Assembly (NCBI RefSeq): GCF_014698845.1
Contig: NZ_JACJTV010000006.1
Coordinates: 124,001-188,000 of the forward strand
Length of the DNA: 64,000 bases
Direction of reading: 5' to 3'
Origin: Coleofasciculus sp. FACHB-1120
GTDB taxonomy: Bacteria > Cyanobacteriota > Cyanobacteriia > Cyanobacteriales > FACHB-T130
Position 1 is the first letter of the stretch, and every line of letters begins with the position of its first letter. Below are positions 1 through 64,000 of the stretch, one piece after another. The notes below the pieces were generated by a model. That model saw only the letters and a program-made list of their open reading frames with translations, ran no database searches and was not told the DNA's origin. A program made the position numbers and the translations under genes.

Positions 1-542
1 TCCAGGGCAGCATCCCGTTGGTGAGGCAAGCCAGTATAGTATTCCGGAACTCGCTCTACTAGCGTCAGTAGTGCCTTATCCAGGTAGGCAAGATTTTGGG
101 GCAAGCCTTCCGCACTGAAATCGGTTTCAATATCCTTCAGATAAGCTGGCAGTAATGCTTTGGCATCGCTGGCTTCCAACCGTGCTGCTGTCGGGTCGCT
201 TGCTGGCGGTACATAACCATCAGCCACCGCTTGAATAAAGCGATCGCTATAGCGCCCTTTTTGGGCGTCCCACAGATCCGCTCCTTTCCACCCCTGAGCG
301 ACCAGATTGTTGCTTAAACTGCGGATAGTATTCGCAGCATATTGCACTTGTTTGGGAAAAGAATCCACCCCCTGTAAAGGAATGCGGTTAGCCGGGGAGA
401 TGCCCAGCCCCGTTTCTCCGTCCGAAAGCTGCGGTGAAGATAGCACTTGATAAAGCGCTGCCAGAATCGGCTTGTGAATGCCAGTTCGTTCTGCTTCTAA
501 GAGGTAGTAGTAATTGCGCTGGTCTGGTGTCAGTGTTGGCAT
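1..542 (-). CDS. Conserved hypothetical protein, N-terminal part (runs off the left edge)
   Basis: An ATG at 542 on the minus strand opens a frame of 180 codons that reaches the edge of the window without a stop, so only the N-terminal part is present. The text begins MPTLTPDQRNYYYLLEAERT and is soluble-looking, with segments such as GETGLGISPANRI and GWKGADLWDAQKGRYSD that look like conserved blocks. There is no signal peptide and no membrane segment. I do not recognise a named domain in the visible part, and the functional domain may lie beyond the edge. The next gene to the right (785-1711) is on the same strand but 242 bases away. Confidence 0.7.
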   Translation of the reverse strand, partial: MPTLTPDQRNYYYLLEAERTGIHKPILAALYQVLSSPQLSDGETGLGISPANRIPLQGVDSFPKQVQYAANTIRSLSNNLVAQGWKGADLWDAQKGRYSDRFIQAVADGYVPPASDPTAARLEASDAKALLPAYLKDIETDFSAEGLPQNLAYLDKALLTLVERVPEYYTGLPHQRDAAL

Positions 543-713
543 AGCCAGTTTTAATAACCCACTTAACCACTCTATGACTTTGGCACCCGTTCCGAAGCAT
601 TTTCGGAGTGATTATCTAGAGAAATATCAATCAGTGCGATCGCTATCTACCGAAAGGGTACGTTGATGCCCCAAGCTTTCGCCTTTCGGATACAGAAGCC
701 AGAAAATCCAGCG

Positions 714-745
714 CCCTCCCTTGTAGGGGAGGGTTGGGGAGAGGT
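714..745. repeat. G/C-rich palindromic repeat, intergenic copy
   Basis: CCCTCCC and GGGAGGG flank a short TTGTAG loop, followed by GTTGGGGAGAGGT. The same wording, hairpin plus TTGGGGGAGAGGT tail, occurs twice more inside the rsmE reading frame at 21141-21220. It is a dispersed cyanobacterial-type small palindrome. Here it sits downstream of the gene at 785-1711 and could act as an RNA hairpin for that transcript. Confidence 0.7.
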
Positions 746-784
746 CAAAATGCGCTGTAACCAATTGAAAAGCGCGATCGCTCT

Positions 785-1711
785 TCAGCGCTGGCGACGA
801 AACTCCACCACATCTTTTTTAATGGTGATGTCATAGCCGTCATAGAAGTCATGTCCTAGCAGCCCAATGTCCAAGTCGGGTTGTCCGATTCCAACTAGCA
901 CATCTTTGACGAGATTCCCACCCAGTTGAATCGAATTAACAAACCCAAAGTATATCCCAGCCACTCCATTCGCCGTCTTCACGTTCGCCATTCCTACAGG
1001 TTTCACCTTTAGGTCATAAGCCATCTGTCGGGTGATCAACGTTTTACTTGCCCCTGTATCCAGAAACATTTCATATTTCTTTTTGCCATCAAATGTCACG
1101 TCAACAACAGGAATCGTGTCCCCTTGTCGGCGTTTGATGGGAACTGTGAAAAAGGGTTTGTTAACGATTGCAGGCCCAATGGGTTTGGGCTTGGGCGGAG
1201 GAGCCGCTTGTTTCTGAGCCGAGGCTAGAAAGCGCTGGTATTGAGGCAGCTTCTTTTGAGCGATCGCATGGTTGCGGCTAGAGGTTGGCACAGCTTTCAT
1301 TAACCCAATTGCCTCTTGCCATCGGCTGGCAACTAATTGCCAATCATCTCGGCTTTTGGCAGATTCACTAATCGCGATCGCGCCAAGGGCAGTATCAATC
1401 GCTTCGTTATAAGTGTCAGGACCAGTCTTAATCGGTTGGTTAACGGGTGTTTTTTTACTTGCCGTTGATGCTTTTGGCTTAGCTGTTGATGCTTTTGGCT
1501 TAGCTGCTGAGACGGGTTTAGCCGGTTTAGTAACAGCAGCAGAACTGGCAACAGCCGCGACGGGACTTGCGCTAGCAGCAGGAGTCGCTGGGGCTGAGGC
1601 TGCCGGTGGGCTAGGAGGGGTGGCTGGATCGTTATTACAGCCAAGAATCCCAAACGCTAGGGAGCTGGATAGAACAATCAGGGTGGTACGGCTTTGAGAG
1701 AGTTTCCACAT
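785..1711 (-). CDS. Retropepsin-like aspartic protease lipoprotein
   Basis: A 308-residue protein with a lipoprotein signal: a hydrophobic stretch at residues 10-22 ending in the lipobox ILGC (Cys25). It is followed by a low-complexity Pro/Ala/Ser/Lys linker (about 28-95) with KPKASTA-type repeats, a helical segment (100-165), and a C-terminal retropepsin-like domain (about 190-308). The catalytic motif is FLDTGASKTLIT with Asp218, and the second hydrophobic-glycine element is DIGLLGHDFYDGYD. Single-domain proteases of this clan work as dimers. The protein is probably anchored in the periplasm. The substrate is unknown. The start is ATG, directly before a typical Lys/Arg n-region. Confidence 0.85.
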   Translation of the reverse strand: MWKLSQSRTTLIVLSSSLAFGILGCNNDPATPPSPPAASAPATPAASASPVAAVASSAAVTKPAKPVSAAKPKASTAKPKASTASKKTPVNQPIKTGPDTYNEAIDTALGAIAISESAKSRDDWQLVASRWQEAIGLMKAVPTSSRNHAIAQKKLPQYQRFLASAQKQAAPPPKPKPIGPAIVNKPFFTVPIKRRQGDTIPVVDVTFDGKKKYEMFLDTGASKTLITRQMAYDLKVKPVGMANVKTANGVAGIYFGFVNSIQLGGNLVKDVLVGIGQPDLDIGLLGHDFYDGYDITIKKDVVEFRRQR

Positions 1712-2130
1712 GATTAATCGCCCGATCTTATAAGCAATTTATTTTGGAGAGGACGCAGCTTTTCTGGCAAGACGGCTCTTACTACACCCTAAGGTAAGAT
1801 TTTTCCGCAGATTTTTCCGGATTTAACCAGTTTCTTTTTGTTTAATGATTGTTTAACTTGTCAATTGCGATCGCTTCCTTTAAACTCTTCATGCCGGAGG
1901 GAGCCGATCGGCTGCCCGACCTGCCTGCCCGACAAGTCGTAATTGCTGACCCGTTCAAGCCAGTCCCTCAATCAGTGGCTGAATCCAAGTGTATTTGTTC
2001 CATACCATACTAAATGCTACATAAGCAACCGCATTTTCCGCAGAATAGATTTTGTAGGTAAACAACAGCCATACTCTTGACTAATCAGTCCTTATAGCGT
2101 CAATTGCACTGATGGCGCGGCTGTAGAATA
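1712..2130. other. Intergenic region between the divergent protease and desB
   Basis: 419 bases between two divergently transcribed genes, so it should hold both promoters. It is AT-rich near both gene starts and has one HIP1-like site. I see no ORF of note, no strong hairpin and no recognisable operator. Cold induction of desB is known in other cyanobacteria, but no element for it can be identified by eye. Confidence 0.5.
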
Positions 2131-3255
2131 ATGCCTTTTGGTCTACAGTTACGTAAAATTGGAAACTTCGTGCAATCTAAACTCATAGAGTTAAATAATC
2201 CTCTCGAAGAAGACTTATATTCGGGTCACTCAGAACCCCCCTTTACCCTTCAAGACTTGAAAGCCGCCATTCCCCCAGAGTGCTTTGTGCCCTCCACCAA
2301 GCGATCGCTGTTCTATTTTGTAGTGGATGTAGGGATAATCGGCATCCTCTACGCGATCGCCAGCTATCTGGATTCCTGGTGGGTTTGGCCTGTATTTTGG
2401 TTGGCGCAGGGAACGATGTTCTGGGCGTTGTTTGTCGTCGGACACGACTGCGGTCACGGTTCTTTTTCCCGAAAGAAATGGGTAAATAACCTGATTGGAC
2501 ATCTAGCGCACATTCCCATCCTCGTGCCCTTTCATGGGTGGCGTATCAGCCACCGAACTCACCACAAAAATACCGGCAACATTGACACGGATGAAAGCTG
2601 GTATCCCGTGACAGAAAGCCAGTATCGGGAGATGCCCGGGTATGAAAAATTTGTCCGCTTTAACGCCTTAGCCTTACTGGTGGCTTATCCTTTGTACTTG
2701 TTTAAAGGGACTCCTGGAAAGCCGGGTTCTCACTTTCTCCCTAGCAACCCTGTGTTTCGACCCTCAGAAAAATGGGATGTCATCACTAGCGCCACCCTCT
2801 GGACGCTGATGCTGGGTTGCTTGGGCTGGTTAACTTATCAGTGGGGCTGGATGTGGCTGGTCAAATACTATGTAGGTCCCTACGAGGTTTTTGTTGTCTG
2901 GCTGGCATTGGTAACATTTCTGCACCACACCGACCCAGATATTCCTTGGTATCGTGGCAAAGACTGGTATTTTCTCAAGGGTGCCTTATCTACGATTGAC
3001 CACGACTATGGGTTTATCAATAATATCCACCATAATATTGGCACCCATGTAGCTCATCACCTATTCCTCAACATGCCTCACTACCATCTGAAGACAGCGA
3101 CTGAGGCGATTAAACCCATTTTGGGCAATTACTACCGAAAATCTGAGCGGTCAGTTTTCCAAGCCTTCCTGCGCTCTAACCCTTCTTGCCATTTTGTAAC
3201 CGATACAGGGGCGAAGGTTTACTACAAACCTAAAAAAGAACTCCAAGAAGGCTAA
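2131..3255 (+). CDS. desB: Omega-3 (delta-15) acyl-lipid desaturase DesB
   Basis: A 374-residue integral membrane di-iron desaturase that introduces the omega-3 double bond into linoleoyl or gamma-linolenoyl groups of membrane glycerolipids, using ferredoxin as electron donor. Three histidine boxes are present: HDCGH (105-109), HRTHH (141-145) and HVAHH (306-310). Four hydrophobic segments flank them (about 62-80, 85-104, 178-192, 221-262). The wording around the boxes, such as PILVPFHGWRISHRTHH and GALSTIDHDYGFINNIHH, matches DesB rather than DesA, DesC or DesD. The N-terminus is about 15 residues longer than in Synechocystis as I recall it. A terminator-like hairpin follows at 3278. The gene makes polyunsaturated membranes likely, with a role in cold acclimation. 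Confidence 0.93.
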   Translation: MPFGLQLRKIGNFVQSKLIELNNPLEEDLYSGHSEPPFTLQDLKAAIPPECFVPSTKRSLFYFVVDVGIIGILYAIASYLDSWWVWPVFWLAQGTMFWALFVVGHDCGHGSFSRKKWVNNLIGHLAHIPILVPFHGWRISHRTHHKNTGNIDTDESWYPVTESQYREMPGYEKFVRFNALALLVAYPLYLFKGTPGKPGSHFLPSNPVFRPSEKWDVITSATLWTLMLGCLGWLTYQWGWMWLVKYYVGPYEVFVVWLALVTFLHHTDPDIPWYRGKDWYFLKGALSTIDHDYGFINNIHHNIGTHVAHHLFLNMPHYHLKTATEAIKPILGNYYRKSERSVFQAFLRSNPSCHFVTDTGAKVYYKPKKELQEG

Positions 3256-3277
3256 TCCAGTCATTTCCTGAGTTCGT

Positions 3278-3307
3278 AGTAGGGGCGCAAAGCTTTCCGC
3301 CCCTACT
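3278..3307 (+). terminator. Hairpin downstream of desB
   Basis: AGTAGGGGCG (3278-3287) pairs perfectly with CGCCCCTACT (3298-3307). The 10-base loop contains AAGCTT. It lies 22 bases after the desB stop and is followed by TTGAGTTTT. It could be a terminator or one of the dispersed 'aggggcg' palindromes. Confidence 0.55.
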
Positions 3308-3486
3308 TGAGTTTTAAGACAATCTTGAGTTTCTTCCCAACGCGATCAACCCTTGCCTCTACGGTAAATGAACCCTTTAGAGCCAGCCTGACAGAATACA
3401 ACCTCAATTAACGACGAATATTCGGATAAGAGTGGAGAGCGAATAAAATTGTAAACTTATGTTAAGTTCAGTTCTCGCTTTCCATC

Positions 3487-4041
3487 ATGAATTCTCGTCG
3501 CATCTTCCTCAATACTCTATTCGCAAGTTTTTTTGCCCTCATCACCTGGTTGAGCATTACACCCTCAGTGGCTGCACTCGGCGGCAAGCTGCCCACGGTA
3601 AATCAATCGGCTCCAGAGTTTACCTTGCCAACGAATACCGGCGATGGCGAAGTCTCCCTCTCGGATTACCGAGGTAAATGGGTGGTTCTCTACTTTTATC
3701 CCCAAGACTTCACCTCTGGTTGCACTCTAGAAGCCCGCAGATTTCAGCAAGACTTACCGAAATACCTGGATAAAAATACTCAAATTATTGGCGTGAGTGC
3801 TGATTCTGTCGATTCTCATGCCAAGTTCTGCGATTCAGAAAAGCTGAAGTTTCCGCTGCTGGCTGATACGGATGGCAAGGTGAGCAAAGTTTACGGTTCT
3901 TGGATTGGATTTGTCTCGATGCGCCACACCTTCATTGTCGATCCACAGGGAGTGCTACGCGAGACATTTACAGGAATAAACCCTGCAATTCACAGTACCG
4001 AGGTTTTGGCGCGTCTCAATGAATTGCAAACAGCATCCTAA
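3487..4041 (+). CDS. Peroxiredoxin Q/BCP family with Tat-type signal
   Basis: A 184-residue thiol peroxidase of the PrxQ/BCP branch, reducing H2O2 and alkyl hydroperoxides with thioredoxin. The N-terminus MNSRRIFLN followed by a hydrophobic run ending SVAA (about residue 30) fits a twin-arginine signal peptide, so the enzyme probably works in the periplasm or thylakoid lumen. The thioredoxin-like fold starts near residue 37. The peroxidatic cysteine is Cys79 in DFTSGCTLEARRF. The usual PrxQ resolving cysteine five residues later is missing. Cys115 in KFCDSEK is the only other cysteine and may act instead. A weak second frame overlaps the start, and I chose ATG 3487 because it gives the complete signal peptide. 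Confidence 0.88.
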   Translation: MNSRRIFLNTLFASFFALITWLSITPSVAALGGKLPTVNQSAPEFTLPTNTGDGEVSLSDYRGKWVVLYFYPQDFTSGCTLEARRFQQDLPKYLDKNTQIIGVSADSVDSHAKFCDSEKLKFPLLADTDGKVSKVYGSWIGFVSMRHTFIVDPQGVLRETFTGINPAIHSTEVLARLNELQTAS

Positions 4042-4121
4042 GGGTTAAGGGGAAAAGGAAAGGTTTAATTAAATCGAATGGTGTTGAGCTTTTGCCCTGG
4101 AATAATAGCTAGCCTTAAAAT

Positions 4122-4173
4122 AATGATTTGTGAAGGCGAGATTCTTGACTGCTTAGAGTAGTCAGGAATCTCA
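4122..4173 (+). repeat. Dispersed hairpin element, copy 1 (+ orientation)
   Basis: Consists of AATGATTTGTGAAGGC followed by a hairpin: arms 4138-4150 (GAGATTCTTGACT) and 4160-4172 (AGTCAGGAATCTC), with one G-T mismatch. The leading box and hairpin wording recur at 11111, 14322 and 22751, giving a four-copy family in this window. It lies 80 bases after the peroxiredoxin stop. Confidence 0.65.
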
Positions 4174-4206
4174 ACCGCTAGCATCTTAAAAAAATCATCA
4201 ATAGAC

Positions 4207-4245
4207 AAAATCACTGGCGGAGACAAACCTCCACCAGTGATTTTT
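4207..4245. terminator. Bidirectional terminator between prxQ and the WGxxGxxG gene
   Basis: Arms 4207-4222 and 4229-4244 pair at 15 of 16 positions around a 6-base loop. The plus-strand exit is TTTTT and the minus-strand exit is also T-rich. It lies between two convergent genes, so it can end both transcripts. Confidence 0.8.
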
Positions 4246-4307
4246 AAAGTTGTTTCTAAAACGTAGTTATCAATGCTTACGTGACTACGGCGAAACTACG
4301 TTATGCT

Positions 4308-4634
4308 TTACCGACGATAAGTAGAAGAAGTGGCTTCGTTAGGGTCGCGGTAAGCTACACGTTCGTCGTTTTTACGACCGGAAAGACCTGCTAAACCCGC
4401 TAAACCTAGCAATCCTAACCAACCCCAATTAAAATCGCGATCGCCTTCGTAATTGGTAGTCGTTACACCTTGGTTAGGCGTAGTGGTCGTGGTATCCGGA
4501 GCGGTATTCGTGGTAGTGTCCGGAGAAGTAGTTGTATCAGTCTGGGCGGAAGCAGGTAGGGTCATAGGAACCAAAGCGACGCTAGCTGCAAGAACACCAG
4601 CACTTAACAATTTTGGCAAGTTTGAAACTTTCAT
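4308..4634 (-). CDS. WGxxGxxG family secreted small protein, copy 1
   Basis: 108 residues. There is a signal peptide ending in PASAQ (about residue 31), then a Thr/Pro/Asp-rich linker (TTTSPDTTTNTAPDTTT), the motif WGWLGLLGLAGLAGLSGRK near residue 70-88, and a short polar tail ending TYRR. This is the architecture of cyanobacterial WGxxGxxG proteins, whose function is not known. An in-frame ATG lies seven codons upstream, but the start at 4634 has the ribosome site AGGAG eight to twelve bases before it. The next gene upstream is a close paralogue on the same strand. Confidence 0.8.
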   Translation of the reverse strand: MKVSNLPKLLSAGVLAASVALVPMTLPASAQTDTTTSPDTTTNTAPDTTTTTPNQGVTTTNYEGDRDFNWGWLGLLGLAGLAGLSGRKNDERVAYRDPNEATSSTYRR

Positions 4635-4756
4635 CTGTAAATCTCCTGTTCTCATGTTTCCAATCGATGGATTTCCAACAGGATCGCCATCAAGAAAATT
4701 GGTTTTAAAAGTGACGGATAGACATTAAACGTCTATGAAGAAGCTGTGAATCAGCT

Positions 4757-5062
4757 TTAGCGGCGATAAGTAGAGGAACCTACTTCATTCGGGTCGCGGT
4801 AAGCAGTCGGTTCGCTGTTCTTACGACCAGCCAGACCTGCTAATCCAGCTAGACCCAGCAATCCTAACCAACCCCAATCAAAACCGCGATCGCCTTCGTA
4901 ATTTGTAGTTGTTACGCCTTGGCTAGGAGCAGTGGTGGTGGTATCAGGTGATGTAGTAGTCGTATCAGTCTGGGCGGAGGCAGGTAGGGTCATGGGAACC
5001 AAAGCGACGCTAGCTGCAAGAACACCAGCACCCACGAATTTCGACAAGTTTGAATTTTTCAT
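4757..5062 (-). CDS. WGxxGxxG family secreted small protein, copy 2
   Basis: A 101-residue paralogue of the gene at 4308-4634. It has the same signal peptide (GAGVLAASVALVPMTLPASA is shared exactly), a shorter Thr/Pro linker, the same WGWLGLLGLAGLAGLAGRK block and the same YRDPNE...STYRR tail. The leader also matches its neighbour: AGGAGATTTACA before the ATG. The two genes are 122 bases apart and head the same way, so this is a tandem duplication that kept the signal and motif but changed linker length. The likely location is periplasm or outer membrane. The function is unknown. Confidence 0.8.
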   Translation of the reverse strand: MKNSNLSKFVGAGVLAASVALVPMTLPASAQTDTTTTSPDTTTTAPSQGVTTTNYEGDRGFDWGWLGLLGLAGLAGLAGRKNSEPTAYRDPNEVGSSTYRR

Positions 5063-5194
5063 GTGTAAATCTCCTCTTTTGTTACTCTTAATTTATACGA
5101 GTATCACGAGAGTCCAAATCCCTCTATAGCTGGAAACTCCTGCTTCTGTTTGTTATCACTCAAGAGATAGAAAAAGCCTTTTGTAGGGGATGGA

Positions 5195-5218
5195 TATATA
5201 CGGCTAAAGCCGTATATA
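5195..5218 (-). terminator. Hairpin after lpxD
   Basis: TATATACGGCT (5195-5205) and AGCCGTATATA (5208-5218) form an 11-base perfect arm pair, 16 bases after the lpxD stop. The downstream minus-strand sequence is only moderately T-rich, so termination is likely but not certain. Confidence 0.6.
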
Positions 5219-5233
5219 CATTTACTGGAAATT

Positions 5234-6283
5234 TTATTTCTTGTCTCCCAGGTGCCGCTGTAACTGCCGGAGAGTTTGATACATCTCCGGTAGACGATGG
5301 TAGATGGCTGCTGCTTTAAGGAATACTTTGTGGGGAATCGCTGGGACGCCAGTGACAATGGCACCCGGTTCGATATCATTGTGGATGCCTGCTTTGGCGG
5401 TCGCGATCGCGCCATCTCCAATATGCGCTTGATTCGCAATCCCCACCTGTCCAGCTAACAGCACCCGATTGCCGACAGTCACGCCGCCTGCCATCCCCAC
5501 CTGTCCGGCTAAGGCACAGTTAGAGCCTACCTTACAGCCGTGACCGATATGTACTAAGTTATCAATTTTGGTGTTGTGGGCAACGCGGGTTTCTCCCACA
5601 GCAGGGCGGTCAATAGTGCTATTGCAACCCACTTCGACGCCATCTTCCAGAACAGTGTAGCCAGACTGCTCCATTTTGAACCAGCCAGTCGGAGTGGGGA
5701 CAAACCCAAAGCCTTCCGCACCGAGGACGGCACCGCTATGAATCACGCAATCTGCGCCGATGCGGGTGCGTTCGTGGATGGAACAATTGGCGTGCAATAC
5801 CGTGCGATCGCCTATCTGCACGTCTGGGTAAATGACTACATTCGGGTGAATGATGACAGCATTTCCAATCTCTGTTCCCGCCTCAATGACTGCATGAGCG
5901 CCGATGTAAACATCTTGACCAATTTTGGCGTCGGGATGAATCACTGCGGTGGGATGGATTGCAGGTGCTGGGTGGAAGGGTTTATAGAAAAGCGCGATCG
6001 CTGCGGCAAACATTAATCGCGGATCGGATACTGCAATCCAGGCAATTCCCCGTTCAGAAGCTTGTGCTTGCAGCTTTTCATCCGGCGGTAAAATTAAGGC
6101 ACTGGCAGAGGTTTTCCCCACAAAAGCCGCAAATTTTCCGCCCTCTATGTAGCTAAGGGTGCCAATGGTAGCCTCATCGACAGGTGCCACTCCCGTAATT
6201 TCCGGGTTGCAATCTGTATGGGAGGTCAAACTATTGCAGGCGGCAGCAGCACCCAGTTTTTCGACAATCTCGTGAAATTTCAT
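5234..6283 (-). CDS. lpxD: UDP-3-O-acylglucosamine N-acyltransferase LpxD
   Basis: A 349-residue third enzyme of lipid A synthesis, adding a 3-hydroxyacyl chain to the 2-amino group of UDP-3-O-acyl-glucosamine; it acts in the cytoplasm as a trimer. An N-terminal uridine-binding region (1-100) precedes a long left-handed beta-helix made of hexapeptide repeats (about 105-310, for example HPNVVIYPDVQIGDRTVLHA). The catalytic histidine region is IDNLVHIGHGCKVG. A C-terminal helix ends the protein. Upstream in-frame starts exist (TTG 6301, ATG 6295 and 6289). ATG 6283, giving MKFHEIVEKL, matches the usual beginning of the family. No clear ribosome site helps the choice. Confidence 0.9.
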   Translation of the reverse strand: MKFHEIVEKLGAAAACNSLTSHTDCNPEITGVAPVDEATIGTLSYIEGGKFAAFVGKTSASALILPPDEKLQAQASERGIAWIAVSDPRLMFAAAIALFYKPFHPAPAIHPTAVIHPDAKIGQDVYIGAHAVIEAGTEIGNAVIIHPNVVIYPDVQIGDRTVLHANCSIHERTRIGADCVIHSGAVLGAEGFGFVPTPTGWFKMEQSGYTVLEDGVEVGCNSTIDRPAVGETRVAHNTKIDNLVHIGHGCKVGSNCALAGQVGMAGGVTVGNRVLLAGQVGIANQAHIGDGAIATAKAGIHNDIEPGAIVTGVPAIPHKVFLKAAAIYHRLPEMYQTLRQLQRHLGDKK

Positions 6284-6399
6284 TGGCATATTCATGGACA
6301 ACGGTAAATGAATTGGCAGTTATACAAGAGATTCATTAAGAATTTGCACCGCCAAGACACAATTAAAAATTAAATCTTCGGCTTTTTAAGTTTTAAGTT

Positions 6400-7662
6400 T
6401 TAATTTTTAATTTCTTCGTTGCCCATTGCTTGACCCGCTAAGTAAGCAGTCGTCCAGGCACTCTGAAAGTTAAAGCCGCCCGTGACGCCATCAATATCAA
6501 GGATTTCTCCAGCAAAGTAAAGCCCCGGACAGACGCGGCTTTCCATCGTCTTGAAGTTCACTTCCTTTAAGTTAATGCCGCCACAGGTGACAAATTCTTC
6601 CTTAAAGACACCCTTCCCTTGAATTTGATACTTACCCTCGGAAAGTTCTTGAATAAGCTGATTGAGAACTTTATTGGATAATTCCGCCCAGCGCTGTTCC
6701 CCACTAATCCCAACAGCAGCAATTAAACTCTGCCAAAGGCGTCGAGGCAAGGGAAGCGGACAGCTGGTAGAAATGGCGCGTTGGGGCAATTGGGACTTAA
6801 CTGCTAAGAGCATTTCCCGCAATTTTTCTGGGTTGTACTGGGGTAGCCAATTAATTTGCAACGTTGTCTGATAATTGCAATCATGCAGCACTCTGGCAGC
6901 CCAAGCAGACAGTTTCAGGGCAGCCGGGCCACTCAAACCCCAGTGGGTAATCAGTAATGGTCCGATTTGTTCTAACTGAGTTTTACCAACCCCTAAACGC
7001 AGCCGCGCACTTTCTACGCTGACTCCGGCTAAATCTTGCAACCGGGAGTCGGAAATCGTAAAGGTGAATAGAGAGGGAACGGGTGGTTCAATCGTGTGTC
7101 CTAAAGTTTTTGCCCAGCGGTAGCCTTGGGGATTGCTGCCGGTAGCGAGGAGAATGCGATCGCACTGGAGGATCTCTCCAGACTTCAACTTGATTTCAAA
7201 GTCGGTGTTGAGTGGTTGATTCAATGAAGTCACTTGCCGAAAAATCTGATCAACAGGTGTCCCCCTGCGAATCTGCACTCCAGATGCCCTTGCTGCTTCA
7301 AAGAGACAATCCACAATGGTTTCTGAACTATCTGTGACGGGAAACATCCGTCCATCCGGTTCAGTTTTCAACTCGACACCGCGATCGCTAAACCAAGCGA
7401 CTGTATCTTTAGCTTGGAAACGACTAAAAGCCCCCCGAAGTGCTTTCCCGCCTCTGGGATAATATTGCACTAAACCAGCGGGGTCAAAGCAAGCATGAGT
7501 AACATTACATCGCCCACCGCCAGAAATCCGAACTTTCGCTAAGGGTTGTCGCCCTGCTTCTAACAAAATTACTTGCGCGTGGGGATAAGTTTCGGCACAG
7601 GTAATTGCACCAAAAAAACCCGCTGCCCCACCGCCAATCACTACTACTTTTAAAGGTTGCAC
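6400..7662 (-). CDS. HI0933/YhiN-family flavoprotein (NAD(P)/FAD-dependent oxidoreductase)
   Basis: A 420-residue flavoprotein of the HI0933-like group, whose members are mostly of unknown function and are often annotated as BaiN-like or aminoacetone-oxidase-like. The N-terminal Rossmann dinucleotide motif is VVVIGGGAAGFFGA. The family motifs are KVRISGGGRCNVTH, DGRMFPVTDSSETI and, near the C-terminus, the FAD-contact DIDGVTGGFNFQSAW. The start is GTG at 7662; no upstream ATG is in frame. It lies 116 bases upstream of lpxD on the same strand, separated by AT-rich simple sequence. The physiological substrate cannot be inferred from the neighbours. Confidence 0.85.
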   Translation of the reverse strand: MQPLKVVVIGGGAAGFFGAITCAETYPHAQVILLEAGRQPLAKVRISGGGRCNVTHACFDPAGLVQYYPRGGKALRGAFSRFQAKDTVAWFSDRGVELKTEPDGRMFPVTDSSETIVDCLFEAARASGVQIRRGTPVDQIFRQVTSLNQPLNTDFEIKLKSGEILQCDRILLATGSNPQGYRWAKTLGHTIEPPVPSLFTFTISDSRLQDLAGVSVESARLRLGVGKTQLEQIGPLLITHWGLSGPAALKLSAWAARVLHDCNYQTTLQINWLPQYNPEKLREMLLAVKSQLPQRAISTSCPLPLPRRLWQSLIAAVGISGEQRWAELSNKVLNQLIQELSEGKYQIQGKGVFKEEFVTCGGINLKEVNFKTMESRVCPGLYFAGEILDIDGVTGGFNFQSAWTTAYLAGQAMGNEEIKN

Positions 7663-7719
7663 AATCCAACTATTACCGATGTCACGGAATATTTTCCGTA
7701 CAGATGCGATATCATCTTT

Positions 7720-7884
7720 CTACCCGTCGTATGGTTCAAAATCCGCTTTTGTGGCTCCACACGTAGGACATACCCAGTCGTCCGGGATATCTTCAAATGC
7801 CGTACCCGGTGCGATACTGCTATCTGGGTCTCCCTCTTGTGGATCGTAGATGTAGTTGCAAACTGTACATATATACTTCTTCAT
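7720..7884 (-). CDS. Rubredoxin
   Basis: A 54-residue small iron protein with the two rubredoxin knuckles CTVC (Cys6, Cys9) and CPTC (Cys39, Cys42), the aromatic core YIYDP and the [15 protein letters not shown] block. It binds one iron by four cysteine thiolates and carries single electrons. This is the short soluble form without the C-terminal membrane anchor of the photosystem-linked RubA, so partners could be oxidoreductases or peroxide-reducing enzymes. The start ATG has GAGGAG six bases upstream. It is 57 bases from the flavoprotein gene on the same strand, so co-transcription and electron transfer between the two are possible but not shown. Confidence 0.93.
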
Positions 7885-7918
7885 TATCGCTCCTCAACAT
7901 TTGCCTATACATAATACT

Positions 7919-7952
7919 AAAAGCCGACGTAATCGAAATTACATCGGCTTTT
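7919..7952. terminator. Long hairpin between rubredoxin and the stress-protein gene
   Basis: Arms 7919-7933 and 7938-7952 pair at 14 of 15 positions, with loop CGAA. The outer arm is AAAAGCC/GGCTTTT, giving A/T tracts on both sides. It can act as a second terminator for the gene at 8118-8909, 35 bases before the rubredoxin start. Confidence 0.6.
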
Positions 7953-8057
7953 GCAGAACACATTGTTCATCTTCGAGGTTTATCTTCGAGAAACTTAAGT
8001 TTTGAGCCAAGGACTATCGCTGAATGGCACTAACTTAAGGCAAATCAAAAGTTTTGA

Positions 8058-8075
8058 AACCCGCTCAGGCGGGTT
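8058..8075 (-). terminator. Short G/C hairpin after the ChaB-fusion gene
   Basis: AACCCGC (8058-8064) and GCGGGTT (8069-8075) form a perfect 7-base arm pair with a four-base loop, 43 bases after the stop at 8118. The minus-strand exit TTCAAAACTTTT is T-rich. Confidence 0.6.
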
Positions 8076-8117
8076 AATTCTCGTGTAGGCGCGCTTTCAA
8101 CCGCCCAGTTGAGAAGG

Positions 8118-8909
8118 CTACAGCTTTGCTTTAGCCTTCGACCAAAAGCCGTGTTCATCTTGTTCAAATTGCTCAGAAACAACATCCCAGGCATGATGTT
8201 CGGCTTTGGATTCATCGCTAGAGTCCTCTAGCGCTTTGTTGTAATTGGCAATAAATGTCCTTTGAGCATCCTCTGAAAGGTGAGAACGAACTTCGGGGGA
8301 CAAATCGGCAGGAGTTTCTAGTTTTCCAGCGCGTTTGCGGGGTAATGTGGTTTCGCTGGTATGGACTTCTTCGCCACCAGCACTTTCTAGCAGCAGCTGA
8401 ATTTCACCAGATTGATTGGCAGGGACTTCCACAACGACCAAAAAATCTCCAGCTTCGACGCGAGTTTGATAAATGGCAGCTTTATCTTCTGGCATTCCCA
8501 AAGCGACCAAAGCGGAGACTAAACCAGCGCCCGCTGCACCCGCTAACGCGCCACTTGCTGCACCCAGCAACGCCGCACCAATAGGTCCTGCCGCGACGAC
8601 TGACCCCACAAAAGGAATGAACAGCACTCCCACGCCAGTCAGCAAACCTAGGGCTGAACCAAACAAGGAACCAAAGATGCCTCCGCTTCTCAGCCCGCCT
8701 AAAATCACATCTTTTTTGGTGATGAATCCAGCGATGCGGGTTTCAGAATGAAAGTTTTTGCCGATTACTGAAATATCGTCGCGGGAAATCCCGCGATCGA
8801 GCAAGCGGCGAATCACGCTTTCAATTTGTTCGCGATCTTTGAAAACGCCTGAGATACTGCGTTCTACAGTGGAAATACTTGGCTGTGTAATTGGGTTTGT
8901 CGCGGTCAT
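8118..8909 (-). CDS. General-stress-protein-like membrane-binding protein fused to a ChaB domain
   Basis: 263 residues in three parts. Residues 10-60 ([20 protein letters not shown]) resemble the flipper domain of general stress protein 17M/YflT-type proteins. Residues 65-140 are glycine/alanine-rich and hydrophobic ([38 protein letters not shown]), like a glycine-zipper membrane segment. Residues about 200-263 ([20 protein letters not shown] to [16 protein letters not shown]) match the ChaB domain. ChaB in E. coli sits beside the cation antiporter ChaA, although a transport role is not proven here. I infer an envelope-associated stress protein. Two small membrane genes follow upstream on the same strand. 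Confidence 0.75.
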
Positions 8910-9057
8910 GCACTTCTCCAGAAATTTGTTTTTTAATTTTTGTTAATTTCTCTTGGAGAATAGCGAACATGACAATTCCAGCGAATCGCCCCGAAGGTTG
9001 AGATTAAATGTATTTAAAGATACTAAATGACTTAATAAAGTTTGAAAGAGAAAGCAA

Positions 9058-9261
9058 TTATCGGCGAGTGCGCTGAACGCCGTAAGTAATCCCAGAAGCA
9101 ATTGAAAGCAAAATTAATATCCAGATAACGCCGCCTGGGATGAACGTGAGAATTCCAAATCCTCGCAACAGATACACCGCAATTGTCAGCCCTAGAACAC
9201 TGGCAAAAATAGAAGAAATCAGGGTTTCGGGGTTAGGAGTTTGGCTCACAGACTCGACCAA
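9058..9261 (-). CDS. Small two-helix membrane protein A
   Basis: 67 residues with two membrane helices (about 14-34 and 40-60) and a basic end (VQRTRR). The start is uncertain: the frame opens with TTG at 9261, a GTG lies four codons in, and no ATG is available. The layout and the motif PNP near the N-terminus match the neighbouring 80-residue protein at 9289-9531, so the two are likely tandem paralogues. Function unknown. Confidence 0.6.
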   Translation of the reverse strand: MVESVSQTPNPETLISSIFASVLGLTIAVYLLRGFGILTFIPGGVIWILILLSIASGITYGVQRTRR

Positions 9262-9288
9262 ATAAATGGTTAAAACAGAATATTGCGA

Positions 9289-9531
9289 TCAGCCACGTCC
9301 GCCCAAGCTGCGAATGCCGCCGAGGATACCAGCCCCCAAGGTAAAGAGAACTAACGCCCAGATGACGTAGTCAGGAAGCTGCTTCAGAACGCCCGATCCT
9401 TTCAGCACCACGATAATCGCTGTAATCACTAATGCAATGCCAGCGATATACAACAAAATTGCGGTTCCTGGGTTGGGAGAGCGGCTCACGTTCCTTGGCT
9501 CCTGAAATGCTTGAGGAATTATGGTCATCAT
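9289..9531 (-). CDS. Small two-helix membrane protein B
   Basis: 80 residues with a polar N-terminus (SRSPNPGTA), two predicted membrane helices (about 24-45 and 54-73) and a Gly/Arg tail (GGIRSLGGRG). It resembles the adjacent 67-residue protein in size, helix spacing and the VIW in the loop before the second helix (DYVIWALVL versus GGVIWILIL). The start ATG is followed at once by a second ATG; either could be used. The two genes are separated by 27 bases and probably share a transcript with the stress-protein gene at 8118-8909. Function unknown. Confidence 0.65.
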   Translation of the reverse strand: MMTIIPQAFQEPRNVSRSPNPGTAILLYIAGIALVITAIIVVLKGSGVLKQLPDYVIWALVLFTLGAGILGGIRSLGGRG

Positions 9532-9671
9532 TGTTACATAACTGAGTTGCTGAAACAGCGATGTAGGATCAAATTAAGAAGATTAGCCAACGCACCTTGC
9601 CTTCCAAGTCTGGGACAACCTGTGTTAGCTTGACATCGAATTACTATTGATTGAGGAGTAGCTGAGTCAGT

Positions 9672-10259
9672 ATGAGTATACTTTTTCCGTCGGACTCGAT
9701 GGATGCCGCCTCAGACTTGTCGCTGAGAAAGAGATACTCAACGGCGCTTTTGCAAGGTGAGATTTTGATAGAAACGCAAATGCGTTCTACTTGGGGGGGT
9801 GCTGTTACTGCCCAGATGTATTTGCCAATCGAGCGATCGCGCGTTTGGCAGCAAGTGACAGACTATCCCCGTTGGGTGCAATATTTCCCAGATGTTACTC
9901 ACTCTGAGGTACTGCACCCCACCGTCTCCTCGCCTGTTGGCTTACCAGAAGGGGCGAGTTTCAAGAGTGTTTACCAAGTTGCTACGAAAACTTTCCTGTT
10001 TCTCAGTCTTCAGGTTGAGGCTTACCTGAGGGTATCTGAGATCGTGCAGCAGCAAATTCATTTTCGCTTGGAAAAAGGTACTTTTACCGATTTCTGTGCT
10101 GACTTAAGTTTGCAAGATTACGAGAATGGCACTTTGCTCACTTATACAGTAAAAGCAACGCCCAATATCCCGGTGCCGTCAATTTTCATCGAACAGGCAA
10201 TGCAACTAGAATTGCCTGTAAATATGCGAACCATGCGCCAGGTGATGTGCGGCAGTTAA
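9672..10259 (+). CDS. SRPBCC (START-like) family protein
   Basis: A 195-residue single-domain protein of the polyketide-cyclase/COQ10-like SRPBCC fold. Residues 45-190 carry the usual pattern: IERSRVWQQVTDYPRWVQYFPDV at the start of the hydrophobic cavity, then alternating strands, then the long C-terminal helix (PSIFIEQAMQLELPVNMRTM). Such proteins bind lipids or hydrophobic ligands, but the ligand is not predictable. GAGGAG lies about 13 bases before the ATG. The last codons and the stop are part of a perfect 39-base tandem duplication (10241-10319). Confidence 0.8.
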   Translation: MSILFPSDSMDAASDLSLRKRYSTALLQGEILIETQMRSTWGGAVTAQMYLPIERSRVWQQVTDYPRWVQYFPDVTHSEVLHPTVSSPVGLPEGASFKSVYQVATKTFLFLSLQVEAYLRVSEIVQQQIHFRLEKGTFTDFCADLSLQDYENGTLLTYTVKATPNIPVPSIFIEQAMQLELPVNMRTMRQVMCGS

Positions 10260-10319
10260 AAGAGGCGATCGCGTGTAATGGTGATGTGCGGCAGTTAAAA
10301 GAGGCGATCGCGTGTAATG
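10241..10319. repeat. Perfect 39-base tandem duplication across a stop codon
   Basis: The block GGTGATGTGCGGCAGTTAAA...GCGTGTAAT (39 bases) occurs twice head to tail with no differences. It contains the final codons and TAA of the SRPBCC gene and one GGCGATCGCG (HIP1) site. The identity of the copies points to a recent slippage or HIP1-mediated event. Confidence 0.95.
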
Positions 10320-10381
10320 CCAAATGACCTGGATGATCGGGCGATCGCAACAAACACCTGGCAGAATTGTTCATCGGATAT

Positions 10382-10825
10382 CTACCTGGTCTGGTATAAA
10401 TTAGCACTATTAAAGTCAGCCCCAAGCAAGTTGGCATTTCTTAGCTTGGCACCTGTCAAGTTAGCAAATCTCAAAGTCGCTTTTTGCAGGTCAGCACCTT
10501 CTAAGTTGGCATCCGTTAAGCGCGTAAATCTTAGGCTGGCATTTTGTAAATTAGCATTTTTGAGCTGGGCGCGGTCTAAGTCAGCTACGTATAAATTAGC
10601 ACCAGCCAGATTGGCTCCGGTTAGGTTGGCTTTCCTCAAATTAGCCCGTTGCAAGTTGGCTTCTCTTAAGTCAGCACCCCTTAAATCAGCACCGGAAAGG
10701 TTGCACCCTACACATTCTTTCGTTTCCAGCAATCGTTTGACGTGTCCCAAATTTGCCGCTTGTGCGGGCATCGCTAACCATAGCGGCACTGATAAAGCAG
10801 CGGAAACCAGTAGTGTGAGTTTCAT
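10382..10825 (-). CDS. Secreted pentapeptide-repeat protein
   Basis: 147 residues: a signal peptide (MKLTLLVSAALSVP to PAQAA, cleavage near 24), a short Cys pair (KECVGC), then about 20 pentapeptide repeats of the A(D/N)LxX type from residue 42 to the end (LSGADLRGADLREANLQRAN). The repeats fold as a right-handed quadrilateral beta-helix. The signal implies a periplasmic or lumenal location, as seen for several cyanobacterial pentapeptide proteins. It is convergent with the SRPBCC gene at 9672-10259. The role is unknown. Confidence 0.85.
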   Translation of the reverse strand: MKLTLLVSAALSVPLWLAMPAQAANLGHVKRLLETKECVGCNLSGADLRGADLREANLQRANLRKANLTGANLAGANLYVADLDRAQLKNANLQNASLRFTRLTDANLEGADLQKATLRFANLTGAKLRNANLLGADFNSANLYQTR

Positions 10826-11398
10826 GACGTTTGTCGCCTCCTACGCTTATTATCCAGCGAGGCGTTATCTATGAGGAGAAAGAGAACCGCCATATCTGTC
10901 TATCCGGTTTATTCTATCCGGTTTAGTTGGTCTAATCGTTAGGACTTCCCCAGAGATCCCGCTTGCATCCCCGCAAAGAGAGCGCCGCGATCGCTTGACT
11001 AATGCTAGAAAAACGGAGACTTTTCCAGTTCCCTAATCGCTTTTTAATGGCTTTTCCGATCGAGTCGCCATATATAGCCATCCTATTTTACTTGTAAGTT
11101 CCTAGCCCTTCAGATCCGCGACTTCTTAAAAAAGTCGCGGCTCTCGTCTTTACGAATCATTTACAACTGCTCTATACATGACGCAAGAGATAAGTATGAA
11201 AAATTTAACAAACTTTTAATATCAAGAACGCAAACAAAAGCTTGGGTCATTACAGAGTTGAAAAGTTTACAAATTTGTTACTCTTCTTGACGAATACTGA
11301 TGTAATTTTATGAAAGGAAAATATCTTAAAATCTATATAAAGGGAGATGGATTTTAGCCTCGAACTAGGAATAAAAAAAGAAACCATTAAAAAGGGGG
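10826..11398. other. Intergenic region with a dispersed hairpin element
   Basis: 573 bases without an intact gene. It contains a short direct repeat TATCCGGTTTA..TATCCGGTTTA (10901-10924), the phrase TATATAGCCATCCTATTT (11071) that also occurs at the MITE target near 22426, and copy 2 of the hairpin family at 11111. The right part is AT-rich and leads into the decayed kinase at 11399. Confidence 0.55.
11111..11175 (-). repeat. Dispersed hairpin element, copy 2 (- orientation)
   Basis: Arms CCGCGACTT (11116-11124) and AAGTCGCGG (11132-11140) with a 7-base loop, followed by CTCTCGTCTTTACGAATCATTT. The flank aligns with copy 3 at 14322 (TATCTCGCCTTCACGAATGATTC) and, reversed, with the copies at 4122 and 22751. 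Confidence 0.65.
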
Positions 11399-11929
11399 TT
11401 AGAAATTGCTAAATCCTCTCGATTAAAGGAAGCTCATAAATCCATCATCGGACGCGAGGTTATTTGGTTGCAGCAAGTTTTAATTAACTTACTTGGCAAT
11501 ACAGTCAAGTTTAGAGAAATTGGCGCTATAACTTTCAAAGTAAGCGATCAGGCGGAGAAAACCCGGTTTCAGGGGGAAGATACAGCCATTGGCATTGCAC
11601 CGGAGCAATAAAAGAAATATTTTTGTCATTCCAGCAGGCAAACGACAAGAGTCGCGAGACTGAAGCCAGGGAATTAGGACTGGCAATTCATTCAACTAAT
11701 GGGTGGCAAACTGAAAGTCAAGAGTATCCTCCCCCTGCCGAGGAGATATCCATCTTGCTCGATCTAGGTAAGGAAAGGCGATCTCAGAGGCATCAATTGA
11801 GCGATCGCGTACCTTGAGGTGTTGGATCGGCAATGAGTAACGTTTCCCTCCCATCTTCGTCAACTCGCCAAAGGTTTTAAAGGGAAACAAGTCCTGAAGT
11901 TTATTAAAGAATTTAAGAGGTATGAATGA
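11399..11929 (+). pseudogene. Decayed hybrid histidine kinase, C-terminal remnant
   Basis: Broken frames can be joined into kinase text. 11450-11611 reads LQQVLINLLGNTVKF...EDTAIGIAPEQ (the N box and G1 box of HATPase_c) and ends in TAA. After a frame change, 11612-11700 reads IFLSFQQANDKSRETE...LGLAI. A third frame gives LMGGKLKVKS. The text then jumps to PPPAEEISILLDLGK, and after another shift and an in-frame stop gives YLEVLDRQ*VTFPSHLRQLA to KEFKRYE. That tail is typical of the C-terminus of cyanobacterial hybrid kinases. The receiver domain is missing, so there was an internal deletion. The old stop TGA (11927-11929) overlaps the next gene's ATG as ATGA, showing that the two were once an operon. 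Confidence 0.8.
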
Positions 11930-14289
11930 GTGTTGATACAGTTGAAAAAGGAGTCATCTTAATCGTCGATGACACTCCAACTAATTTAGAAATGTTGTTT
12001 GATTTCTTGGCGCATTCCGGCTTCCAAGTTTTGGTAGCTGAAGATGGAGAAAGTGCAATTGAAAGCGCCGAATATGCTTCGCCTGACCTAATTTTGTTGG
12101 ATGTCCTCATGCCCGGAATAGATGGGTTTGAAACTTGTCGCCGCCTAAAAGCAAATCAATTAACCCAAGATATCCCCGTAATTTTTATGACCGCGCTGAG
12201 TGAGACAGTGGATAAGGTCAAAGGGTTGAATCTTGGGGCGGTAGATTACATTACTAAACCGCTACAGCATGAAGAAGTTTTAGCCCGTGTCAGCATCCAT
12301 CTGCGCCTGCGTTGCTTGACCAAAAAACTGATAGACCAAAATGTACGTTTAGAACAGGAGATATGCGAACGCAAACAAGCAGAAGCAGAACGAGAGCGAG
12401 CATTTATAGCGCTCCAGGAAAGCGAAGCTCGATTTAGATGCTTGGTTGAGTCGAATATCATTGGGATTATTTTCGCAGATTTTCGGGGCAACATTACCGA
12501 AGCGAATGATGCCTTTCTACAGATGGTGGGATATGAGCGGGAGGAACTGCGAACCGGAGGTTTGCGTTGGAACGAAATAACTCCGCCAGAATATCGCCAT
12601 TTAGACGAAGGCGCGATCGCACAATTCTTCAGTTCTGGCATTTGTACTCCCTACGAGAAAGAATTTATTTCCAAAGATGGTCGCCGCGTTCCAGTGATGA
12701 TTGGTGCAGCGCTGATGGAACCATCTCAACCAAACGTTGTCGGTTTTGTCCTTGACATTACCGAGCGCAAACAAGCAGATCGGAAAATCCAAGAACAAGC
12801 GGCTTTGCTTGATATTACAAGCGATGCAATTCTCGTCCGCGACCTGAACAACCAAATTCTATTTTGGAACAAAGGGGCTGAACGTTTATACGGATGGAAG
12901 ACAGAAGAAGTTTTTGGCAAGAATGCTAATCAACTTTTATACAAGGAAATTTCACCACAACTCCAAAAAAATCAGAATATTCTTGCCCAAGAAAACGAGT
13001 GGCAGGGTGAATTGCATCAAGTCACAAAAGACGGGAAAAATATTATCGTTGCAAGTCGCTGGACCCTCGTTCGGGATGAAGAAGAACAACCCAAATTTAT
13101 CCTGACTGTTAATACCGATATTACAGAGAGGAAACAACTCGAAGCCCAGTTCCTCCGGGCACAGCGCATGGAGAGTATCGGCACTCTGGCAAGCGGGATT
13201 GCCCACGATCTCAACAATGCCCTAGCGCCTGTATTAATGTCTGTTCAAATCTTGGAACACAAACTTCAGGATGAGCAGAGTCAGCGAATACTCAAAACAC
13301 TAGAAACCAATACTAAACGAAGTGCCGATCTTGTTAAACAAGTGCTGTCGTTTGCGCGAGGAGTCGAAGGTAAGCAAACCACTCTGCAAGCAAGGCACAT
13401 TATTAAAGAAATTGAGCAGATTGTTAAACAGACGTTTTCTAGAGCGATTGAAATCCGCACCGATATCCCGATGCTCGATCTTTGGACTATTTCTGGGGAT
13501 GCGACTCAGCTGCACCAAGTATTGATGAATCTCTGCGTAAATGCTAGGGATGCGATGCCAAACGGGGGAACTCTAGAGCTTAGTGCCAGGAATCTGTGGG
13601 TTGATGAACACTATGCTCGGATGAATCTTGACGCTAAGGTTGGCCCTTACGTTGTCATTACCGTATCCGATACAGGGATGGGAATCTCAAGGGAAATAAT
13701 AGATAGAATCTTCGAGCCATTTTTCACAACAAAAGAGATAGGACAAGGTACTGGCTTAGGTCTTTCAACGGTCATAGGTATCATTAAAAGTCACGGTGGA
13801 TTTGTGCAGGTACTGAGTGAGGTAGGAAAAGGAACGCAGTTTTATATTTACTTACCAGTAACGCAGGCAACGGTAACTGATGAAATGAAAAGCTTGCATC
13901 AGGAATTACCCAGAGGACAAGGAGAATTAATTCTCGTTGTTGATGATGAATATTCCATTCGAGAACTTACAAAAATTTCTCTAGAAACATACAATTACAA
14001 GGTTTTAACCGCTACTGATGGAGTGGAGGCATTGGTGCTATATGCAGAACACAAGCAAGATATTAACGCTGTATTAGTTGATATGATGATGCCTGCTATG
14101 GATGGTATAACTACTATCCGGGCTTTGCAAAAAATTGATCCGCAGGTCAAGATTATTGCAGTTAGCGGACTTACATCTAATTACCAGATAACTGAAATTG
14201 CTGGCAATAACGTCAAAACCTTTTTACCAAAGCCCTATACGTCAGAGGAATTGTTGAAAAATATACAGGTGGTTCTTAATGCAAATTAA
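11926..14289 (+). CDS. Hybrid sensor histidine kinase: REC-PAS-PAS-HisKA-HATPase-REC
   Basis: A 787-residue soluble kinase with no membrane segment. Domains in order: receiver 1 (10-128, acceptor Asp59, Lys111), coiled linker (130-165), PAS 1 (about 165-283), PAS 2 (290-403), HisKA (410-475, His427 in GIAHDLNN), HATPase_c (about 520-650, N box [16 protein letters not shown]), receiver 2 (670-787, Asp719 in [10 protein letters not shown]). The His box AHDLNN places it among kinases of the HWE/NtrB-like style. A receiver at both ends suggests a phosphorelay in which the first receiver takes input from another kinase. The ATGA junction with the decayed kinase upstream suggests the original donor was lost. 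Its ribosome site AAGAGG lies inside the remnant. Confidence 0.9.
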
Positions 14290-14321
14290 AAAATTTTGTT
14301 TTCCTATGATTGGTAGCTTTT

Positions 14322-14386
14322 CAGATACCCGACTTGTTAAAGAAGTCGGGTATCTCGCCTTCACGAATGATTCAGGAATGCTATAG
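14322..14386 (-). repeat. Dispersed hairpin element, copy 3 (- orientation), also likely terminator
   Basis: A perfect 12-base arm pair: GATACCCGACTT (14324-14335) and AAGTCGGGTATC (14343-14354), loop of 7. It is followed by the conserved box CGCCTTCACGAATGATTC. It lies 35 bases after the kinase stop and may end that transcript. Confidence 0.75.
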
Positions 14387-14490
14387 TTGCAGCTCAATTT
14401 TATCCAACGACCAAAGAATGTACTAGGAGCGATCGCGCTTTACATCAGTTCTCGTCCAGTTGATCGCGCTTTGCATCAGTCCTTACCCAG

Positions 14491-16338
14491 TTAATCGCAC
14501 CGCCAAATCTTGATAGTCTTGTCCTCGCTGCCACTGACTAAAGTCTGCCCATCCGGGCTAAAAGCAACTGAATAAACCAAATTTGAATGCCCTCTGAGGG
14601 TGTGAATCAGCTTACCACTATCAATCGACCAATTCTGAATGGTGTTGTCTCCACTACCACTGGCAAGAGTCTGCCCATCCGGACTAAAAGCGACGGAGCA
14701 AACTGAATTTGAATATCCAGTGAGGCTGTGAATCAGCTTACCAGTCTCCAAGTGCCAAAGCTTGATAGTCTTATCTCCACTACCACTGGCAAGAGTCTGC
14801 CCATCCGGCCTAAAAGCAACAGAATAAACCCGGCTTAAATGCCCTGTGAGAGTCTGAATCAGCTTGCCACTGCCCACCTGCCACAGCTTGATAGTGTAAT
14901 CCTGACTGCAACTGGCAAGAGTTTGCCCCTCCGGACTAAAGGCAACGGAAAAAATATAGTCTAAGTGCCCCGTAAAATCGCGAATCAGCTTGCCACTGCC
15001 CACCTGCCACAGCTTAATGGTTTTGTCCCCACTACCACTAGCTAGAGTCTGCCCATCCGGACTAAAAACAACAGAATGAACCCACCTTGAATGCCCCGTG
15101 AAAGTGCGAATCAGCTTGCCACTGTCTACCTGCCACAGTTTAATGGTGCTGTCTCCACTACCACTAGCTAGAGTCTGCCCATCTGGACTGATAGCTATAG
15201 AACGAACCCAACTTGAATGCCCCGTGAGAGTGTGAATCAGCTTGCCACTGTCCAACTGCCACAGCTTAATGGTTCTGTCATTGCTGCAACTGGCAAGAGT
15301 CTGCCCATTCGGACTGATAGCTGTAGAACGAACCCAGCTTGAATGCCCTATAAGAGTGCGGATACATATCCAATTCTGGGGCTTGAGCGGTGGTGGCGCA
15401 GGTGCTGTCGCTTGTAGTTTTGGCGGTGGTAGGGTAGATGCAGCATTTAAGTCTTTTAAGACTTCAGCGGCTGATTGATAGCGTTCTTTCACATAATCTT
15501 TCAGCAACTTATCCAAAACTTGACTCAGTTGGCTGCTGACATTTTTTCCCTTTTCCCTCAGATGCTCTTTCCATAGCCAGCATCCCTCTAATGGATCATA
15601 AAGTTCATCAAGCTTGGTTGCTGTTAGCAGATGAATGCAGGTAACGCCTAAACTGTATAAGTCACTAGCTGGATATGCTTTACCGCTGCGAAATTGTTCG
15701 ATGGGTGCGTAGCCTTCTGTGCCAGCTTTCGTGCCTGTTTTAGTTAAACCAGTGCCGACTGTTAATTTTTTAGAAATTCCGAAATCAATTAGGACAAATT
15801 TGCCATCTCTTTTACGTTTAATAATATTCGTCGGCTTGATATCCCGGTGAATCACCTGATGTTCGTGGACAAATTGCAGCACCGGCAACAAATCATTTAA
15901 TAAATCTCGAATTTGCTCTTCTGTGAATGCTTCCTGCCGTTCCAAGACTTGACCTAATTCCTGCCCTTCGATATATTGCTGTACCAGATACAGGCGTTTA
16001 TCTTGCTCGAAATAGGCAAATAAACTGGGAATTTGTGGATGTTGTTCTCCCAGTTGGAGTAACTGCCTCGCTTCTTGCTCAAATAGCTGGGTTGCCTTCT
16101 GCATTGCCGCTGAATTGCCTTGAATTTCTGGCACTGGCAAAAATTGCTTAATTACACAAGCAGCTTTCAGCCTGTCTGCATCTTCAGCCAAGAAAGTTCT
16201 GCCAAATCCACCCTCCCCTATTGGCGCGATCGCACGATATCGATCCTTGAGCAGTAACTTCGTTCCGCAACTTGTACAAAAATTTGTCTCAACAGGGTTT
16301 TGAGGCTTCTTGCAAGCTGAATTCAGGCAATAGCTCAT
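14491..16338 (-). CDS. Ser/Thr protein kinase with N-terminal zinc ribbon and seven WD40 repeats
   Basis: 615 residues from ATG 16338. A zinc ribbon (Cys4, Cys9, Cys21, Cys24) is followed by a Hanks-type kinase domain (about 35-300): glycine loop GEGGFG (41-46), Lys64, HRDIKPTN with Asp166, DFG (185-187) and GTEGYAPIEQ in the activation segment. A Pro-rich linker (LPPPKLQATAPAPPPLKP) leads to seven 42-residue WD40 blades (about 320-615) of the form GHSxWVxSVAFSPDGQTLAS, DxTIKLW. The blades should close into one propeller for protein contacts. A longer frame opens 37 codons upstream, but MSYCLNSAC is the standard start of this cyanobacterial family. Substrates are unknown. Confidence 0.92.
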   Translation of the reverse strand: MSYCLNSACKKPQNPVETNFCTSCGTKLLLKDRYRAIAPIGEGGFGRTFLAEDADRLKAACVIKQFLPVPEIQGNSAAMQKATQLFEQEARQLLQLGEQHPQIPSLFAYFEQDKRLYLVQQYIEGQELGQVLERQEAFTEEQIRDLLNDLLPVLQFVHEHQVIHRDIKPTNIIKRKRDGKFVLIDFGISKKLTVGTGLTKTGTKAGTEGYAPIEQFRSGKAYPASDLYSLGVTCIHLLTATKLDELYDPLEGCWLWKEHLREKGKNVSSQLSQVLDKLLKDYVKERYQSAAEVLKDLNAASTLPPPKLQATAPAPPPLKPQNWICIRTLIGHSSWVRSTAISPNGQTLASCSNDRTIKLWQLDSGKLIHTLTGHSSWVRSIAISPDGQTLASGSGDSTIKLWQVDSGKLIRTFTGHSRWVHSVVFSPDGQTLASGSGDKTIKLWQVGSGKLIRDFTGHLDYIFSVAFSPEGQTLASCSQDYTIKLWQVGSGKLIQTLTGHLSRVYSVAFRPDGQTLASGSGDKTIKLWHLETGKLIHSLTGYSNSVCSVAFSPDGQTLASGSGDNTIQNWSIDSGKLIHTLRGHSNLVYSVAFSPDGQTLVSGSEDKTIKIWRCD

Positions 16339-16584
16339 ACACAGCAAAGCTCGGCGGATTGAGTTTATGATAGAGCTTTTTGTGGGGCGAACATCTCTGC
16401 TGTCCTTGTTACCAGGTAAGGTGGAGACAGAAAAATCGCTGCCTTGCATTGCATCGTGCGATCTCTAACTTAACCTAAAGTTAAAATTTATCTTTCAATT
16501 GATAATACTTTTAAAAGTTGACATCGTGCATCTTATCAACGTCAGCAGCCATCTAGTTAAAAACTACTCAAAATCATCCCAGTT

Positions 16585-17397
16585 TCAAGCAATTCCCGCA
16601 GTAGTCAGACTAAACGAGTGCCATGCTAAGGCAAACAAAATTGCCGCGATCGCGCCAATGAATGTATTTATAAAATTCACGACTTCATTGGTAAGCCAAC
16701 TATATTGAGATTGCAGCGTAGCACCGATGACACTTTCCAAATTGGTCGCAATAAACGCTGCTACTACGCACCAAACCACCCCGATGAAATCGATTGTACC
16801 GACGCCCCAGCCAACAAGAGCGATCGCAACCGATGCCACCACTCCAGCGATTGTTCCCTCTAAAGAGACCGCCCCTTCTGTTCCCCTGGCTACAGGTTGT
16901 AAGGTCGTAATCAAAAACGTCCGTTTACCATAAGCTTTCCCGACTTCACTGGCGCAGGTATCCGAAAGCTTAGTGCTAAAGCTGGCTACATAGCCCAGCA
17001 GTAGGAAAGGCAGCCATTGAGGTTGCCCTAAATAACTCACCAGTAGCGTTCCTAAGGCGCATAGAGTGCCCGTGAGGGCGGAACCCCAGACATTCTCTGG
17101 TCCCCGCGCCCCAGACCGTTTCTCGGCGATTCCCTCGGCTTCTTTTTGAGCCATGCCGATGCGCGTGACGGCAGAACCTACGAGAAAATAGAACATCACG
17201 ACTAAATACCCCTGCCAGCCGAGGGTACCCCAGATAATGACGCCCAGCGCCCAAGCGTGGAGGAATCCGGCGGGAGTCAGTAACTTTTTAGGGGCGAAAT
17301 ACGCGATCGCTAACAAAACTGTATTTAATCCCACTGCAACTAACCAGGGATTGAAAGAATTAATTGTAGAAAGCATCTGTAAAAATCTTGAATTCAT
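16585..17397 (-). CDS. DUF92/TIGR00297 integral membrane protein (VTE6-like, possible phytyl-phosphate kinase)
   Basis: 270 residues with about six to seven hydrophobic segments (for example 16-34, 44-72, 106-124, 176-196, 198-220, 240-258). The family signature region is GSAVTRIGMAQKEAEGIAEK, then SGARGPENVWGS and LSDTCASEVGKAYGKRTFLI. Plant VTE6 and its Synechocystis relative in this family phosphorylate phytyl phosphate to phytyl diphosphate for tocopherol and phylloquinone synthesis. That role is a family-based inference here. The start could be ATG 17397 or ATG 17376; the longer one is listed. The gene is divergent from the VOC protein gene. Confidence 0.8.
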   Translation of the reverse strand: MNSRFLQMLSTINSFNPWLVAVGLNTVLLAIAYFAPKKLLTPAGFLHAWALGVIIWGTLGWQGYLVVMFYFLVGSAVTRIGMAQKEAEGIAEKRSGARGPENVWGSALTGTLCALGTLLVSYLGQPQWLPFLLLGYVASFSTKLSDTCASEVGKAYGKRTFLITTLQPVARGTEGAVSLEGTIAGVVASVAIALVGWGVGTIDFIGVVWCVVAAFIATNLESVIGATLQSQYSWLTNEVVNFINTFIGAIAAILFALAWHSFSLTTAGIA

Positions 17398-17506
17398 AAC
17401 ACTCTTTCACAATACTCTTGCTCGTGAGAGAGGTGCAAAAAGGAACCCTAGGTGAAGGATGTATTTATCGCCATTAATCGGCGCTTGCACCGCAAGGAGG
17501 GACATA

Positions 17507-17540
17507 GCAGTGCCATGCCCTTACAGAATGATGGCACTGC
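17507..17540. promoter_or_regulatory. Inverted repeat upstream of the VOC gene
   Basis: GCAGTGCCAT (17507-17516) and ATGGCACTGC (17531-17540) are a perfect 10-base pair with a 14-base spacer, 65-98 bases before the ATG at 17605. The following text partly repeats the same words (CTGCCATGCCTCTAGAGAATG). It could be an operator or a degenerate tandem repeat; no regulator is suggested by sequence. Confidence 0.4.
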
Positions 17541-17604
17541 CATGCCTCTAGAGAATGTTAGAAGCGCAACATATTCCACCCAACTGAGAAACGCGATATT
17601 ACCG

Positions 17605-18036
17605 ATGAACCCAACAATCTTTCATCTTGCTTTTCCCATCTCCGATGTTGCCCAAGCCAAAGCGTACTATGCCGATGGACTTGGCTGCCAAGTTGGGCGT
17701 GAAACCCGCGATGCCTTAATTCTGAATCTCTACGGTCATCAGCTGGTAGGTCACGTTAGCAAAGAACCAATTATCCCGCAACGAGGGATTTATCCCAGGC
17801 ACTTTGGGCTGGTTTTTACATCAGTTGCTGACTGGGAAAGCTTGCTAGAACGGGCACAACAGCAACAGTTGCACTTTTATCAGCAGCCGAAACATCGCTT
17901 TCCAAGTCAACTGACCGAACATCGCACCTTCTTCCTCGAAGATCCGTTTTATAACCTGATGGAGTTTAAATACTACTCTCATGCCGAGGCAATTTTCGGG
18001 GTGCGGGAGTATGCCGAGATTGGCGATTCTCGTTAG
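17605..18036 (+). CDS. VOC (glyoxalase/bleomycin-resistance) family protein
   Basis: 143 residues of the vicinal-oxygen-chelate fold in two beta-alpha-beta-beta-beta modules: FHLAFPISDVAQAKAYYADG (module 1, metal-ligand-like His5) and RHFGLVFTSVADWESLLERA (module 2), ending in TFFLEDPFYNLMEFKYY. The C-terminal Glu in NLMEFK is the usual metal ligand. Such proteins are dioxygenases, glyoxalases or binding proteins, and the substrate is not predictable. A GTG-initiated frame extends 51 codons upstream but is low quality; ATG 17605 starts directly before the conserved text. The last 71 bases overlap the convergent lipase gene. Confidence 0.82.
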   Translation: MNPTIFHLAFPISDVAQAKAYYADGLGCQVGRETRDALILNLYGHQLVGHVSKEPIIPQRGIYPRHFGLVFTSVADWESLLERAQQQQLHFYQQPKHRFPSQLTEHRTFFLEDPFYNLMEFKYYSHAEAIFGVREYAEIGDSR

Positions 18037-18676
18037 CAGACGTTACGCGATCGCGCTTCAGCGGTTCTAAAAGTGCTTTCTCCACAGCCTTAACCCCCTT
18101 GGCATCTGTAATCATCCACGGATGCAGCAGGATCGGCACCTGTAAATTTTGACCGACAGGCATTTGCGAACTATTCGGTGGCAGAATGATTAAATCAAAA
18201 GGCGTCCAGATCGAGGTGAAATTCAGCTGTTCCAGCATCGCCACATCTCGATTTAAATCTTGTAGAAAAGCACTATCAGGACGCATCTGAACGCAGCCAA
18301 GCCCTGCGTGAAAGTAGCCCGCCCAAGTTCCGTGGTTGGGCGCTGATATGGTAATGAAGCGCTGCACTCGGTGAATGCCCCCTAGTCGCTGCACGTAGTA
18401 GCGGCTAACGATGCCTCCCATACTGAAACCGACCAAATCAAATGGTTGGTCGGGCGCAAAGGTCTTGGCAACGTAATCCTCAACCTGCTGTGCCAGAGAA
18501 TCTAGACCCATCTGACCATTATTGGGGGTGAGACTGAGGTCGTATACAGACCAGCCTTGCTGCGCCAAGTAAGGAGCCATTTTATGGAAAACAGCCGCTG
18601 TGTCGTTGATACCGTGAATTAGCAATACAGGATTGCGCTTATGGGCACTGTTCATGTTGCCAGGGATTAATCTCAT
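17966..18676 (-). CDS. Alpha/beta-hydrolase lipase (triacylglycerol lipase/esterase family)
   Basis: 236 residues. The oxyanion region is LLIHGINDTAAVF (HG at 21-22), and the nucleophile elbow GFSMGG carries Ser85, followed by YYVQRL. The likely acid is in the segment TPFDLIILPPNSS. The likely histidine is HPWMITDAKGV, although typical family members read H..(M/L)..D there. There is no signal peptide, so it should be cytoplasmic. The C-terminal 35 residues (from about KRDRVTSANENRQSR on) are basic and unlike the family; they are encoded in the region antisense to the VOC gene, so they look like a read-through extension after loss of an older stop. ATG 18655 is an alternative start. Confidence 0.85.
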   Translation of the reverse strand: MRLIPGNMNSAHKRNPVLLIHGINDTAAVFHKMAPYLAQQGWSVYDLSLTPNNGQMGLDSLAQQVEDYVAKTFAPDQPFDLVGFSMGGIVSRYYVQRLGGIHRVQRFITISAPNHGTWAGYFHAGLGCVQMRPDSAFLQDLNRDVAMLEQLNFTSIWTPFDLIILPPNSSQMPVGQNLQVPILLHPWMITDAKGVKAVEKALLEPLKRDRVTSANENRQSRHTPAPRKLPRHESSI

Positions 18677-19115
18677 ATAATCCCAGCTTAGACACGAGCG
18701 ATCGCTACTGGGGTTGGTTTAGGACAGCCTGCCGAGTGGCTGTGGCTCCAAATCTGAGATCCATGTAAATTCTTGCAACAAAAGAAGGTTTTCCTGCGAC
18801 AAGCGGCTGTTTTCTAGGAACGAACGGCTGGGTAACTGTACTTACTGAAACAAAATTTGTAAATTTTTGTGAATAAACATCTGGGAATCTTGCCTTTGTC
18901 CGCCGTAAAACTTCATAATCCGATCTGGATCGCAATTGCAACGGTAGAAACGCTTTGTCCATATCTTAGAGCAGCTGCTTTGTGAGTTGAACAGTTGAGC
19001 TGAGCAGTTGAGTTTATCTTTGGCGATACCAGTTTTGCATCAAAAATAGAATAGCTTGCTCCCATGTTTCGGGAATCAGTCAACATCGTCATTTAAATCT
19101 CAGGAGTAATACTAA
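18677..19115. other. Intergenic region between divergent lipase and linker-rich protein genes
   Basis: 439 bases containing the promoters for both flanking genes. A minus-strand frame of 85 codons (18705-18962) is open but its text is not recognisable, and I do not call it. A ribosome site CAGGAG lies at 19100, serving the next gene. Confidence 0.45.
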
Positions 19116-19709
19116 ATGTTTGGTTTTATCAAAAAATTGTTGGGCGGCATTACCGCTTTCATTGGTGGAATTTTTGGCTCTAAGAAATCTGAGGGAAACG
19201 AGGCGGGTGCTGCGCTACCTCGTAAGAAGTCTGGTGGATACTACATGGAGCTAGACGAGTCCAAAGACTCAAAACCAGCAGCAAAAGAGAATCAGAAGAA
19301 GCCAGAACCAGTCAAAGCCCAAGCATCAGAATCGAAAAAGCCAGAACCCGCGAAGGCATCTGCATCCGCTTCTAAATCTGCGTCTAATGGACAAAAGGAT
19401 TCATCGAAGCCTCAAGCAGCCCCAGAACCTGTAGCAGCTGCATCCAAGAATTCATCAAATTCTAAAGAAGTTTCAGAACCGAAAGAAATTGCTCAAAGAA
19501 CCCCAGTAGAGCTAATTCAGACGGCTGAAGGTGTTGAGGCAGTGGTTGCTGAGAAACCAGCAGAGCCTATCAACGGCAAGGGTCAAAGCCAATCCGATAC
19601 CACGTTTGCTCCGAAATACTTGAACCCAATTTCTAGCTCGAATAGTCGTCGGCGTCCCGGTCCTAGCATGAGCAACTTCATGGACATGGCGCGTCAAGTC
19701 AAAAAATAA
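19116..19709 (+). CDS. Conserved Lys/Ser/Ala-rich hypothetical protein with amphipathic N-terminus
   Basis: 197 residues. Residues 1-22 (MFGFIKKLLGGITAFIGGIF) form an amphipathic or membrane-surface helix. The middle (45-150) is low-complexity Lys/Pro/Ala/Ser with charged repeats such as KKPEPVKA and KKPEPAKA. The C-terminus (FAPKYLNPISSSNSRRRPGP, then MSNFMDMARQVKK) looks conserved and basic. The ordered ends with a disordered middle suggest a membrane-tethered adaptor. CAGGAG precedes the ATG. I do not recognise a named family. The convergent TPR gene follows after 42 bases. Confidence 0.75.
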   Translation: MFGFIKKLLGGITAFIGGIFGSKKSEGNEAGAALPRKKSGGYYMELDESKDSKPAAKENQKKPEPVKAQASESKKPEPAKASASASKSASNGQKDSSKPQAAPEPVAAASKNSSNSKEVSEPKEIAQRTPVELIQTAEGVEAVVAEKPAEPINGKGQSQSDTTFAPKYLNPISSSNSRRRPGPSMSNFMDMARQVKK

Positions 19710-19751
19710 TTAAAAATTAGCAGGCTTGTTGTCTAATTTTTGATTTGCTTT

Positions 19752-20837
19752 TTAATTCTTTGACCCTCTGAGGAAAACCAGCCCACTGTACAGTTGGAAA
19801 GCTGGGTCCCAGAGGGTTTCTTCGCGTCGGAATAAGTCGATATGAGACTTGAGACTTTTTAGCATTTCTGTACGATCTAGCGCAGTTTGGGCAAAATCTG
19901 TAAAATCTGCCCAAATCGGCGTCTGAGGTAAATGTCCTTCTAGAAAATGAAGTAAATTGTTCCAGTGACTGCGGTTGGTCGCCTGATTGGGTTGGGTCGG
20001 CTGTGGATTGAAGGTAATCCCCTGCCCAAACTGATAGTTGCTATCGCAAAGGCGAAGAATACTGCGTCTGGAAGGAAGATGCAGGTCAATTAATTGGGCA
20101 TAGTCTTGGGTTTGAGTTTTCCATTGCAGTTGGCGACGAGCATCTTGGTCGATGACTTCGCCAAAAATTGGTAAGAGTCCTTGCACTTGTTGTCTGACTT
20201 CTGACCAGTTAAAGCTCAGGGAACCTGTCTGACCGTGTTCGTTCTGGCAAACAACGCTAGCTTCTGGGGAAGCCGAAAGGAAATGGCTGACGCGAAAGAC
20301 GTTAAGTTTACGAACATCCGCAAGGCTTGCCCAGAAGTTGGGAATTTCAGCTTGCTGCATCTGTTGACTGTAGAATCGCAGTTCTCCTACCGGACCAGTT
20401 CGGTATAACCGCCAGCCGCGACTGGGGAGTTGTAGCCGTGCGGTGTAGGGGTCTAACTGCACGATTCGAGCCAACTGTTGAGCGGCGACCTGTTTCTTTT
20501 CGGCACTGACAGCTTCTAGAACTAAAACGCCTGCTTCTGTGTCTTCTGGGGCGGCGGTGGCTTGAGCGATCGCGTCTCGTCTTTTTTGTTGGGCGATCGC
20601 TTCTATACGTCCCAATCCTTGACGAGCTTGAGTCATAATCTTGGGATTGGTGGTTTCCCGTAGCAGCTGCCGATAGGCATTTTCTGCCGCCTCCAATTTG
20701 CCCGTTTCTTCGTACAGTCGTCCCACATAAAACTGTACTAAGGGATTTTGCGGCATCTGTTTTACCAGATGGTTGAGTAACCAGGCAACGGTTTTATAGT
20801 CTTTGCGCTCGAAAGCTTCCGCAAGTTGTTCAAGCAT
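19752..20837 (-). CDS. Tetratricopeptide-repeat protein
   Basis: 361 residues. The N-terminal part (1-90) carries two to three TPR units: LAEAFERKDYKTVAWLLNHL and PLVQFYVGRLYEETGKLEAA, ending in AYRQLL. The remainder (130-361) is a soluble domain with strands around PSRGWRLYRTGPVGELRFYS and LHLPSRRSILRLCDSNYQFG that I recognise only as cyanobacterium-specific. There is no signal peptide. The ATG at 20837 lies before a clean helix. It is 77 bases downstream of rsmE on the same strand, with an AT-rich simple spacer, so possibly co-transcribed. Function unknown. Confidence 0.82.
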   Translation of the reverse strand: MLEQLAEAFERKDYKTVAWLLNHLVKQMPQNPLVQFYVGRLYEETGKLEAAENAYRQLLRETTNPKIMTQARQGLGRIEAIAQQKRRDAIAQATAAPEDTEAGVLVLEAVSAEKKQVAAQQLARIVQLDPYTARLQLPSRGWRLYRTGPVGELRFYSQQMQQAEIPNFWASLADVRKLNVFRVSHFLSASPEASVVCQNEHGQTGSLSFNWSEVRQQVQGLLPIFGEVIDQDARRQLQWKTQTQDYAQLIDLHLPSRRSILRLCDSNYQFGQGITFNPQPTQPNQATNRSHWNNLLHFLEGHLPQTPIWADFTDFAQTALDRTEMLKSLKSHIDLFRREETLWDPAFQLYSGLVFLRGSKN

Positions 20838-20914
20838 TACAGTAATTAAAAATTAACAATTAAAAATTAAAAATTGAAGCAGCCTTCATTTCTAATTGTG
20901 CATTGAGCCGTAGC

Positions 20915-21784
20915 TTAAATCTCTCTAATTTCTGATTCCCATGCCGCTGCTACCAGAGATAAGGCGACCATCGGGGCGGTGACAGCTCGCAGGACACGAC
21001 GCCCTAGGGAAACAGGTTGGAAGTCAGCAGCGATCGCTTGTTCGACTTCTGCTGGCGTCCAGCCTCCCTCTGGCCCGATGGCGATGACAATCGTTCCTTG
21101 CCCTGGATTCTTCAGTTCATCTGCTATACCTAAAAAACCTAACCCCCCAGCCCCCTTCCCTACAAGGGAAGGGGGAGCCGGACTCCCCTCCCCTACAAGG
21201 GGAGGGGTTGGGGGAGAGGTCTCTTGCGGCAATAGATCAATCAAGCAATCGAGTAAATGGGGAGAATCTCCACGAGCAACGCAGATATAATTCTTGTTTT
21301 TTGTTAAAGAAGAGTGACTATTGAGGGAAGACAAAGCAGTAGAAAAGGAAACGGGTTCTAAAATTGTGGGGACGATTTGACGTTCTGATTGCTCGGCGGC
21401 TTCTTGGGCAATTCGCCGCCAACGTTCGAGTTTTTGGGGACTGGGATTGAGCAGGCTGCGATCGCTTACGACGGGCGCGATCGCGACCACCCCTAGTTCG
21501 GTACTGTAGCGCACCACTTCATCAAAGCCGTTTTTTGGCAACGCAAGCATTAGCGTCATCGAGCAGGGCAACTCAGTTTGGACAGAAATCGGTTCTAGAA
21601 GCTGCCCCTGATTCGCCTCCAGCTTCGCCAGCCACCAGTGCCCCTGTCCATCCATTGCGATAAAGCGATCGCCCTCCCGTAACCGCAACACCCGGCTGAG
21701 GTAATGCTGTTGTTCGGCAGTCAGGATAATTTGCTGGTTTTGAAATTGAGAGGGAGCGATCGCTAATCGTTGCAGCTGAGCCAA
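20915..21784 (-). CDS. rsmE: 16S rRNA (uracil1498-N3)-methyltransferase RsmE with internal repeat insertion
   Basis: A 289-residue SPOUT-class methyltransferase that methylates U1498 of 16S rRNA with S-adenosylmethionine. An N-terminal PUA-like domain (1-70, EQQHYLSRVLRLREGDRFI) is followed by the knotted SPOUT domain: LALPKNGFDEVVRYSTELGV, then AIGPEGGWTPAEVEQA and LGRRVLRAVTAPMVAL for cofactor binding. Residues about 188-219 (ETSPPTPPLVGEGSPAPP and on) are not family text; they are the translation of two G/C palindromes at 21141-21220 inserted before the AIGPEGG strand, in a surface loop. The frame is kept. The start is TTG; no ATG or GTG is in frame nearby, and MAQLQRLAIAPSQF matches the family beginning. 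Confidence 0.92.
   Translation of the reverse strand: MAQLQRLAIAPSQFQNQQIILTAEQQHYLSRVLRLREGDRFIAMDGQGHWWLAKLEANQGQLLEPISVQTELPCSMTLMLALPKNGFDEVVRYSTELGVVAIAPVVSDRSLLNPSPQKLERWRRIAQEAAEQSERQIVPTILEPVSFSTALSSLNSHSSLTKNKNYICVARGDSPHLLDCLIDLLPQETSPPTPPLVGEGSPAPPSLVGKGAGGLGFLGIADELKNPGQGTIVIAIGPEGGWTPAEVEQAIAADFQPVSLGRRVLRAVTAPMVALSLVAAAWESEIREI
21141..21220. repeat. Double G/C palindrome inside the rsmE reading frame
   Basis: Hairpin 1: CCCCCTTCCCT (21151-21161) and AGGGAAGGGGG (21165-21175). Hairpin 2: CCCCTCCCCT (21185-21194) and AGGGGAGGGG (21198-21207), followed by TTGGGGGAGAGGT as in the intergenic copy at 714-745. The repeats are translated in rsmE. Confidence 0.9.
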
Positions 21785-21818
21785 TCTATTTTCCCACTGA
21801 GAGCAGACCTATCTGATT

Positions 21819-22250
21819 TTATCGGAACGAACCTTCTTGGGCTTTAATTTCCACTTGGTGCAGGTCTACTGCTTTGGTGCCATCTACTTTGGCAGCAACC
21901 GCTTCGACATGACTCAAAATTGATTGATTAGGAACAGAACCCGTAAGGATAATCGTGGCACCATCTTGTTCGATTGCCAGGGTCTCAATATTTTTGATGT
22001 TCGGATCTTCATCAAATGCAACAGCAACACGCTTGGCTAATCCATTGGCATCGTATTCCCCCTCAAATCCCATGTATTCTGGCAGTGTCGGAGGTTTATG
22101 CATTCCAGCCTTCTCGCGCAACTCCCAATCGTACTCACCTGTAAGTCCGGGACTCATTTGTTCCTCGACAGCTTGAGCGTCATGCTTGCTGTCTTCTTCT
22201 TTTTCACTGCTAGTATTTTTTTCTCCAAGCTGTCTTTCTAACCAAGTCAT
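21819..22250 (-). CDS. BON-domain protein
   Basis: 143 residues. The N-terminal half (1-65) is acidic and polar (GEKNTSSEKEEDSKHDAQAV). The C-terminal half (about 68-135) has the BON pattern: GLAKRVAVAFDEDPNIKN, then IEQDGATIILTGSVPNQSIL, then VEAVAAKVDGTKAVDLHQVE. BON domains bind phospholipid or other ligands and often link to envelope or osmotic stress functions. No signal peptide or membrane segment is present, so this one is probably cytoplasmic. It lies 34 bases upstream of rsmE on the same strand and may be co-transcribed. Confidence 0.8.
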   Translation of the reverse strand: MTWLERQLGEKNTSSEKEEDSKHDAQAVEEQMSPGLTGEYDWELREKAGMHKPPTLPEYMGFEGEYDANGLAKRVAVAFDEDPNIKNIETLAIEQDGATIILTGSVPNQSILSHVEAVAAKVDGTKAVDLHQVEIKAQEGSFR

Positions 22251-22438
22251 AATTATTGTTTGCTCCTAATGAAGTTTTATATTTTCTATTACACATCTAT
22301 CCTAGTTCTGATTACATCTCTCATCCGAAATCAGCCATTGGGTATAGGATAAATTACTGGTTTTTTAAATAAGATGTTTCGCTACCTTACGCGGATTTGT
22401 CAACTAAATTTTTTTTTATTTAATATATATAGCCATCC

Positions 22439-22666
22439 TATTTAAGTTGAATGGCACTGACTTAAGCCCTGAACTAAAGTAATCTACCCCTCAAGAAGGC
22501 TAACGCGAACGGGAACGTTCTCCGGGAAAGGGCTAAGAGCTAAAGTCCGTTAAAACTGATTGAAATACTCGTAGAGCAAAGGCTTTTAACCTGTTTTAAC
22601 AGGTTTTAGCTTTAAGGTGAGAGATTTATCTCAAGGCTCTGGTGTCAGTGCCATTCTATTTAAGTT
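22439..22666. mobile_element. MITE-like non-autonomous element with 13-base terminal repeats and 10-base target duplication
   Basis: The terminal inverted repeats GAATGGCACTGAC (22449-22461) and GTCAGTGCCATTC (22644-22656) are perfect and bound a 208-base element with no coding capacity. Direct repeats TATTTAAGTT lie immediately outside (22439-22448 and 22657-22666), consistent with a 10-base target duplication as seen in IS4-like families. Inside there is a hairpin AACCTGTTTTAACAGGTT. The intact target phrase TAGCCATCCTATTT also occurs at 11075. Confidence 0.75.
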
Positions 22667-22726
22667 GCACGCAAGTATTCGTCTTAGTGTAGAGACAAGA
22701 GTTATCGCGTCTCCACAGGAGTTCGC

Positions 22727-22798
22727 GAACCATTTAGTGGAATCCTAAATGGTTCATAAAGCCGAGATACCCGACTTTTTAGAGAAGTCGAGTATTTG
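22727..22798 (+). repeat. Dispersed hairpin element, copy 4 (+ orientation), with extra hairpin
   Basis: First hairpin: GAACCATTTAG (22727-22737) and CTAAATGGTTC (22745-22755). It runs directly into ATAAAGCCGAGATACCCGAC and a second hairpin (22765-22776 with 22785-22796, imperfect). The order box-then-hairpin equals copy 1 at 4122 and is the reverse of the copies at 11111 and 14322. Confidence 0.7.
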
Positions 22799-23560
22799 AA
22801 CCGTAGGGTTTTCACTATCTTGCAAACTTAATATTCAATTCAAATATTATGTATCTAATTTTTGCATACAACTTTAATTAGATTATGACGAAATTAAAAA
22901 GCCAACGAGTATTGCCTCTAATTATTCAACTACAAAATTTTGGTTTAAATTCAATTAATGATAAAATCTTTACTGGACATACAAAAATAATTTTCTGGGG
23001 GATATATTCCAAGCTAAAAGCCTGAAAAATATCACAAAAACTATCTATTAAATTTTGAAAGTTAAAGATGTTTTATAAGTTGTATTTGCATCTCTGATAG
23101 GCTATCTATTCGGGAAAAAAGCGGCTGTCGCCAACCCTAGAAAATTGCTGAACCCATCCGTAAACCCGTACAGATGGATGAAGTCATAACTCACTTCTCA
23201 GACATCCTCTCTGACTTAGTATTTGCGCGAAGCGAAGGATAGTAAATTCAGGCGGCTGGGTTCAGACATTACGCTTCTAAATACAAATTCTAAAAAAATC
23301 TTGATCGACTGTTGGCAAAAAACAAGGCAATTAAGCACAATAGAGGGACTTCGCAAGTAATCCCCATAACATAGACGGAAGATTAAGATATCTACAATAC
23401 ATACCATCTCAATTACATACCAAACCAGGAGACGGGGATTGGTTCCTAAGAATTTTCAAATTAACCCTGGAAGTTTTAACTGATAAAGATGGTAACGCTG
23501 CCTAAACAGAGGGGAAATGCTGGAAGAAGACCCTCCAGTAAAAGAATTGGAGTGCAACCC

Positions 23561-26500
23561 ATGCAGACTGAACCGCTTACCGTATTGCTTGTGGAGGATA
23601 ATCCTGGCGATGCCCGTCTCGTGCGGGAACTACTGCGGGAAGTGAATGCTCCCCAGATAACGCTGATCCACGTTCAGAAGCTCGCAGAAGCCCTGGATTG
23701 CCTCATCACTTCAGAAAGGTTAAACGGTCAAAAGTTGAAGATTGAAGGGTTGAATCAACCGACTAACCAGCAACCTTGTGAGCAGAGAGGCGATCGCCTC
23801 CCACCATCTATCGAGGTGATTTTGTTGGATTTATCGCTTCCGGATGGTCAGGGTTTAGAAACCGTGAGGCGAGTCCGCAATGCTGTGCCAGAAGTGCCGA
23901 TTGTGGTGATGTCAGGACTCGCTGATGAAGCGATCGCACTTTCTGCCGTACAAGAAGGAGCGCAAGACTATCTCGTGAAAGGTCATGCCGACAGCCATCT
24001 GCTGATCCGCACCGTGCGATATGCCATCGAGCGTCAGCGGATGCAGATACGGCTCCAACAAACTCAGCAAGCCTTGCAGCAACAACTAGAGCGAGAAGCC
24101 CTAGTAAACCGCATCACTACTGCCTTAAATTCCAATCTCGATCCAAAGTCGGTCGTTGATGAAATTGTCCGGCAGACGGCGGTCCCGATGAGCTGCGATT
24201 TCTGCATGGTAGTCCGAGACTTGCCTGAATCAAACCGAATTTACATTGAAGCAGAGTATTGGCCCCATTTATCAGATGCCGTCAAGCCGATTCATCAATC
24301 GCCCCTACAAGGGACAACTCTGTCCGTAGAAGGCTGGGAAACGGTGCGAAGTGAGTTGCTCGAAAACCGTCCGGTAGCTATTGCAAACACGGCTGACTTT
24401 TGGTTGACCCCAGCCTACCAAGCGCTGTGCCCGGAAAGTAGACCGAGTACGATACTCCTGGCTCCTATCTTCGTGAGAAAGCAATTCTACGGCTATCTGG
24501 TCGTTGGCTCGCTCAAGCCGCGCCCGCTGTTCTTAGAATGGGAAATTCAACTGCTGCAACAGTTAGCTGGACAGACAGCGATCGCTCTCTACAATGCCCA
24601 AGAGCTTGAAGAGCTAGAAAGCCTGGTTCAAGAGCGCACTCAGCAACTTGCTCAGGAAAAAACACTGCTGGAAGCCATTCTTAATTCTATTCAAGAGGGA
24701 ATTACTGTCACCCAGCCCGATGGTCAAATCGTGCTGTTAAACCGGGCGGCATTACAGATATATGGTCTAGTCGGGAATGGGGTTACACCTACCTCCGCCC
24801 CAGGCTCTATGCCTCACGTCCGGAATTTTTTAACTAAATTAAAAGTCCGTAACCCAGATGGTTCCCGCCCTCATCGGTCGGAGTTACCCTTAATCAGGGC
24901 ACTTCAAGGGGAAGTTTTTACCGATCAGGAGCTGGTGGTACACGGTCTCAATGGAGAGCGCAAGTGGGTGAGTATCAATGGGGCGGCAATCTGCGATGAA
25001 GCCGGGAAAGTCTTGCTGGCAGTCAATACGACGCGAGACATTACTGAGCGCAAACAAGCAGAAAAGGCGCTGCGGGAATCGGAAACCAAATTCCGGACGC
25101 TCTACGAATCAACCAGCGCGGCGGTGATGCTGTTGGATGAACAAGGATTTATAGATTGCAACAGTGCCACCCTACAGCTATTTGGCTGTGATAACTTGGA
25201 GGAGTTTTGTGGAAACCATCCCAGCCAATTCTCGCCGCCGACTCAGCCCGATGGTCAAAGTTCTCGGAGTCTGGCTTGCGATCGCATTACCACTGCCCTA
25301 ACAGAAGGCAACTGTCGCTTTGATTGGGTTCATCGGAAGTTAGATGGTAAAGATTTTCCGGCAGAAGTAATGCTAACGGCAATCGAGTTGGACAACCGGA
25401 AAGTGCTGCAAGCGGTCGTGTATGACATTAGCGATCGCATGAACAAGGAAATCGAACTGCGGGAAGCGAAGGAAGCGGCAGAAGCGGGAAGTCGCGCAAA
25501 AAGTGAATTCCTTGCCACCATGAGCCACGAACTCCGAACGCCCCTCAATGCGATCTTGGGACTCTCTCACATTATGCGGCAAGAGATTTTTGGCACGCTC
25601 AATGAGAAACAGAAAGAATATGTTACCTGCATTAACAATAGTGGCGAACATCTCCTATCGCTGATTAACGATATTCTTGACCTTTCTAAAGTCGAAGCAG
25701 GCAAAGAACAACTCTGCCCGATGCCAATCATCGTGCCGCATTTGTGCGAATACGTCGTTACGATTATGCGGGAGCAAGCCTACGAACGAGGGCTACAACT
25801 CACCAGTCAAATTGACCCAGAAGTTGATGTTTGTGTCGCCGATGAACGACGGCTAAAGCAGATGTTATTAAATCTGCTATCGAATGCAATTAAGTTCACA
25901 CCATCGGGTAAAGTTTCCCTAATTGTGCAAAAGCAGCCTGGATGCATTGTGTTTACCGTAGCGGATACGGGCATCGGCATTGCCCCTGAGAAACTGTCAT
26001 TGTTATTTGAGCCATTTCGCCAATTGGACAGTGGATTGAACCGGCAGTTCGCTGGCACTGGTTTGGGGTTGTCACTGACTCGCAGTTTAGCCCGACTTCA
26101 TGGTGGAGAAGTGATGGTTTCTTCAACGCTAGGAAAAGGCAGTGAATTTACTCTATATCTGCCCGATATGAGCAATGAATCAGTTTCCATCTCCCAGTTT
26201 CCAAGCGACGGAGGCGATTCTTCTTCATTGTCTTCCGGGCTAAACAATGGCGAGTTAAAAGCCGCCGCTAACCCTTTTTCTATCCCTGGTAAAGGACGAA
26301 TTTTAATTGTGGAAGACGATGAAAGTAGCGGGTTGCTGTTGCAAGACTATCTCCAAATCGTAGGTCATACCGTCGAACATTTGCTTGATGGGACGGATTT
26401 CCTCCAGCGAGTGCGAACCTTCCAGCCCGATTTGGTTTTGTTGGACGTAAATTTACCCGGTGGATACAGTGGGTTAAATTTACTAAAAGACTTAAGACAG

Positions 26501-26653
26501 CAACCGGAACTGGAAAGACTGCCAGTGGTGATGGTGACGGCAAAGACAATGACTGAAGATCGAGAGCATTGTTTAGAGGCTGGTGCCAATGATTATCTTA
26601 GCAAGCCGATAGGCATTCCTCAGTTGGAGTTAATTTTAATGAAACATCTTTGA
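23561..26653 (+). CDS. Hybrid sensor histidine kinase: REC-GAF-PAS-PAS-HisKA-HATPase-REC
   Basis: 1030 residues from ATG 23561, which has GGAG eight bases before it; an ATG at 23489 gives 24 extra low-quality residues. Domains: receiver 1 (5-160, acceptor Asp90), GAF (about 180-345), coiled coil (345-370), PAS (370-500), PAS (505-628), HisKA (645-712, His656 in MSHELRTPLNA), HATPase_c (about 755-870, DTGIGIAPEKL and GTGLGLSLT), receiver 2 (903-1028, Asp962). There are no membrane segments. Receiver 1 contains an unusual insertion near residues 52-82 (LNGQKLKIEGLNQPTNQQP) between its second helix and the strand carrying Asp90; its DNA is intergenic-type simple sequence. The GAF domain has no obvious phytochrome-type cysteine motif. 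Signal unknown. Confidence 0.9.
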   Translation: MQTEPLTVLLVEDNPGDARLVRELLREVNAPQITLIHVQKLAEALDCLITSERLNGQKLKIEGLNQPTNQQPCEQRGDRLPPSIEVILLDLSLPDGQGLETVRRVRNAVPEVPIVVMSGLADEAIALSAVQEGAQDYLVKGHADSHLLIRTVRYAIERQRMQIRLQQTQQALQQQLEREALVNRITTALNSNLDPKSVVDEIVRQTAVPMSCDFCMVVRDLPESNRIYIEAEYWPHLSDAVKPIHQSPLQGTTLSVEGWETVRSELLENRPVAIANTADFWLTPAYQALCPESRPSTILLAPIFVRKQFYGYLVVGSLKPRPLFLEWEIQLLQQLAGQTAIALYNAQELEELESLVQERTQQLAQEKTLLEAILNSIQEGITVTQPDGQIVLLNRAALQIYGLVGNGVTPTSAPGSMPHVRNFLTKLKVRNPDGSRPHRSELPLIRALQGEVFTDQELVVHGLNGERKWVSINGAAICDEAGKVLLAVNTTRDITERKQAEKALRESETKFRTLYESTSAAVMLLDEQGFIDCNSATLQLFGCDNLEEFCGNHPSQFSPPTQPDGQSSRSLACDRITTALTEGNCRFDWVHRKLDGKDFPAEVMLTAIELDNRKVLQAVVYDISDRMNKEIELREAKEAAEAGSRAKSEFLATMSHELRTPLNAILGLSHIMRQEIFGTLNEKQKEYVTCINNSGEHLLSLINDILDLSKVEAGKEQLCPMPIIVPHLCEYVVTIMREQAYERGLQLTSQIDPEVDVCVADERRLKQMLLNLLSNAIKFTPSGKVSLIVQKQPGCIVFTVADTGIGIAPEKLSLLFEPFRQLDSGLNRQFAGTGLGLSLTRSLARLHGGEVMVSSTLGKGSEFTLYLPDMSNESVSISQFPSDGGDSSSLSSGLNNGELKAAANPFSIPGKGRILIVEDDESSGLLLQDYLQIVGHTVEHLLDGTDFLQRVRTFQPDLVLLDVNLPGGYSGLNLLKDLRQQPELERLPVVMVTAKTMTEDREHCLEAGANDYLSKPIGIPQLELILMKHL

Positions 26654-26693
26654 AAAAAGCAAAAGGCAAAAGGCAAAAGAAAGAATTTGGTTT

Positions 26694-29282
26694 CTAGGCT
26701 GGAATTTTTAATTCTTTCAAAATTTGCCAAGCTTTAACCACATTGCCTTGCAGAAGCGTGGCTACGCCATTCAGGGCTTGAAGTTCGGATAAGTTCGGGT
26801 TGATGGCAAGAGCTGGTTTCAAAGCTTTCTGGGCGGCGGCGGGATGCCAATCGTACAGATGGACAAAGGCGAGATAGGCATAAGCGTAGGGATTTTGGGA
26901 GTCGATCTCAACGACTCGTTCTAAGGCAGCGATCGCACCTTTGACTTGTCGCTTCAGCGCCTTTGACAAAGCCAGTGTGTATGCCCAATCCCGGTTTTGC
27001 GGTTCCTGTTGCAGTCGGTATTCCAATGCCGTTAAGCTCTGATTCAGATAGTCTTGAATCGGGTCGTACTGGTTGATGCGCCCAGTTTCTTCAAATATCG
27101 ACTCTAGAGCTTCTGTCCCTTGGGGTAAGGTAGCGGCTAGAGTCCGCAACTGAGTCAGCAAATCCAGCTCAGGTGCGGGTGTGGCGGCGGCAAGGGGTGC
27201 AATGTTCAGTGTCACGGGAGGCACCTGGATCGGGTAAGTTTCACCTGTTTGCCGGTTCAGGTAAGTCGCTTCTAGGCTATAAATTCCAGCTGATATATTT
27301 GCTGGCGGCAGCATCGCTATCTGTTCGGTGACTCGAAACCCATTCGCAGAACGCTCAGGGGGAAGAACTTTTGGATACAATTCTCCCATGCCAATCCCGT
27401 GATCGTGCAGCCATTCAGATTTGGGATTTTCAATTTTGGGATTCTCAACTTTGGAATTTTCAACGATGCGATCGCTCATTCGCCAAGTCAGCAGCACTAA
27501 ACCAGATTGCAACTGTTCCCAGGAACCAGACCATTCGTAGGTAATCGGTACGGGACTCCCTGGCGGGGCTTGATTAGGTACACTCACCCGTTCTAGGCTG
27601 ACTTGGGTACGGGGTTCTGTGAGGGGTTGTACTTGGATGGGTGGCGTTTTGCGATGATAGAGTTTCAGAACGCTGTCATCGGGTAAATCCCAAGTCTTTT
27701 GCAACTGGAAATCCGAACCTTGTTCGACAGTTTGGACGATGATTGCTTGCGCGTCTGGAATCGATCCTTGCTTACCAGTTTTCGTGAGGAACCAGGAAAG
27801 CGATCGCGCATCTTGAGGGACAAACTTTTTTCGGGTTCCCACCTGACGCCCATACACCTGAAAATTTTCCAACGCACCGTAATAATTGAAATTATGCTGG
27901 TTGATTTTGGCGGTTGAGGGTAATACTCCCAGGGTGGAACGCAGATAAGGTTCGGTTTGAATAATTTGGGCGGTCGCTTGTTGGTGAGGCCATTTTTCTC
28001 CCAGATAAACGGGATGCTGGGCGTAGGGACTGAGGACTTGCGTTAAATTGGCAAACATCCCTCCCACGGGAAACAGATTCAGAAACATCAGCAGCACCGC
28101 CAAACCAACCGTTCCCCAACAGATATGGTTTTTCCAGCGTCCTGTCGGGCGCGTTAAACCATAAGCTAAAAATAACCCCACAGCGGGCAAGTAAGGCAAA
28201 ACATAGCGGGAATCCTTATTAATATTCAGCGAACCAAGCAAATAAGCTCCCACCCAAAACACCATCAGCCAAGCAATTGAATTAAAATTTAAAAATGAAA
28301 AATTAAAAATTGAAGAATTCTCATTTTGAGTTCTTAATTTTTTAATTGAATAGATCAGCAATCCCACAATCGGAATGAGTAATAAAGGCCAGGACAGATG
28401 GTAAGGGAGAATTTTCCAGTAGTAAGTCCAGGCGTCTAGAGTATTGAGGGCGGGATCTCCCTCAGCGATCGCTGAATCCACAGTTGCCCGTTTTCCCGCT
28501 GTCAGCATCAGCAGCCAATTTGTGCGATACCAGGGGCCAAATACCAAAACCGACAGCAGCAAACCAGCAACCAGCTGCGCCAAGCGTCCCCATGCCCGGT
28601 GCCGAATCGTACCAAACCCCACCCACAAAATCGGCGACAACAAAAAGAACAGCGCTGTCTGCTTTACCATCAGCGCCAGCCCCAAAGAAAGCCCAAACGC
28701 CGCTGCCCAAACCCATTCTCTTGTTCTGTGCGTCCTCTGTGCCTCTACGGTTGGACAATTTCGCCAAACCGTCAAGCAAAAGAAACTCAATGTCACAACT
28801 GCTGTCAACGGATAATCCAGCAGAAAATCCAGACGATATTGATAAATCCCCGGTAACAATTGGCACAGCCCAGCCGCCCATAAACCGACTTCAATGCTAA
28901 ATAGCTGGACGCCTAAACCATAAACCGAACCCAACAGCATCGCACTGAATAGCAACAGAACTAGCGTGGCTTGATCCGCCCCCGTACCAAAGAGATGCTG
29001 GACGATAGCAGTCGCAATGTAGGTAAAAGGCGGCACTTTGGATGTCAAAAGCCAAAAGCTCGTCCACCACTCGCCTGAAAACCACTGGGGTTGTTGCAAA
29101 GCCCTCCAGTAGTTCAACGATCCCGTCAAGTAATCTGCCTGATCCCAGGCTGGTACCGAGTGGTCAAGCGCAAACCAAATGCGATCGCATACCGCCCCCA
29201 CAAGCCAAATGATCCCCAGAACCAGTAGGGGCGACTCTTGTAGTCCTTTGTAAAACGAATTGCGTTTATCTTTATCAGCCAC
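26694..29282 (-). CDS. GT39-type membrane glycosyltransferase with C-terminal TPR-like region
   Basis: 862 residues. The N-terminal half (15-420) is a polytopic membrane domain of the ArnT/PMT (GT-C) type with about ten helices; the first loop holds the acidic catalytic motif HSVPAWDQADYLTG. GT39 enzymes move sugars from polyprenyl-phosphate donors. Residues 450-680 form an extracytoplasmic beta-rich region, and 690-862 hold TPR-like helices (AIAALERVVEIDSQNPYAYA). Two stretches look like translated simple sequence: around residues 315-335 (NENSSIFNFSFLNFNS) and 605-622 (NSKVENPKIENPKSE). The start is GTG 29282. Acceptor substrate unknown; two further GT39 genes lie upstream on the same strand. 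Confidence 0.8.
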   Translation of the reverse strand: MADKDKRNSFYKGLQESPLLVLGIIWLVGAVCDRIWFALDHSVPAWDQADYLTGSLNYWRALQQPQWFSGEWWTSFWLLTSKVPPFTYIATAIVQHLFGTGADQATLVLLLFSAMLLGSVYGLGVQLFSIEVGLWAAGLCQLLPGIYQYRLDFLLDYPLTAVVTLSFFCLTVWRNCPTVEAQRTHRTREWVWAAAFGLSLGLALMVKQTALFFLLSPILWVGFGTIRHRAWGRLAQLVAGLLLSVLVFGPWYRTNWLLMLTAGKRATVDSAIAEGDPALNTLDAWTYYWKILPYHLSWPLLLIPIVGLLIYSIKKLRTQNENSSIFNFSFLNFNSIAWLMVFWVGAYLLGSLNINKDSRYVLPYLPAVGLFLAYGLTRPTGRWKNHICWGTVGLAVLLMFLNLFPVGGMFANLTQVLSPYAQHPVYLGEKWPHQQATAQIIQTEPYLRSTLGVLPSTAKINQHNFNYYGALENFQVYGRQVGTRKKFVPQDARSLSWFLTKTGKQGSIPDAQAIIVQTVEQGSDFQLQKTWDLPDDSVLKLYHRKTPPIQVQPLTEPRTQVSLERVSVPNQAPPGSPVPITYEWSGSWEQLQSGLVLLTWRMSDRIVENSKVENPKIENPKSEWLHDHGIGMGELYPKVLPPERSANGFRVTEQIAMLPPANISAGIYSLEATYLNRQTGETYPIQVPPVTLNIAPLAAATPAPELDLLTQLRTLAATLPQGTEALESIFEETGRINQYDPIQDYLNQSLTALEYRLQQEPQNRDWAYTLALSKALKRQVKGAIAALERVVEIDSQNPYAYAYLAFVHLYDWHPAAAQKALKPALAINPNLSELQALNGVATLLQGNVVKAWQILKELKIPA

Positions 29283-29355
29283 AAAACCTAGGTGGATTAA
29301 TCTAACATCTTCCTCATATTTACAATAAAAGCCAGATGTTTATAAAGCTCTGTTA

Positions 29356-30969
29356 CTATTTTTCAAGCTTCCAAAGCGAATATTGACCTTCTTCTAGCAG
29401 ATTTATTTTATAATTTTGCTCTTTTTCAAGTTTGCTTCGCCATTCTTTAGAAGGCTCAAGGAGGAACACATCGCTAAAACCATCGGCAATCTTAGGTAGA
29501 TTGGGTTCAGTTACTAATTGAAGTTTTACTTTTGGTTCAAGTAGATAGCTATACGAGAGTATTTCATCTAGATTATAGGAACGATTGGTGCTAATCAAAA
29601 GCGGTTTATTAGCTTTGTTAATTATCGGGGCTAGCTGAGGACTGTTAGTTGCCTTATGCCAAGAAATTTCAGTTATTGGCATAGATGCACACGACACAAC
29701 TCCAGCTAAAAATAACCCAGTTGTTATCCCCTTCCATAACTGTTGCTGCGAACCAGAAAAAATCTTGGTAGCAAGCAGATAAGCAACAGCTAGTTGAATG
29801 CCTAAATAGCAAGGGGTTAGATATCGAGGAATAGCCGAACGCTGTCCCCCAAAAATTAAATCTGATAAAATTAAAGTTAAACCTGTAACGCCTATCAGCG
29901 TGAAAATAAATAACCAAACTCGGATTTGAGTTTGGCGACATACAAAATATAAAGAATATACTGCTAAACTTAATAAAGCAATACTAAGTGGTCTTCCCAA
30001 ATAACTTTCAAATTCAGCAATATTAAAATGCAAATCCAAAAACACGCTTCTGAGACCACCAATCCACGTTCTAACTAAAGATAGAAAAGGCATTTCTTTA
30101 GCTGTCCAACTGGCGGCATCAACTTCGTGGATTTGAACTAGCCAAGGGATAAAACTTATCGAAGCTACAAGAGATGAAACTAGATATGCGATAGTAGTTT
30201 TATTCAAGCGAAAACGTTCAACCGCAATTACATATATCCCATGTCCAATCGCAATTAAGATAGAAAGCAAATACGTATAGAATCCTAATATCAAAGTTGC
30301 TGCATAAATCCCCCAACTAGATTTTGTTTTTAACCGCATTGCTCGCAGCAGTGCCGCACTGGACAATAAAATTGTCACCATCCACATACTGTATTCTCGC
30401 GCTTCCTGTGCATACAGTACGTGAAATGGTGAAACTGCTATCAGCGCTACAGCAATCCATCCTACCAGCGACGAATCAAATAATTCTAGGCATAGCCAAT
30501 AAATACAAGGCAACACCAACAAACTCATTACCGCAGATAAACTCCGCGTTACTGCTATTGAATTACCAAATAACTGTATCCAAAATCTTCCCAACATTAC
30601 ATACAGTGGCGGATGTTGGGGGTCTTCTTTTATCAAGGCTTGAATGCTATCTCCTAAACTTTTTTCAGGATTAACCCGTAGATACTTTTGTAAATCTTCA
30701 ATACCAATTACATTACCAGTGAAGGCTTCCCGAATTACTTCTTTCTTGGTGTAACCAGAAATTTGTAGTGAAGTGATGGTTTCATCTCGCCAGTAAACTT
30801 TTTTATCAAGATTAGAGAAGCGAAAGAATACGCCTAAAATTAAGAGGATAATAATTAAAAACCTTAATCCTTTCGGTGGGAGCGCCCAATGCTTCAATCT
30901 ATCTTTTCCCTGAGATTTTCCTGCAACCTGCTTAACGCTTGTTTCGTTGATATCTGGTTGATAAGCCAT
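29356..30969 (-). CDS. GT39-family membrane glycosyltransferase, paralogue 1
   Basis: 537 residues with a short basic N-terminus and about eleven predicted membrane helices from residue 33 on. The conserved first-loop motif is NLDKKVYWRDETITS with the Asp-Glu pair expected for GT39. Other family text includes HPPLYVMLGRFWIQLFGNS and ALIAVSPFHVLYAQEAREYS. The soluble C-terminal end (from about 440) is likely extracytoplasmic. It is closely related to the next gene (31517-33067), so the two are a tandem duplication. The donor is probably a polyprenyl-phosphate sugar; the acceptor could be lipid, polysaccharide or protein. It lies 73 bases before the 862-residue GT39 gene on the same strand. Confidence 0.85.
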   Translation of the reverse strand: MAYQPDINETSVKQVAGKSQGKDRLKHWALPPKGLRFLIIILLILGVFFRFSNLDKKVYWRDETITSLQISGYTKKEVIREAFTGNVIGIEDLQKYLRVNPEKSLGDSIQALIKEDPQHPPLYVMLGRFWIQLFGNSIAVTRSLSAVMSLLVLPCIYWLCLELFDSSLVGWIAVALIAVSPFHVLYAQEAREYSMWMVTILLSSAALLRAMRLKTKSSWGIYAATLILGFYTYLLSILIAIGHGIYVIAVERFRLNKTTIAYLVSSLVASISFIPWLVQIHEVDAASWTAKEMPFLSLVRTWIGGLRSVFLDLHFNIAEFESYLGRPLSIALLSLAVYSLYFVCRQTQIRVWLFIFTLIGVTGLTLILSDLIFGGQRSAIPRYLTPCYLGIQLAVAYLLATKIFSGSQQQLWKGITTGLFLAGVVSCASMPITEISWHKATNSPQLAPIINKANKPLLISTNRSYNLDEILSYSYLLEPKVKLQLVTEPNLPKIADGFSDVFLLEPSKEWRSKLEKEQNYKINLLEEGQYSLWKLEK

Positions 30970-31516
30970 AAATAAAATCTCTTAAAAAAAATAACTAAAA
31001 TCTTCCGAAAGTTATTATTAGTAACTCAATATAAGCATCTAAAGATAGATATTCATCAAACTTTAGATAGATGGTATTTTAAATAAAATTGTGATTTCGG
31101 TAGATGAACTAATTAAATTTCTCTAATAAAACAGAGCTGAGATTGCTTTAATCTCAGCTCTGACAAAGCTTGTAAGCTTAAGAAAATGGCTCAATATGGA
31201 TTTCAGGGAGCTACTTATAGAAGGGTCTCAGCAACGCTTTACCTCGTTTTCTGGCATTGTGAGCAAATTCAAAAAAGCCTACTCCCCGCAAGCGGAGGGA
31301 AGATAAAAAATAAATTTTTATTCAGGAGAGAGTGGGGTTCATTCAGTGCATCTTGATAGAGAATTGGTAGAATTCGGCGATATTAATTATCTGTATGATG
31401 GGTTAGCTTTCTTCGTAAGCCATACAGGTTTTGGATTTCCTTGCGTTTTCCCAACTCACGAAAATATTCAATTTAATTATATCGACTGAACTTATGACCG
31501 ATAAATGACATAAATA
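30970..31516. other. Spacer between the two GT39 paralogues
   Basis: 547 AT-rich bases with no convincing frame. It contains a strong terminator at 31132-31162 for the upstream gene and must hold the promoter of the gene at 29356-30969. CCGCAAGCGG near 31290 is a small palindrome. Confidence 0.5.
31132..31162 (-). terminator. Rho-independent terminator
   Basis: CAGAGCTGAGATT (31132-31144) and AATCTCAGCTCTG (31150-31162) pair perfectly over 13 bases with a 5-base loop. On the minus strand the stem is followed by TTTTATTAG. It would end the transcript of the GT39 gene at 31517-33067, after a long 3' leader. Confidence 0.8.
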
Positions 31517-33067
31517 TTAATTCTTCACTACCTCCCAAAGTTCTTTCTTGTAAACAGGTTTCATTATGTCGTTATGGTTTATCTTTAGCCCTAACAGCAA
31601 TGTCTTTGAAGGACTGAATAAAAATATATCGCTATAGCCATCTGTGATTTTGGGTATCTCCGGTTCAATTACTAGCTTAAAACGCACTTTATTATCCAAT
31701 AGATGACTGAGCGAAAGAATATCACCATGAATCGAATCACTAATCACAAGTGGAGAATCAGCTTGGTTAATTATCCGAGCTATTTGAGCATTTGCCGAGT
31801 TATGAAACTTGTTCCACCAACCTTCTGCTTGAGAACTGGTTGCACAGGATAAAACTCCACAGGAAAACAATAGAACTATGGCAACCCTCCATGTTTTTCC
31901 TTGCTGATTATTAACATAAAATTTTATCTTAGTAGCAAATAGGTAAGCAACAGCTAGCTGAATTCCTACATAAAATGGCGTTTGATATCGAGCAACGGTT
32001 GACCAACGCCCTCCCTTTATTATATCTGGTAGTAATAAGGCTAGCGCTGTTACTCCCATTAAAGTGGATATAAAAACAAAAGCTTGCTTTGGGGAGTGGC
32101 GATAAAGAAAATAAAGGGAATAGCCTACCAAAATTAAAACAAGAGGAATTAAATATGTAAGTGGATTACTGAAGCTGAATTCAACATCCAGAAAAACACG
32201 AGTCAGGTTAAGCAGCCAAATTTTAACCAAAACCAATACAGAAATTTTTACAGATGCCCAACTCATTGTGCTGCGATGAGTGACAATAAATAAAAACCAA
32301 GGTATAAAGATTATTCCTCCTGCACTTACTGCGAACAAATAGGAAAGAATTATTTTATTCAATCGCCAGCTTGCAGTTATTGCTACATAGAGTCCATGTG
32401 CAATTAAAACTAATATAGAAAAGAAATAGGTGTAGAGACTAATTACTACCGTTCCTGCATAGATTACCCAACCAATCTTTGTTTTTAGCCGTATAGCTTG
32501 AAGCAGAGCCGCGCTTGATAATAGGATTGTCACCATCCACAAGCTATACTCTCGTGCTTCCTGTGCGTACACAACATGAAAGGGTGAGACAGCTATCAGT
32601 GCGATCGCAATCCACCCTGCTAAAGGTGACTCAAATAATTCTAGACATAGCCAATAAATGCAAGGGAACGCTAGCAAGCTAATGACAGCCGCTACACTTC
32701 TTGTTGCTGCTACTGAATTGCCAAAAAGCTGCACCCAAAATCTCGCCATTACAAAATAAAGTGGTGGATGTTCTGGGGAATCTAACGATAAAGAGCTAAC
32801 AGTATCCATTAAGCCTTTCTCAGAATTGGGATACTGATACTTCAATAAGTCTTTGACTCCTACTTCCTTTCCTGTGAAAATCTGCTGGTATAACTCATCT
32901 TTTGTAAAGCCAGAAATGGTTATTGAAGTAAGAGTCTCATCGTACCAATAAACTTTTTTACCAAGATTGACAAAACGAAAAAATACACCCAGCGCTAACA
33001 GAAAAATGATTAAGAACCGTAACCAAGTCGGAGGAAGCGCCCAAGTCAACTTTAGTTGGTTGTTCAT
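31517..33067 (-). CDS. GT39-family membrane glycosyltransferase, paralogue 2
   Basis: 516 residues, the tandem partner of 29356-30969. It shares the opening LPPxxLRFLIIxLLxLGVFF and the catalytic loop NLGKKVYWYDETLTS with the Asp-Glu pair, plus HPPLYFVMARFWVQLFGNS and HVVYAQEAREYSLWMVTILL. About eleven membrane helices are followed by a soluble end. The paralogues differ most in helices 7-10 and the C-terminal 80 residues, which may give different acceptors. An 11-base perfect inverted repeat lies 50-86 bases upstream of the ATG. The gene has its own terminator, so it is probably regulated separately from its copy. Confidence 0.85.
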   Translation of the reverse strand: MNNQLKLTWALPPTWLRFLIIFLLALGVFFRFVNLGKKVYWYDETLTSITISGFTKDELYQQIFTGKEVGVKDLLKYQYPNSEKGLMDTVSSLSLDSPEHPPLYFVMARFWVQLFGNSVAATRSVAAVISLLAFPCIYWLCLELFESPLAGWIAIALIAVSPFHVVYAQEAREYSLWMVTILLSSAALLQAIRLKTKIGWVIYAGTVVISLYTYFFSILVLIAHGLYVAITASWRLNKIILSYLFAVSAGGIIFIPWFLFIVTHRSTMSWASVKISVLVLVKIWLLNLTRVFLDVEFSFSNPLTYLIPLVLILVGYSLYFLYRHSPKQAFVFISTLMGVTALALLLPDIIKGGRWSTVARYQTPFYVGIQLAVAYLFATKIKFYVNNQQGKTWRVAIVLLFSCGVLSCATSSQAEGWWNKFHNSANAQIARIINQADSPLVISDSIHGDILSLSHLLDNKVRFKLVIEPEIPKITDGYSDIFLFSPSKTLLLGLKINHNDIMKPVYKKELWEVVKN

Positions 33068-33116
33068 TTATCAAAATAGCTTAATTTTTAAGAATTGAAA
33101 ATTGCTAAAACTCTAG

Positions 33117-33153
33117 ATATTAACCGACATTACTGGATATTTTCGGTTAATAT
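33117..33153. promoter_or_regulatory. Inverted repeat upstream of GT39 paralogue 2
   Basis: ATATTAACCGA (33117-33127) and TCGGTTAATAT (33143-33153) are a perfect 11-base pair with a 15-base spacer, 50-86 bases before the start at 33067. The spacing fits an operator for a dimeric regulator or a transcript hairpin; there is no T-run, so termination is unlikely. It lies in a 449-base gene-free region (33068-33516) that is otherwise featureless apart from the putA terminator. Confidence 0.45.
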
Positions 33154-33393
33154 TTAGTCATTTAAGCTAGGTCTGCAATGATCGTACCGATGGGATCGTA
33201 CAGATGTGATAAATAGTAGCTATGTCAACCCCTAAAAAATGACTAATCATTCTGTGCAAATTAGCTGCACACAATCTTATGGTTCAAAGCTATTTTTTAC
33301 AGGATTGCTCAAATTTTTAGTACAAAATTGTCAAAAGATAGGATTTTTTTAGGAAGATTTAATAAATATGGCTGTGAGAGAGGGGGAATCAGT

Positions 33394-33433
33394 CAAAAAA
33401 ATAAGGGCATCACCGCGTAAGCGATCGCCCTTA
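33394..33433 (-). terminator. Rho-independent terminator of putA
   Basis: On the minus strand TAAGGGC (from 33433) pairs with GCCCTTA (ending 33402), with partial inner pairing through the GATCGC/GTGAT segments, followed directly by a run of seven T. It is 84 bases beyond the putA stop. Confidence 0.8.
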
Positions 33434-33516
33434 GTACGATATTTCAGGATGGTGAACCGATGAGCCGAGAATTAATCGCTTTGGGAGCTTGTTTTTCTAA
33501 CGGCTAGAATGATAAT

Positions 33517-36510
33517 CTAATCAACTCCTTCAATTGGCGCGAAGCCTTGGCGTTGGATATTTTCAGTGATTACGCGGGGTTCGAGGAATTGTAGCAAGTA
33601 ATCTGGACCACCTGCTTTAGAACCGACCCCGGAGAGTTTGAAACCGCCGAAGGGTTGTCTTGCTACAATTGCGCCAGTGATGCCACGATTGATGTAGAGG
33701 TTGCCGACTTCAAATTCGCTTTCAGCTTGTTGAATGTGGGAAGGTGTACGCGAATATAGACCGCCGGTAAGCGCGAAGTTGGTGTTATTACCAACCGCGA
33801 TCGCTTCCTTGAAATTCTTCACCCGCATGACTGCCAAGACAGGACCAAAAATTTCTTCTTGGGCAATCGTCGCCTCTGGCGAGACTTCTGAGAAAATCGT
33901 CGGGCCAATAAAATAGCCATTATTGGGTGCGGGCATTTCCAGCGCCACTTTTGCTTCCTGACGCCCTTTCTCGATATATTCCAAAATGCGATCGCGTGCG
34001 TTTGCATCAATCACAGGACCAACTTGGGTGCTAGGTGCCTCCGCAGGGCCAACATTAAGCGATCGCGTCGCTTCCACCAAACGCTCCACAAAAGCATCAT
34101 AGATGGGTTCTAGAACAATGACCCGCGAACACGCCGAACACTTCTGTCCGCTGTAACCAAAAGCGGACTGCACCACACCTTGCACAGCTTGGTCGAGATC
34201 GGCACTTTCATCGACGATAATCGCATTCTTGCCACCCATTTCGGCAATCACCCGCTTCAGGTGTTTTTGTCCTGGTTGTAAAATCGCCGCATCAGCGTAA
34301 ATTCGACAGCCGACTTCCTGAGAACCTGTGAAAGTAATCATGTGGACATCGGGATGCTTCACCATATAAGCACCCACCGTTGAACCTTTTCCGGGTACGT
34401 ATTGGAATACCCCACGAGGGATGCCTGCTTCTACCAAAATTTCACTGAGTTTCGCAGTAATCACCGATGAAACTTCAGCGGGTTTGAGAAGCGTACAATT
34501 TCCAGCCACCAGTGACGCCACTGTCATTCCGGTGGGAATCGCCAAGGGGAAATTCCAAGGGGAAATAATCAGAGAAATTCCTCTTGGTTGGTAGTTATAG
34601 CGGTTGGTTTCCCCGGCGATGTCATAATGGTGCCCAGCATCCAACCGTTCCATTTCGTCGGCATAGTAACGGCAGAAGTCTATCGCTTCGGAAACTTCAC
34701 CATCGCATTCCCGCACTGGCTTCCCAACTTCTAATACCATGCACGCGGATAATTCAGCGCGGCGTTTTTCCATCAAATCTGCGGCTTTCCGCAACACTCC
34801 AGCCCTTTCTGGCACCGGAGTCCGCCGCCAATTGGCAAATGCTGCTTTTGCGGCTTGGATCGCTTGTTCTGCCTGTTCTACGCTAATCAACCCGATTTTG
34901 CCAACCACCTCACTGGGGTTGGAAGGGTTCACTGAATCGACGAGATCCGATGTATTTACATATTCACCGTTAATCAGAGGTAAATAGGTTTTACCCAACT
35001 GTTCGCGCATCGTTTGCAAAGCTTGTTGCGATCGCTTCCTTTCCTCGACTTGAGAATAATCCGTATCCGCCGCATTGTGAAAAGGCAAGTTTAGAGTTGG
35101 GAGTTTTGAGTTTTGAGTTTTGAATGAATCCGAACTTTCTACAACGGGGGGCGCTAACAATTCCTCAATCGGGCGCTCTTCCAGATTTTGCCTCAAGAAT
35201 GAACTATTGGCAGTATTTTCCAGCAACCGGCGAATCAAATAAGCCATTCCCGGTAGCAAATCCCCATAAGGACAATACACCCGCACTCGATAACCTTTAT
35301 CGACGAGAGCTTTTGCCAGCTTATCTCCCATGCCGTACAAAACTTGCATCTCAAAGCGACGGCGGGGAATTTTCAAACTTTCCGCGATCGCCATCGCCCG
35401 TGCTTGCGATCGCACGTTATGGCTGCCAATTGCCGCGTATAAATACTCATGATTTTCCAGCAACAACTGGGTCATCTTCTCAAAATTGGCATCAGTTGCG
35501 GTTTTATCGCTGTAAACTGGCACGGGCCAATCTTTTTGCATCGCCTTGATGGTTTCTTGATCCCAGTACGCCCCTTTTACCAAGCGCACTGTTAGGGGAT
35601 AGCCACGCTGTTTCGCCCAGTCAATCAAGCCGCGCAAATCTTGTTCGCTGTCGCGCAGATAAGCTTGCAGCGTTATTCCGAGATCCGTGCGACTCCGGAA
35701 CTCCTCTTCCATCAACAACTGTTTCAGGATGGAGAGCGTCAAATCTTTATAGGCATACTGTTCCATATCAAAGTGAACGGCAGCCCCCAACGCTTGGGCG
35801 CGACGTAATAGAAGCCGGATGCGATCGCTCACTCGCTCCTCGCTTCCCTTCGCATCCAACGGATCGAACTGGGAATAAAACGCGGTTAACTTGACAGATA
35901 CCTGAACCTGCGGGATATCTTCTCCATCGGCTTGGTCTATTGCAGGAATCCGCGTCCACGTCTTCGCAGCGTCCGTCAGCTGCTGCATCAATTCCAAATA
36001 TCTATCTAAATACGACTGCGCCTCAGCTTCCGTAATCACCGCCTCCCCCAACAGGTCGATGGTAAAAGCCATTTTCTCCTTACGCAATCGCTCAACCGTC
36101 TTAATAACCTGTTTAATGCTTTCCCCAGCGATATATTTATGGGCTAAAGTTTCAACTGCTGTATTCACAGTTGTCGCTGCTACTTGACCGGGCATTGAGT
36201 CTGGAGACGCAAAGTTGAGCATCCCTTTCAGGCTCGTCGGGAGTTCAACCGACTCATCCGCCAAGTATTCTTGCAAGTGACGAGCAACTTCCGGTTTACT
36301 GTGCAGCGCAGGCAGACAGTCAATGAAGCGAAACAGCTGCACCCGCAAACCAGGGTTGCCCATTGCCCAGGCAAGTAATTTATCATCCCAGCGCATTTGG
36401 TCGCGCATTTGGGCAAAAAAGGAGCGATTTTCTCTCGTTGCTGCCAACAGCTGTTTGGCAATTTCTTGGGTCTTGACTTCGTAGGTGCTATCAGATATTT
36501 GTACAACCAC
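33517..36510 (-). CDS. putA: Bifunctional proline dehydrogenase / glutamate-semialdehyde dehydrogenase PutA
   Basis: A 997-residue enzyme that oxidises proline to glutamate in two steps. The FAD-dependent proline dehydrogenase barrel (about 90-440) includes VQVSVKLTAFYSQFDPLDAK, VRLVKGAYWD and RRFEMQVLYGMGD. The aldehyde dehydrogenase half (about 515-985) includes NFPLAIPTGM, the glycine motif FTGSQEVG, the general base region EMGGKNA and the catalytic Cys791 in GQKCSACSR. It lacks the N-terminal DNA-binding domain of enteric PutA, so it is enzymatic only. The inter-domain linker around 455-475 contains TQNSKLPTLN, which is translated intergenic-type sequence. The start is GTG 36510. The role is proline use as nitrogen, carbon or electron source. 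Confidence 0.95.
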   Translation of the reverse strand: MVVQISDSTYEVKTQEIAKQLLAATRENRSFFAQMRDQMRWDDKLLAWAMGNPGLRVQLFRFIDCLPALHSKPEVARHLQEYLADESVELPTSLKGMLNFASPDSMPGQVAATTVNTAVETLAHKYIAGESIKQVIKTVERLRKEKMAFTIDLLGEAVITEAEAQSYLDRYLELMQQLTDAAKTWTRIPAIDQADGEDIPQVQVSVKLTAFYSQFDPLDAKGSEERVSDRIRLLLRRAQALGAAVHFDMEQYAYKDLTLSILKQLLMEEEFRSRTDLGITLQAYLRDSEQDLRGLIDWAKQRGYPLTVRLVKGAYWDQETIKAMQKDWPVPVYSDKTATDANFEKMTQLLLENHEYLYAAIGSHNVRSQARAMAIAESLKIPRRRFEMQVLYGMGDKLAKALVDKGYRVRVYCPYGDLLPGMAYLIRRLLENTANSSFLRQNLEERPIEELLAPPVVESSDSFKTQNSKLPTLNLPFHNAADTDYSQVEERKRSQQALQTMREQLGKTYLPLINGEYVNTSDLVDSVNPSNPSEVVGKIGLISVEQAEQAIQAAKAAFANWRRTPVPERAGVLRKAADLMEKRRAELSACMVLEVGKPVRECDGEVSEAIDFCRYYADEMERLDAGHHYDIAGETNRYNYQPRGISLIISPWNFPLAIPTGMTVASLVAGNCTLLKPAEVSSVITAKLSEILVEAGIPRGVFQYVPGKGSTVGAYMVKHPDVHMITFTGSQEVGCRIYADAAILQPGQKHLKRVIAEMGGKNAIIVDESADLDQAVQGVVQSAFGYSGQKCSACSRVIVLEPIYDAFVERLVEATRSLNVGPAEAPSTQVGPVIDANARDRILEYIEKGRQEAKVALEMPAPNNGYFIGPTIFSEVSPEATIAQEEIFGPVLAVMRVKNFKEAIAVGNNTNFALTGGLYSRTPSHIQQAESEFEVGNLYINRGITGAIVARQPFGGFKLSGVGSKAGGPDYLLQFLEPRVITENIQRQGFAPIEGVD

Positions 36511-36602
36511 AGCTGGCAGACTCCTAATTCAGGATAAAGGCATCAATGCTGGGAACCCTCTATCTTCTATTTTCTCGATTTCCCACGCGATCGGCATCAA
36601 CT

Positions 36603-37964
36603 TTACTTCCCAACTGCCGCTGTTGACTGTAGCGGATTCAACACACGACCAAGAAACAAAATGCTACCCGACCGCTTGTCCCGAATTAGGAACACAAATG
36701 GGCGATCGGCTCGAAACTTTTTATTGGTGCCCCTAGTCATCCCCACCGCTGTAGACGCCCCTGCCTCAGTACCCTCCTCATTCACCTCTACAAAGGCTTT
36801 GTGGATCACCTTGGAGATGAACAACCCTTTCTTGCCGGTCATCGCCGAGAAGTCAGCTTCAAGACTGAACGCATTGGGCATCCCCATATTTGCCAGCACC
36901 TTGCTGAGGTCAAACTCTGAAGTGAGGTTGAACTTCGGCAACCAAACTGAAACCATCTGCTCTTGCTTGAGGGACGATAGCCACCGTTCCAAGTTTTTCG
37001 GCGTCAGCTGCTGCTCCAGCTTCGCCAGCCCATCCACTTGCTTGGGCAAGAGAATCACCATCGATAATTCCTCGGATAGCTCCTCCCCTTGACCGTAGGG
37101 CAGCTCTAGCACTTGCAAGCTGCCGACATCTGCCCAGCCGTATTGATCCGTCTTGAACATCATCGGTACGCTAATCTGCTGCGTCGGAGTGACATAAAAC
37201 GGCTCATTTTTGGTTTTTTCCCGATCGAACGGGCTGAACCAGGCACCTTTAAAGTAAATGGCATTTGTCAGCACCAGCTTTGTCTTGGGAGAGATCATCC
37301 CTGGTGCAATCAGGTCTTGAATCTTGTCTTCAGTTTTTTTGGCGACCCAGTTGTTGATTGTGCGACGAGCCTGTTCAGTCGCTCCGGCAAAGTCTACCTC
37401 CTGGAGTCCCCCGCCGTAATCGTTCTGAGTGGTTTTCAAGAAGGGATCGCGAAAGCCATAGCCCTTTTGACCCCATAGCCGATTCGCAACAGCAATTTGA
37501 TATCCCCGCTGTTCGCTGGCGTTTAGCTCAGCCGTGAGGGCAGCAAAAGTCGGATGCAGGCGTTCTTGCTCTAAGGTGAAGTGGAGAACTTTCGCCATCT
37601 CGGTCGCCGTTTGTCCGCCCGCTCCAGCGTAGGTCATGGCGAGTGCCGTTGAAATGCTATAAGGAGAGAAAAATAGGTTCCCTTCTTGTTTCTGCAAACG
37701 GTTATAGAGATCGAGGGCGAAGGAGCTGTTGCCCTCCACCACGGTATCTAAGAGCGCGGAAATTTCCTCTGTTGGTTGTTTTGAACTGGAGGACGCGGTT
37801 TGGCTGGTGAAAATCGGCTTTGGAAGCGGAATCCTATGTGCTTTCTCTGAAAACGAGGTGTGATTCCTGAAAGACATCCCAGGTTCACGAGCCATAGCGG
37901 AACCAACCGAAGCGATCGCCAAACCTACTAAAGCGGCGGAAAAACCCGCGATGAATTGTCTCAT
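36603..37964 (-). CDS. Serpin (serine protease inhibitor), secreted
   Basis: 453 residues from ATG 37964; a TTG five codons upstream is less likely. The signal peptide is MRQFIAGFSAALVGLAIASV ending GSAMA. After a Ser/Pro/Thr-rich spacer (25-65) comes a full-length serpin fold (about 70-445): SFALDLYNRLQKQEGNLFFS, LTNAIYFKGAWFSPFD, and the breach and hinge text HKAFVEVNEEGTEAGASTA. The hinge (GTEAGASTA) has small residues as needed for loop insertion, so it should be inhibitory. The reactive loop VGMTRGTNKK puts Arg at or next to P1, suggesting a trypsin-like target. Likely location is the periplasm or outside. It sits 92 bases upstream of putA on the same strand. Confidence 0.93.
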   Translation of the reverse strand: MRQFIAGFSAALVGLAIASVGSAMAREPGMSFRNHTSFSEKAHRIPLPKPIFTSQTASSSSKQPTEEISALLDTVVEGNSSFALDLYNRLQKQEGNLFFSPYSISTALAMTYAGAGGQTATEMAKVLHFTLEQERLHPTFAALTAELNASEQRGYQIAVANRLWGQKGYGFRDPFLKTTQNDYGGGLQEVDFAGATEQARRTINNWVAKKTEDKIQDLIAPGMISPKTKLVLTNAIYFKGAWFSPFDREKTKNEPFYVTPTQQISVPMMFKTDQYGWADVGSLQVLELPYGQGEELSEELSMVILLPKQVDGLAKLEQQLTPKNLERWLSSLKQEQMVSVWLPKFNLTSEFDLSKVLANMGMPNAFSLEADFSAMTGKKGLFISKVIHKAFVEVNEEGTEAGASTAVGMTRGTNKKFRADRPFVFLIRDKRSGSILFLGRVLNPLQSTAAVGK

Positions 37965-38062
37965 GCTGCTTTCATGCAAAATCCCATAGCCGTGGTTTCT
38001 GAATGTAGCAGATGCCTCTGGTAAGCCCAGCCTAACCTATCTTTTATTCCAAAGAAAAGATA

Positions 38063-38089
38063 GCTTCAGGAGTATTAAACTCCTGAAGC
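38063..38089 (-). terminator. Terminator of the pnt operon
   Basis: GCTTCAGGAGT (38063-38073) and ACTCCTGAAGC (38079-38089) pair perfectly over 11 bases with a 5-base loop. The minus-strand exit TATCTTTTCTTT is T-rich. It is 59 bases after the pntB stop. Confidence 0.75.
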
Positions 38090-38147
38090 AAACTGGTATC
38101 GTATCGAAATCAAAATTTTGAGTAATGAGATAAAACTCAAAATTTGT

Positions 38148-39551
38148 TTATAGCTGCTTCACTTCAGCAACCAGCTTCGCCACGACATCCCGCGCACTAC
38201 CAAATAGCATCATCGTTTTGTCTTTGTAGAAAAGCTCGTTATCCACACCGGCAAAACCCGCACTCATCCCCCGTTTAATCACAATCGTGTGTTTTGCCTT
38301 ATCGACTTCCAGAATCGGCATCCCGTAAATTGGGCTAGCAGAATCGTGACGAGCCGCTGGATTCACCACATCATTCGCCCCAATCACCAGCGCCACATCC
38401 GTCTGCTCTAACTGCGGATTGATATCATCCATATCGTATAGCTGCGGATAAGGCACATTCGCCTCCGCTAGCAATACGTTCATGTGTCCTGGCATCCGTC
38501 CCGCGACTGGGTGAATGGCGTATTTCACTTCAACGCCCAGTTTTTCTAGTCCGTCAGCCAATTCGCGGACAGCGTGTTGTGCTTGCGCCACCGCCATACC
38601 ATAGCCGGGAACAATCACGACGGAACGTGCATAGCCCAACATCATCGCACCTTCTTCTGGATCGATGCTGTGGACATTTTTATCGCCTCCATCTGCACTA
38701 CCAGCACCACCAGATGCCCCAGCTTTCCCGAAGGCACCGAACAGCACGCTGGCAAGGGAACGGTTCATCGCCTTACACATGATTTCGGTCAGGATTAAGC
38801 CTGAAGCGCCTACCAAGGCACCGGCAATAATCAACATATTGTTCATCACCACGAAGCCAGCCGCCGCTGCAGCGACCCCAGAAAGCGAGTTCAGCAGCGA
38901 AATCACGACGGGCATATCCCCGCCGCCAATCGGAATCACAAACAGCACGCCCAGAAGGAAGGAAATCCCTACCATTCCTAGGAATACAGGTAAGTTATCT
39001 GGTACGACGAGCAGATAGGCACTCGCGACGACAAAACTTCCCAAGAGGAGGGCATTGATGGGTTGCTGCAAGGGAAACGTGATCGGGGAACCACTAATAA
39101 GTCCCTGCAATTTGGCAAAAGCAACCATACTGCCAGTGAAGGTGACGCCGCCGATAAAGACGCTACTGATAATCGAGAGGTTGGCGTCAATGGGAATTGC
39201 TTGGTGCGCGTCCAAAAGCCGCCAAAATTCTCCTAGAGCGACGAGGGCAGAAGCTAAGCCTCCCAAACCGTTTAGTAGACCCACCATTTGAGGCATGGCA
39301 GTCATTTCTACTTTATAGGCTGCGATCGCACCCAACACTGAACCAATCAGCAAACCCAACAAAATCATTTCGTAGTTCAACACCTGCCTATCTAGCAGTG
39401 TTGCTACGATAGCCAGTAGCATCCCGACCGCTGCCCACTGATTGCCTGTGCGAGCTGTCGCTGGTGAACCCAGCTTCTTCAATCCCAGAATAAATAAACA
39501 CGCTGCTACTAAATAAGTCAGCTGTATTCCACTCGGCAGATATTCCGTCAT
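38148..39551 (-). CDS. pntB: NAD(P) transhydrogenase subunit beta
   Basis: 467 residues. Nine or so membrane helices (1-275) contain the proton channel of domain II (for example GNQWAAVGMLLAIVATLLD and IGGVTFTGSMVAFAKLQGLI). Domain III (290-467) binds NADP(H): VIVPGYGMAVAQAQHAVREL, the HPVAGRMPGHMNVLLAE segment and DVALVIGANDVVNPAAR, then KRGMSAGFAGVDN. The complex couples hydride transfer from NADH to NADP+ to proton movement across the membrane. It is the last gene of a three-gene operon with 114 bases to pntA2. Confidence 0.96.
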   Translation of the reverse strand: MTEYLPSGIQLTYLVAACLFILGLKKLGSPATARTGNQWAAVGMLLAIVATLLDRQVLNYEMILLGLLIGSVLGAIAAYKVEMTAMPQMVGLLNGLGGLASALVALGEFWRLLDAHQAIPIDANLSIISSVFIGGVTFTGSMVAFAKLQGLISGSPITFPLQQPINALLLGSFVVASAYLLVVPDNLPVFLGMVGISFLLGVLFVIPIGGGDMPVVISLLNSLSGVAAAAAGFVVMNNMLIIAGALVGASGLILTEIMCKAMNRSLASVLFGAFGKAGASGGAGSADGGDKNVHSIDPEEGAMMLGYARSVVIVPGYGMAVAQAQHAVRELADGLEKLGVEVKYAIHPVAGRMPGHMNVLLAEANVPYPQLYDMDDINPQLEQTDVALVIGANDVVNPAARHDSASPIYGMPILEVDKAKHTIVIKRGMSAGFAGVDNELFYKDKTMMLFGSARDVVAKLVAEVKQL

Positions 39552-39665
39552 ATCACTTGTTAGTCGGTAATGGGTAATTGGTGATTGGTAATCAGAAGAG
39601 TTTGAGGGTTCGGGTTTGAATTTTGAGTTGGAAACTTCTTCGATTCAAAATTCAAAACTTACCCC

Positions 39666-39956
39666 TTACCCGCTTACCTTTTTCTTAAACATTTGCAACA
39701 TCCGATCCGTCACCAAGAAACCACCTACTACGTTGATGGTTGCCAGCACCACGGCAATCAAGCCCAAAATGACGCTGAGATTTGACTCGCGCGGTCCACA
39801 GACAATCAGCGCTCCAATTACGGCAATTCCGGAAATTGCATTTGCCCCGGACATGAGGGGAGTATGGAGTGTCGGCGGCACTTTGTTAATTACTTCAAAT
39901 CCGATAAAAGACGCTAGAACAAATACAAACAAAGCACCAATTAAGGTTTCTGTCAT
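39666..39956 (-). CDS. pntA2: NAD(P) transhydrogenase subunit alpha, membrane part
   Basis: 96 residues with three to four membrane helices (7-24, 34-55, 60-80). This is the separate alpha-2 chain found in cyanobacteria and some other bacteria, where the alpha subunit is split into soluble NAD-binding and membrane chains. The family text is FIGFEVINKVPPTLHTPLMS and GANAISGIAVIGAL. It completes the proton channel with PntB. The start ATG at 39956 follows 133 bases after the soluble alpha gene. Confidence 0.93.
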   Translation of the reverse strand: MTETLIGALFVFVLASFIGFEVINKVPPTLHTPLMSGANAISGIAVIGALIVCGPRESNLSVILGLIAVVLATINVVGGFLVTDRMLQMFKKKVSG

Positions 39957-40089
39957 TCAGCTCGCTACTCCTTCTTGATTCAGCGGTAAAGGTGGACAAT
40001 GCCCACCGACAATATTCAAATTTGACACCTAATTTGATAGCAAACAAACCCGCTTCCAGAGAAGAAAGTGGGGTTCTTCCGCTGTTTTT

Positions 40090-41235
40090 CTAGGCGTTAA
40101 TCGTTACCTGAGCCAAAGTATCCTGGACTCGTTGATTGAGAATCTCACCGTTATTAGTGACGCAGGTACTGCTAATAATGTCATCCTCAAAATTCAGGTG
40201 CAACGCCTTTTCTTTAATCAGGTATTGCACCAAAGTCAAAACATTCTTGGCATACATTTGACTGGCGTGAACCGGCATAGACGCAGGTAAATTCATCGGG
40301 CCAATAATCGTGACTCCGTTCCGCTGTACATCCTTGCCTGGTTCCGTGCAGGCGCAGTTTCCGCCTTGCTCAGCTGCCAAATCGACAATGACCGAACCTG
40401 GTTTCATCTGGGCTACCATTTCCTCAGTCACTAGGATGGGCGCTTTCCTGCCCGGAACCTGAGCCGTGGTAATGACGACATCGGCTTGCTTGACGTGCTC
40501 GGTGAGGACTTCTTGGGTGCGTTGCTTAGAGGCTTCAGAAACTTCTTTGGCGTAGCCACCCGCCGCTACAGTTTCTTCATTCAGCTGCACTTCGATAAAT
40601 TTCGCCCCTAGGCTTTGCACCTCTTCCTTCACGGCAGGACGAATATCAAAGGCTTCTACGATGGCACCTAGGCGTCTAGCAGTAGCGATCGCTTGCAGTC
40701 CCGCTACCCCGGCACCCATAATAAATACTTTCGCTGGTGCAATTGTCCCGGCTGCTGTCGTCAGCATCGGGAAGAACTTTGGCACAGCCGCCGCTGCAAT
40801 CAGTACCGCCTTGTATCCAGCCAGTCCCGCTTGAGAAGACAAAGCATCCATGCTCTGCGCTCGACTGGTGCGGGGGATCAACTCCATACTGAAGGCGGTG
40901 ACTCTGCGCTCAGCTAAACGCTGGATGAGGTGTGGATTTCCCAGAGGATTTAGAAACCCAATCAACACGCCGCCTTCCTTTAGCTGATGAATTTCATGGT
41001 CTTTGGGCGGATTGACTTTTAATAGAACATCCGCTTCGCGCCACAAAGCACCTGTATCCGAGACAATCGTTGCACCGGCTGCTCTATAGGCGTCATCAAA
41101 CAAAAATGCTTGCTCACCAGCACCCGCCTCTACCCACACTTCTAGACCCTGTTTTACAAGCTTGCCTACAGTGTCAGGCACCAGCGCCACACGCCGTTCA
41201 CCAACTTCAACTTCCTTTGCAACCGCAATTCTCAT
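40090..41235 (-). CDS. pntA1: NAD(P) transhydrogenase subunit alpha, NAD-binding part
   Basis: 381 residues from ATG 41235, preceded by GGAG at a good distance; a TTG four codons upstream is not needed. The two-lobe alanine-dehydrogenase-like fold has MRIAVAKEVEVGERRVALVP at the start, the loop KVNPPKDHEIHQLKEGGVLI, the Rossmann motif VFIMGAGVAGLQAIATARRL with Asp at the end of the second strand (VEAFDIRP), and QVPGRKAPILVTEEMVAQM. It binds NADH and passes hydride to domain III of PntB. First gene of the pnt operon. Together the operon supplies NADPH using the proton gradient, or the reverse. Confidence 0.95.
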   Translation of the reverse strand: MRIAVAKEVEVGERRVALVPDTVGKLVKQGLEVWVEAGAGEQAFLFDDAYRAAGATIVSDTGALWREADVLLKVNPPKDHEIHQLKEGGVLIGFLNPLGNPHLIQRLAERRVTAFSMELIPRTSRAQSMDALSSQAGLAGYKAVLIAAAAVPKFFPMLTTAAGTIAPAKVFIMGAGVAGLQAIATARRLGAIVEAFDIRPAVKEEVQSLGAKFIEVQLNEETVAAGGYAKEVSEASKQRTQEVLTEHVKQADVVITTAQVPGRKAPILVTEEMVAQMKPGSVIVDLAAEQGGNCACTEPGKDVQRNGVTIIGPMNLPASMPVHASQMYAKNVLTLVQYLIKEKALHLNFEDDIISSTCVTNNGEILNQRVQDTLAQVTINA

Positions 41236-41863
41236 GAACTCTCCCAATCAATTCTACGAAACCCTTCTGCATCCTATCGTTTTGCATCCTAGATGGATTT
41301 CTAAATTCCGATCCGTATCTTTAACTTTGTTTTATGAATTTAGAGTTCCATTCTTACGCACGTCCTAAGACGATATCACCTAGAACCCGTTTTCAAAGCT
41401 TTAACCGATGATAAAAAGCTTTCTCTTAAACCCTCTGGTGCCTACTATCTCTGGCGTCAATTCAGATTAATTGAAGGGTTTGTTTCCGGCTGATTTTTTC
41501 AAATTTATTATATAAACAACCAAAAAAATACATAATGGTATACATTAGTACATAAAAAAATCCTGTTGAGCGCGATCGCACTGATTCAGACGGCATTACA
41601 TCAGATGGCACTGCTTCAGATCCCATTGAATCAGGCAACTAGTTTAAAATCATCTATCTTTAATAAGCCGGTCTGCTTCCATCACCCTAACCTGAGCGAT
41701 CGCTCGACTCAAAAGCTCACCATGCTTGCATCTGGGGGCACTTTCTTCCGGCTTCCCGCGTCACGGGGGAGGATTCCTTGGGTGTGGCTACATACCCACT
41801 TGAGTCAAAAATAGTAAAGTTTAGTAACAAAGCCCACTCTCTACAGTTGAGGTACAAGAGCCT
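41236..41863. other. 628-base region between the divergent pnt operon and DUF2808 gene
   Basis: Holds promoters for both directions. 41570-41650 is low-complexity with repeated words near CATTACATCAGATGGCACTG and CTTCAGATCCC; an 82-codon plus frame here (41566-41814) reads these repeats and is not called. The middle (41510-41560) is strongly AT-rich. No RNA gene could be recognised. Confidence 0.5.
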
Positions 41864-42397
41864 ATGTTGTCAACAAAATCCTCTAAGCGACGCCTAATTT
41901 CTGCCCTAGCAGCGACGGGTTGCTTGCTAACGGGCTTTGCCAGTCTCACCCAAGCACAGAGTCTACCTGGTTTAACCATTTTTAGCGGTGTTGAACGACA
42001 AAATCAGCTGAGCTATCGGTTAGATTTTGGTGGTCAAGCGGATAACTGGGATCGCTACCGGCTCAAGATTCCTGGCAAAAAGATGGAATTAGGGGCAGCT
42101 CAGTTTGTCGTCACTTATCCGGATTACTATAAGGGCAAGTTTGACACGAAAAACGTTGAAGTTCGTGTCAAAGGGAAAAAGGTGCCCATCAAAGAGGTTG
42201 TCTGGGACAAAGAAAATTACAAGCTTCTGATTTATATGCAGGAGCCGGTAGCTGCCGGTAACAGCGTAGACTTAATCTTGTCTAACGTGAAAAACCCGCC
42301 TTTTGGTGGAACTTATTATTTCACGGGTGCGATTCTCACTCCTGGCGATGTACCGTTGCCCCGTTATCTCGGTACCTGGATTCTGAGTATTAATTAA
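41864..42397 (+). CDS. DUF2808 secreted protein
   Basis: 177 residues. The signal peptide reaches TQAQS (about residue 32) after a basic start (KSSKRR). The mature part has the DUF2808 pattern: YRLDFGGQADNWDRYRLKIP, VVTYPDYYKGKFDTKNVEVR and NPPFGGTYYFTGAILTPGD, ending GTWILSIN. The domain is common in cyanobacteria, probably beta-rich and periplasmic, with no known function. It lies 125 bases before rpmH on the same strand, but the spacer suggests a separate transcript. Confidence 0.85.
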   Translation: MLSTKSSKRRLISALAATGCLLTGFASLTQAQSLPGLTIFSGVERQNQLSYRLDFGGQADNWDRYRLKIPGKKMELGAAQFVVTYPDYYKGKFDTKNVEVRVKGKKVPIKEVVWDKENYKLLIYMQEPVAAGNSVDLILSNVKNPPFGGTYYFTGAILTPGDVPLPRYLGTWILSIN

Positions 42398-42521
42398 GGC
42401 GCACTCCACGTCTGCTTCTGTGCCGCCAAGGGGCGCTTGCAAAAGGAGCGCAATGTGATGCTATGCTGGAGAATCGTGACTTTTTCTATAGCGGCGATTC
42501 CTAAATCTGGAGTAAAAACCG

Positions 42522-42659
42522 ATGACTCAGCGCACTCTGGGCGGCACTAATCGTAAACAAAAAAGAACATCTGGTTTTCGGGCACGGATGCGTACCAAAA
42601 ATGGTCAGGCTGTCATCAAAGCTCGGCGAAAAAAGGGACGTTATCGCCTTTCCGTTTAG
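42522..42659 (+). CDS. rpmH: 50S ribosomal protein L34
   Basis: 45 residues: [20 protein letters not shown], then [20 protein letters not shown] and LSV. This is the complete, highly basic L34, an early-assembling protein of the large ribosomal subunit. It is the first gene of the conserved rpmH-rnpA-yidC order. The start ATG has a weak ribosome site (GGAG at 42509). Confidence 0.97.
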
Positions 42660-42743
42660 AAACCAAAGAAGGATGAAGGATGAGGGATGAATTGATTTCG
42701 CCTTCAGCCTTCTTTTAAGCCACGTAGGAGGGCGGAGTTTCTA

Positions 42744-43142
42744 GTGGCATTATCCAGAGCGAATCGACTCCGGCACCGGCAAGATTTCACCGCTGTGTAT
42801 CAGAGTGGTCTGCGTCGCAATGCCCCGCACTTTGCTTTAAGAGCGTTAAGGCAACCAAGCGGCGCTGGGGTCATGAAAACTGCTGAAGTGATGCCAACCC
42901 GCATCGGTATCTCCATCAGCCAAAAAGTCAGCAAGCGGGCAGTCATCCGGAACCGTATCAAGCGACGGATTCGGGCAGCGATTCGTCAGATGTTACCTCG
43001 CATTGCACCTGGCTGGCGATTGGTCATCGTTGTGCGACCCATAGCAGTGGAGTGCGATTATGGTCAAATTTTGCGAGAATTAGAGCAGTTGTTGGCAGAA
43101 GCAGAGGTACTCAATGGGCATCAAAGAGGAAACCTTCTATGA
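42744..43142 (+). CDS. rnpA: Ribonuclease P protein component
   Basis: A 132-residue protein cofactor of RNase P, which matures the 5' ends of tRNAs with the catalytic RNA. Family text: LSRANRLRHRQDFTAVYQSG, the RNR signature region KVSKRAVIRNRIKRRIRAAI, and WRLVIVVRP. The start is GTG 42744, with GGAGGGCGGAG a few bases upstream. The last 29 bases overlap the next gene, which suggests translational coupling. There is a Gly/Val/Met insertion (PSGAGVMKTAEV) between strands compared with the usual length. Confidence 0.96.
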   Translation: MALSRANRLRHRQDFTAVYQSGLRRNAPHFALRALRQPSGAGVMKTAEVMPTRIGISISQKVSKRAVIRNRIKRRIRAAIRQMLPRIAPGWRLVIVVRPIAVECDYGQILRELEQLLAEAEVLNGHQRGNLL

Positions 43143-43509
43143 AGGCGGTCCCCACATAGGTGATTTGATTATTAATATCCTGCTGGGATTTACAGTCATC
43201 TGTATACCTCTGACCGTAGGAGCGATTGTGAGAGCGCTTTGGTTGCGCTACCGGATTACGACTCGCCGCATCTCGGTAACGGGTGGTTGGATGGGACGCG
43301 ATCGCACCGACATTATCTACTCAGAAATTGTTAATGTCGTTAAGGTTCCCCGTGGGATCGGCCTCTGGGGCGATATGGTAGTCACTCTTAGAGATGGCAG
43401 CCGCCTAGAACTCAGAGCATTGCCTCAATTCCGGGAAATTTATGACTACATCAATGAGAAAGTGGCAGCCAGAACCGGCAATCCAGCGGGTGGTTCCGCA
43501 AGTCGATAA
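43114..43509 (+). CDS. PH (bacterial pleckstrin-homology) domain membrane protein
   Basis: 131 residues. A membrane helix pair lies at about 18-44 (DLIINILLGFTVICIPLTVG), followed by a bacterial PH domain (about 45-118): YRITTRRISVTGGWMGRDRT, DIIYSEIVNVVKVPRGIGLW and GDMVVTLRDGS. This gene sits between rnpA and yidC in many cyanobacteria. Its role is not known, but the position suggests membrane biogenesis. It starts inside the end of rnpA (29-base overlap). Confidence 0.85.
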   Translation: MGIKEETFYEGGPHIGDLIINILLGFTVICIPLTVGAIVRALWLRYRITTRRISVTGGWMGRDRTDIIYSEIVNVVKVPRGIGLWGDMVVTLRDGSRLELRALPQFREIYDYINEKVAARTGNPAGGSASR

Positions 43510-43690
43510 GATTGCCTCAAAAGCCAAGAAATTTTAGATGCTCAAATTGAATTATCAATTGCTTATCTAAAATTCCACAATGGCTGTGCCGTTGCTTTTG
43601 AGTGTTTTATTAACCCAAAAATCACAAACATTAGATAACTTAGATTAAGATTCTCCACAAGCTACTAGCGCCCCCTCTAACTCAGAACGA

Positions 43691-44848
43691 ATGGACTTTG
43701 GTATCGGGTTTCTCTCCAATAACGTCATGCTGCCAATCCTGGATTTCTTCTACGGGATTGTGCCTAGCTATGGTCTCGCCATCGTGGCGCTGACACTGGT
43801 GATTCGCTTTGCTCTCTATCCCCTGAGTGCTGGCTCCATTCGCAATATGCGGCGGATGAAAGTTTCCCAACCGCTGATGAAAAAGCGACAAGAAGAAATT
43901 CAGAAGCTTTACAAGGACGATCCTGCAAAACAGCAGGAGGAAATGAGCAAGCTGTTTAAAGAATTCGGCAACCCCTTAGCTGGGTGCTTCCCTGTGTTGC
44001 TGCAAATGCCGATTCTCTTTGCATTGTTTGCCACCTTGCGAGGATCTCCGTTCTCAGATGTGAATTACACGGTCAATTTGCAAGTCTTTCCTCAAGAACA
44101 AATTGAACGGATTCAACCGCAAGCTTTCGTGACAGCGCCACAAAACATTTACTTTTCAGATGGCGTTCATGCCCCGATTGCGGCGCTGCTGCCAGGAGGA
44201 AACCGCCTGACGATTGGGGAAAAGGCTAAAATTGAATTTCAAACCGTAGAGGGCAAACCCCTTCGGGAACTCCTCGCCGATTACCCTGAAACCAAGCTGA
44301 TTCCCCGCTGGAAGGTCACTAAAGGCGAAGAAAGGGTACAGGTGAATGAAGATGGCACCCTGGAAGCTCTTCAGCCTGGAGAAGTCACAGTGCAGGGGAC
44401 AGTTCCAGGACTAGCGGCAGATAAAGGATTTCTCTTTATTGATGCCTTAGGTCGTGTGGGCGCTTTTGATGAAGACGGAACCATTCACTGGGATATTATC
44501 GGCATGGTGCTATTCTTTGGCATCAGTTTGTATCTCAACCAGGTTCTCTCGGGACAGAACGATTCCACCGATGCAAACGCGCAGCAAGCTACGGTCAACA
44601 AACTCACCCCAATTCTATTTTCTGGGATGTTTTTGTTCTTCCCACTGCCTGCTGGAGTGCTGATGTACATGGTCATTGCTAACATTTTCCAAACTGCTCA
44701 GACGTTTATTTTGTCGCGGGAACCCCTGCCAGAAAACCTTCAGAAAATGGTAGAAGTCCAAGAAAAAGAAACGAAAGCAAAGGAAGCAAAGGAAAGAGAA
44801 GCACTTCCCTTTGAACCGGGCCGTTCTAAGAAAAAGGCTTCGAGTTAG
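43691..44848 (+). CDS. yidC: Membrane protein insertase YidC/Alb3
   Basis: 385 residues. The insertase of plasma and thylakoid membranes works alone or with Sec, and is needed for photosystem assembly. Five membrane segments: 1-30, 33-50, 105-125, then two near 270-345. Family text includes [20 protein letters not shown] with the positively charged groove residue (VIRF), [20 protein letters not shown] and [20 protein letters not shown]. Between helices 3 and 4 lies an extracytoplasmic insertion (about 130-260) with a BIG2-like phrase ([20 protein letters not shown]). The C-terminus is basic and charged (SKKKASS), suitable for ribosome contact. khpB follows after two bases. Confidence 0.95.
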
Positions 44849-44850
44849 CT

Positions 44851-45366
44851 ATGAGCGATCGCAGAATGCAGCGGGGTCAGCAGTGGCTAGAGCAACTCCT
44901 GCAACTAGCTCAATTTCCTACCGGGGTCAAAGAAACCGCAATCCAAACGATTCCACAAGGCAGTGACTCCTCCCAAGCAGAATTAGAAGCTTACTGGTTG
45001 ACAATCGACGAAACCAAACTAACCTCCGCACAAATTCAAGCCTTGGTAGGTTCTGAAGGTGCGACTCTCGATGCCATCCAGTACCTTGCTAATGCCATTT
45101 TGAACTTGGGTCAAGAGCGGGAGGAGCAGACAGCTTACACCATTGAACTTGATGGCTATCGCGCTCGACGTCAAGCGGAACTCCAGGCACTTGCTGAGGA
45201 TGCCGCGCAGCAAGTTCGCTCTTCTGGTCAAGAATTTGAATTAAAATCCTTGTCTTCAGCGGAGCGGCGTCAAGTTCATACTTTTTTCCAAGAGTGCGAC
45301 GATTTAGAAACCTATAGTCGGGGTCAAGAACCAGACCGGCGTCTGGTTGTGCGATTAAAAAGTTAA
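44851..45366 (+). CDS. khpB: Jag/KhpB-type RNA-binding protein (KH and R3H domains)
   Basis: 171 residues. A KH-type domain (about 45-110) has the variant phrase ALVGSEGATLDAIQYLANAI (GxxG loop GSEG). The C-terminal R3H domain (about 110-170) has RARRQAELQALAEDAAQQVR and the motif RRQVHTFFQE. The N-terminal Jag_N domain of Firmicute proteins is absent, as usual in cyanobacteria. It binds RNA and in other bacteria affects cell division and envelope regulation. It starts two bases after the yidC stop, so it is translationally coupled. Confidence 0.9.
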   Translation: MSDRRMQRGQQWLEQLLQLAQFPTGVKETAIQTIPQGSDSSQAELEAYWLTIDETKLTSAQIQALVGSEGATLDAIQYLANAILNLGQEREEQTAYTIELDGYRARRQAELQALAEDAAQQVRSSGQEFELKSLSSAERRQVHTFFQECDDLETYSRGQEPDRRLVVRLKS

Positions 45367-45449
45367 GAGTTAAAAAAGGAAAATGAGAAATATTTTTTTT
45401 ATTTTTTATTTTCCTTTTTTAATCGGGTTGGAAGGATGGCTGAAGCATT

Positions 45450-45956
45450 ATGAACGCGATTTATATTCCTGGGCTTCTGAAAGCGCCAGAGCGCACAGAA
45501 GTCATTGAAATTGATGATTTTTTACCAGAACTGGAAACTTTGATGCCGGTTCGCGGAAAAATGAAAGTTTCCCATCAAGGAAATTACCTGGATGTCTCTG
45601 TTAAGGTAGAAACAATTGTCACTCTCACTTGCCATCGCTGCTTGCAACAATATAATCACCGGCTAGCCGTCAATACATCAGAAATGATTTGGTTAGATGA
45701 AGCGGCTGACCAACCAGATAGCGGGCCAGTAGAACGAGAAACCCCACTCGAAGATTTGTTAGAAATGCTGCCGCCGCAGGGTCATTTTCAGCCTGATGTT
45801 TGGCTGTACGAACAAATGTGTTTGGCAATACCTCCAAGGCAGCTTTGTGACAAAGACTGTTCGGGGATTCAACCAGCGAATATTGATGGCTCAGATAGTT
45901 TATCTGACCGGCGATGGGAAGCTCTGGAAGCGCTTAAAAAACAATTCCCTAAATAG
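45450..45956 (+). CDS. YceD/DUF177 family protein
   Basis: 168 residues. It has the DUF177 pattern: MNAIYIPGLLKAPERTEVIE, LETLMPVRGKMKVSHQGNYL and the two cysteine pairs LTCHRCLQQY and LCDKDCSGI near the ends. The family is linked to accumulation of 23S rRNA in bacteria and plastids (YceD, DUF177A/B); the cysteines may bind zinc. It is 83 bases after khpB on the same strand, separated by an A/T run, and is likely in the same ribosome/membrane cluster. Confidence 0.88.
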   Translation: MNAIYIPGLLKAPERTEVIEIDDFLPELETLMPVRGKMKVSHQGNYLDVSVKVETIVTLTCHRCLQQYNHRLAVNTSEMIWLDEAADQPDSGPVERETPLEDLLEMLPPQGHFQPDVWLYEQMCLAIPPRQLCDKDCSGIQPANIDGSDSLSDRRWEALEALKKQFPK

Positions 45957-46275
45957 TCCTAAATAGTTCAGGGTTCAGGGGGCAGAGGCAAGAATTAAGG
46001 CACGAAATTGACCCAGTGTACGGGTACAAGCATCGCCCTTTTTTATACCACCTTTTGTATATCTTCTATACCAACTGACCCCTAAAATGAAATGCTTTTT
46101 CTTGGTTTCTACAGGTAGCTAGCAACAAACAAGCAACAACAAGCAGCAATGACCGTAGGAGCGGGTTTAATGGGGAAAGGTTGTGGGTTGCCAAGATTTT
46201 TGTTCATGCCCCTACCAACTGACCTGGAGACGCAATAACCGCAAGTCTTCTACCAACGGACACCCTATAACAGCT
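45957..46275. other. Spacer before the Ycf46-type ATPase
   Basis: 319 bases. A GTG-like upstream frame extends the ATPase by 31 low-quality codons (46183-46275); it is not used because the family starts at MSFSEEFEL. No hairpin or regulatory element stands out. Confidence 0.4.
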
Positions 46276-47805
46276 ATGAGCTTCAGTGAAGAGTTTGAAC
46301 TGCTGCTACGCGCCCGATATCCATTAATTTATATTCCGACTCCCGAAGAGGAGCGAGTAGAAGTAGCGATCGCCCAGGTAGCTCAACGGTTGGGCGATCG
46401 CCCAGTCTATATCTGGGATTTTGTCGATGGCTACCAGGGAAATCCCAACGATGCCGGTTCGGGACGCCGCAATCCGGTTCAAGCATTGGAATTTGTGGAA
46501 AAAATGGCAGCAAATGCCCCAGGAATCTTTATTCTGCGGGATTTTTCCCGTTTCTTAGAAGATATATCAGTTTATCGCAAGCTGAGGAATCTGTCACGGC
46601 GTCTGAAATCCCAGCCGAAAAATATTGTCATCGTCGCGCCGCAAATTGCCATTCCCAGCGACTTGAGTGAAGTCCTAACGATTCTGGAGTTTCCATTACC
46701 AGCGCCAGCAGAGATCAAGACGGAAGTGGAACGCTTACTAGGTGCCACAGGTAAATCCCTCACCAGCAAAATTTTGGATGAATTGGTGCGTTCCTGCCAA
46801 GGTCTATCAATGGAGCGGATTCGGCGCGTCTTGGCACGTGCGATCGCAACCCACGGCGAACTACGCCCCGAAGACGTGGAACTGGTGCTAGAAGAAAAGC
46901 GTCAAACCATTCGCCAGACGCAAATATTAGAGTTTTATTCGAGTAGCGAGAGAATTTCGGATATTGGCGGCTTAGATAATCTAAAAGACTGGCTTTTGCG
47001 GCGCGGCGGTGCCTTTTCAGAACGAGCAAGGCAATATGGTCTACCTTATCCCAGAGGGTTACTCCTAGTAGGAATTCAAGGAACCGGAAAATCGCTGACA
47101 GCAAAAGCGATCGCCCATCACTGGCACTTACCTTTATTACGTTTAGATGTGGGGCGTCTTTTTGGAGGATTGGTGGGAGAATCGGAATCTCGCACCCGGC
47201 AAATGATTCAACTAGCAGAAGCTTTAGCTCCTTGCGTGCTGTGGATCGATGAAATTGACAAAGCTTTCTCTGGTATTGATGGCAAAAGCGATGCCGGAAC
47301 TACCAGCCGCGTCTTCGGCACCTTTATTACTTGGCTGGCAGAAAAAACTTCACCCGTGTTCGTTGTGGCGACGGCTAACAATATTCAAGCTTTACCGCCG
47401 GAAATGCTTCGCAAAGGTAGATTTGATGAAATCTTTTTTGTTGGTTTGCCCGAACAAGAGGAACGTCGTGCCATTTTTGCGGTACACTTATCCAGGCTGC
47501 GACCTCACAATTTGAGTAGTTACGATCTCGATCGGGTCGCATACGAAACCCCCGATTTTTCTGGGGCAGAAATTGAGCAAACCTTGATAGAAGCGATGCA
47601 CATTGGCTTTAGCCAGAATCGAGACTTCACCACCGATGATATTTTAGAAGCCGCCAGTCAGATTGTGCCCTTAGCTCGAACAGCCCAAGAGCAAATTCAA
47701 TTTTTACAAGACTGGGCAGCCGCAGGTAAAGCCCGTATGGCATCAAGACACAGCCCATTGAGTAATCGCTTTCATCAGCTGCAACAACCGGAATCACAAG
47801 CATGA
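46276..47805 (+). CDS. ycf46: Ycf46-type AAA ATPase
   Basis: 509 residues from ATG 46276. The N-terminal cyanobacterium/plastid-specific half (1-225) is followed by an AAA+ module (about 225-480): [15 protein letters not shown], Walker A GIQGTGKS (266-273), Walker [12 protein letters not shown], sensor text [20 protein letters not shown] with arginine finger RKGRFDE, and a small helical lid. Red-algal plastid genomes carry the same gene. In cyanobacteria it has been connected to inorganic-carbon use, but the molecular role is open. Its stop overlaps the next gene's ATG (ATGA). Confidence 0.9.
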
Positions 47806-48281
47806 GTTGGTCGGGTTTAGCAAAATTTATAATTGGTTTCTTCTTAGCGATCGCCCTCCTAGTCGTGGCTGGTGGTGCCACTGCTTATTACGTCCTAACG
47901 AAACTCTCAACGCCACCGCCCAAGCCGGTTTATGCAAATGATAAAGCAGAGGTAAAAGCCAAGGCTTCTCCTGGCGCTATCAAGACAACATCGGCGTCTT
48001 CGGCTCAACCTAAACCGACACCGACGCCCAGCGCTGCTCCTGCTAAAGTGCTAGAACCCGGAGCCTACACCGCTCGCGTTACCTGGCGCGAAGGTTTAAG
48101 CTTACGAGAGGCACCAACTTTGGAAGCTAACCGCGTCGGTGGGGTCGGATACAACCAGCGGATCGTGGTTCTCAAAGAAAGCGATGATAAAAGATGGCAA
48201 CAAATACGTCTGGAAGAGGGCGAACAACAGGGCTGGATCAAAGCCGGTAATATTGAGCGAGTTGATACAGCACAACAGTAA
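47802..48281 (+). CDS. Membrane-anchored SH3-domain protein
   Basis: 159 residues. A single N-terminal membrane helix (6-31, FIIGFFLAIALLVVAGGATA) is followed by a Pro/Ser/Thr/Lys linker (35-85, KPTPTPSAAPAK) and a bacterial SH3 domain (about 90-155: YTARVTWREGLSLREAPTLE, RIVVLKESDDKRWQQIRLEE). It is probably periplasmic and may bind cell-wall peptides. The ATGA overlap with ycf46 shows coupled translation, which suggests a functional tie between the AAA ATPase and an envelope protein. Confidence 0.85.
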   Translation: MSWSGLAKFIIGFFLAIALLVVAGGATAYYVLTKLSTPPPKPVYANDKAEVKAKASPGAIKTTSASSAQPKPTPTPSAAPAKVLEPGAYTARVTWREGLSLREAPTLEANRVGGVGYNQRIVVLKESDDKRWQQIRLEEGEQQGWIKAGNIERVDTAQQ

Positions 48282-48493
48282 TCGGCTTAATCTGACAGAG
48301 ATTTGAGTGCGGGGGATTGTAGTACAGCATGGAAATCCTCCGTTTCTGTAACTCTGGGACGTGTTAAGAAAATTAGCTTAATTTAAATCTTAATTGCAAT
48401 ATTCCGGTAACTTTTCAACTGATTAAAGTCTGGTGGTAGGTTGGAAAACTGTAAGTCACAGCTATTTTTAACTTAACCTGCTGGATCGAAACA

Positions 48494-48664
48494 ATGTTCA
48501 ATAAAAACTCTCATCAAGATTTATTAGGATCTGCCGTGATCGCGGCATTGGGTGCTGGTATCGTTACTTCTTTTGCCATTAGCCAAGGTCAACATCCGCT
48601 TGTAGCTTTAGGAATTACTGGTGTAGCGGTGATAGTTGCCTTGATTTTTGATTCCAAGGGTTAG
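48494..48664 (+). CDS. Small membrane protein (56 residues)
   Basis: A 56-residue frame with two hydrophobic helices (10-28: LLGSAVIAALGAGIVTSFA; 36-52: VALGITGVAVIVALIF) and short polar ends (MFNKNSHQD, DSKG). The composition and helix packing (Gly/Ala-rich) look real, and no other frame covers the region. The ribosome site is weak. It has an upstream AT-rich leader and lies 212 bases after the SH3 gene. No named family is recognised. Confidence 0.65.
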   Translation: MFNKNSHQDLLGSAVIAALGAGIVTSFAISQGQHPLVALGITGVAVIVALIFDSKG

Positions 48665-48852
48665 TTTCAGGGCTGCTAAATGTGCAGAGTTTCTTAAAAA
48701 TCAAGATCGGAAATTATCTAGCTTCAAGCATTCTGTCTGTAGTTAGTAAACAAAAAACGTGAAAATAACGTAAAATAAGCCAAAATTAGCAGTTAAAACT
48801 TCGCTGAAAACTTAATGAGCGAATTAACTGCTAGAAGTTTTGCAGGACAATA

Positions 48853-49728
48853 ATGGAGACGCTTGCCTATCTTTATGTAGCAGTCGCTTACGAGGAAACG
48901 ACAGATCCTCTAACTTTTCCAGTTCTAGAGAAGTTAGAAATTTTTAAGGATCTCGACCGGCAAAAGCTTTCTAGCACAGCGACTAGCTATTTGCTATCAC
49001 TAGCGCTAAATCTAGTTTTCCTCAGTTTGCTCCACAGTGCTAACGCAATACAGACAGAGGATAGGGGTGCTGAAGTGACGGCTTTGCAAACAAACTTGAT
49101 GGCAGCTAACTACTATAAGGGACCGATCACTGGATACTACGGCAAGTTGACAGAGGCAGCAGTGAGGCGCTTCCAAGCAATCAGTGACTTAGACGCTGAC
49201 GGCATTGCGGGTTCCGAGACCCTAGCCGCCTTAAAGCAATATCTGGAGAGCAAAACTAAGAAAAGTAAGAAGTCGCCCAAAACTCCGCAGACGAGTGCAA
49301 TGACCGTTGGTAAGCGCGGGTTGCGACTGGGCGATCGCGGCCCAGAAGTCACCGAAGCTCAGGAAAGGCTGAAAGCGGCTGGTTTTGACCCAGGTTCGAT
49401 TGATGGAAAATATGGTAGGAAAACTGAGCAAGCGGTGAAGCGCTTTCAAGTGGCGAGGGGTTTAAAGATTGACGGCATTATGGGTCGGGAAACCTGGTTT
49501 GCCGCCGGGTATCTTGCGACTTCAAATTCTCCTTACTCGGTGATTGTAATGGCTGAGACTACCGAGACGCTGCGCCAAGTGCGCCAGTATGTACCAAATG
49601 CTTATCAGGACTCTAGTAGCGATTCAAATATTCAGGCAGGAGCATTTGCCAATGAGTATGGGGCAGAACGCCAGTCACAAATGTTGCGATCGCAAGGATT
49701 GAATGCACGAGTGGTATATCGCCGATAG
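48853..49728 (+). CDS. METLAYL-leader peptidoglycan-binding protein 1, with SPOR-like end
   Basis: 291 residues. The N-terminus METLAYLYVAVAYEE is conserved with the two downstream genes. A polar stretch follows, then a hydrophobic core (about 46-66: SLALNLVFLSLLHSANA) like a signal peptide with an unusually long n-region. Two PG_binding_1 domains follow (68-126 and 156-215; RGAEVTALQTNLMAANYYKG, RGPEVTEAQERLKAAGFDPG). The C-terminal 70 residues carry the SPOR-like phrase IQAGAFANEYGAERQSQMLR and end ARVVYRR. All this points to a cell-wall-bound periplasmic protein. No catalytic domain is present. Confidence 0.85.
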   Translation: METLAYLYVAVAYEETTDPLTFPVLEKLEIFKDLDRQKLSSTATSYLLSLALNLVFLSLLHSANAIQTEDRGAEVTALQTNLMAANYYKGPITGYYGKLTEAAVRRFQAISDLDADGIAGSETLAALKQYLESKTKKSKKSPKTPQTSAMTVGKRGLRLGDRGPEVTEAQERLKAAGFDPGSIDGKYGRKTEQAVKRFQVARGLKIDGIMGRETWFAAGYLATSNSPYSVIVMAETTETLRQVRQYVPNAYQDSSSDSNIQAGAFANEYGAERQSQMLRSQGLNARVVYRR

Positions 49729-49790
49729 AGAGTGCGATTTGATGCAATCAATCGGCTAGACTGGCGTTAAAATCTATACTCTAAAAAGTA

Positions 49791-51005
49791 ATGGAAACCC
49801 TTGCCTATCTTCATCTAGCCTTAGTCTACGAAACACCTGTACAAGAAGCCGGTGTTTCTCCGGTTGGGGAAAACCAGGAATTTCTAACCGGATTGAATTG
49901 GAAAAAGCTTTCTAGCCACGCAACGATTCACTTTCTATCGATTGCCGTTGCCTTAGCGATGCTAGGAATCGCTTCTCAGGCGTTAGCACAGAGAACGCTG
50001 AAACAAGGCGATCGCGGTTCTGAGGTACGCGCACTACAACAGCGGTTACAGGCGCGAGGCTTTAGTGTACCTGCTACTGGAAATTTTGGCTCGAAAACTA
50101 GAAATGCGGTGATTCGATTCCAGCAAGCCAATCGGCTCACACCAGATGGGATTGTCGGTCGAGGAACCAGGGCAGAATTATTTAATCAAGTTAGACCGAC
50201 TATAAGCCAAACCTTCAACAATGACCCATTTACGCTGCCACCTCCGGACAGGATTCTCGACTCTGTTCCGGACAACCCTACACTGTCTGCTCCCAACATC
50301 CCTACACTGAGGGCAGAAAATATCTATCCAGAAGATAACTATTCAGAAGATACTTATGCAGACATCAGGCTTGTCCAACAACAGTTAGTGAGGGCAGGTT
50401 TCAACCCCGGTTCTATTGATGGAGCCTTTGGCCCAAAAACGGCGCGAGCTCTCAGAGAATTCCAGGGAAGTGTAGGTTTATACCCTAGCGGGACGATTAC
50501 TTCAGAAACGCTGCGCGCACTAGAGGACGACATTGCCGGTCGTCCAAGTCAACAACTGAGCGACTACAGCAACTGGAACGCCCGGAGTCGGAGAAGTCTC
50601 CAACCCGGCGATCGCGGTTCCGAAGTCGAGGATCTCCAACGACGATTGAGCGACCAAGGCTTCAACCCTGGTGGCATTGATGGGATTTATGGTTCCAATA
50701 CCCAGCGAGCTGTCAGGCGGTTCCAGCAGGCTCGGCGTTTATACCCGGATGGCATTGCAGATGCACGAACCTTAGGGGAATTAGGAATTAATTTTGCTGA
50801 GAATCGCTACGTGGTAGTCGTACCTGGGAATAACCAAACGTTGAATAAAGTCCTCCGCTATGTACCCAATGCGGATCTCGGACCGAAATCGAAACGAGGT
50901 TCCTATGTAAATGCAGGGGCTTTTTCTACTCGACATCTTGCGGAAAGCCGCTCCGAGTTACTGCGATCGCGCGGACTAGATGCACGAGTGGTATATCGCC
51001 CCTAG
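49791..51005 (+). CDS. METLAYL-leader peptidoglycan-binding protein 2, three domains and SPOR-like end
   Basis: 404 residues. It has the same leader (METLAYLHLALVYETP) and the hydrophobic core at about 45-66 ending ASQALAQ. Three PG_binding_1 domains follow: 68-127 (KQGDRGSEVRALQQRLQARG), about 186-247 (IRLVQQQLVRAGFNPGSIDG) and 262-322 (QPGDRGSEVEDLQRRLSDQG). The spacer between domains 1 and 2 is Pro/Asn/Asp-rich. The C-terminal region VNAGAFSTRHLAESRSELLR, RGLDARVVYRP is SPOR-like and matches the end of gene 1. The gene sits 62 bases downstream of gene 1, so the two probably arose by duplication and are co-transcribed. Confidence 0.85.
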   Translation: METLAYLHLALVYETPVQEAGVSPVGENQEFLTGLNWKKLSSHATIHFLSIAVALAMLGIASQALAQRTLKQGDRGSEVRALQQRLQARGFSVPATGNFGSKTRNAVIRFQQANRLTPDGIVGRGTRAELFNQVRPTISQTFNNDPFTLPPPDRILDSVPDNPTLSAPNIPTLRAENIYPEDNYSEDTYADIRLVQQQLVRAGFNPGSIDGAFGPKTARALREFQGSVGLYPSGTITSETLRALEDDIAGRPSQQLSDYSNWNARSRRSLQPGDRGSEVEDLQRRLSDQGFNPGGIDGIYGSNTQRAVRRFQQARRLYPDGIADARTLGELGINFAENRYVVVVPGNNQTLNKVLRYVPNADLGPKSKRGSYVNAGAFSTRHLAESRSELLRSRGLDARVVYRP

Positions 51006-51092
51006 GCACTGGTATGGTATAGCTAGTTGATGAAATTGACCTTCTTAAATTGACCCTCTTAAACTGTCTATCAAGAGTTTGCCAGTAAAATT

Positions 51093-52460
51093 ATGGAAAC
51101 CCTTGCCTATCTGCATCTTGCCCTGATCTACGAAGCATCTACAAACAGCGAGTTTCCTCTAATCTGGAATAGCCAAAAAATTTTTGAAGGACTAAACCGC
51201 CAAAAGCTTTCTAGTCGAGCGAGTTTCTATTTACTATCGCTTTTTGTCTCCCTGAGCGTCTTGGGAATGTCTCAAGCTTTCGCAATGCTTGAGCCAGGAA
51301 ACACCGGCTCGGAGGTAGCCACTCTCCAGCAGCGCTTGCAGCAGCTAGGCTATTTCAAAGCAGGTATCACAGGCAATTTTGGTCCAATTACGACGCAAGC
51401 TGTGATCCAATTCCAGAAAGCGAATGGGTTGGAACCGGATGGCATTGTGGGACCGCAAACCGAAGCCGCCTTACAGAAAAAGCGAGGTAGGCCAAACCAG
51501 GCACAGGTCAGCCAAGTTCGGCAGGTCAGACAGGTCAACCAACGTTTCCAGTCTTTTAGACAACGTCCACAGCGGGTTAGCAAGGCTTCTCAGGTCAGCC
51601 AACGTCCCAGGAGTGGAGTCCTACAGGAAGGAGACAGGGGCCCGGAGGTAGTAGCCCTCCAGCAACGGTTGCAAAAACAGGGCTATTTTCAGGCAAAAAT
51701 CACTGGTTATTATGGTCCGCTCACGAAAGCAGCCGTCAACCGATTTCAGCAAGCGGCGGGAATGCCAGTGGATGGCATTGTCGGTTCGGATACCCAGGCA
51801 GCTTTGCTGGGTGTGGGAGGCACAGAGGATCGGACTCCGCCTAAAAATATCGCTTCTAGTGGACAGATCCTACAGTTAGGCAGTAACAACCGGGAGGTGG
51901 TAGAACTCCAGCGACGGTTGCGGAAACTGGGAATTTTGCAAGGTGCCATGACTGGCTACTTCGATCAAGACACCAAAGACGCTGTGATTCAGTTTCAGCA
52001 AGCCCAAGGTTTAACAGCTGATGGAATCGCTAGACCCAATACTATATTGGCTCTGAAAAATACAAGCGATCGCTTTAATACAGCTTCGAGTCGACAGATC
52101 CTACAGTTAGGCAGTAATAACCGGGAGGTGGTAGAACTCCAGCGACGGTTGCGGCAGCTGGGAATTTTGCAAGGTGCCATGACTGGCTACTTCGATCAAG
52201 ACACCAAAGACGCCGTAATTCAGTTTCAGCAAGCCCAAGGTTTAACGGCTGATGGAATTGCTAGACCCAATACTATATTGGCTCTGAAAAATACAAGCGA
52301 TCGCTTTAATGTAGTGTCCTTACAAAAGCGTCTGAAAGAAAACGGCTTTTATCGCGGTCCGTTAAATGGAATTTTTGAGGCACAAACTAAAGCAGCAGTC
52401 GAAGCTGCCCAGCGTGCTTATGGTCTTAGTGCTGATGACATCGTGAAGGGGCGTTTTTAA
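51093..52460 (+). CDS. METLAYL-leader peptidoglycan-binding protein 3, five domains
   Basis: 455 residues. It has the leader METLAYLHLALIYEAS and hydrophobic core about 47-66. PG_binding_1 units lie at about 68-127, 180-238, 255-318 and 332-395, with a partial fifth from 395 to the end (VSLQKRLKENGFYRGPLNGI). Units 3 and 4 are nearly identical copies of 77 residues. There is no SPOR-like end, unlike its neighbours. A Gln/Arg/Ser-rich spacer (135-175) includes repeated QVRQ/QVSQ. It is the closest of the three to furA and runs towards it (80-base gap), the position held by the cell-wall gene alr1690 in Anabaena PCC 7120. Confidence 0.85.
   Translation: METLAYLHLALIYEASTNSEFPLIWNSQKIFEGLNRQKLSSRASFYLLSLFVSLSVLGMSQAFAMLEPGNTGSEVATLQQRLQQLGYFKAGITGNFGPITTQAVIQFQKANGLEPDGIVGPQTEAALQKKRGRPNQAQVSQVRQVRQVNQRFQSFRQRPQRVSKASQVSQRPRSGVLQEGDRGPEVVALQQRLQKQGYFQAKITGYYGPLTKAAVNRFQQAAGMPVDGIVGSDTQAALLGVGGTEDRTPPKNIASSGQILQLGSNNREVVELQRRLRKLGILQGAMTGYFDQDTKDAVIQFQQAQGLTADGIARPNTILALKNTSDRFNTASSRQILQLGSNNREVVELQRRLRQLGILQGAMTGYFDQDTKDAVIQFQQAQGLTADGIARPNTILALKNTSDRFNVVSLQKRLKENGFYRGPLNGIFEAQTKAAVEAAQRAYGLSADDIVKGRF
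51861..52310. repeat. Near-perfect 231-base tandem duplication inside the third wall-binding gene
   Basis: Two copies at a period of 231 bases (77 codons), for example ACAGATCCTACAGTTAGGCA at 51863 and again at 52094. Only a handful of bases differ, mostly silent; the only visible internal residue change is Lys/Gln in RRLR(K/Q)LG. Recent duplication or gene conversion is indicated. Confidence 0.9.
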
Positions 52461-52464
52461 CCAA

Positions 52465-52493
52465 AGCGATTAGCTAATTGTTAGCTAATCGCT
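52465..52493. terminator. Hairpin between the convergent wall-binding gene and furA
   Basis: AGCGATTAGCTAA (52465-52477) and TTAGCTAATCGCT (52481-52493) are a perfect 13-base pair with a 3-base loop. Neither exit has a strong T-run, so termination may be leaky in both directions; this matters for possible antisense transcription of furA. Confidence 0.6.
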
Positions 52494-52540
52494 CTAGTGG
52501 CAAGTGATACATCTCGCCCTACCCCTACTTGATTCATTTT

Positions 52541-52996
52541 TTAAATGGGTAGTAACGCCCGCTGGCAAGTCGGACAGATGGCGTGAATCGTCATCTGACA
52601 GTCAAGCAGGTGGTACCCTTCTTTTCTGGCTGTTCTGGTGCCGGTTTTTAAAATCGAGTCATTTTTGAATTCAATCGTCTTGTTACACCGAACACAGATC
52701 AAATGGTGATGGTGATGAGGATAAGGTTGATTGAGTTCGTAATGCTTATGTCCTTCTGCCAGTTCCAGTTCGCGCAAAATGCCCAGCCGAGCCATTAACT
52801 TTAAGGTTCGGTAAATGGTGGATAAGCTTATGTCCTCACCTTCACTGTGCAACAACTCGTGGAGGTCTTCAGCACTAAGATGCTGACCTCTGGGAAGATG
52901 TTGAAAGACATTCAGGATCGTTTCCCGTTGGGGAGTTAAACGCCAGCCCCGTTCGTTCAGTTCAGCCTTGAGTGAGGTTGCTGTGTAGAAAGACAT
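52541..52996 (-). CDS. furA: Ferric uptake regulator FurA
   Basis: 151 residues, the same length as Anabaena FurA as I recall it. The winged-helix DNA-binding domain is at 1-85 (LNERGWRLTPQRETIL, ISLSTIYRTLKLMARLG). The dimerisation domain has the metal-binding HHHHH run (94-98). Five cysteines: Cys101 and Cys104 (CVRC), Cys133, Cys141 and Cys144 (CPTC), matching the two CXXC motifs plus Cys133 of Anabaena FurA. This tells it apart from Zur and PerR paralogues. It represses iron-uptake genes when iron is sufficient and also controls itself. An inverted repeat lies just upstream of the start. Its neighbour is sigC. Confidence 0.93.
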   Translation of the reverse strand: MSFYTATSLKAELNERGWRLTPQRETILNVFQHLPRGQHLSAEDLHELLHSEGEDISLSTIYRTLKLMARLGILRELELAEGHKHYELNQPYPHHHHHLICVRCNKTIEFKNDSILKTGTRTARKEGYHLLDCQMTIHAICPTCQRALLPI

Positions 52997-53002
52997 GTTG
53001 AC

Positions 53003-53031
53003 CTTCTCAAGAAAGTAGCCCTATTGAGAAG
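53003..53031 (-). promoter_or_regulatory. Inverted repeat at the furA start
   Basis: CTTCTCAA (53003-53010) and TTGAGAAG (53024-53031) are a perfect 8-base inverted repeat, with its inner edge seven bases from the furA ATG. It may be an operator for autoregulation or a leader hairpin that hides the ribosome site; no AGGAG is otherwise visible here. Confidence 0.4.
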
Positions 53032-53394
53032 AATAGCGAATTCCTAGGATATTTGCAACAATCGAGGCTTATTGAGAATCTTATTTAATAAGAAACCAGG
53101 CTAGGAGATAGGGAAAGTAAAAGGAAAAAGGAAACAAGAAAAGTAAAGAATTATATCTTTTGCTTTTTTCTTTTTTCTTTTTGACCAACGTTGTGCTTTT
53201 CAGTTGTTAGTTGTAGGATCTCGTTTGATAGGTTGTCTTTGCTGGGTGAAGTATTTACCGCTTTTTACTACCATAGCGGCGCTGCCATCGCCGGGGTTTG
53301 TCGGCTCTGTTGCAAGTAATTAGAGAAACGGGATTAGAACATTTCTCTGTTGCAAGAATAAGACGTTGCAAGACTAAAAGTATATTTGAAATCT

Positions 53395-53424
53395 CAAAAC
53401 CCCCCTTAAAAAAGGGGGGTTTTG
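53395..53424 (-). terminator. Terminator hairpin after sigC
   Basis: CAAAACCCCCCTT (53395-53407) and AAGGGGGGTTTTG (53412-53424) are a perfect 13-base pair with a 4-base loop, 45 bases after the sigC stop. It is also one of the C/G-run palindromes common in cyanobacterial spacers. Confidence 0.7.
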
Positions 53425-53468
53425 AAAAATGAGTCTTGAGCAGTTGTGAAAATGGGAGAACTCCCTCT

Positions 53469-54746
53469 TTAGCCCAAGGACTCCAGATAGTCGCGCACAC
53501 GGTTGCGACGCTTGGGTTGGCGCAACTTTTGTAAGGCTTTGGCTTCAATTTGACGAACTCGTTCTCTAGACAAATCTAGAGCGCGACCAATTTCTGCCAA
53601 GGAATAAGGATGACCATCTCCTAAGCCAAACCGCATCCGAATCACATCTCGCTCACGGCTGGTGAGATCGGCAAGCAACTGCTGCAAATCTCGGTGTAAA
53701 GCTTCTCGCATCAACACTTCTTCGGGAGATATGCTGTCTGTTTCCAGCAAGTCGCCTAGTTCCGTGTCTTTCTCTTTTCCTACCTTAATTTCTAAGGAGA
53801 CAGAGCGAGGAACCCGGAGTAAAACTTCCCGTACCTGCTCCGGTGTCATTTCTAACTCAATGCCGATATCCTCAATACTTGCCGTGCGACCTTTTTCTTG
53901 AGAAATTTTGCGCTGAGCTTTCTTAATTTTGTTGAGCTTTTCAGTGATGTGAACTGGCAGGCGGATGGTGCGACTTTGAGTTGCGATCGCTCTGGTAATT
54001 CCTTGGCGAATCCACCAGTAAGCATAGGTGCTAAACCGATAACCTTTGGTCGGATCGAACTTCTCAACCGCCCGTTCTAGTCCGAGGGTTCCTTCCTGGA
54101 CTAAATCCAACAATTCCAGTCCGCGATTTTGATACTTCTTCGCCACAGAAACTACGAGGCGCAGGTTGGCCTTGATCATGTGTTCTTTGGCGTGAATGCC
54201 AGTTGCCTGAATCCGCTCTAGCTCTTCAACTGCCAGACCTGCGACTTCTGCCCAGCGACGCTTCCCGGCAGCCAATGTGGGCTTCAGGTTGCTCAGCTCA
54301 ATACCCGCTTCCGTCGCCCAGCGTTCCAAAGAAGGACGGTGCCCTAGCTGAGATGCTAAACGATCGTGTACTTCAATCAGATGCACGTAGGGCTGAATCA
54401 CCGGATCTGCCTGATTGGCAGTATTATTTCTCAGCTCCAGCAACCGCATATGACGCTGGACTTTTTGAGCTTCCGAGACTTCCTCATCTCGCCCCAGCAA
54501 CCGAACCCGACCAATTTCCTGAAGATATAACCGAACCAGATCGGTAGTACGACGGCTGGCAGTTGCCCGTAGAGATGCCTCGCTAAGTCGCCCGTACTCT
54601 GTATCTAGACCTTCCATTTCAGGGCTATCAAGATCGTCAACCGGGGGGCGAATATCGTCGTTCAACACGGCAGACCCAAAGTTGTCGTCTGGCAACTCGG
54701 AGTCAAATTCTGTCTCTGTATCTGCATAAAAAGGAGTGGCTGGCAT
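53469..54746 (-). CDS. sigC: Group 2 RNA polymerase sigma factor, SigC-type
   Basis: 425 residues. An acidic N-terminus (1-60) is followed by region 1.2 (TDLVRLYLQEIGRVRLLGRD), a non-conserved segment, region 2 with RFSTYAYWWIRQGITRAIAT for -10 recognition, region 3, and region 4 with SLAEIGRALDLSRERVRQIE for -35 recognition. The full set of regions without the long region 1.1 of SigA makes it a group 2 factor. Assignment to SigC rests on the position beside furA, as in Anabaena PCC 7120, plus length and overall wording. SigC factors respond to stress, carbon-nitrogen status and stationary phase. Confidence 0.8.
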   Translation of the reverse strand: MPATPFYADTETEFDSELPDDNFGSAVLNDDIRPPVDDLDSPEMEGLDTEYGRLSEASLRATASRRTTDLVRLYLQEIGRVRLLGRDEEVSEAQKVQRHMRLLELRNNTANQADPVIQPYVHLIEVHDRLASQLGHRPSLERWATEAGIELSNLKPTLAAGKRRWAEVAGLAVEELERIQATGIHAKEHMIKANLRLVVSVAKKYQNRGLELLDLVQEGTLGLERAVEKFDPTKGYRFSTYAYWWIRQGITRAIATQSRTIRLPVHITEKLNKIKKAQRKISQEKGRTASIEDIGIELEMTPEQVREVLLRVPRSVSLEIKVGKEKDTELGDLLETDSISPEEVLMREALHRDLQQLLADLTSRERDVIRMRFGLGDGHPYSLAEIGRALDLSRERVRQIEAKALQKLRQPKRRNRVRDYLESLG

Positions 54747-55132
54747 AGGGATCTCTCAATTGCGTCCGGAATAATCTTTCAGTTAATCACTTCACTACTT
54801 ATTGCTAGAATTCCCACCCCCTAGGACAAAACAGCGAATGCTGACCTTTCTGTTACTTTCTGTTACATCTATCTGCATAAAACTTGCTGAATTCATCGCT
54901 ATCGATGGGTATGCAGGCAGGGACAATGTGACCTTCAGAAAAACCTGTCTCTAGTAGGATTCAGATTTCTATCTTTGGGTAGTATAGGCAGCGCTCAATT
55001 CTAGAGTAGTGATTTGGGTCAAAGGTCAAATTAATCTACATCACAGCTCGAAGGATTTCCTGAAAAATCCCTAAGGTTAAGAAAGAATATTGGCTCTGAG
55101 AGTTCCCTATAGATGTTTTTAGGGGCGAAAAC
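54747..55132. other. Promoter region of sigC, 3' side of gpsA
   Basis: 386 AT-rich bases between gpsA (stop side) and the sigC start, both minus strand. No ORF or hairpin of note. The repeated TTTCTGTTACTTTCTGTTACAT (54849-54870) near the sigC start is a short direct repeat in the leader. Confidence 0.4.
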
Positions 55133-56116
55133 TTAGGTATATTCGGGTTTGCTGTCTCTTAGCATGAGGGCTTCAACCGCTGAAATTGGGGTGACTTCCC
55201 CTTGAAGCAAGCGGTAGACTTGGTAAGAAATCGGAACTGAAATTTCTTCTCGATCCGCTCGTTGAATGAGTACAGAGGCGGTGTTGACGCCTTCAGCGGT
55301 TCCTTCTAGCTCAGTTAAAACTTCCGAAAGCGTCTTGCCTTGAGCCAACTTGTAACCAACCTGATAATTGCGGCTGAGGCTGCTGTTGCAGGTGGCGAGT
55401 AAGTCACCAAGCCCTGACAATCCATAAAACGTTTCGGGTTGCGCCCCCCAGCAGTTGCCGATACGGATGATTTCAGTTAAGCCACGGGTTAATAAAGCGG
55501 CTTTGGCATTGGTTCCCAGTTGCAAACCATCACAAGTACCAGCAGCGATCGCCATCACGTTCTTTAGCGTTCCGCCAAGTTCCACTCCCAAAGGGTCAGC
55601 ATTGGTATAAACCCGAAAACTGGGAGAAGAAAACACCGCTTGTACCGACGAGGCAGCCGCAGCATCCCGGCTGGCTACCACCGTAGCGGCTGGCAATCCT
55701 TGTTGAATTTCTTTAGCAAGATTTGGCCCCGATAAAACCACCACTGGGCGAGTCGGAAATGCCGCCTGCCAAATCTGCGAAGGGGTGCAGGTGGTGGCAG
55801 GATCTAACCCTTTGGTAGCGGTGACGAAAATTGGCTGAGAAGAGACCGCTTTTTTTACATTCGCCGCTACCTCGCTGACACCTTTCATCGAGATAGCTGA
55901 TAAAACAATTTCAGCATCTTCTAGAACCGCCTCTAAGCTCATCGAAGAGTGACGCGACCACACGCGGACGTGATGACCGTCCTGGGATGCGAGAGAGGCA
56001 AGGGTGGTACCCCAAGCACCCGATCCAAGAATTGCTATCGTGAGTTTTGAGTTTTGACCTTTCGCTTCCCGCAAGGGGACGGTTTTGATTGAGTTAGAGG
56101 AATTCTGGTCACTCAT
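55133..56116 (-). CDS. gpsA: Glycerol-3-phosphate dehydrogenase (NAD(P)+)
   Basis: 327 residues. It makes sn-glycerol 3-phosphate from dihydroxyacetone phosphate for membrane lipid synthesis. The dinucleotide motif is [20 protein letters not shown]. Other family text: [22 protein letters not shown] (active-site region), [20 protein letters not shown] and [20 protein letters not shown]. The first 25 residues are an extension outside the family ([17 protein letters not shown]), partly encoded by intergenic-type TTTTGAGTTTTGAG sequence. Its ATG overlaps the end of lipA by 8 bases, so translation is coupled. Confidence 0.95.
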
Positions 56117-56993
56117 AACTCTTGAATCGAGGATAGCGTTCCATCAATTCCCGCACCTGTTCGGCATGATATGAACTCCGAGTCAGGGGAGAGGAGACGA
56201 TTTGGAGAAATCCCAGCGACTCGCCGCACTCTCTCCAAGCATCAAACTGAGCAGGTGTGACAAAGCTATCGACTTTCAAATGCTTTTGGGAGGGTTGGAG
56301 ATATTGCCCAATCGTCAAAATATCGCAATCGACATCTCGTAAATCTTGCATTACTTGCCGAATTTCGGCGTCAGTTTCTCCCAGTCCTACCATCAAACCA
56401 GATTTTGTGTAGACCCAAGGGGCTAACTCGCGGGTTCGGTGTAGTAGTTCGAGCGATCGCTGATAATTTCCTTGAGGACGCACCCGCCGGTAAAGACTGG
56501 GAACCGTTTCTGTATTGTGGTTTAGCACTTCTGGGGCTGCTTGGAGGATCGTTTCGAGTGCCCCCCAGTTGCCGCACAAGTCAGGAATCAATACCTCAAT
56601 TGTCGTCTTCGGTGAGGTGGCGCGAACTGCTTGAATGCAGCGGACAAACTGAGACGCACCACCATCCGGCAAATCATCCCGGTTCACGGAGGTAATCACG
56701 ACATGATTGAGTCGGAGTCGCCTAACTGCCTCCGCCAAGTTTTCTGGTTCTGTAGGGTCAAGCGCTTTGGGCTTTTTCTCAAAGTCGATATCGCAATAGG
56801 GGCAAGCCCGAGTGCAGGCTGGTCCCATAATTAAAAATGTCGCTGTACCGGCTTGGAAACACTCGCCGATGTTGGGGCAAGAGGCTTCCTCACAAACGGT
56901 ATTCAGCGCCAAATCCCGCAAAATTTCTTTAACACTACCGACCCGCTCCCACTGAGGCGCTTTGACGCGCAACCAATCTGGTTTAACAGCCAC
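56109..56993 (-). CDS. lipA: Lipoyl synthase
   Basis: A 294-residue radical-SAM enzyme that inserts sulfur at C6 and C8 of protein-bound octanoyl groups. The auxiliary [4Fe-4S] cluster motif is [13 protein letters not shown], and the radical-SAM cluster motif is CTRACPYCD. The C-terminal serine ligand region [13 protein letters not shown] matches the conserved RSSY. Other family text is [20 protein letters not shown] and [20 protein letters not shown]. The start is GTG 56993. It is followed by gpsA with an 8-base overlap, an odd pairing of cofactor and lipid genes. Confidence 0.96.
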
Positions 56994-57130
56994 AACCCAC
57001 TCTTTTTACTCTCAGTCATACAGAGTTTATCGTAACAAGCAACGGACTCGGTGAATTAATTTCTGGTGGCGTAGGTTGGTGATTTGGGATTTGGCGTGAT
57101 ATCGTGGATCTAGTTTGTCATTTATGACAA

Positions 57131-57204
57131 CGGGATGTGGCGCAGCTTGGTAGCGCACTTCGTTCGGGACGAAGGGGCCGCTGGTTCGAATCCAGTCATC
57201 CCGA
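57131..57204 (+). tRNA. tRNA-Pro (anticodon CGG)
   Basis: Acceptor arms CGGGATG (57131-57137) and CATCCCG (57197-57203) pair perfectly, with discriminator A at 57204. The D arm region is GGCGCAGCTTGGTAGCGC. The anticodon stem is CTTCG..CGAAG with loop TTCGGGA, giving anticodon CGG. The T arm is CTGGTTCGAATCCAG. CCA is not encoded. A T-rich run (TTTTAATTTTTT) follows and may terminate it. Confidence 0.97.
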
Positions 57205-57233
57205 TTTTAATTTTTTGAATGACACTTGCGATG

Positions 57234-57476
57234 TCACCCTGAGGTGCGTCCAATAATTCTCATTTGGCGATCGACAACGTTACCCCTAGACTCCTCAACA
57301 GAGGTATCGGGAACAGGTTCATCAACGTTGTCATAATCATGAGTTGCGTCATTCAGATCCGATTCCTCAGAATAATCGGCGCGTGCGGTATCGGGGCCAG
57401 CATCAGGGGTGAGAAACCCACTGCCAGTGTTATCAGCGCCAACGGCATCAACGTGCTTCGGTTGATTTGAAAACAT
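57234..57476 (-). CDS. Small acidic hypothetical protein
   Basis: 80 residues, strongly acidic and polar (TARADYSEESDLNDATHDYD, NVDEPVPDTSVEESRG), with no signal or membrane segment and probably disordered. The end (DRQMRIIGRTSG) is basic. AGAGGAAAAACA precedes the ATG, which fits a ribosome site. It runs towards the tRNA gene on the other strand. I do not recognise a family. Confidence 0.6.
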   Translation of the reverse strand: MFSNQPKHVDAVGADNTGSGFLTPDAGPDTARADYSEESDLNDATHDYDNVDEPVPDTSVEESRGNVVDRQMRIIGRTSG

Positions 57477-57866
57477 TGTTTTTCCTCTAGCTATTAAGGC
57501 ACAAATGAGATTTCATAACTACAGATTTTTTCTGTCAGGTATGCCATAAGTGTTGAAATTTTATTGCCGCTATACATCAGCCTGAAGGCTTAGACTCAGT
57601 TGAGAGCAATCGCACTTTGCCGATGGAGTGAGATGGGGTGCGATCGCATCTTTACCCCGTTGTCAGTCAGTAATTTTGCTATGGCTAGATGTGATTTTTT
57701 AGGCGTAGACGGGAACACTAAATGAGGGAAGCGATCGCGCCTTTAGCGTTGCGCTTCACTCCACTCAGAATGGAAAATAATAACTTATTAGACTTTTAAG
57801 ACTTTTAAAAAACTCTCTAAAAGTAAAGACAGTTAGTGGCGATCACATCCTCTGCTAGCCCCTTTA
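57477..57866. other. Gene-free region between the acidic protein and the Uma2 gene
   Basis: 390 bases with several HIP1-type sites and an A/T stretch at 57775-57825 (TTAGACTTTTAAGACTTTT, then TAAAAGTAAAGAC, imperfect inverted words) that could end the Uma2 transcript. No gene is seen. Confidence 0.4.
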
Positions 57867-58436
57867 CTACACAAAAAACCGAGACACAGGACAGGTAAAA
57901 TCTGGCAACAGAGGAGAATTAATTTCATCATTAGTTCGCAGCGTTGCAACTAATCTCAGCGTGGCATTTTCGCGGCGGTAGACTTCAACTTGTTGCAAGC
58001 GCCAATCAGCAATCCAATACTCTTGGACTCCCCGCGATGCGTAAAGCTTGAGTTTAGCTTCTCTATCTCGGCGTTCATTCTCCACACCAGGTGATAACAC
58101 CTCCACCACTAATTCTGGTGCGCCAGTCAGATGTCCCGCCTCGTCTAGCAACACAGCTAGTCTTTCGTTGCTAGCCCATACCACATCTGGTATGACGTTA
58201 TCTGATTCGCTGAATAGCACGCCCGGAGTGATGCTTGCTTGCCCTAAACCACTAAACACAGACCAAGCATCAACTTCTCGACAGATGTTGAAGCAGGTGC
58301 GTTGATGCTTCCAGTGAGGCGCTCTGGTCATAAACAACTCTCCATCAATAATCTCATAGCGTGTGCCTTCGTTTTCAGGTAAGAGGTTTATGTCTGTGGT
58401 AGTCCAACGCACTCCATTAGTTATCGTAGGCTGCAT
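57867..58436 (-). CDS. Uma2-family endonuclease-like protein (DUF820)
   Basis: 189 residues from ATG 58436, which has GGAG eight bases upstream; an ATG at 58454 is less likely. The PD-(D/E)XK-like fold has YEIIDGELFMTRAPHWKHQR at the start, the metal site region NVIPDVVWASNERL (Asp) with APELVVEVLSPGVENERRDR (Glu and downstream Arg), and KLKLYASRGVQEYWIADWRL. Uma2 proteins are very numerous in cyanobacteria; nuclease activity is predicted from the fold and a biological role is not established. Confidence 0.88.
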   Translation of the reverse strand: MQPTITNGVRWTTTDINLLPENEGTRYEIIDGELFMTRAPHWKHQRTCFNICREVDAWSVFSGLGQASITPGVLFSESDNVIPDVVWASNERLAVLLDEAGHLTGAPELVVEVLSPGVENERRDREAKLKLYASRGVQEYWIADWRLQQVEVYRRENATLRLVATLRTNDEINSPLLPDFTCPVSRFFV

Positions 58437-58477
58437 AGGAGAACTCCTTTTCATTAGCTGTATATATAGTATCCCTA

Positions 58478-58511
58478 TTAAAAAACCCGGTTTCTCTCCT
58501 GAAACCGGGTT
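58478..58511 (-). terminator. Rho-independent terminator of the nir operon
   Basis: AACCCGGTTTC (58484-58494) and GAAACCGGGTT (58501-58511) are a perfect 11-base pair with a 6-base loop. On the minus strand the stem is followed by six T. It is 23 bases after the nirD stop. Confidence 0.9.
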
Positions 58512-58533
58512 CTTTGATGAAATGTAGCAGGAG

Positions 58534-58896
58534 TTATTCGCTAATAGCTACCTGCACTTTATCTTCCACCACTCTTACAGGAAAAGTAGGAACGCTTACG
58601 GTTTCGTCGTCTAAACATTCTCCGGTAAGCAAGTTAAAATTTTGCTTGTAGATGGGGGATGCAACTTTGGGAATGCCATTGCGATCGCCTACAATTCCCC
58701 GCGACAAGACAAACGCTTTGCTAAAAGGATCGTAATTGCCTAAAGCAAATACATCAGTTTCTTGTCCCACGCGGAAAATCGCCACCTGTTTATCTTCAAC
58801 TAAAGCACAAACTCCTGTGTTAGGAGCGATCGCTGACAGTGGACAGATATCAACCCATGTAGCAATTGTCTGACGAATCGGTAATGCTTGAACCAT
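58534..58896 (-). CDS. nirD: Nitrite reductase (NAD(P)H) small subunit
   Basis: 120 residues. It is a Rieske-fold protein of the NirD type that lacks the usual cluster-binding Cys/His pairs. Family text: WVDICPLSAIAPNTGVCALV, then VAIFRVGQETDVFALGNYDP and FSKAFVLSRGIVGDRNGIPK, then LLTGECLDDE. It partners NirB in reducing nitrite to ammonium. It is the last gene of the operon, 65 bases after the unknown 141-residue gene, followed by the terminator. Confidence 0.93.
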   Translation of the reverse strand: MVQALPIRQTIATWVDICPLSAIAPNTGVCALVEDKQVAIFRVGQETDVFALGNYDPFSKAFVLSRGIVGDRNGIPKVASPIYKQNFNLLTGECLDDETVSVPTFPVRVVEDKVQVAISE

Positions 58897-58961
58897 TTTA
58901 TTTTCCTATTGATTAAGGGTATGACTGTAGCAAAAGCTAGAAAAATTCACCACGGTGCAGT

Positions 58962-59387
58962 TCAAACTAACTCAATCACTCGATATTTTGTTATTTGAAC
59001 CGTACTGCATAGCTCGCTTAGTGCAGGTTCCAAATACAGCACGGCTGCAATGTTCTTTCTGCCGGATTCCTGCTGCTTACGCTTAATTTCCTCCAGCTCT
59101 ACACAATGTTTCTTGACACGAAACATTCCCATGTACTTCCACCTAGCTCGATGTAGTTTGAGAAACACTGGAATAGCGCCTCCTTGTTGGCAGAGCATCT
59201 GAGCTTTCTGTTTCACTTTCGGTGAATCTTCTACCAAAACTTCATCAGGAGCTTTTGAGTCTAGAGCAGGTTTAAAACATCCACACACAATCTTTCCCGC
59301 ACGCTGAGGAAGATAAGTTTGGAGTTCTCCACCAAATGCAGAATGGATTTGATAGCGGGTGTAGGTTTTTCCTACTTCAAATAACAT
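58962..59387 (-). CDS. Unknown 141-residue protein inside the nir operon
   Basis: 141 residues with ATG start. The N-terminus VGKTYTRYQIHSAFGGELQT resembles a small domain seen at the N-terminus of some HNH-type and related proteins, YxRxxIHxxFGGE..., but the match is weak. There are five cysteines (CGC, one in LCQQGG, one in KHCVEL, one in ELCSTV) and a basic central part (LKLHRARWKYMGMFRVKK). There is no signal peptide. It is 45 bases after nirB and 65 bases before nirD, so it is clearly part of the operon. A regulatory or RNA/DNA-binding role is possible; nothing shows it directly. Confidence 0.7.
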   Translation of the reverse strand: MLFEVGKTYTRYQIHSAFGGELQTYLPQRAGKIVCGCFKPALDSKAPDEVLVEDSPKVKQKAQMLCQQGGAIPVFLKLHRARWKYMGMFRVKKHCVELEEIKRKQQESGRKNIAAVLYLEPALSELCSTVQITKYRVIELV

Positions 59388-59432
59388 CAGCTTTTTTTGA
59401 ACTGTAGGTAATGCACCAGAGCAGAGATTAGC

Positions 59433-61976
59433 CTATTCGGAAATACCAACCAAAACCTTCTCATGGTCATAAGCTGGATGTTTTTGCCCCCGTTCCTTTA
59501 CATAAATTAAACTGGGATCGGGCTGGTCGGAATTAACAAAATGACGGAATCGCTTCACTTTTTCTGGGTCTTCAATTGTGGCTTTCCACTCACATTGATA
59601 GGTATTGACAAGGTGCTGCATTTCTAATTCCAATTCAGCACCAATCCCTAGGGAATCTTCAACAATGACCTGTTTCAAGTATTCAATGCCCCCTTCCAGT
59701 TTATTGAACCAAGTTGCCGTGCGTTCTAATCGATTCGCGGTGCGAATATAGAACATCAAGAACCGATCCAAATATTTAATCAGTGTTTCCTTGTCAATAT
59801 CTGTTGCTAACAAAACGGCGTGTTGTGGCTTCATTCCACCATTGCCACATACATACAAATTCCAGCCATTTTCAGTTGCGATAATGCCAAAATCCTTGCT
59901 TTGAGCTTCGGCACACTCGCGGGTACAACCGGATACAGCTGATTTTAATTTGTGAGGCGATCGCAAGCCTCGATATCGCAGTTCGATCTCAATCGCCAAA
60001 CTGGTTGAATCCTGCACTCCAAAGCGACACCAAGTGCTACCTACACAAGATTTGACTGTGCGAAGTGCCTTTCCATAAGCGTGTCCCGATTCAAATCCAG
60101 CATCTATCAGTCGTTGCCAAATTTGGGGTAATTGATCTACCCTCGCACCTAATAAATCGATCCGCTGTCCACCTGTAATTTTGGTGTAAAGACCAAAATC
60201 TTTAGCAACGAGTCCCAACACAATCAGCTGATCTGGTGTTAGTTCACCACCGGGAACTCTGGGGATTACTGAATAAGTTCCATCCTTCTGAATATTTGCC
60301 AAGTAATAATCATTGGTATCCTGCAAACCGACGTGAGGCATTTCCAAAATATACTCGTTCCAAGTAGAAGCGAGAATAGAGGCGACCGCAGGCTTACAAA
60401 TCTCACAACCTTTACCTTTCCCATGTTTTTGAATTAAATCTTCAAAAGTCAGGATTTTTTGAGAACGCACCAAGTGATAAAGTTCCTGACGGGAATAGGC
60501 GAAGTGTTCGCAGAGATGATTTTTTACTTCTATCCCCGCTTTCTTCATTTCAGCTTTGAGGATATCCGTCACCAGTGGCACGCAACCGCCGCAACCTGTC
60601 CCGGCTTGAGTGCATTTCTTGACACTGGCAATATCAGTGAGTTTTCCTTCTTGGATAGCAGTACAAATTTGCTCTTTGCTGACATTATTGCAAGAACAAA
60701 TTTGGGCAGTATCTGGTAAACTTTCCACACCCATGCCTACTTTAGCCGTCTGACCTTCGCGGGGTGGCATGAGCAAATCTTCTGGATGAGGCGGGAGCGC
60801 GATCGCATTCTGCACAAATTGCAGCAGCGTACCGTAAGCTGAAGCATCTCCTACCAGGATTCCACCTAAAAGATGGCTCCCATCTTCATTTAAAACCAGT
60901 TTTTTGTAAACACCCTGGATAGTATCAGTAATGGCAATTTCTTTAGCGCCGGGAGATTTGGCAAAGGCATCCCCGAAACTGGCAACATCCACTCCCAACA
61001 GTTTGAGTTTGGTGGACATATCCGCGCCGATAAAGCTGCTCGTCGCCGTTTTGCTCAGAATATCTGCCGCTACGCTTGCCATTGTATAGCCAGGAGCGAC
61101 TAAGCCGTAAATTCGATTTTGATAGAGGGCGCATTCTCCAATAGCATAAATATTTGGATCGGAAGTTTGGCAAGAATCGTTGATAATGATACCGCCGCGA
61201 TCGCCTACTGCTAATCCACATCCTCTCGCGATTTCATCGCGAGGGCGGATTCCCGCAGAAAAGACAATCATATCTGTCTCTAACTCTTCACCGTCAGCAA
61301 AAGTCATTTTGGCAACCTTGCCATCAATGCTGACAATTTCGGTTGTGGATTTATTGGTATGAATTGAAACCCCAAGTTCTTCTATCTTGTTGCGAAGAAT
61401 GGTGCCACCAATATCATCAATTTGCAGCGGCATTAATCTGGGTGCAAACTCAACAACATGGGTTTTTAAGCCCATATTTTTGAGAGCATTCGCACATTCC
61501 AAACCTAATAAACCACCCCCAATGACGACACCAGTTTGGCAACTCTTCGCGTATGCCAACATTGCCTCAAGGTCATCGATTGTCCGGTAGACAAAATTTC
61601 CTTTAGCATCATTTCCTTTGATTGGCGGCACAAAAGGATAAGAACCCGTTGCTAAAACAACTTTGTCATAAGCAATTGTTATCCCATTCGCTGATGTAAC
61701 TGTTTTTTCTCCCCGATTAATCGCAACTGCCTTATCACCAATATGGATTTCAATTCCATTTTCTTGGTACAAACCCGGTTGAACTAATGATAAATCTGCC
61801 GCAGTCTTGCCTGAAAAGAAGCCACTCAAATTAACCCGATCGTAAGCAACGCGAGGCTCTTCGCAAAATGCGATCAAATTCCATTCCTGTGCCGCTCCTT
61901 TGGCGATCATCAGTTCTAGAAACTTGTGTCCTACCATACCGTTGCCGATAACAATAAGATTCTTTTTGCCTGTCAT
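59433..61976 (-). CDS. nirB: Nitrite reductase (NAD(P)H) large subunit
   Basis: 847 residues. It reduces nitrite to ammonium with NAD(P)H. Domains: FAD/NAD(P)-binding pyridine-nucleotide reductase (1-390; IVIGNGMVGHKFLELM, GVVIGGGLLGLECANALKNM), BFD-type [2Fe-2S] domain (about 415-470; CSCNNVSKEQIC and GTGCGGC), then a ferredoxin-like half-domain and the siroheme-[4Fe-4S] domain with Cys644, Cys650, Cys684 and Cys688 (CVGSTWC and SGCTREC). All ligands are present. Most cyanobacteria instead use ferredoxin-dependent NirA, so this operon is unusual. The start is ATG 61976, downstream of an NtcA-type promoter. Confidence 0.95.
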   Translation of the reverse strand: MTGKKNLIVIGNGMVGHKFLELMIAKGAAQEWNLIAFCEEPRVAYDRVNLSGFFSGKTAADLSLVQPGLYQENGIEIHIGDKAVAINRGEKTVTSANGITIAYDKVVLATGSYPFVPPIKGNDAKGNFVYRTIDDLEAMLAYAKSCQTGVVIGGGLLGLECANALKNMGLKTHVVEFAPRLMPLQIDDIGGTILRNKIEELGVSIHTNKSTTEIVSIDGKVAKMTFADGEELETDMIVFSAGIRPRDEIARGCGLAVGDRGGIIINDSCQTSDPNIYAIGECALYQNRIYGLVAPGYTMASVAADILSKTATSSFIGADMSTKLKLLGVDVASFGDAFAKSPGAKEIAITDTIQGVYKKLVLNEDGSHLLGGILVGDASAYGTLLQFVQNAIALPPHPEDLLMPPREGQTAKVGMGVESLPDTAQICSCNNVSKEQICTAIQEGKLTDIASVKKCTQAGTGCGGCVPLVTDILKAEMKKAGIEVKNHLCEHFAYSRQELYHLVRSQKILTFEDLIQKHGKGKGCEICKPAVASILASTWNEYILEMPHVGLQDTNDYYLANIQKDGTYSVIPRVPGGELTPDQLIVLGLVAKDFGLYTKITGGQRIDLLGARVDQLPQIWQRLIDAGFESGHAYGKALRTVKSCVGSTWCRFGVQDSTSLAIEIELRYRGLRSPHKLKSAVSGCTRECAEAQSKDFGIIATENGWNLYVCGNGGMKPQHAVLLATDIDKETLIKYLDRFLMFYIRTANRLERTATWFNKLEGGIEYLKQVIVEDSLGIGAELELEMQHLVNTYQCEWKATIEDPEKVKRFRHFVNSDQPDPSLIYVKERGQKHPAYDHEKVLVGISE

Positions 61977-62017
61977 GCAGTTTTATAACGCCTATTTTTA
62001 CAATCTTCTTCATTAGT

Positions 62018-62057
62018 CCTATAAAAGATTTCAAAGTCAGTTTGTAAAAATTGTTAC
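62018..62057 (-). promoter_or_regulatory. NtcA-activated promoter of the nir operon
   Basis: GTA-N8-TAC is exact at 62044-62057 (minus strand GTAACAATTTTTAC). A -10-like TATAGG (62018-62023 on the minus strand) follows after 20 bases, close to the standard spacing of class II NtcA promoters. The start of transcription would be near 62010, giving a leader of about 34 bases before the nirB ATG. Confidence 0.75.
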
Positions 62058-62306
62058 AGTAAACTGGATGGCTATGCAGTGTGCGAATGATCCCGATTTT
62101 GTTTCTGCATGATCGGTTAAAAAGGCATCCAAATGTGGATCAACCGAGCCGCGATACGCATTTCAAATTTATTTGTAGAACCCCGCATTGAGCATAAAAC
62201 GATAGGGGCAATGTATGCATTACCCCTACAACAAGAAACTTAAATTTGATTTTAAGAAGTACATCCAAGAAATTCGCTTTAGCAGCAAAATGGCTGGAGC
62301 AATTAC

Positions 62307-62477
62307 CTAGTTATGAATCCTGCCCTCTGGCAGAATGGTCTTGAAAAGGTTTACGCGATCAAAGCTAACTCCGTAGAGCATTGCCCTTTGGAGGTTTGCA
62401 CGCCGTAGATTTGCCCAATTCAAATCTGCTTGGTGGAGATTTGCGCCTTCTAAATCTGCACCTTCGAGGTTTGCCTA
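62307..62477 (-). pseudogene. Pentapeptide-repeat remnant
   Basis: The minus strand reads ANLEGADLEGANLHQADLNW, ANLRRANLQRAMLYG, then VSFDRVNLFKTILPEGRIHN and a stop at 62307. This is clear pentapeptide text, but the frame has a stop (TAG) directly before the first repeat and no start codon. The upstream text (VDLS) suggests more repeats that are now broken. It lies between hetR and nirB. Confidence 0.65.
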
Positions 62478-62510
62478 CGATAGATCCACCGAAGTTAACC
62501 TTCTAACTGA

Positions 62511-62537
62511 AACAGGGTGGGCAATGCCCACCCTGTT
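62511..62537 (-). terminator. Hairpin after hetR
   Basis: AACAGGGTGGGCA (62511-62523) and TGCCCACCCTGTT (62525-62537) pair perfectly; the inner bases open into a short loop. It lies 36 bases after the hetR stop. The minus-strand exit TTTCAGTT is weakly T-rich, so it may be a dispersed palindrome acting as terminator. Confidence 0.6.
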
Positions 62538-62572
62538 CAACGAAAATGTGACTTAAGTTTTATTCTTCAGTT

Positions 62573-64000
<1,428 letters not shown>

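Follow-up and report, generated by a model that had tools for sequence, protein, structure and literature searches.

Among staphylococcal wall proteins, the YSIRK/GXXS extension directs a subset to secretion at the cross-wall (PMC5962339). In autotransporters, an N-terminal extension termed ESPR stands ahead of a signal peptide of normal n-h-c organization (PMC2805444). The septal roles of FraC, FraD, SepJ, SjcF1 and SepT in filamentous cyanobacteria have been reviewed (PMC6463045). A handle on how these organisms deliver wall proteins to the right place, cross-wall or side wall, is given by the leader described here, a strongly conserved N-terminal module without a name so far, which many wall proteins carry and which also occurs as tiny stand-alone proteins.

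Like YSIRK/GXXS, the leader is a conserved motif N-terminal of a Sec core and is present in only a subset of wall proteins. In contrast to it, the leader occupies residues 1-14, is acidic and lies about 25 residues from the core; its hosts are diderm cyanobacteria, stand-alone leader proteins exist, and any choice of site by the leader is putative. With ESPR, known from autotransporters and two-partner secretion, it shares the position ahead of a normal signal peptide, but sequence and length differ and the cargo consists of wall-binding proteins, not outer-membrane autotransporters. The YSIRK...GXXS motif is absent from the three proteins of the locus considered below, and neither it nor ESPR gave a Pfam match to them up to E 1. 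Judged by its sequence the leader belongs to neither class; YSIRK/GXXS appears to be the closest analogy for its working and ESPR the closest for its layout. The septal-junction proteins FraC, FraD, SepJ, SjcF1 and SepT occur in the same organisms and FraC co-occurs with the leader, which is set apart from them on the literature, no paper found describing a METLAYL leader.

The window, that is the whole 64,000-nucleotide stretch of DNA that was analysed, contains three tandem wall-binding genes on the + strand. A preliminary description had seen in them paralogues with a common METLAYLxxAxxYE start, and this start does open all three ORFs, with M1-L7, A10, Y13 and E14 invariant among them. The reading frame 5′ of each ATG is closed within 2-10 codons and offers no other start. 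The features, in window coordinates, are as follows.

48853-49728, + strand: gene 1, leader, signal peptide, two PG_binding_1 units and SPOR-like tail, 291 aa
48853-48894, + strand: gene 1 leader, METLAYLYVAVAYE
48970-49047, + strand: gene 1 signal-peptide core, ending SANA, cleavage inferred from the AxA motif
49063-49233, + strand: gene 1 PG_binding_1 unit 1
49336-49497, + strand: gene 1 PG_binding_1 unit 2
49528-49725, + strand: gene 1 SPOR-like tail (sub-threshold)
49791-51005, + strand: gene 2, leader, signal peptide, three PG_binding_1 units and SPOR-like tail, 404 aa
49791-49832, + strand: gene 2 leader, METLAYLHLALVYE, modelled as a helix at 3-13 with low confidence
49914-49988, + strand: gene 2 signal helix, residues 42-66, ending SQALA
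50013-50180, + strand: gene 2 PG_binding_1 unit 1
50358-50522, + strand: gene 2 PG_binding_1 unit 2
50613-50777, + strand: gene 2 PG_binding_1 unit 3
50799-51002, + strand: gene 2 SPOR-like tail (sub-threshold)
51093-52460, + strand: gene 3, leader, signal peptide and five PG_binding_1 units, 455 aa
51093-51134, + strand: gene 3 leader, METLAYLHLALIYE
51210-51284, + strand: gene 3 signal-peptide core, ending SQAFA
51303-51473, + strand: gene 3 PG_binding_1 unit 1
51636-51806, + strand: gene 3 PG_binding_1 unit 2
51846-52307, + strand: gene 3 231-nt tandem duplication, 95% identical, forming PG_binding_1 units 3 and 4
52308-52436, + strand: gene 3 PG_binding_1 unit 5 (incomplete)

The increase in PG-binding units along the array, put at 2, 3 and about 5 from the sequence, agrees with Pfam counts of 2, 3 and 5, all above cut-off as in other proteins of the PG_binding_1 family (PF01471); the scores for genes 1, 2 and 3 are 139, 188 and 295 bits against a gathering score of 23. 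SPOR-like ends had also been ascribed to genes 1 and 2 alone. Their C-terminal tails are indeed homologous, and gene 3 has none, but at 18.9 and 17.0 bits both miss the Pfam cut-off of 21 for SPOR (PF05036), and the best PDB match of the tail, the SPOR domain of CwlC (1x60), is insignificant at E 0.064. Tails of this kind might perhaps suit septal glycan.

A profile of the three N-termini, run against the same genome, picks up the leader in three more places, all of them unlinked: on a 207 aa protein with two PG-binding units (L004), on a 194 aa protein with an SH3-like and a PG-binding domain (L006), and as a leader-only ORF of 60 aa that has no hydrophobic core (L005). Unlike these, a further 12 PG_binding_1 proteins that were examined from this genome are without it, several having ordinary signal peptides and several none, so the leader marks a subset and is dispensable for export or wall binding as such. 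A ‘METLAFHHF’ start in the ORF at 62573-63547 was rejected: this ORF encodes HetR, whose model matches from residue 26, and the start upstream of that is spurious.

The 14-residue block is followed by a variable linker and then by a second conserved stretch, W+KLSS.A, which provides an ordinary signal peptide with its n-region. The long run of residues noted earlier before the hydrophobic core is a family trait, the core beginning near residue 40-44 in the three proteins and at a median of residue 44 (IQR 40-48) across the leader family. Net charge is about +2 directly before the core and −2 in the leader, and with the helix modelled at 42-66 the basic n-region and hydrophobic core of a Sec/SPase I signal are both present. 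An AxA-type motif follows the core in 122 of 129 carriers, whereas a control stretch contains one in 61 of 129, and signal peptidase is predicted to cleave after it. In an AlphaFold model of residues 1-140 of gene 2, built with 77 aligned sequences, the leader forms a short helix at 3-13 with low confidence (pLDDT about 60), the linker is poorly defined, and the signal helix is followed by a confidently modelled PG-binding domain; the leader is short, hydrophobic and probably helical. Visual inspection had at first suggested a conserved face on the helix; it is not claimed, since conservation shows no significant periodicity of either the helical or the strand type (p of the conservation moment about 0.5-0.6 for 100 degrees and 0.085 for 180 degrees).

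Most carriers have the same order, with leader, variable linker, basic stretch (often W+KLSS), hydrophobic core and AxA-type motif, and the pattern proposed for the family, M-[ED]-x-L-A-Y-x-[HY]-x-A-x-x-Y-E, stands at the start codon and is under protein-level constraint. The leader is modular: the bodies behind it include PG_binding_1 repeats, SH3_3 repeats, PG-binding domains combined with a beta-propeller, and Lys/Tyr-rich secreted proteins without a Pfam match. One weak internal match (L067) turned out to be a TPR-like repeat and was excluded as a TPR look-alike. There are also small proteins in which the leader is joined to a transmembrane segment (L076, L080, L081); others, of 40-62 aa, are leader-only and in most cases have no hydrophobic core. 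Neither type has a convincing known family in Pfam or NCBIfam. Small proteins of the leader-only kind, which bear the same tag, form a class that has gone unannotated. Along the length of their genes pN is less than pS, and in each pair compared leader pN is less than tail pN. Four orthologues (L291-L294) keep their dnaG neighbour in four genomes of one family; L285, L288 and L296, of the window’s own family, lie in a glycosidase/sigma-factor context, and L289 and L290, of a third family, in a phycobilisome/pseudouridine-synthase-like one, the neighbours in all three contexts having been named by inspection. That such ORFs might be pseudogenes is ruled out by pN below pS together with synteny. 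As leader-only proteins exist without a signal peptide, the leader is more than part of a secretion signal.

The leader had been suggested for a search in other cyanobacteria, and it is present there far beyond the locus and ahead of several unrelated domains. Profile A4, built from the first 18 residues only of 70 sequences, gives matches with E from 1e-9 to 1e-5 per genome, and all those examined start at the start codon. When 84,980 bacterial and archaeal species were scanned, all 64 of 64 confirmed loci were cyanobacterial. The genera named among them, for example Trichocoleus, Microcoleus, Nostoc, Anabaena, Brasilonema, Symploca, Moorena, Oscillatoria, Laspinema and Roseofilum, are filamentous. 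The filament-integrity protein FraC served as proxy for the filamentous habit, the genomes of a sample of the phylum being classed by it alone. The leader was found at E<=0.01 in 60 of 386 sampled genomes, a count that, like others here, depends on profile thresholds; part of the collected set of leader proteins came from a regular expression. Credible FraC (fraC) is in 78 of the same 386, when two marginal matches in a distant family are left out of account. Each of the 60 genomes with the leader is also FraC-positive (Fisher p about 1e-54, which ignores shared ancestry), and at E<=0.01 none of the 308 sampled genomes without FraC has the leader. The leader is beyond chance, given the E values per genome and its absence from these 308. 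Among the 18 FraC-positive genomes without a match, at least 9 have diverged forms, for example MEYMAYSYMYMANEE, MENLALMHAAIGHE and MESLGYPHLAAAYRS. The leader thus tracks FraC-bearing (filamentous) cyanobacteria, an association confounded by shared ancestry. Viruses, plasmids and PDB sequences gave no match to the leader, and no Pfam or NCBIfam entry describes it. Leader-related terms retrieved no description of METLAYL from the open-access literature, subscription papers lying outside the scope of that search; the one literature match to the leader sequence was false.

Selection was assessed in 49 non-overlapping, independent pairs of related leader proteins. Residues 2-14 have the lowest pN/pS of all segments, 0.16 (95% bootstrap 0.11-0.22); the linker has 0.41 (0.34-0.48), the core 0.30 (0.24-0.36) and the mature part 0.28 (0.25-0.31). 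Synonymous codon identity in the leader is close to the codon-usage expectation, much as in PG-domain codons, and gives no sign of conservation at the RNA level, though there is mild synonymous bias at codons 2, 10 and 12. With low pN/pS and synonymous usage about as expected, the leader is translated and the constraint on it acts on the peptide. Restriction to one locus and its descendants, with only neutral conservation, would have told against a signal; the leader is instead widespread and more constrained than the mature domains. The suggestion that it serves targeting or processing, as a signal beyond the standard signal-peptide classes, stands in part. Signal function is well supported because the leader is widespread, occurs on unrelated domains and is constrained at the protein level above the mature domains, while processing and a particular destination stay putative.

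Lying ahead of a complete signal peptide, on a subset of proteins only, best conserved of all segments, in front of unrelated bodies and confined to filament formers, the leader shows the pattern of an address that is read before export. The best explanation, to be held tentatively, is that METLAYLxLAxAYE may be an N-terminal sorting or docking module. The leader would bind a filament-specific receptor while the preprotein is still cytoplasmic, and this receptor would be linked to the translocon, to the membrane or to the division site. Handover of the preprotein to Sec would then take place at a chosen site of the envelope, most likely the septum or growth zone; after signal peptidase had cut behind the AxA motif, the wall-binding domain would stay at its place of release. 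Leader-only proteins would be soluble ligands of the same receptor, not exported, and competing or regulating. Choice of site by YSIRK/GXXS is a precedent for an extension like the METLAYL leader choosing where secretion occurs. Counting against a sorting module, leader-only proteins without a hydrophobic core are a misfit for a pure secretion signal; the shared ancestry behind the FraC association, the lack of a demonstrable conserved binding face and the low confidence of the leader helix count against it as well. The 14-residue tag lends itself to deletion, to transfer and to use as bait, and it is present in genera with genetics (Nostoc, Anabaena).

Should the leader instead control the pace of export, in the manner of ESPR, it would slow or chaperone the handover to SecYEG, or keep the preprotein unfolded, with no choice of site. 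The layout is the same as that of the autotransporter extension (PMC2805444) and the carriers are repeat-rich wall proteins, but leader-only cytoplasmic proteins have no cargo to export, similar PG-binding proteins of the same genome do without a leader, the restriction to filament formers is unaccounted for, and ESPR differs in length and sequence and has no Pfam match here; this is possible, if rather unlikely. A stronger form of the sorting module is itself unlikely, namely a dedicated filament-specific route in which a cytoplasmic or septal receptor would read the leader, wall proteins would go to cross-walls or septal-junction sites, and leader-only microproteins would be soluble regulators.

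A little less probable again is an uncleaved signal anchor, with the leader staying for good on the cytoplasmic side as a tail, where it would link a cytoplasmic partner to the wall by way of one membrane helix. The leader does resemble a docking peptide, and some small carriers (the three leader-plus-TM proteins) end soon after one hydrophobic helix; the excess of AxA-type motifs behind the core over the control speaks against it. It is quite improbable that the leader is primarily the ligand of a cytoplasmic regulator, in export feedback or stress sensing, with sorting secondary and the leader-only protein the original form: conserved syntenic leader-only genes in several families, with constraint strongest in the leader, would fit, but most carriers are exported proteins and no shared regulatory neighbour was found. 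Inherited baggage, kept only by descent from one ancestral gene, or an RNA or DNA element conserved at the translation start, is very improbable and already largely refuted, since an old syntenic site with usually one leader gene and the mild codon bias must be set against the lowest pN/pS of any segment, near-expected synonymous identity, and a leader found on unrelated bodies and alone.

The site of the array is old. Its left neighbours, kept in many genera, are yidC and genes for R3H/Jag-like, DUF177-like, Ycf46-type ATPase and SH3 proteins, and its right neighbours, likewise kept, are Fur, a sigma factor, gpsA and lipA (all by inspection). Between them there is usually a single leader gene. 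Symplocastrum has two, Trichocoleus and the window’s genus have three each, and a further member of the family has four; the array arose by local expansion from an ancestral gene for a wall protein. Units 3 and 4 of gene 3 stem from the 231-nt internal duplication, which is recent and was the last increase in PG units. As most other genera that share the site have a single such gene and this duplication is recent, the rise from 2 to 5 units is of local origin.

Beyond the wall-binding array, loci collected with the METLAYL leader (L-numbers) include the following:

L005 1498-1680 (in the window's own genome), L073, L075, L077-L079, L202-L206, L212 from 494: leader-only proteins, 40-62 aa
L208 1097-1528, L209, L212 from 1986, L213: secreted leader carriers rich in Lys, Tyr and His
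L062-L066, L237: leader, PG-binding repeats and a YVTN/lactonase-like beta-propeller, 526-853 aa
L300, genome G019, contig C48, about 151937-151975: truncated leader remnant, 21-codon frame

Synteny of the leader-only proteins is kept inside families and most lack a hydrophobic core; in one family, cysteines are conserved in the tail. The Lys/Tyr/His-rich proteins, for which a Pfam search gave no match and some of whose genes form tandem pairs, are possibly structural proteins of the envelope or sheath. Across the leader family codon choice is biased at positions 2, 10 and 12 (codon 2 is GAA in 73 of 77 and codon 12 is GCC or GCT in 55 of 59), perhaps a start-region effect.

The heterocyst master regulator HetR is encoded at 62573-63547 of the window, minus strand (NCBIfam NF009718, 569 bits), which agrees with a filamentous cyanobacterium. 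A METLAF start upstream in its ORF is misleading and is not the leader. Among genomes positive for the filament-integrity protein FraC, the leader is not detectable in G002, G066, G207 and G349, of one genus, or in G051 and G233, of another, and it may have been lost in these lineages. Such FraC-positive genomes are useful for comparing the biology of filaments that carry the leader with that of filaments that lack it. The L300 remnant, with Fur and sigma-factor genes nearby, is possibly a decayed leader copy at the ancestral site.
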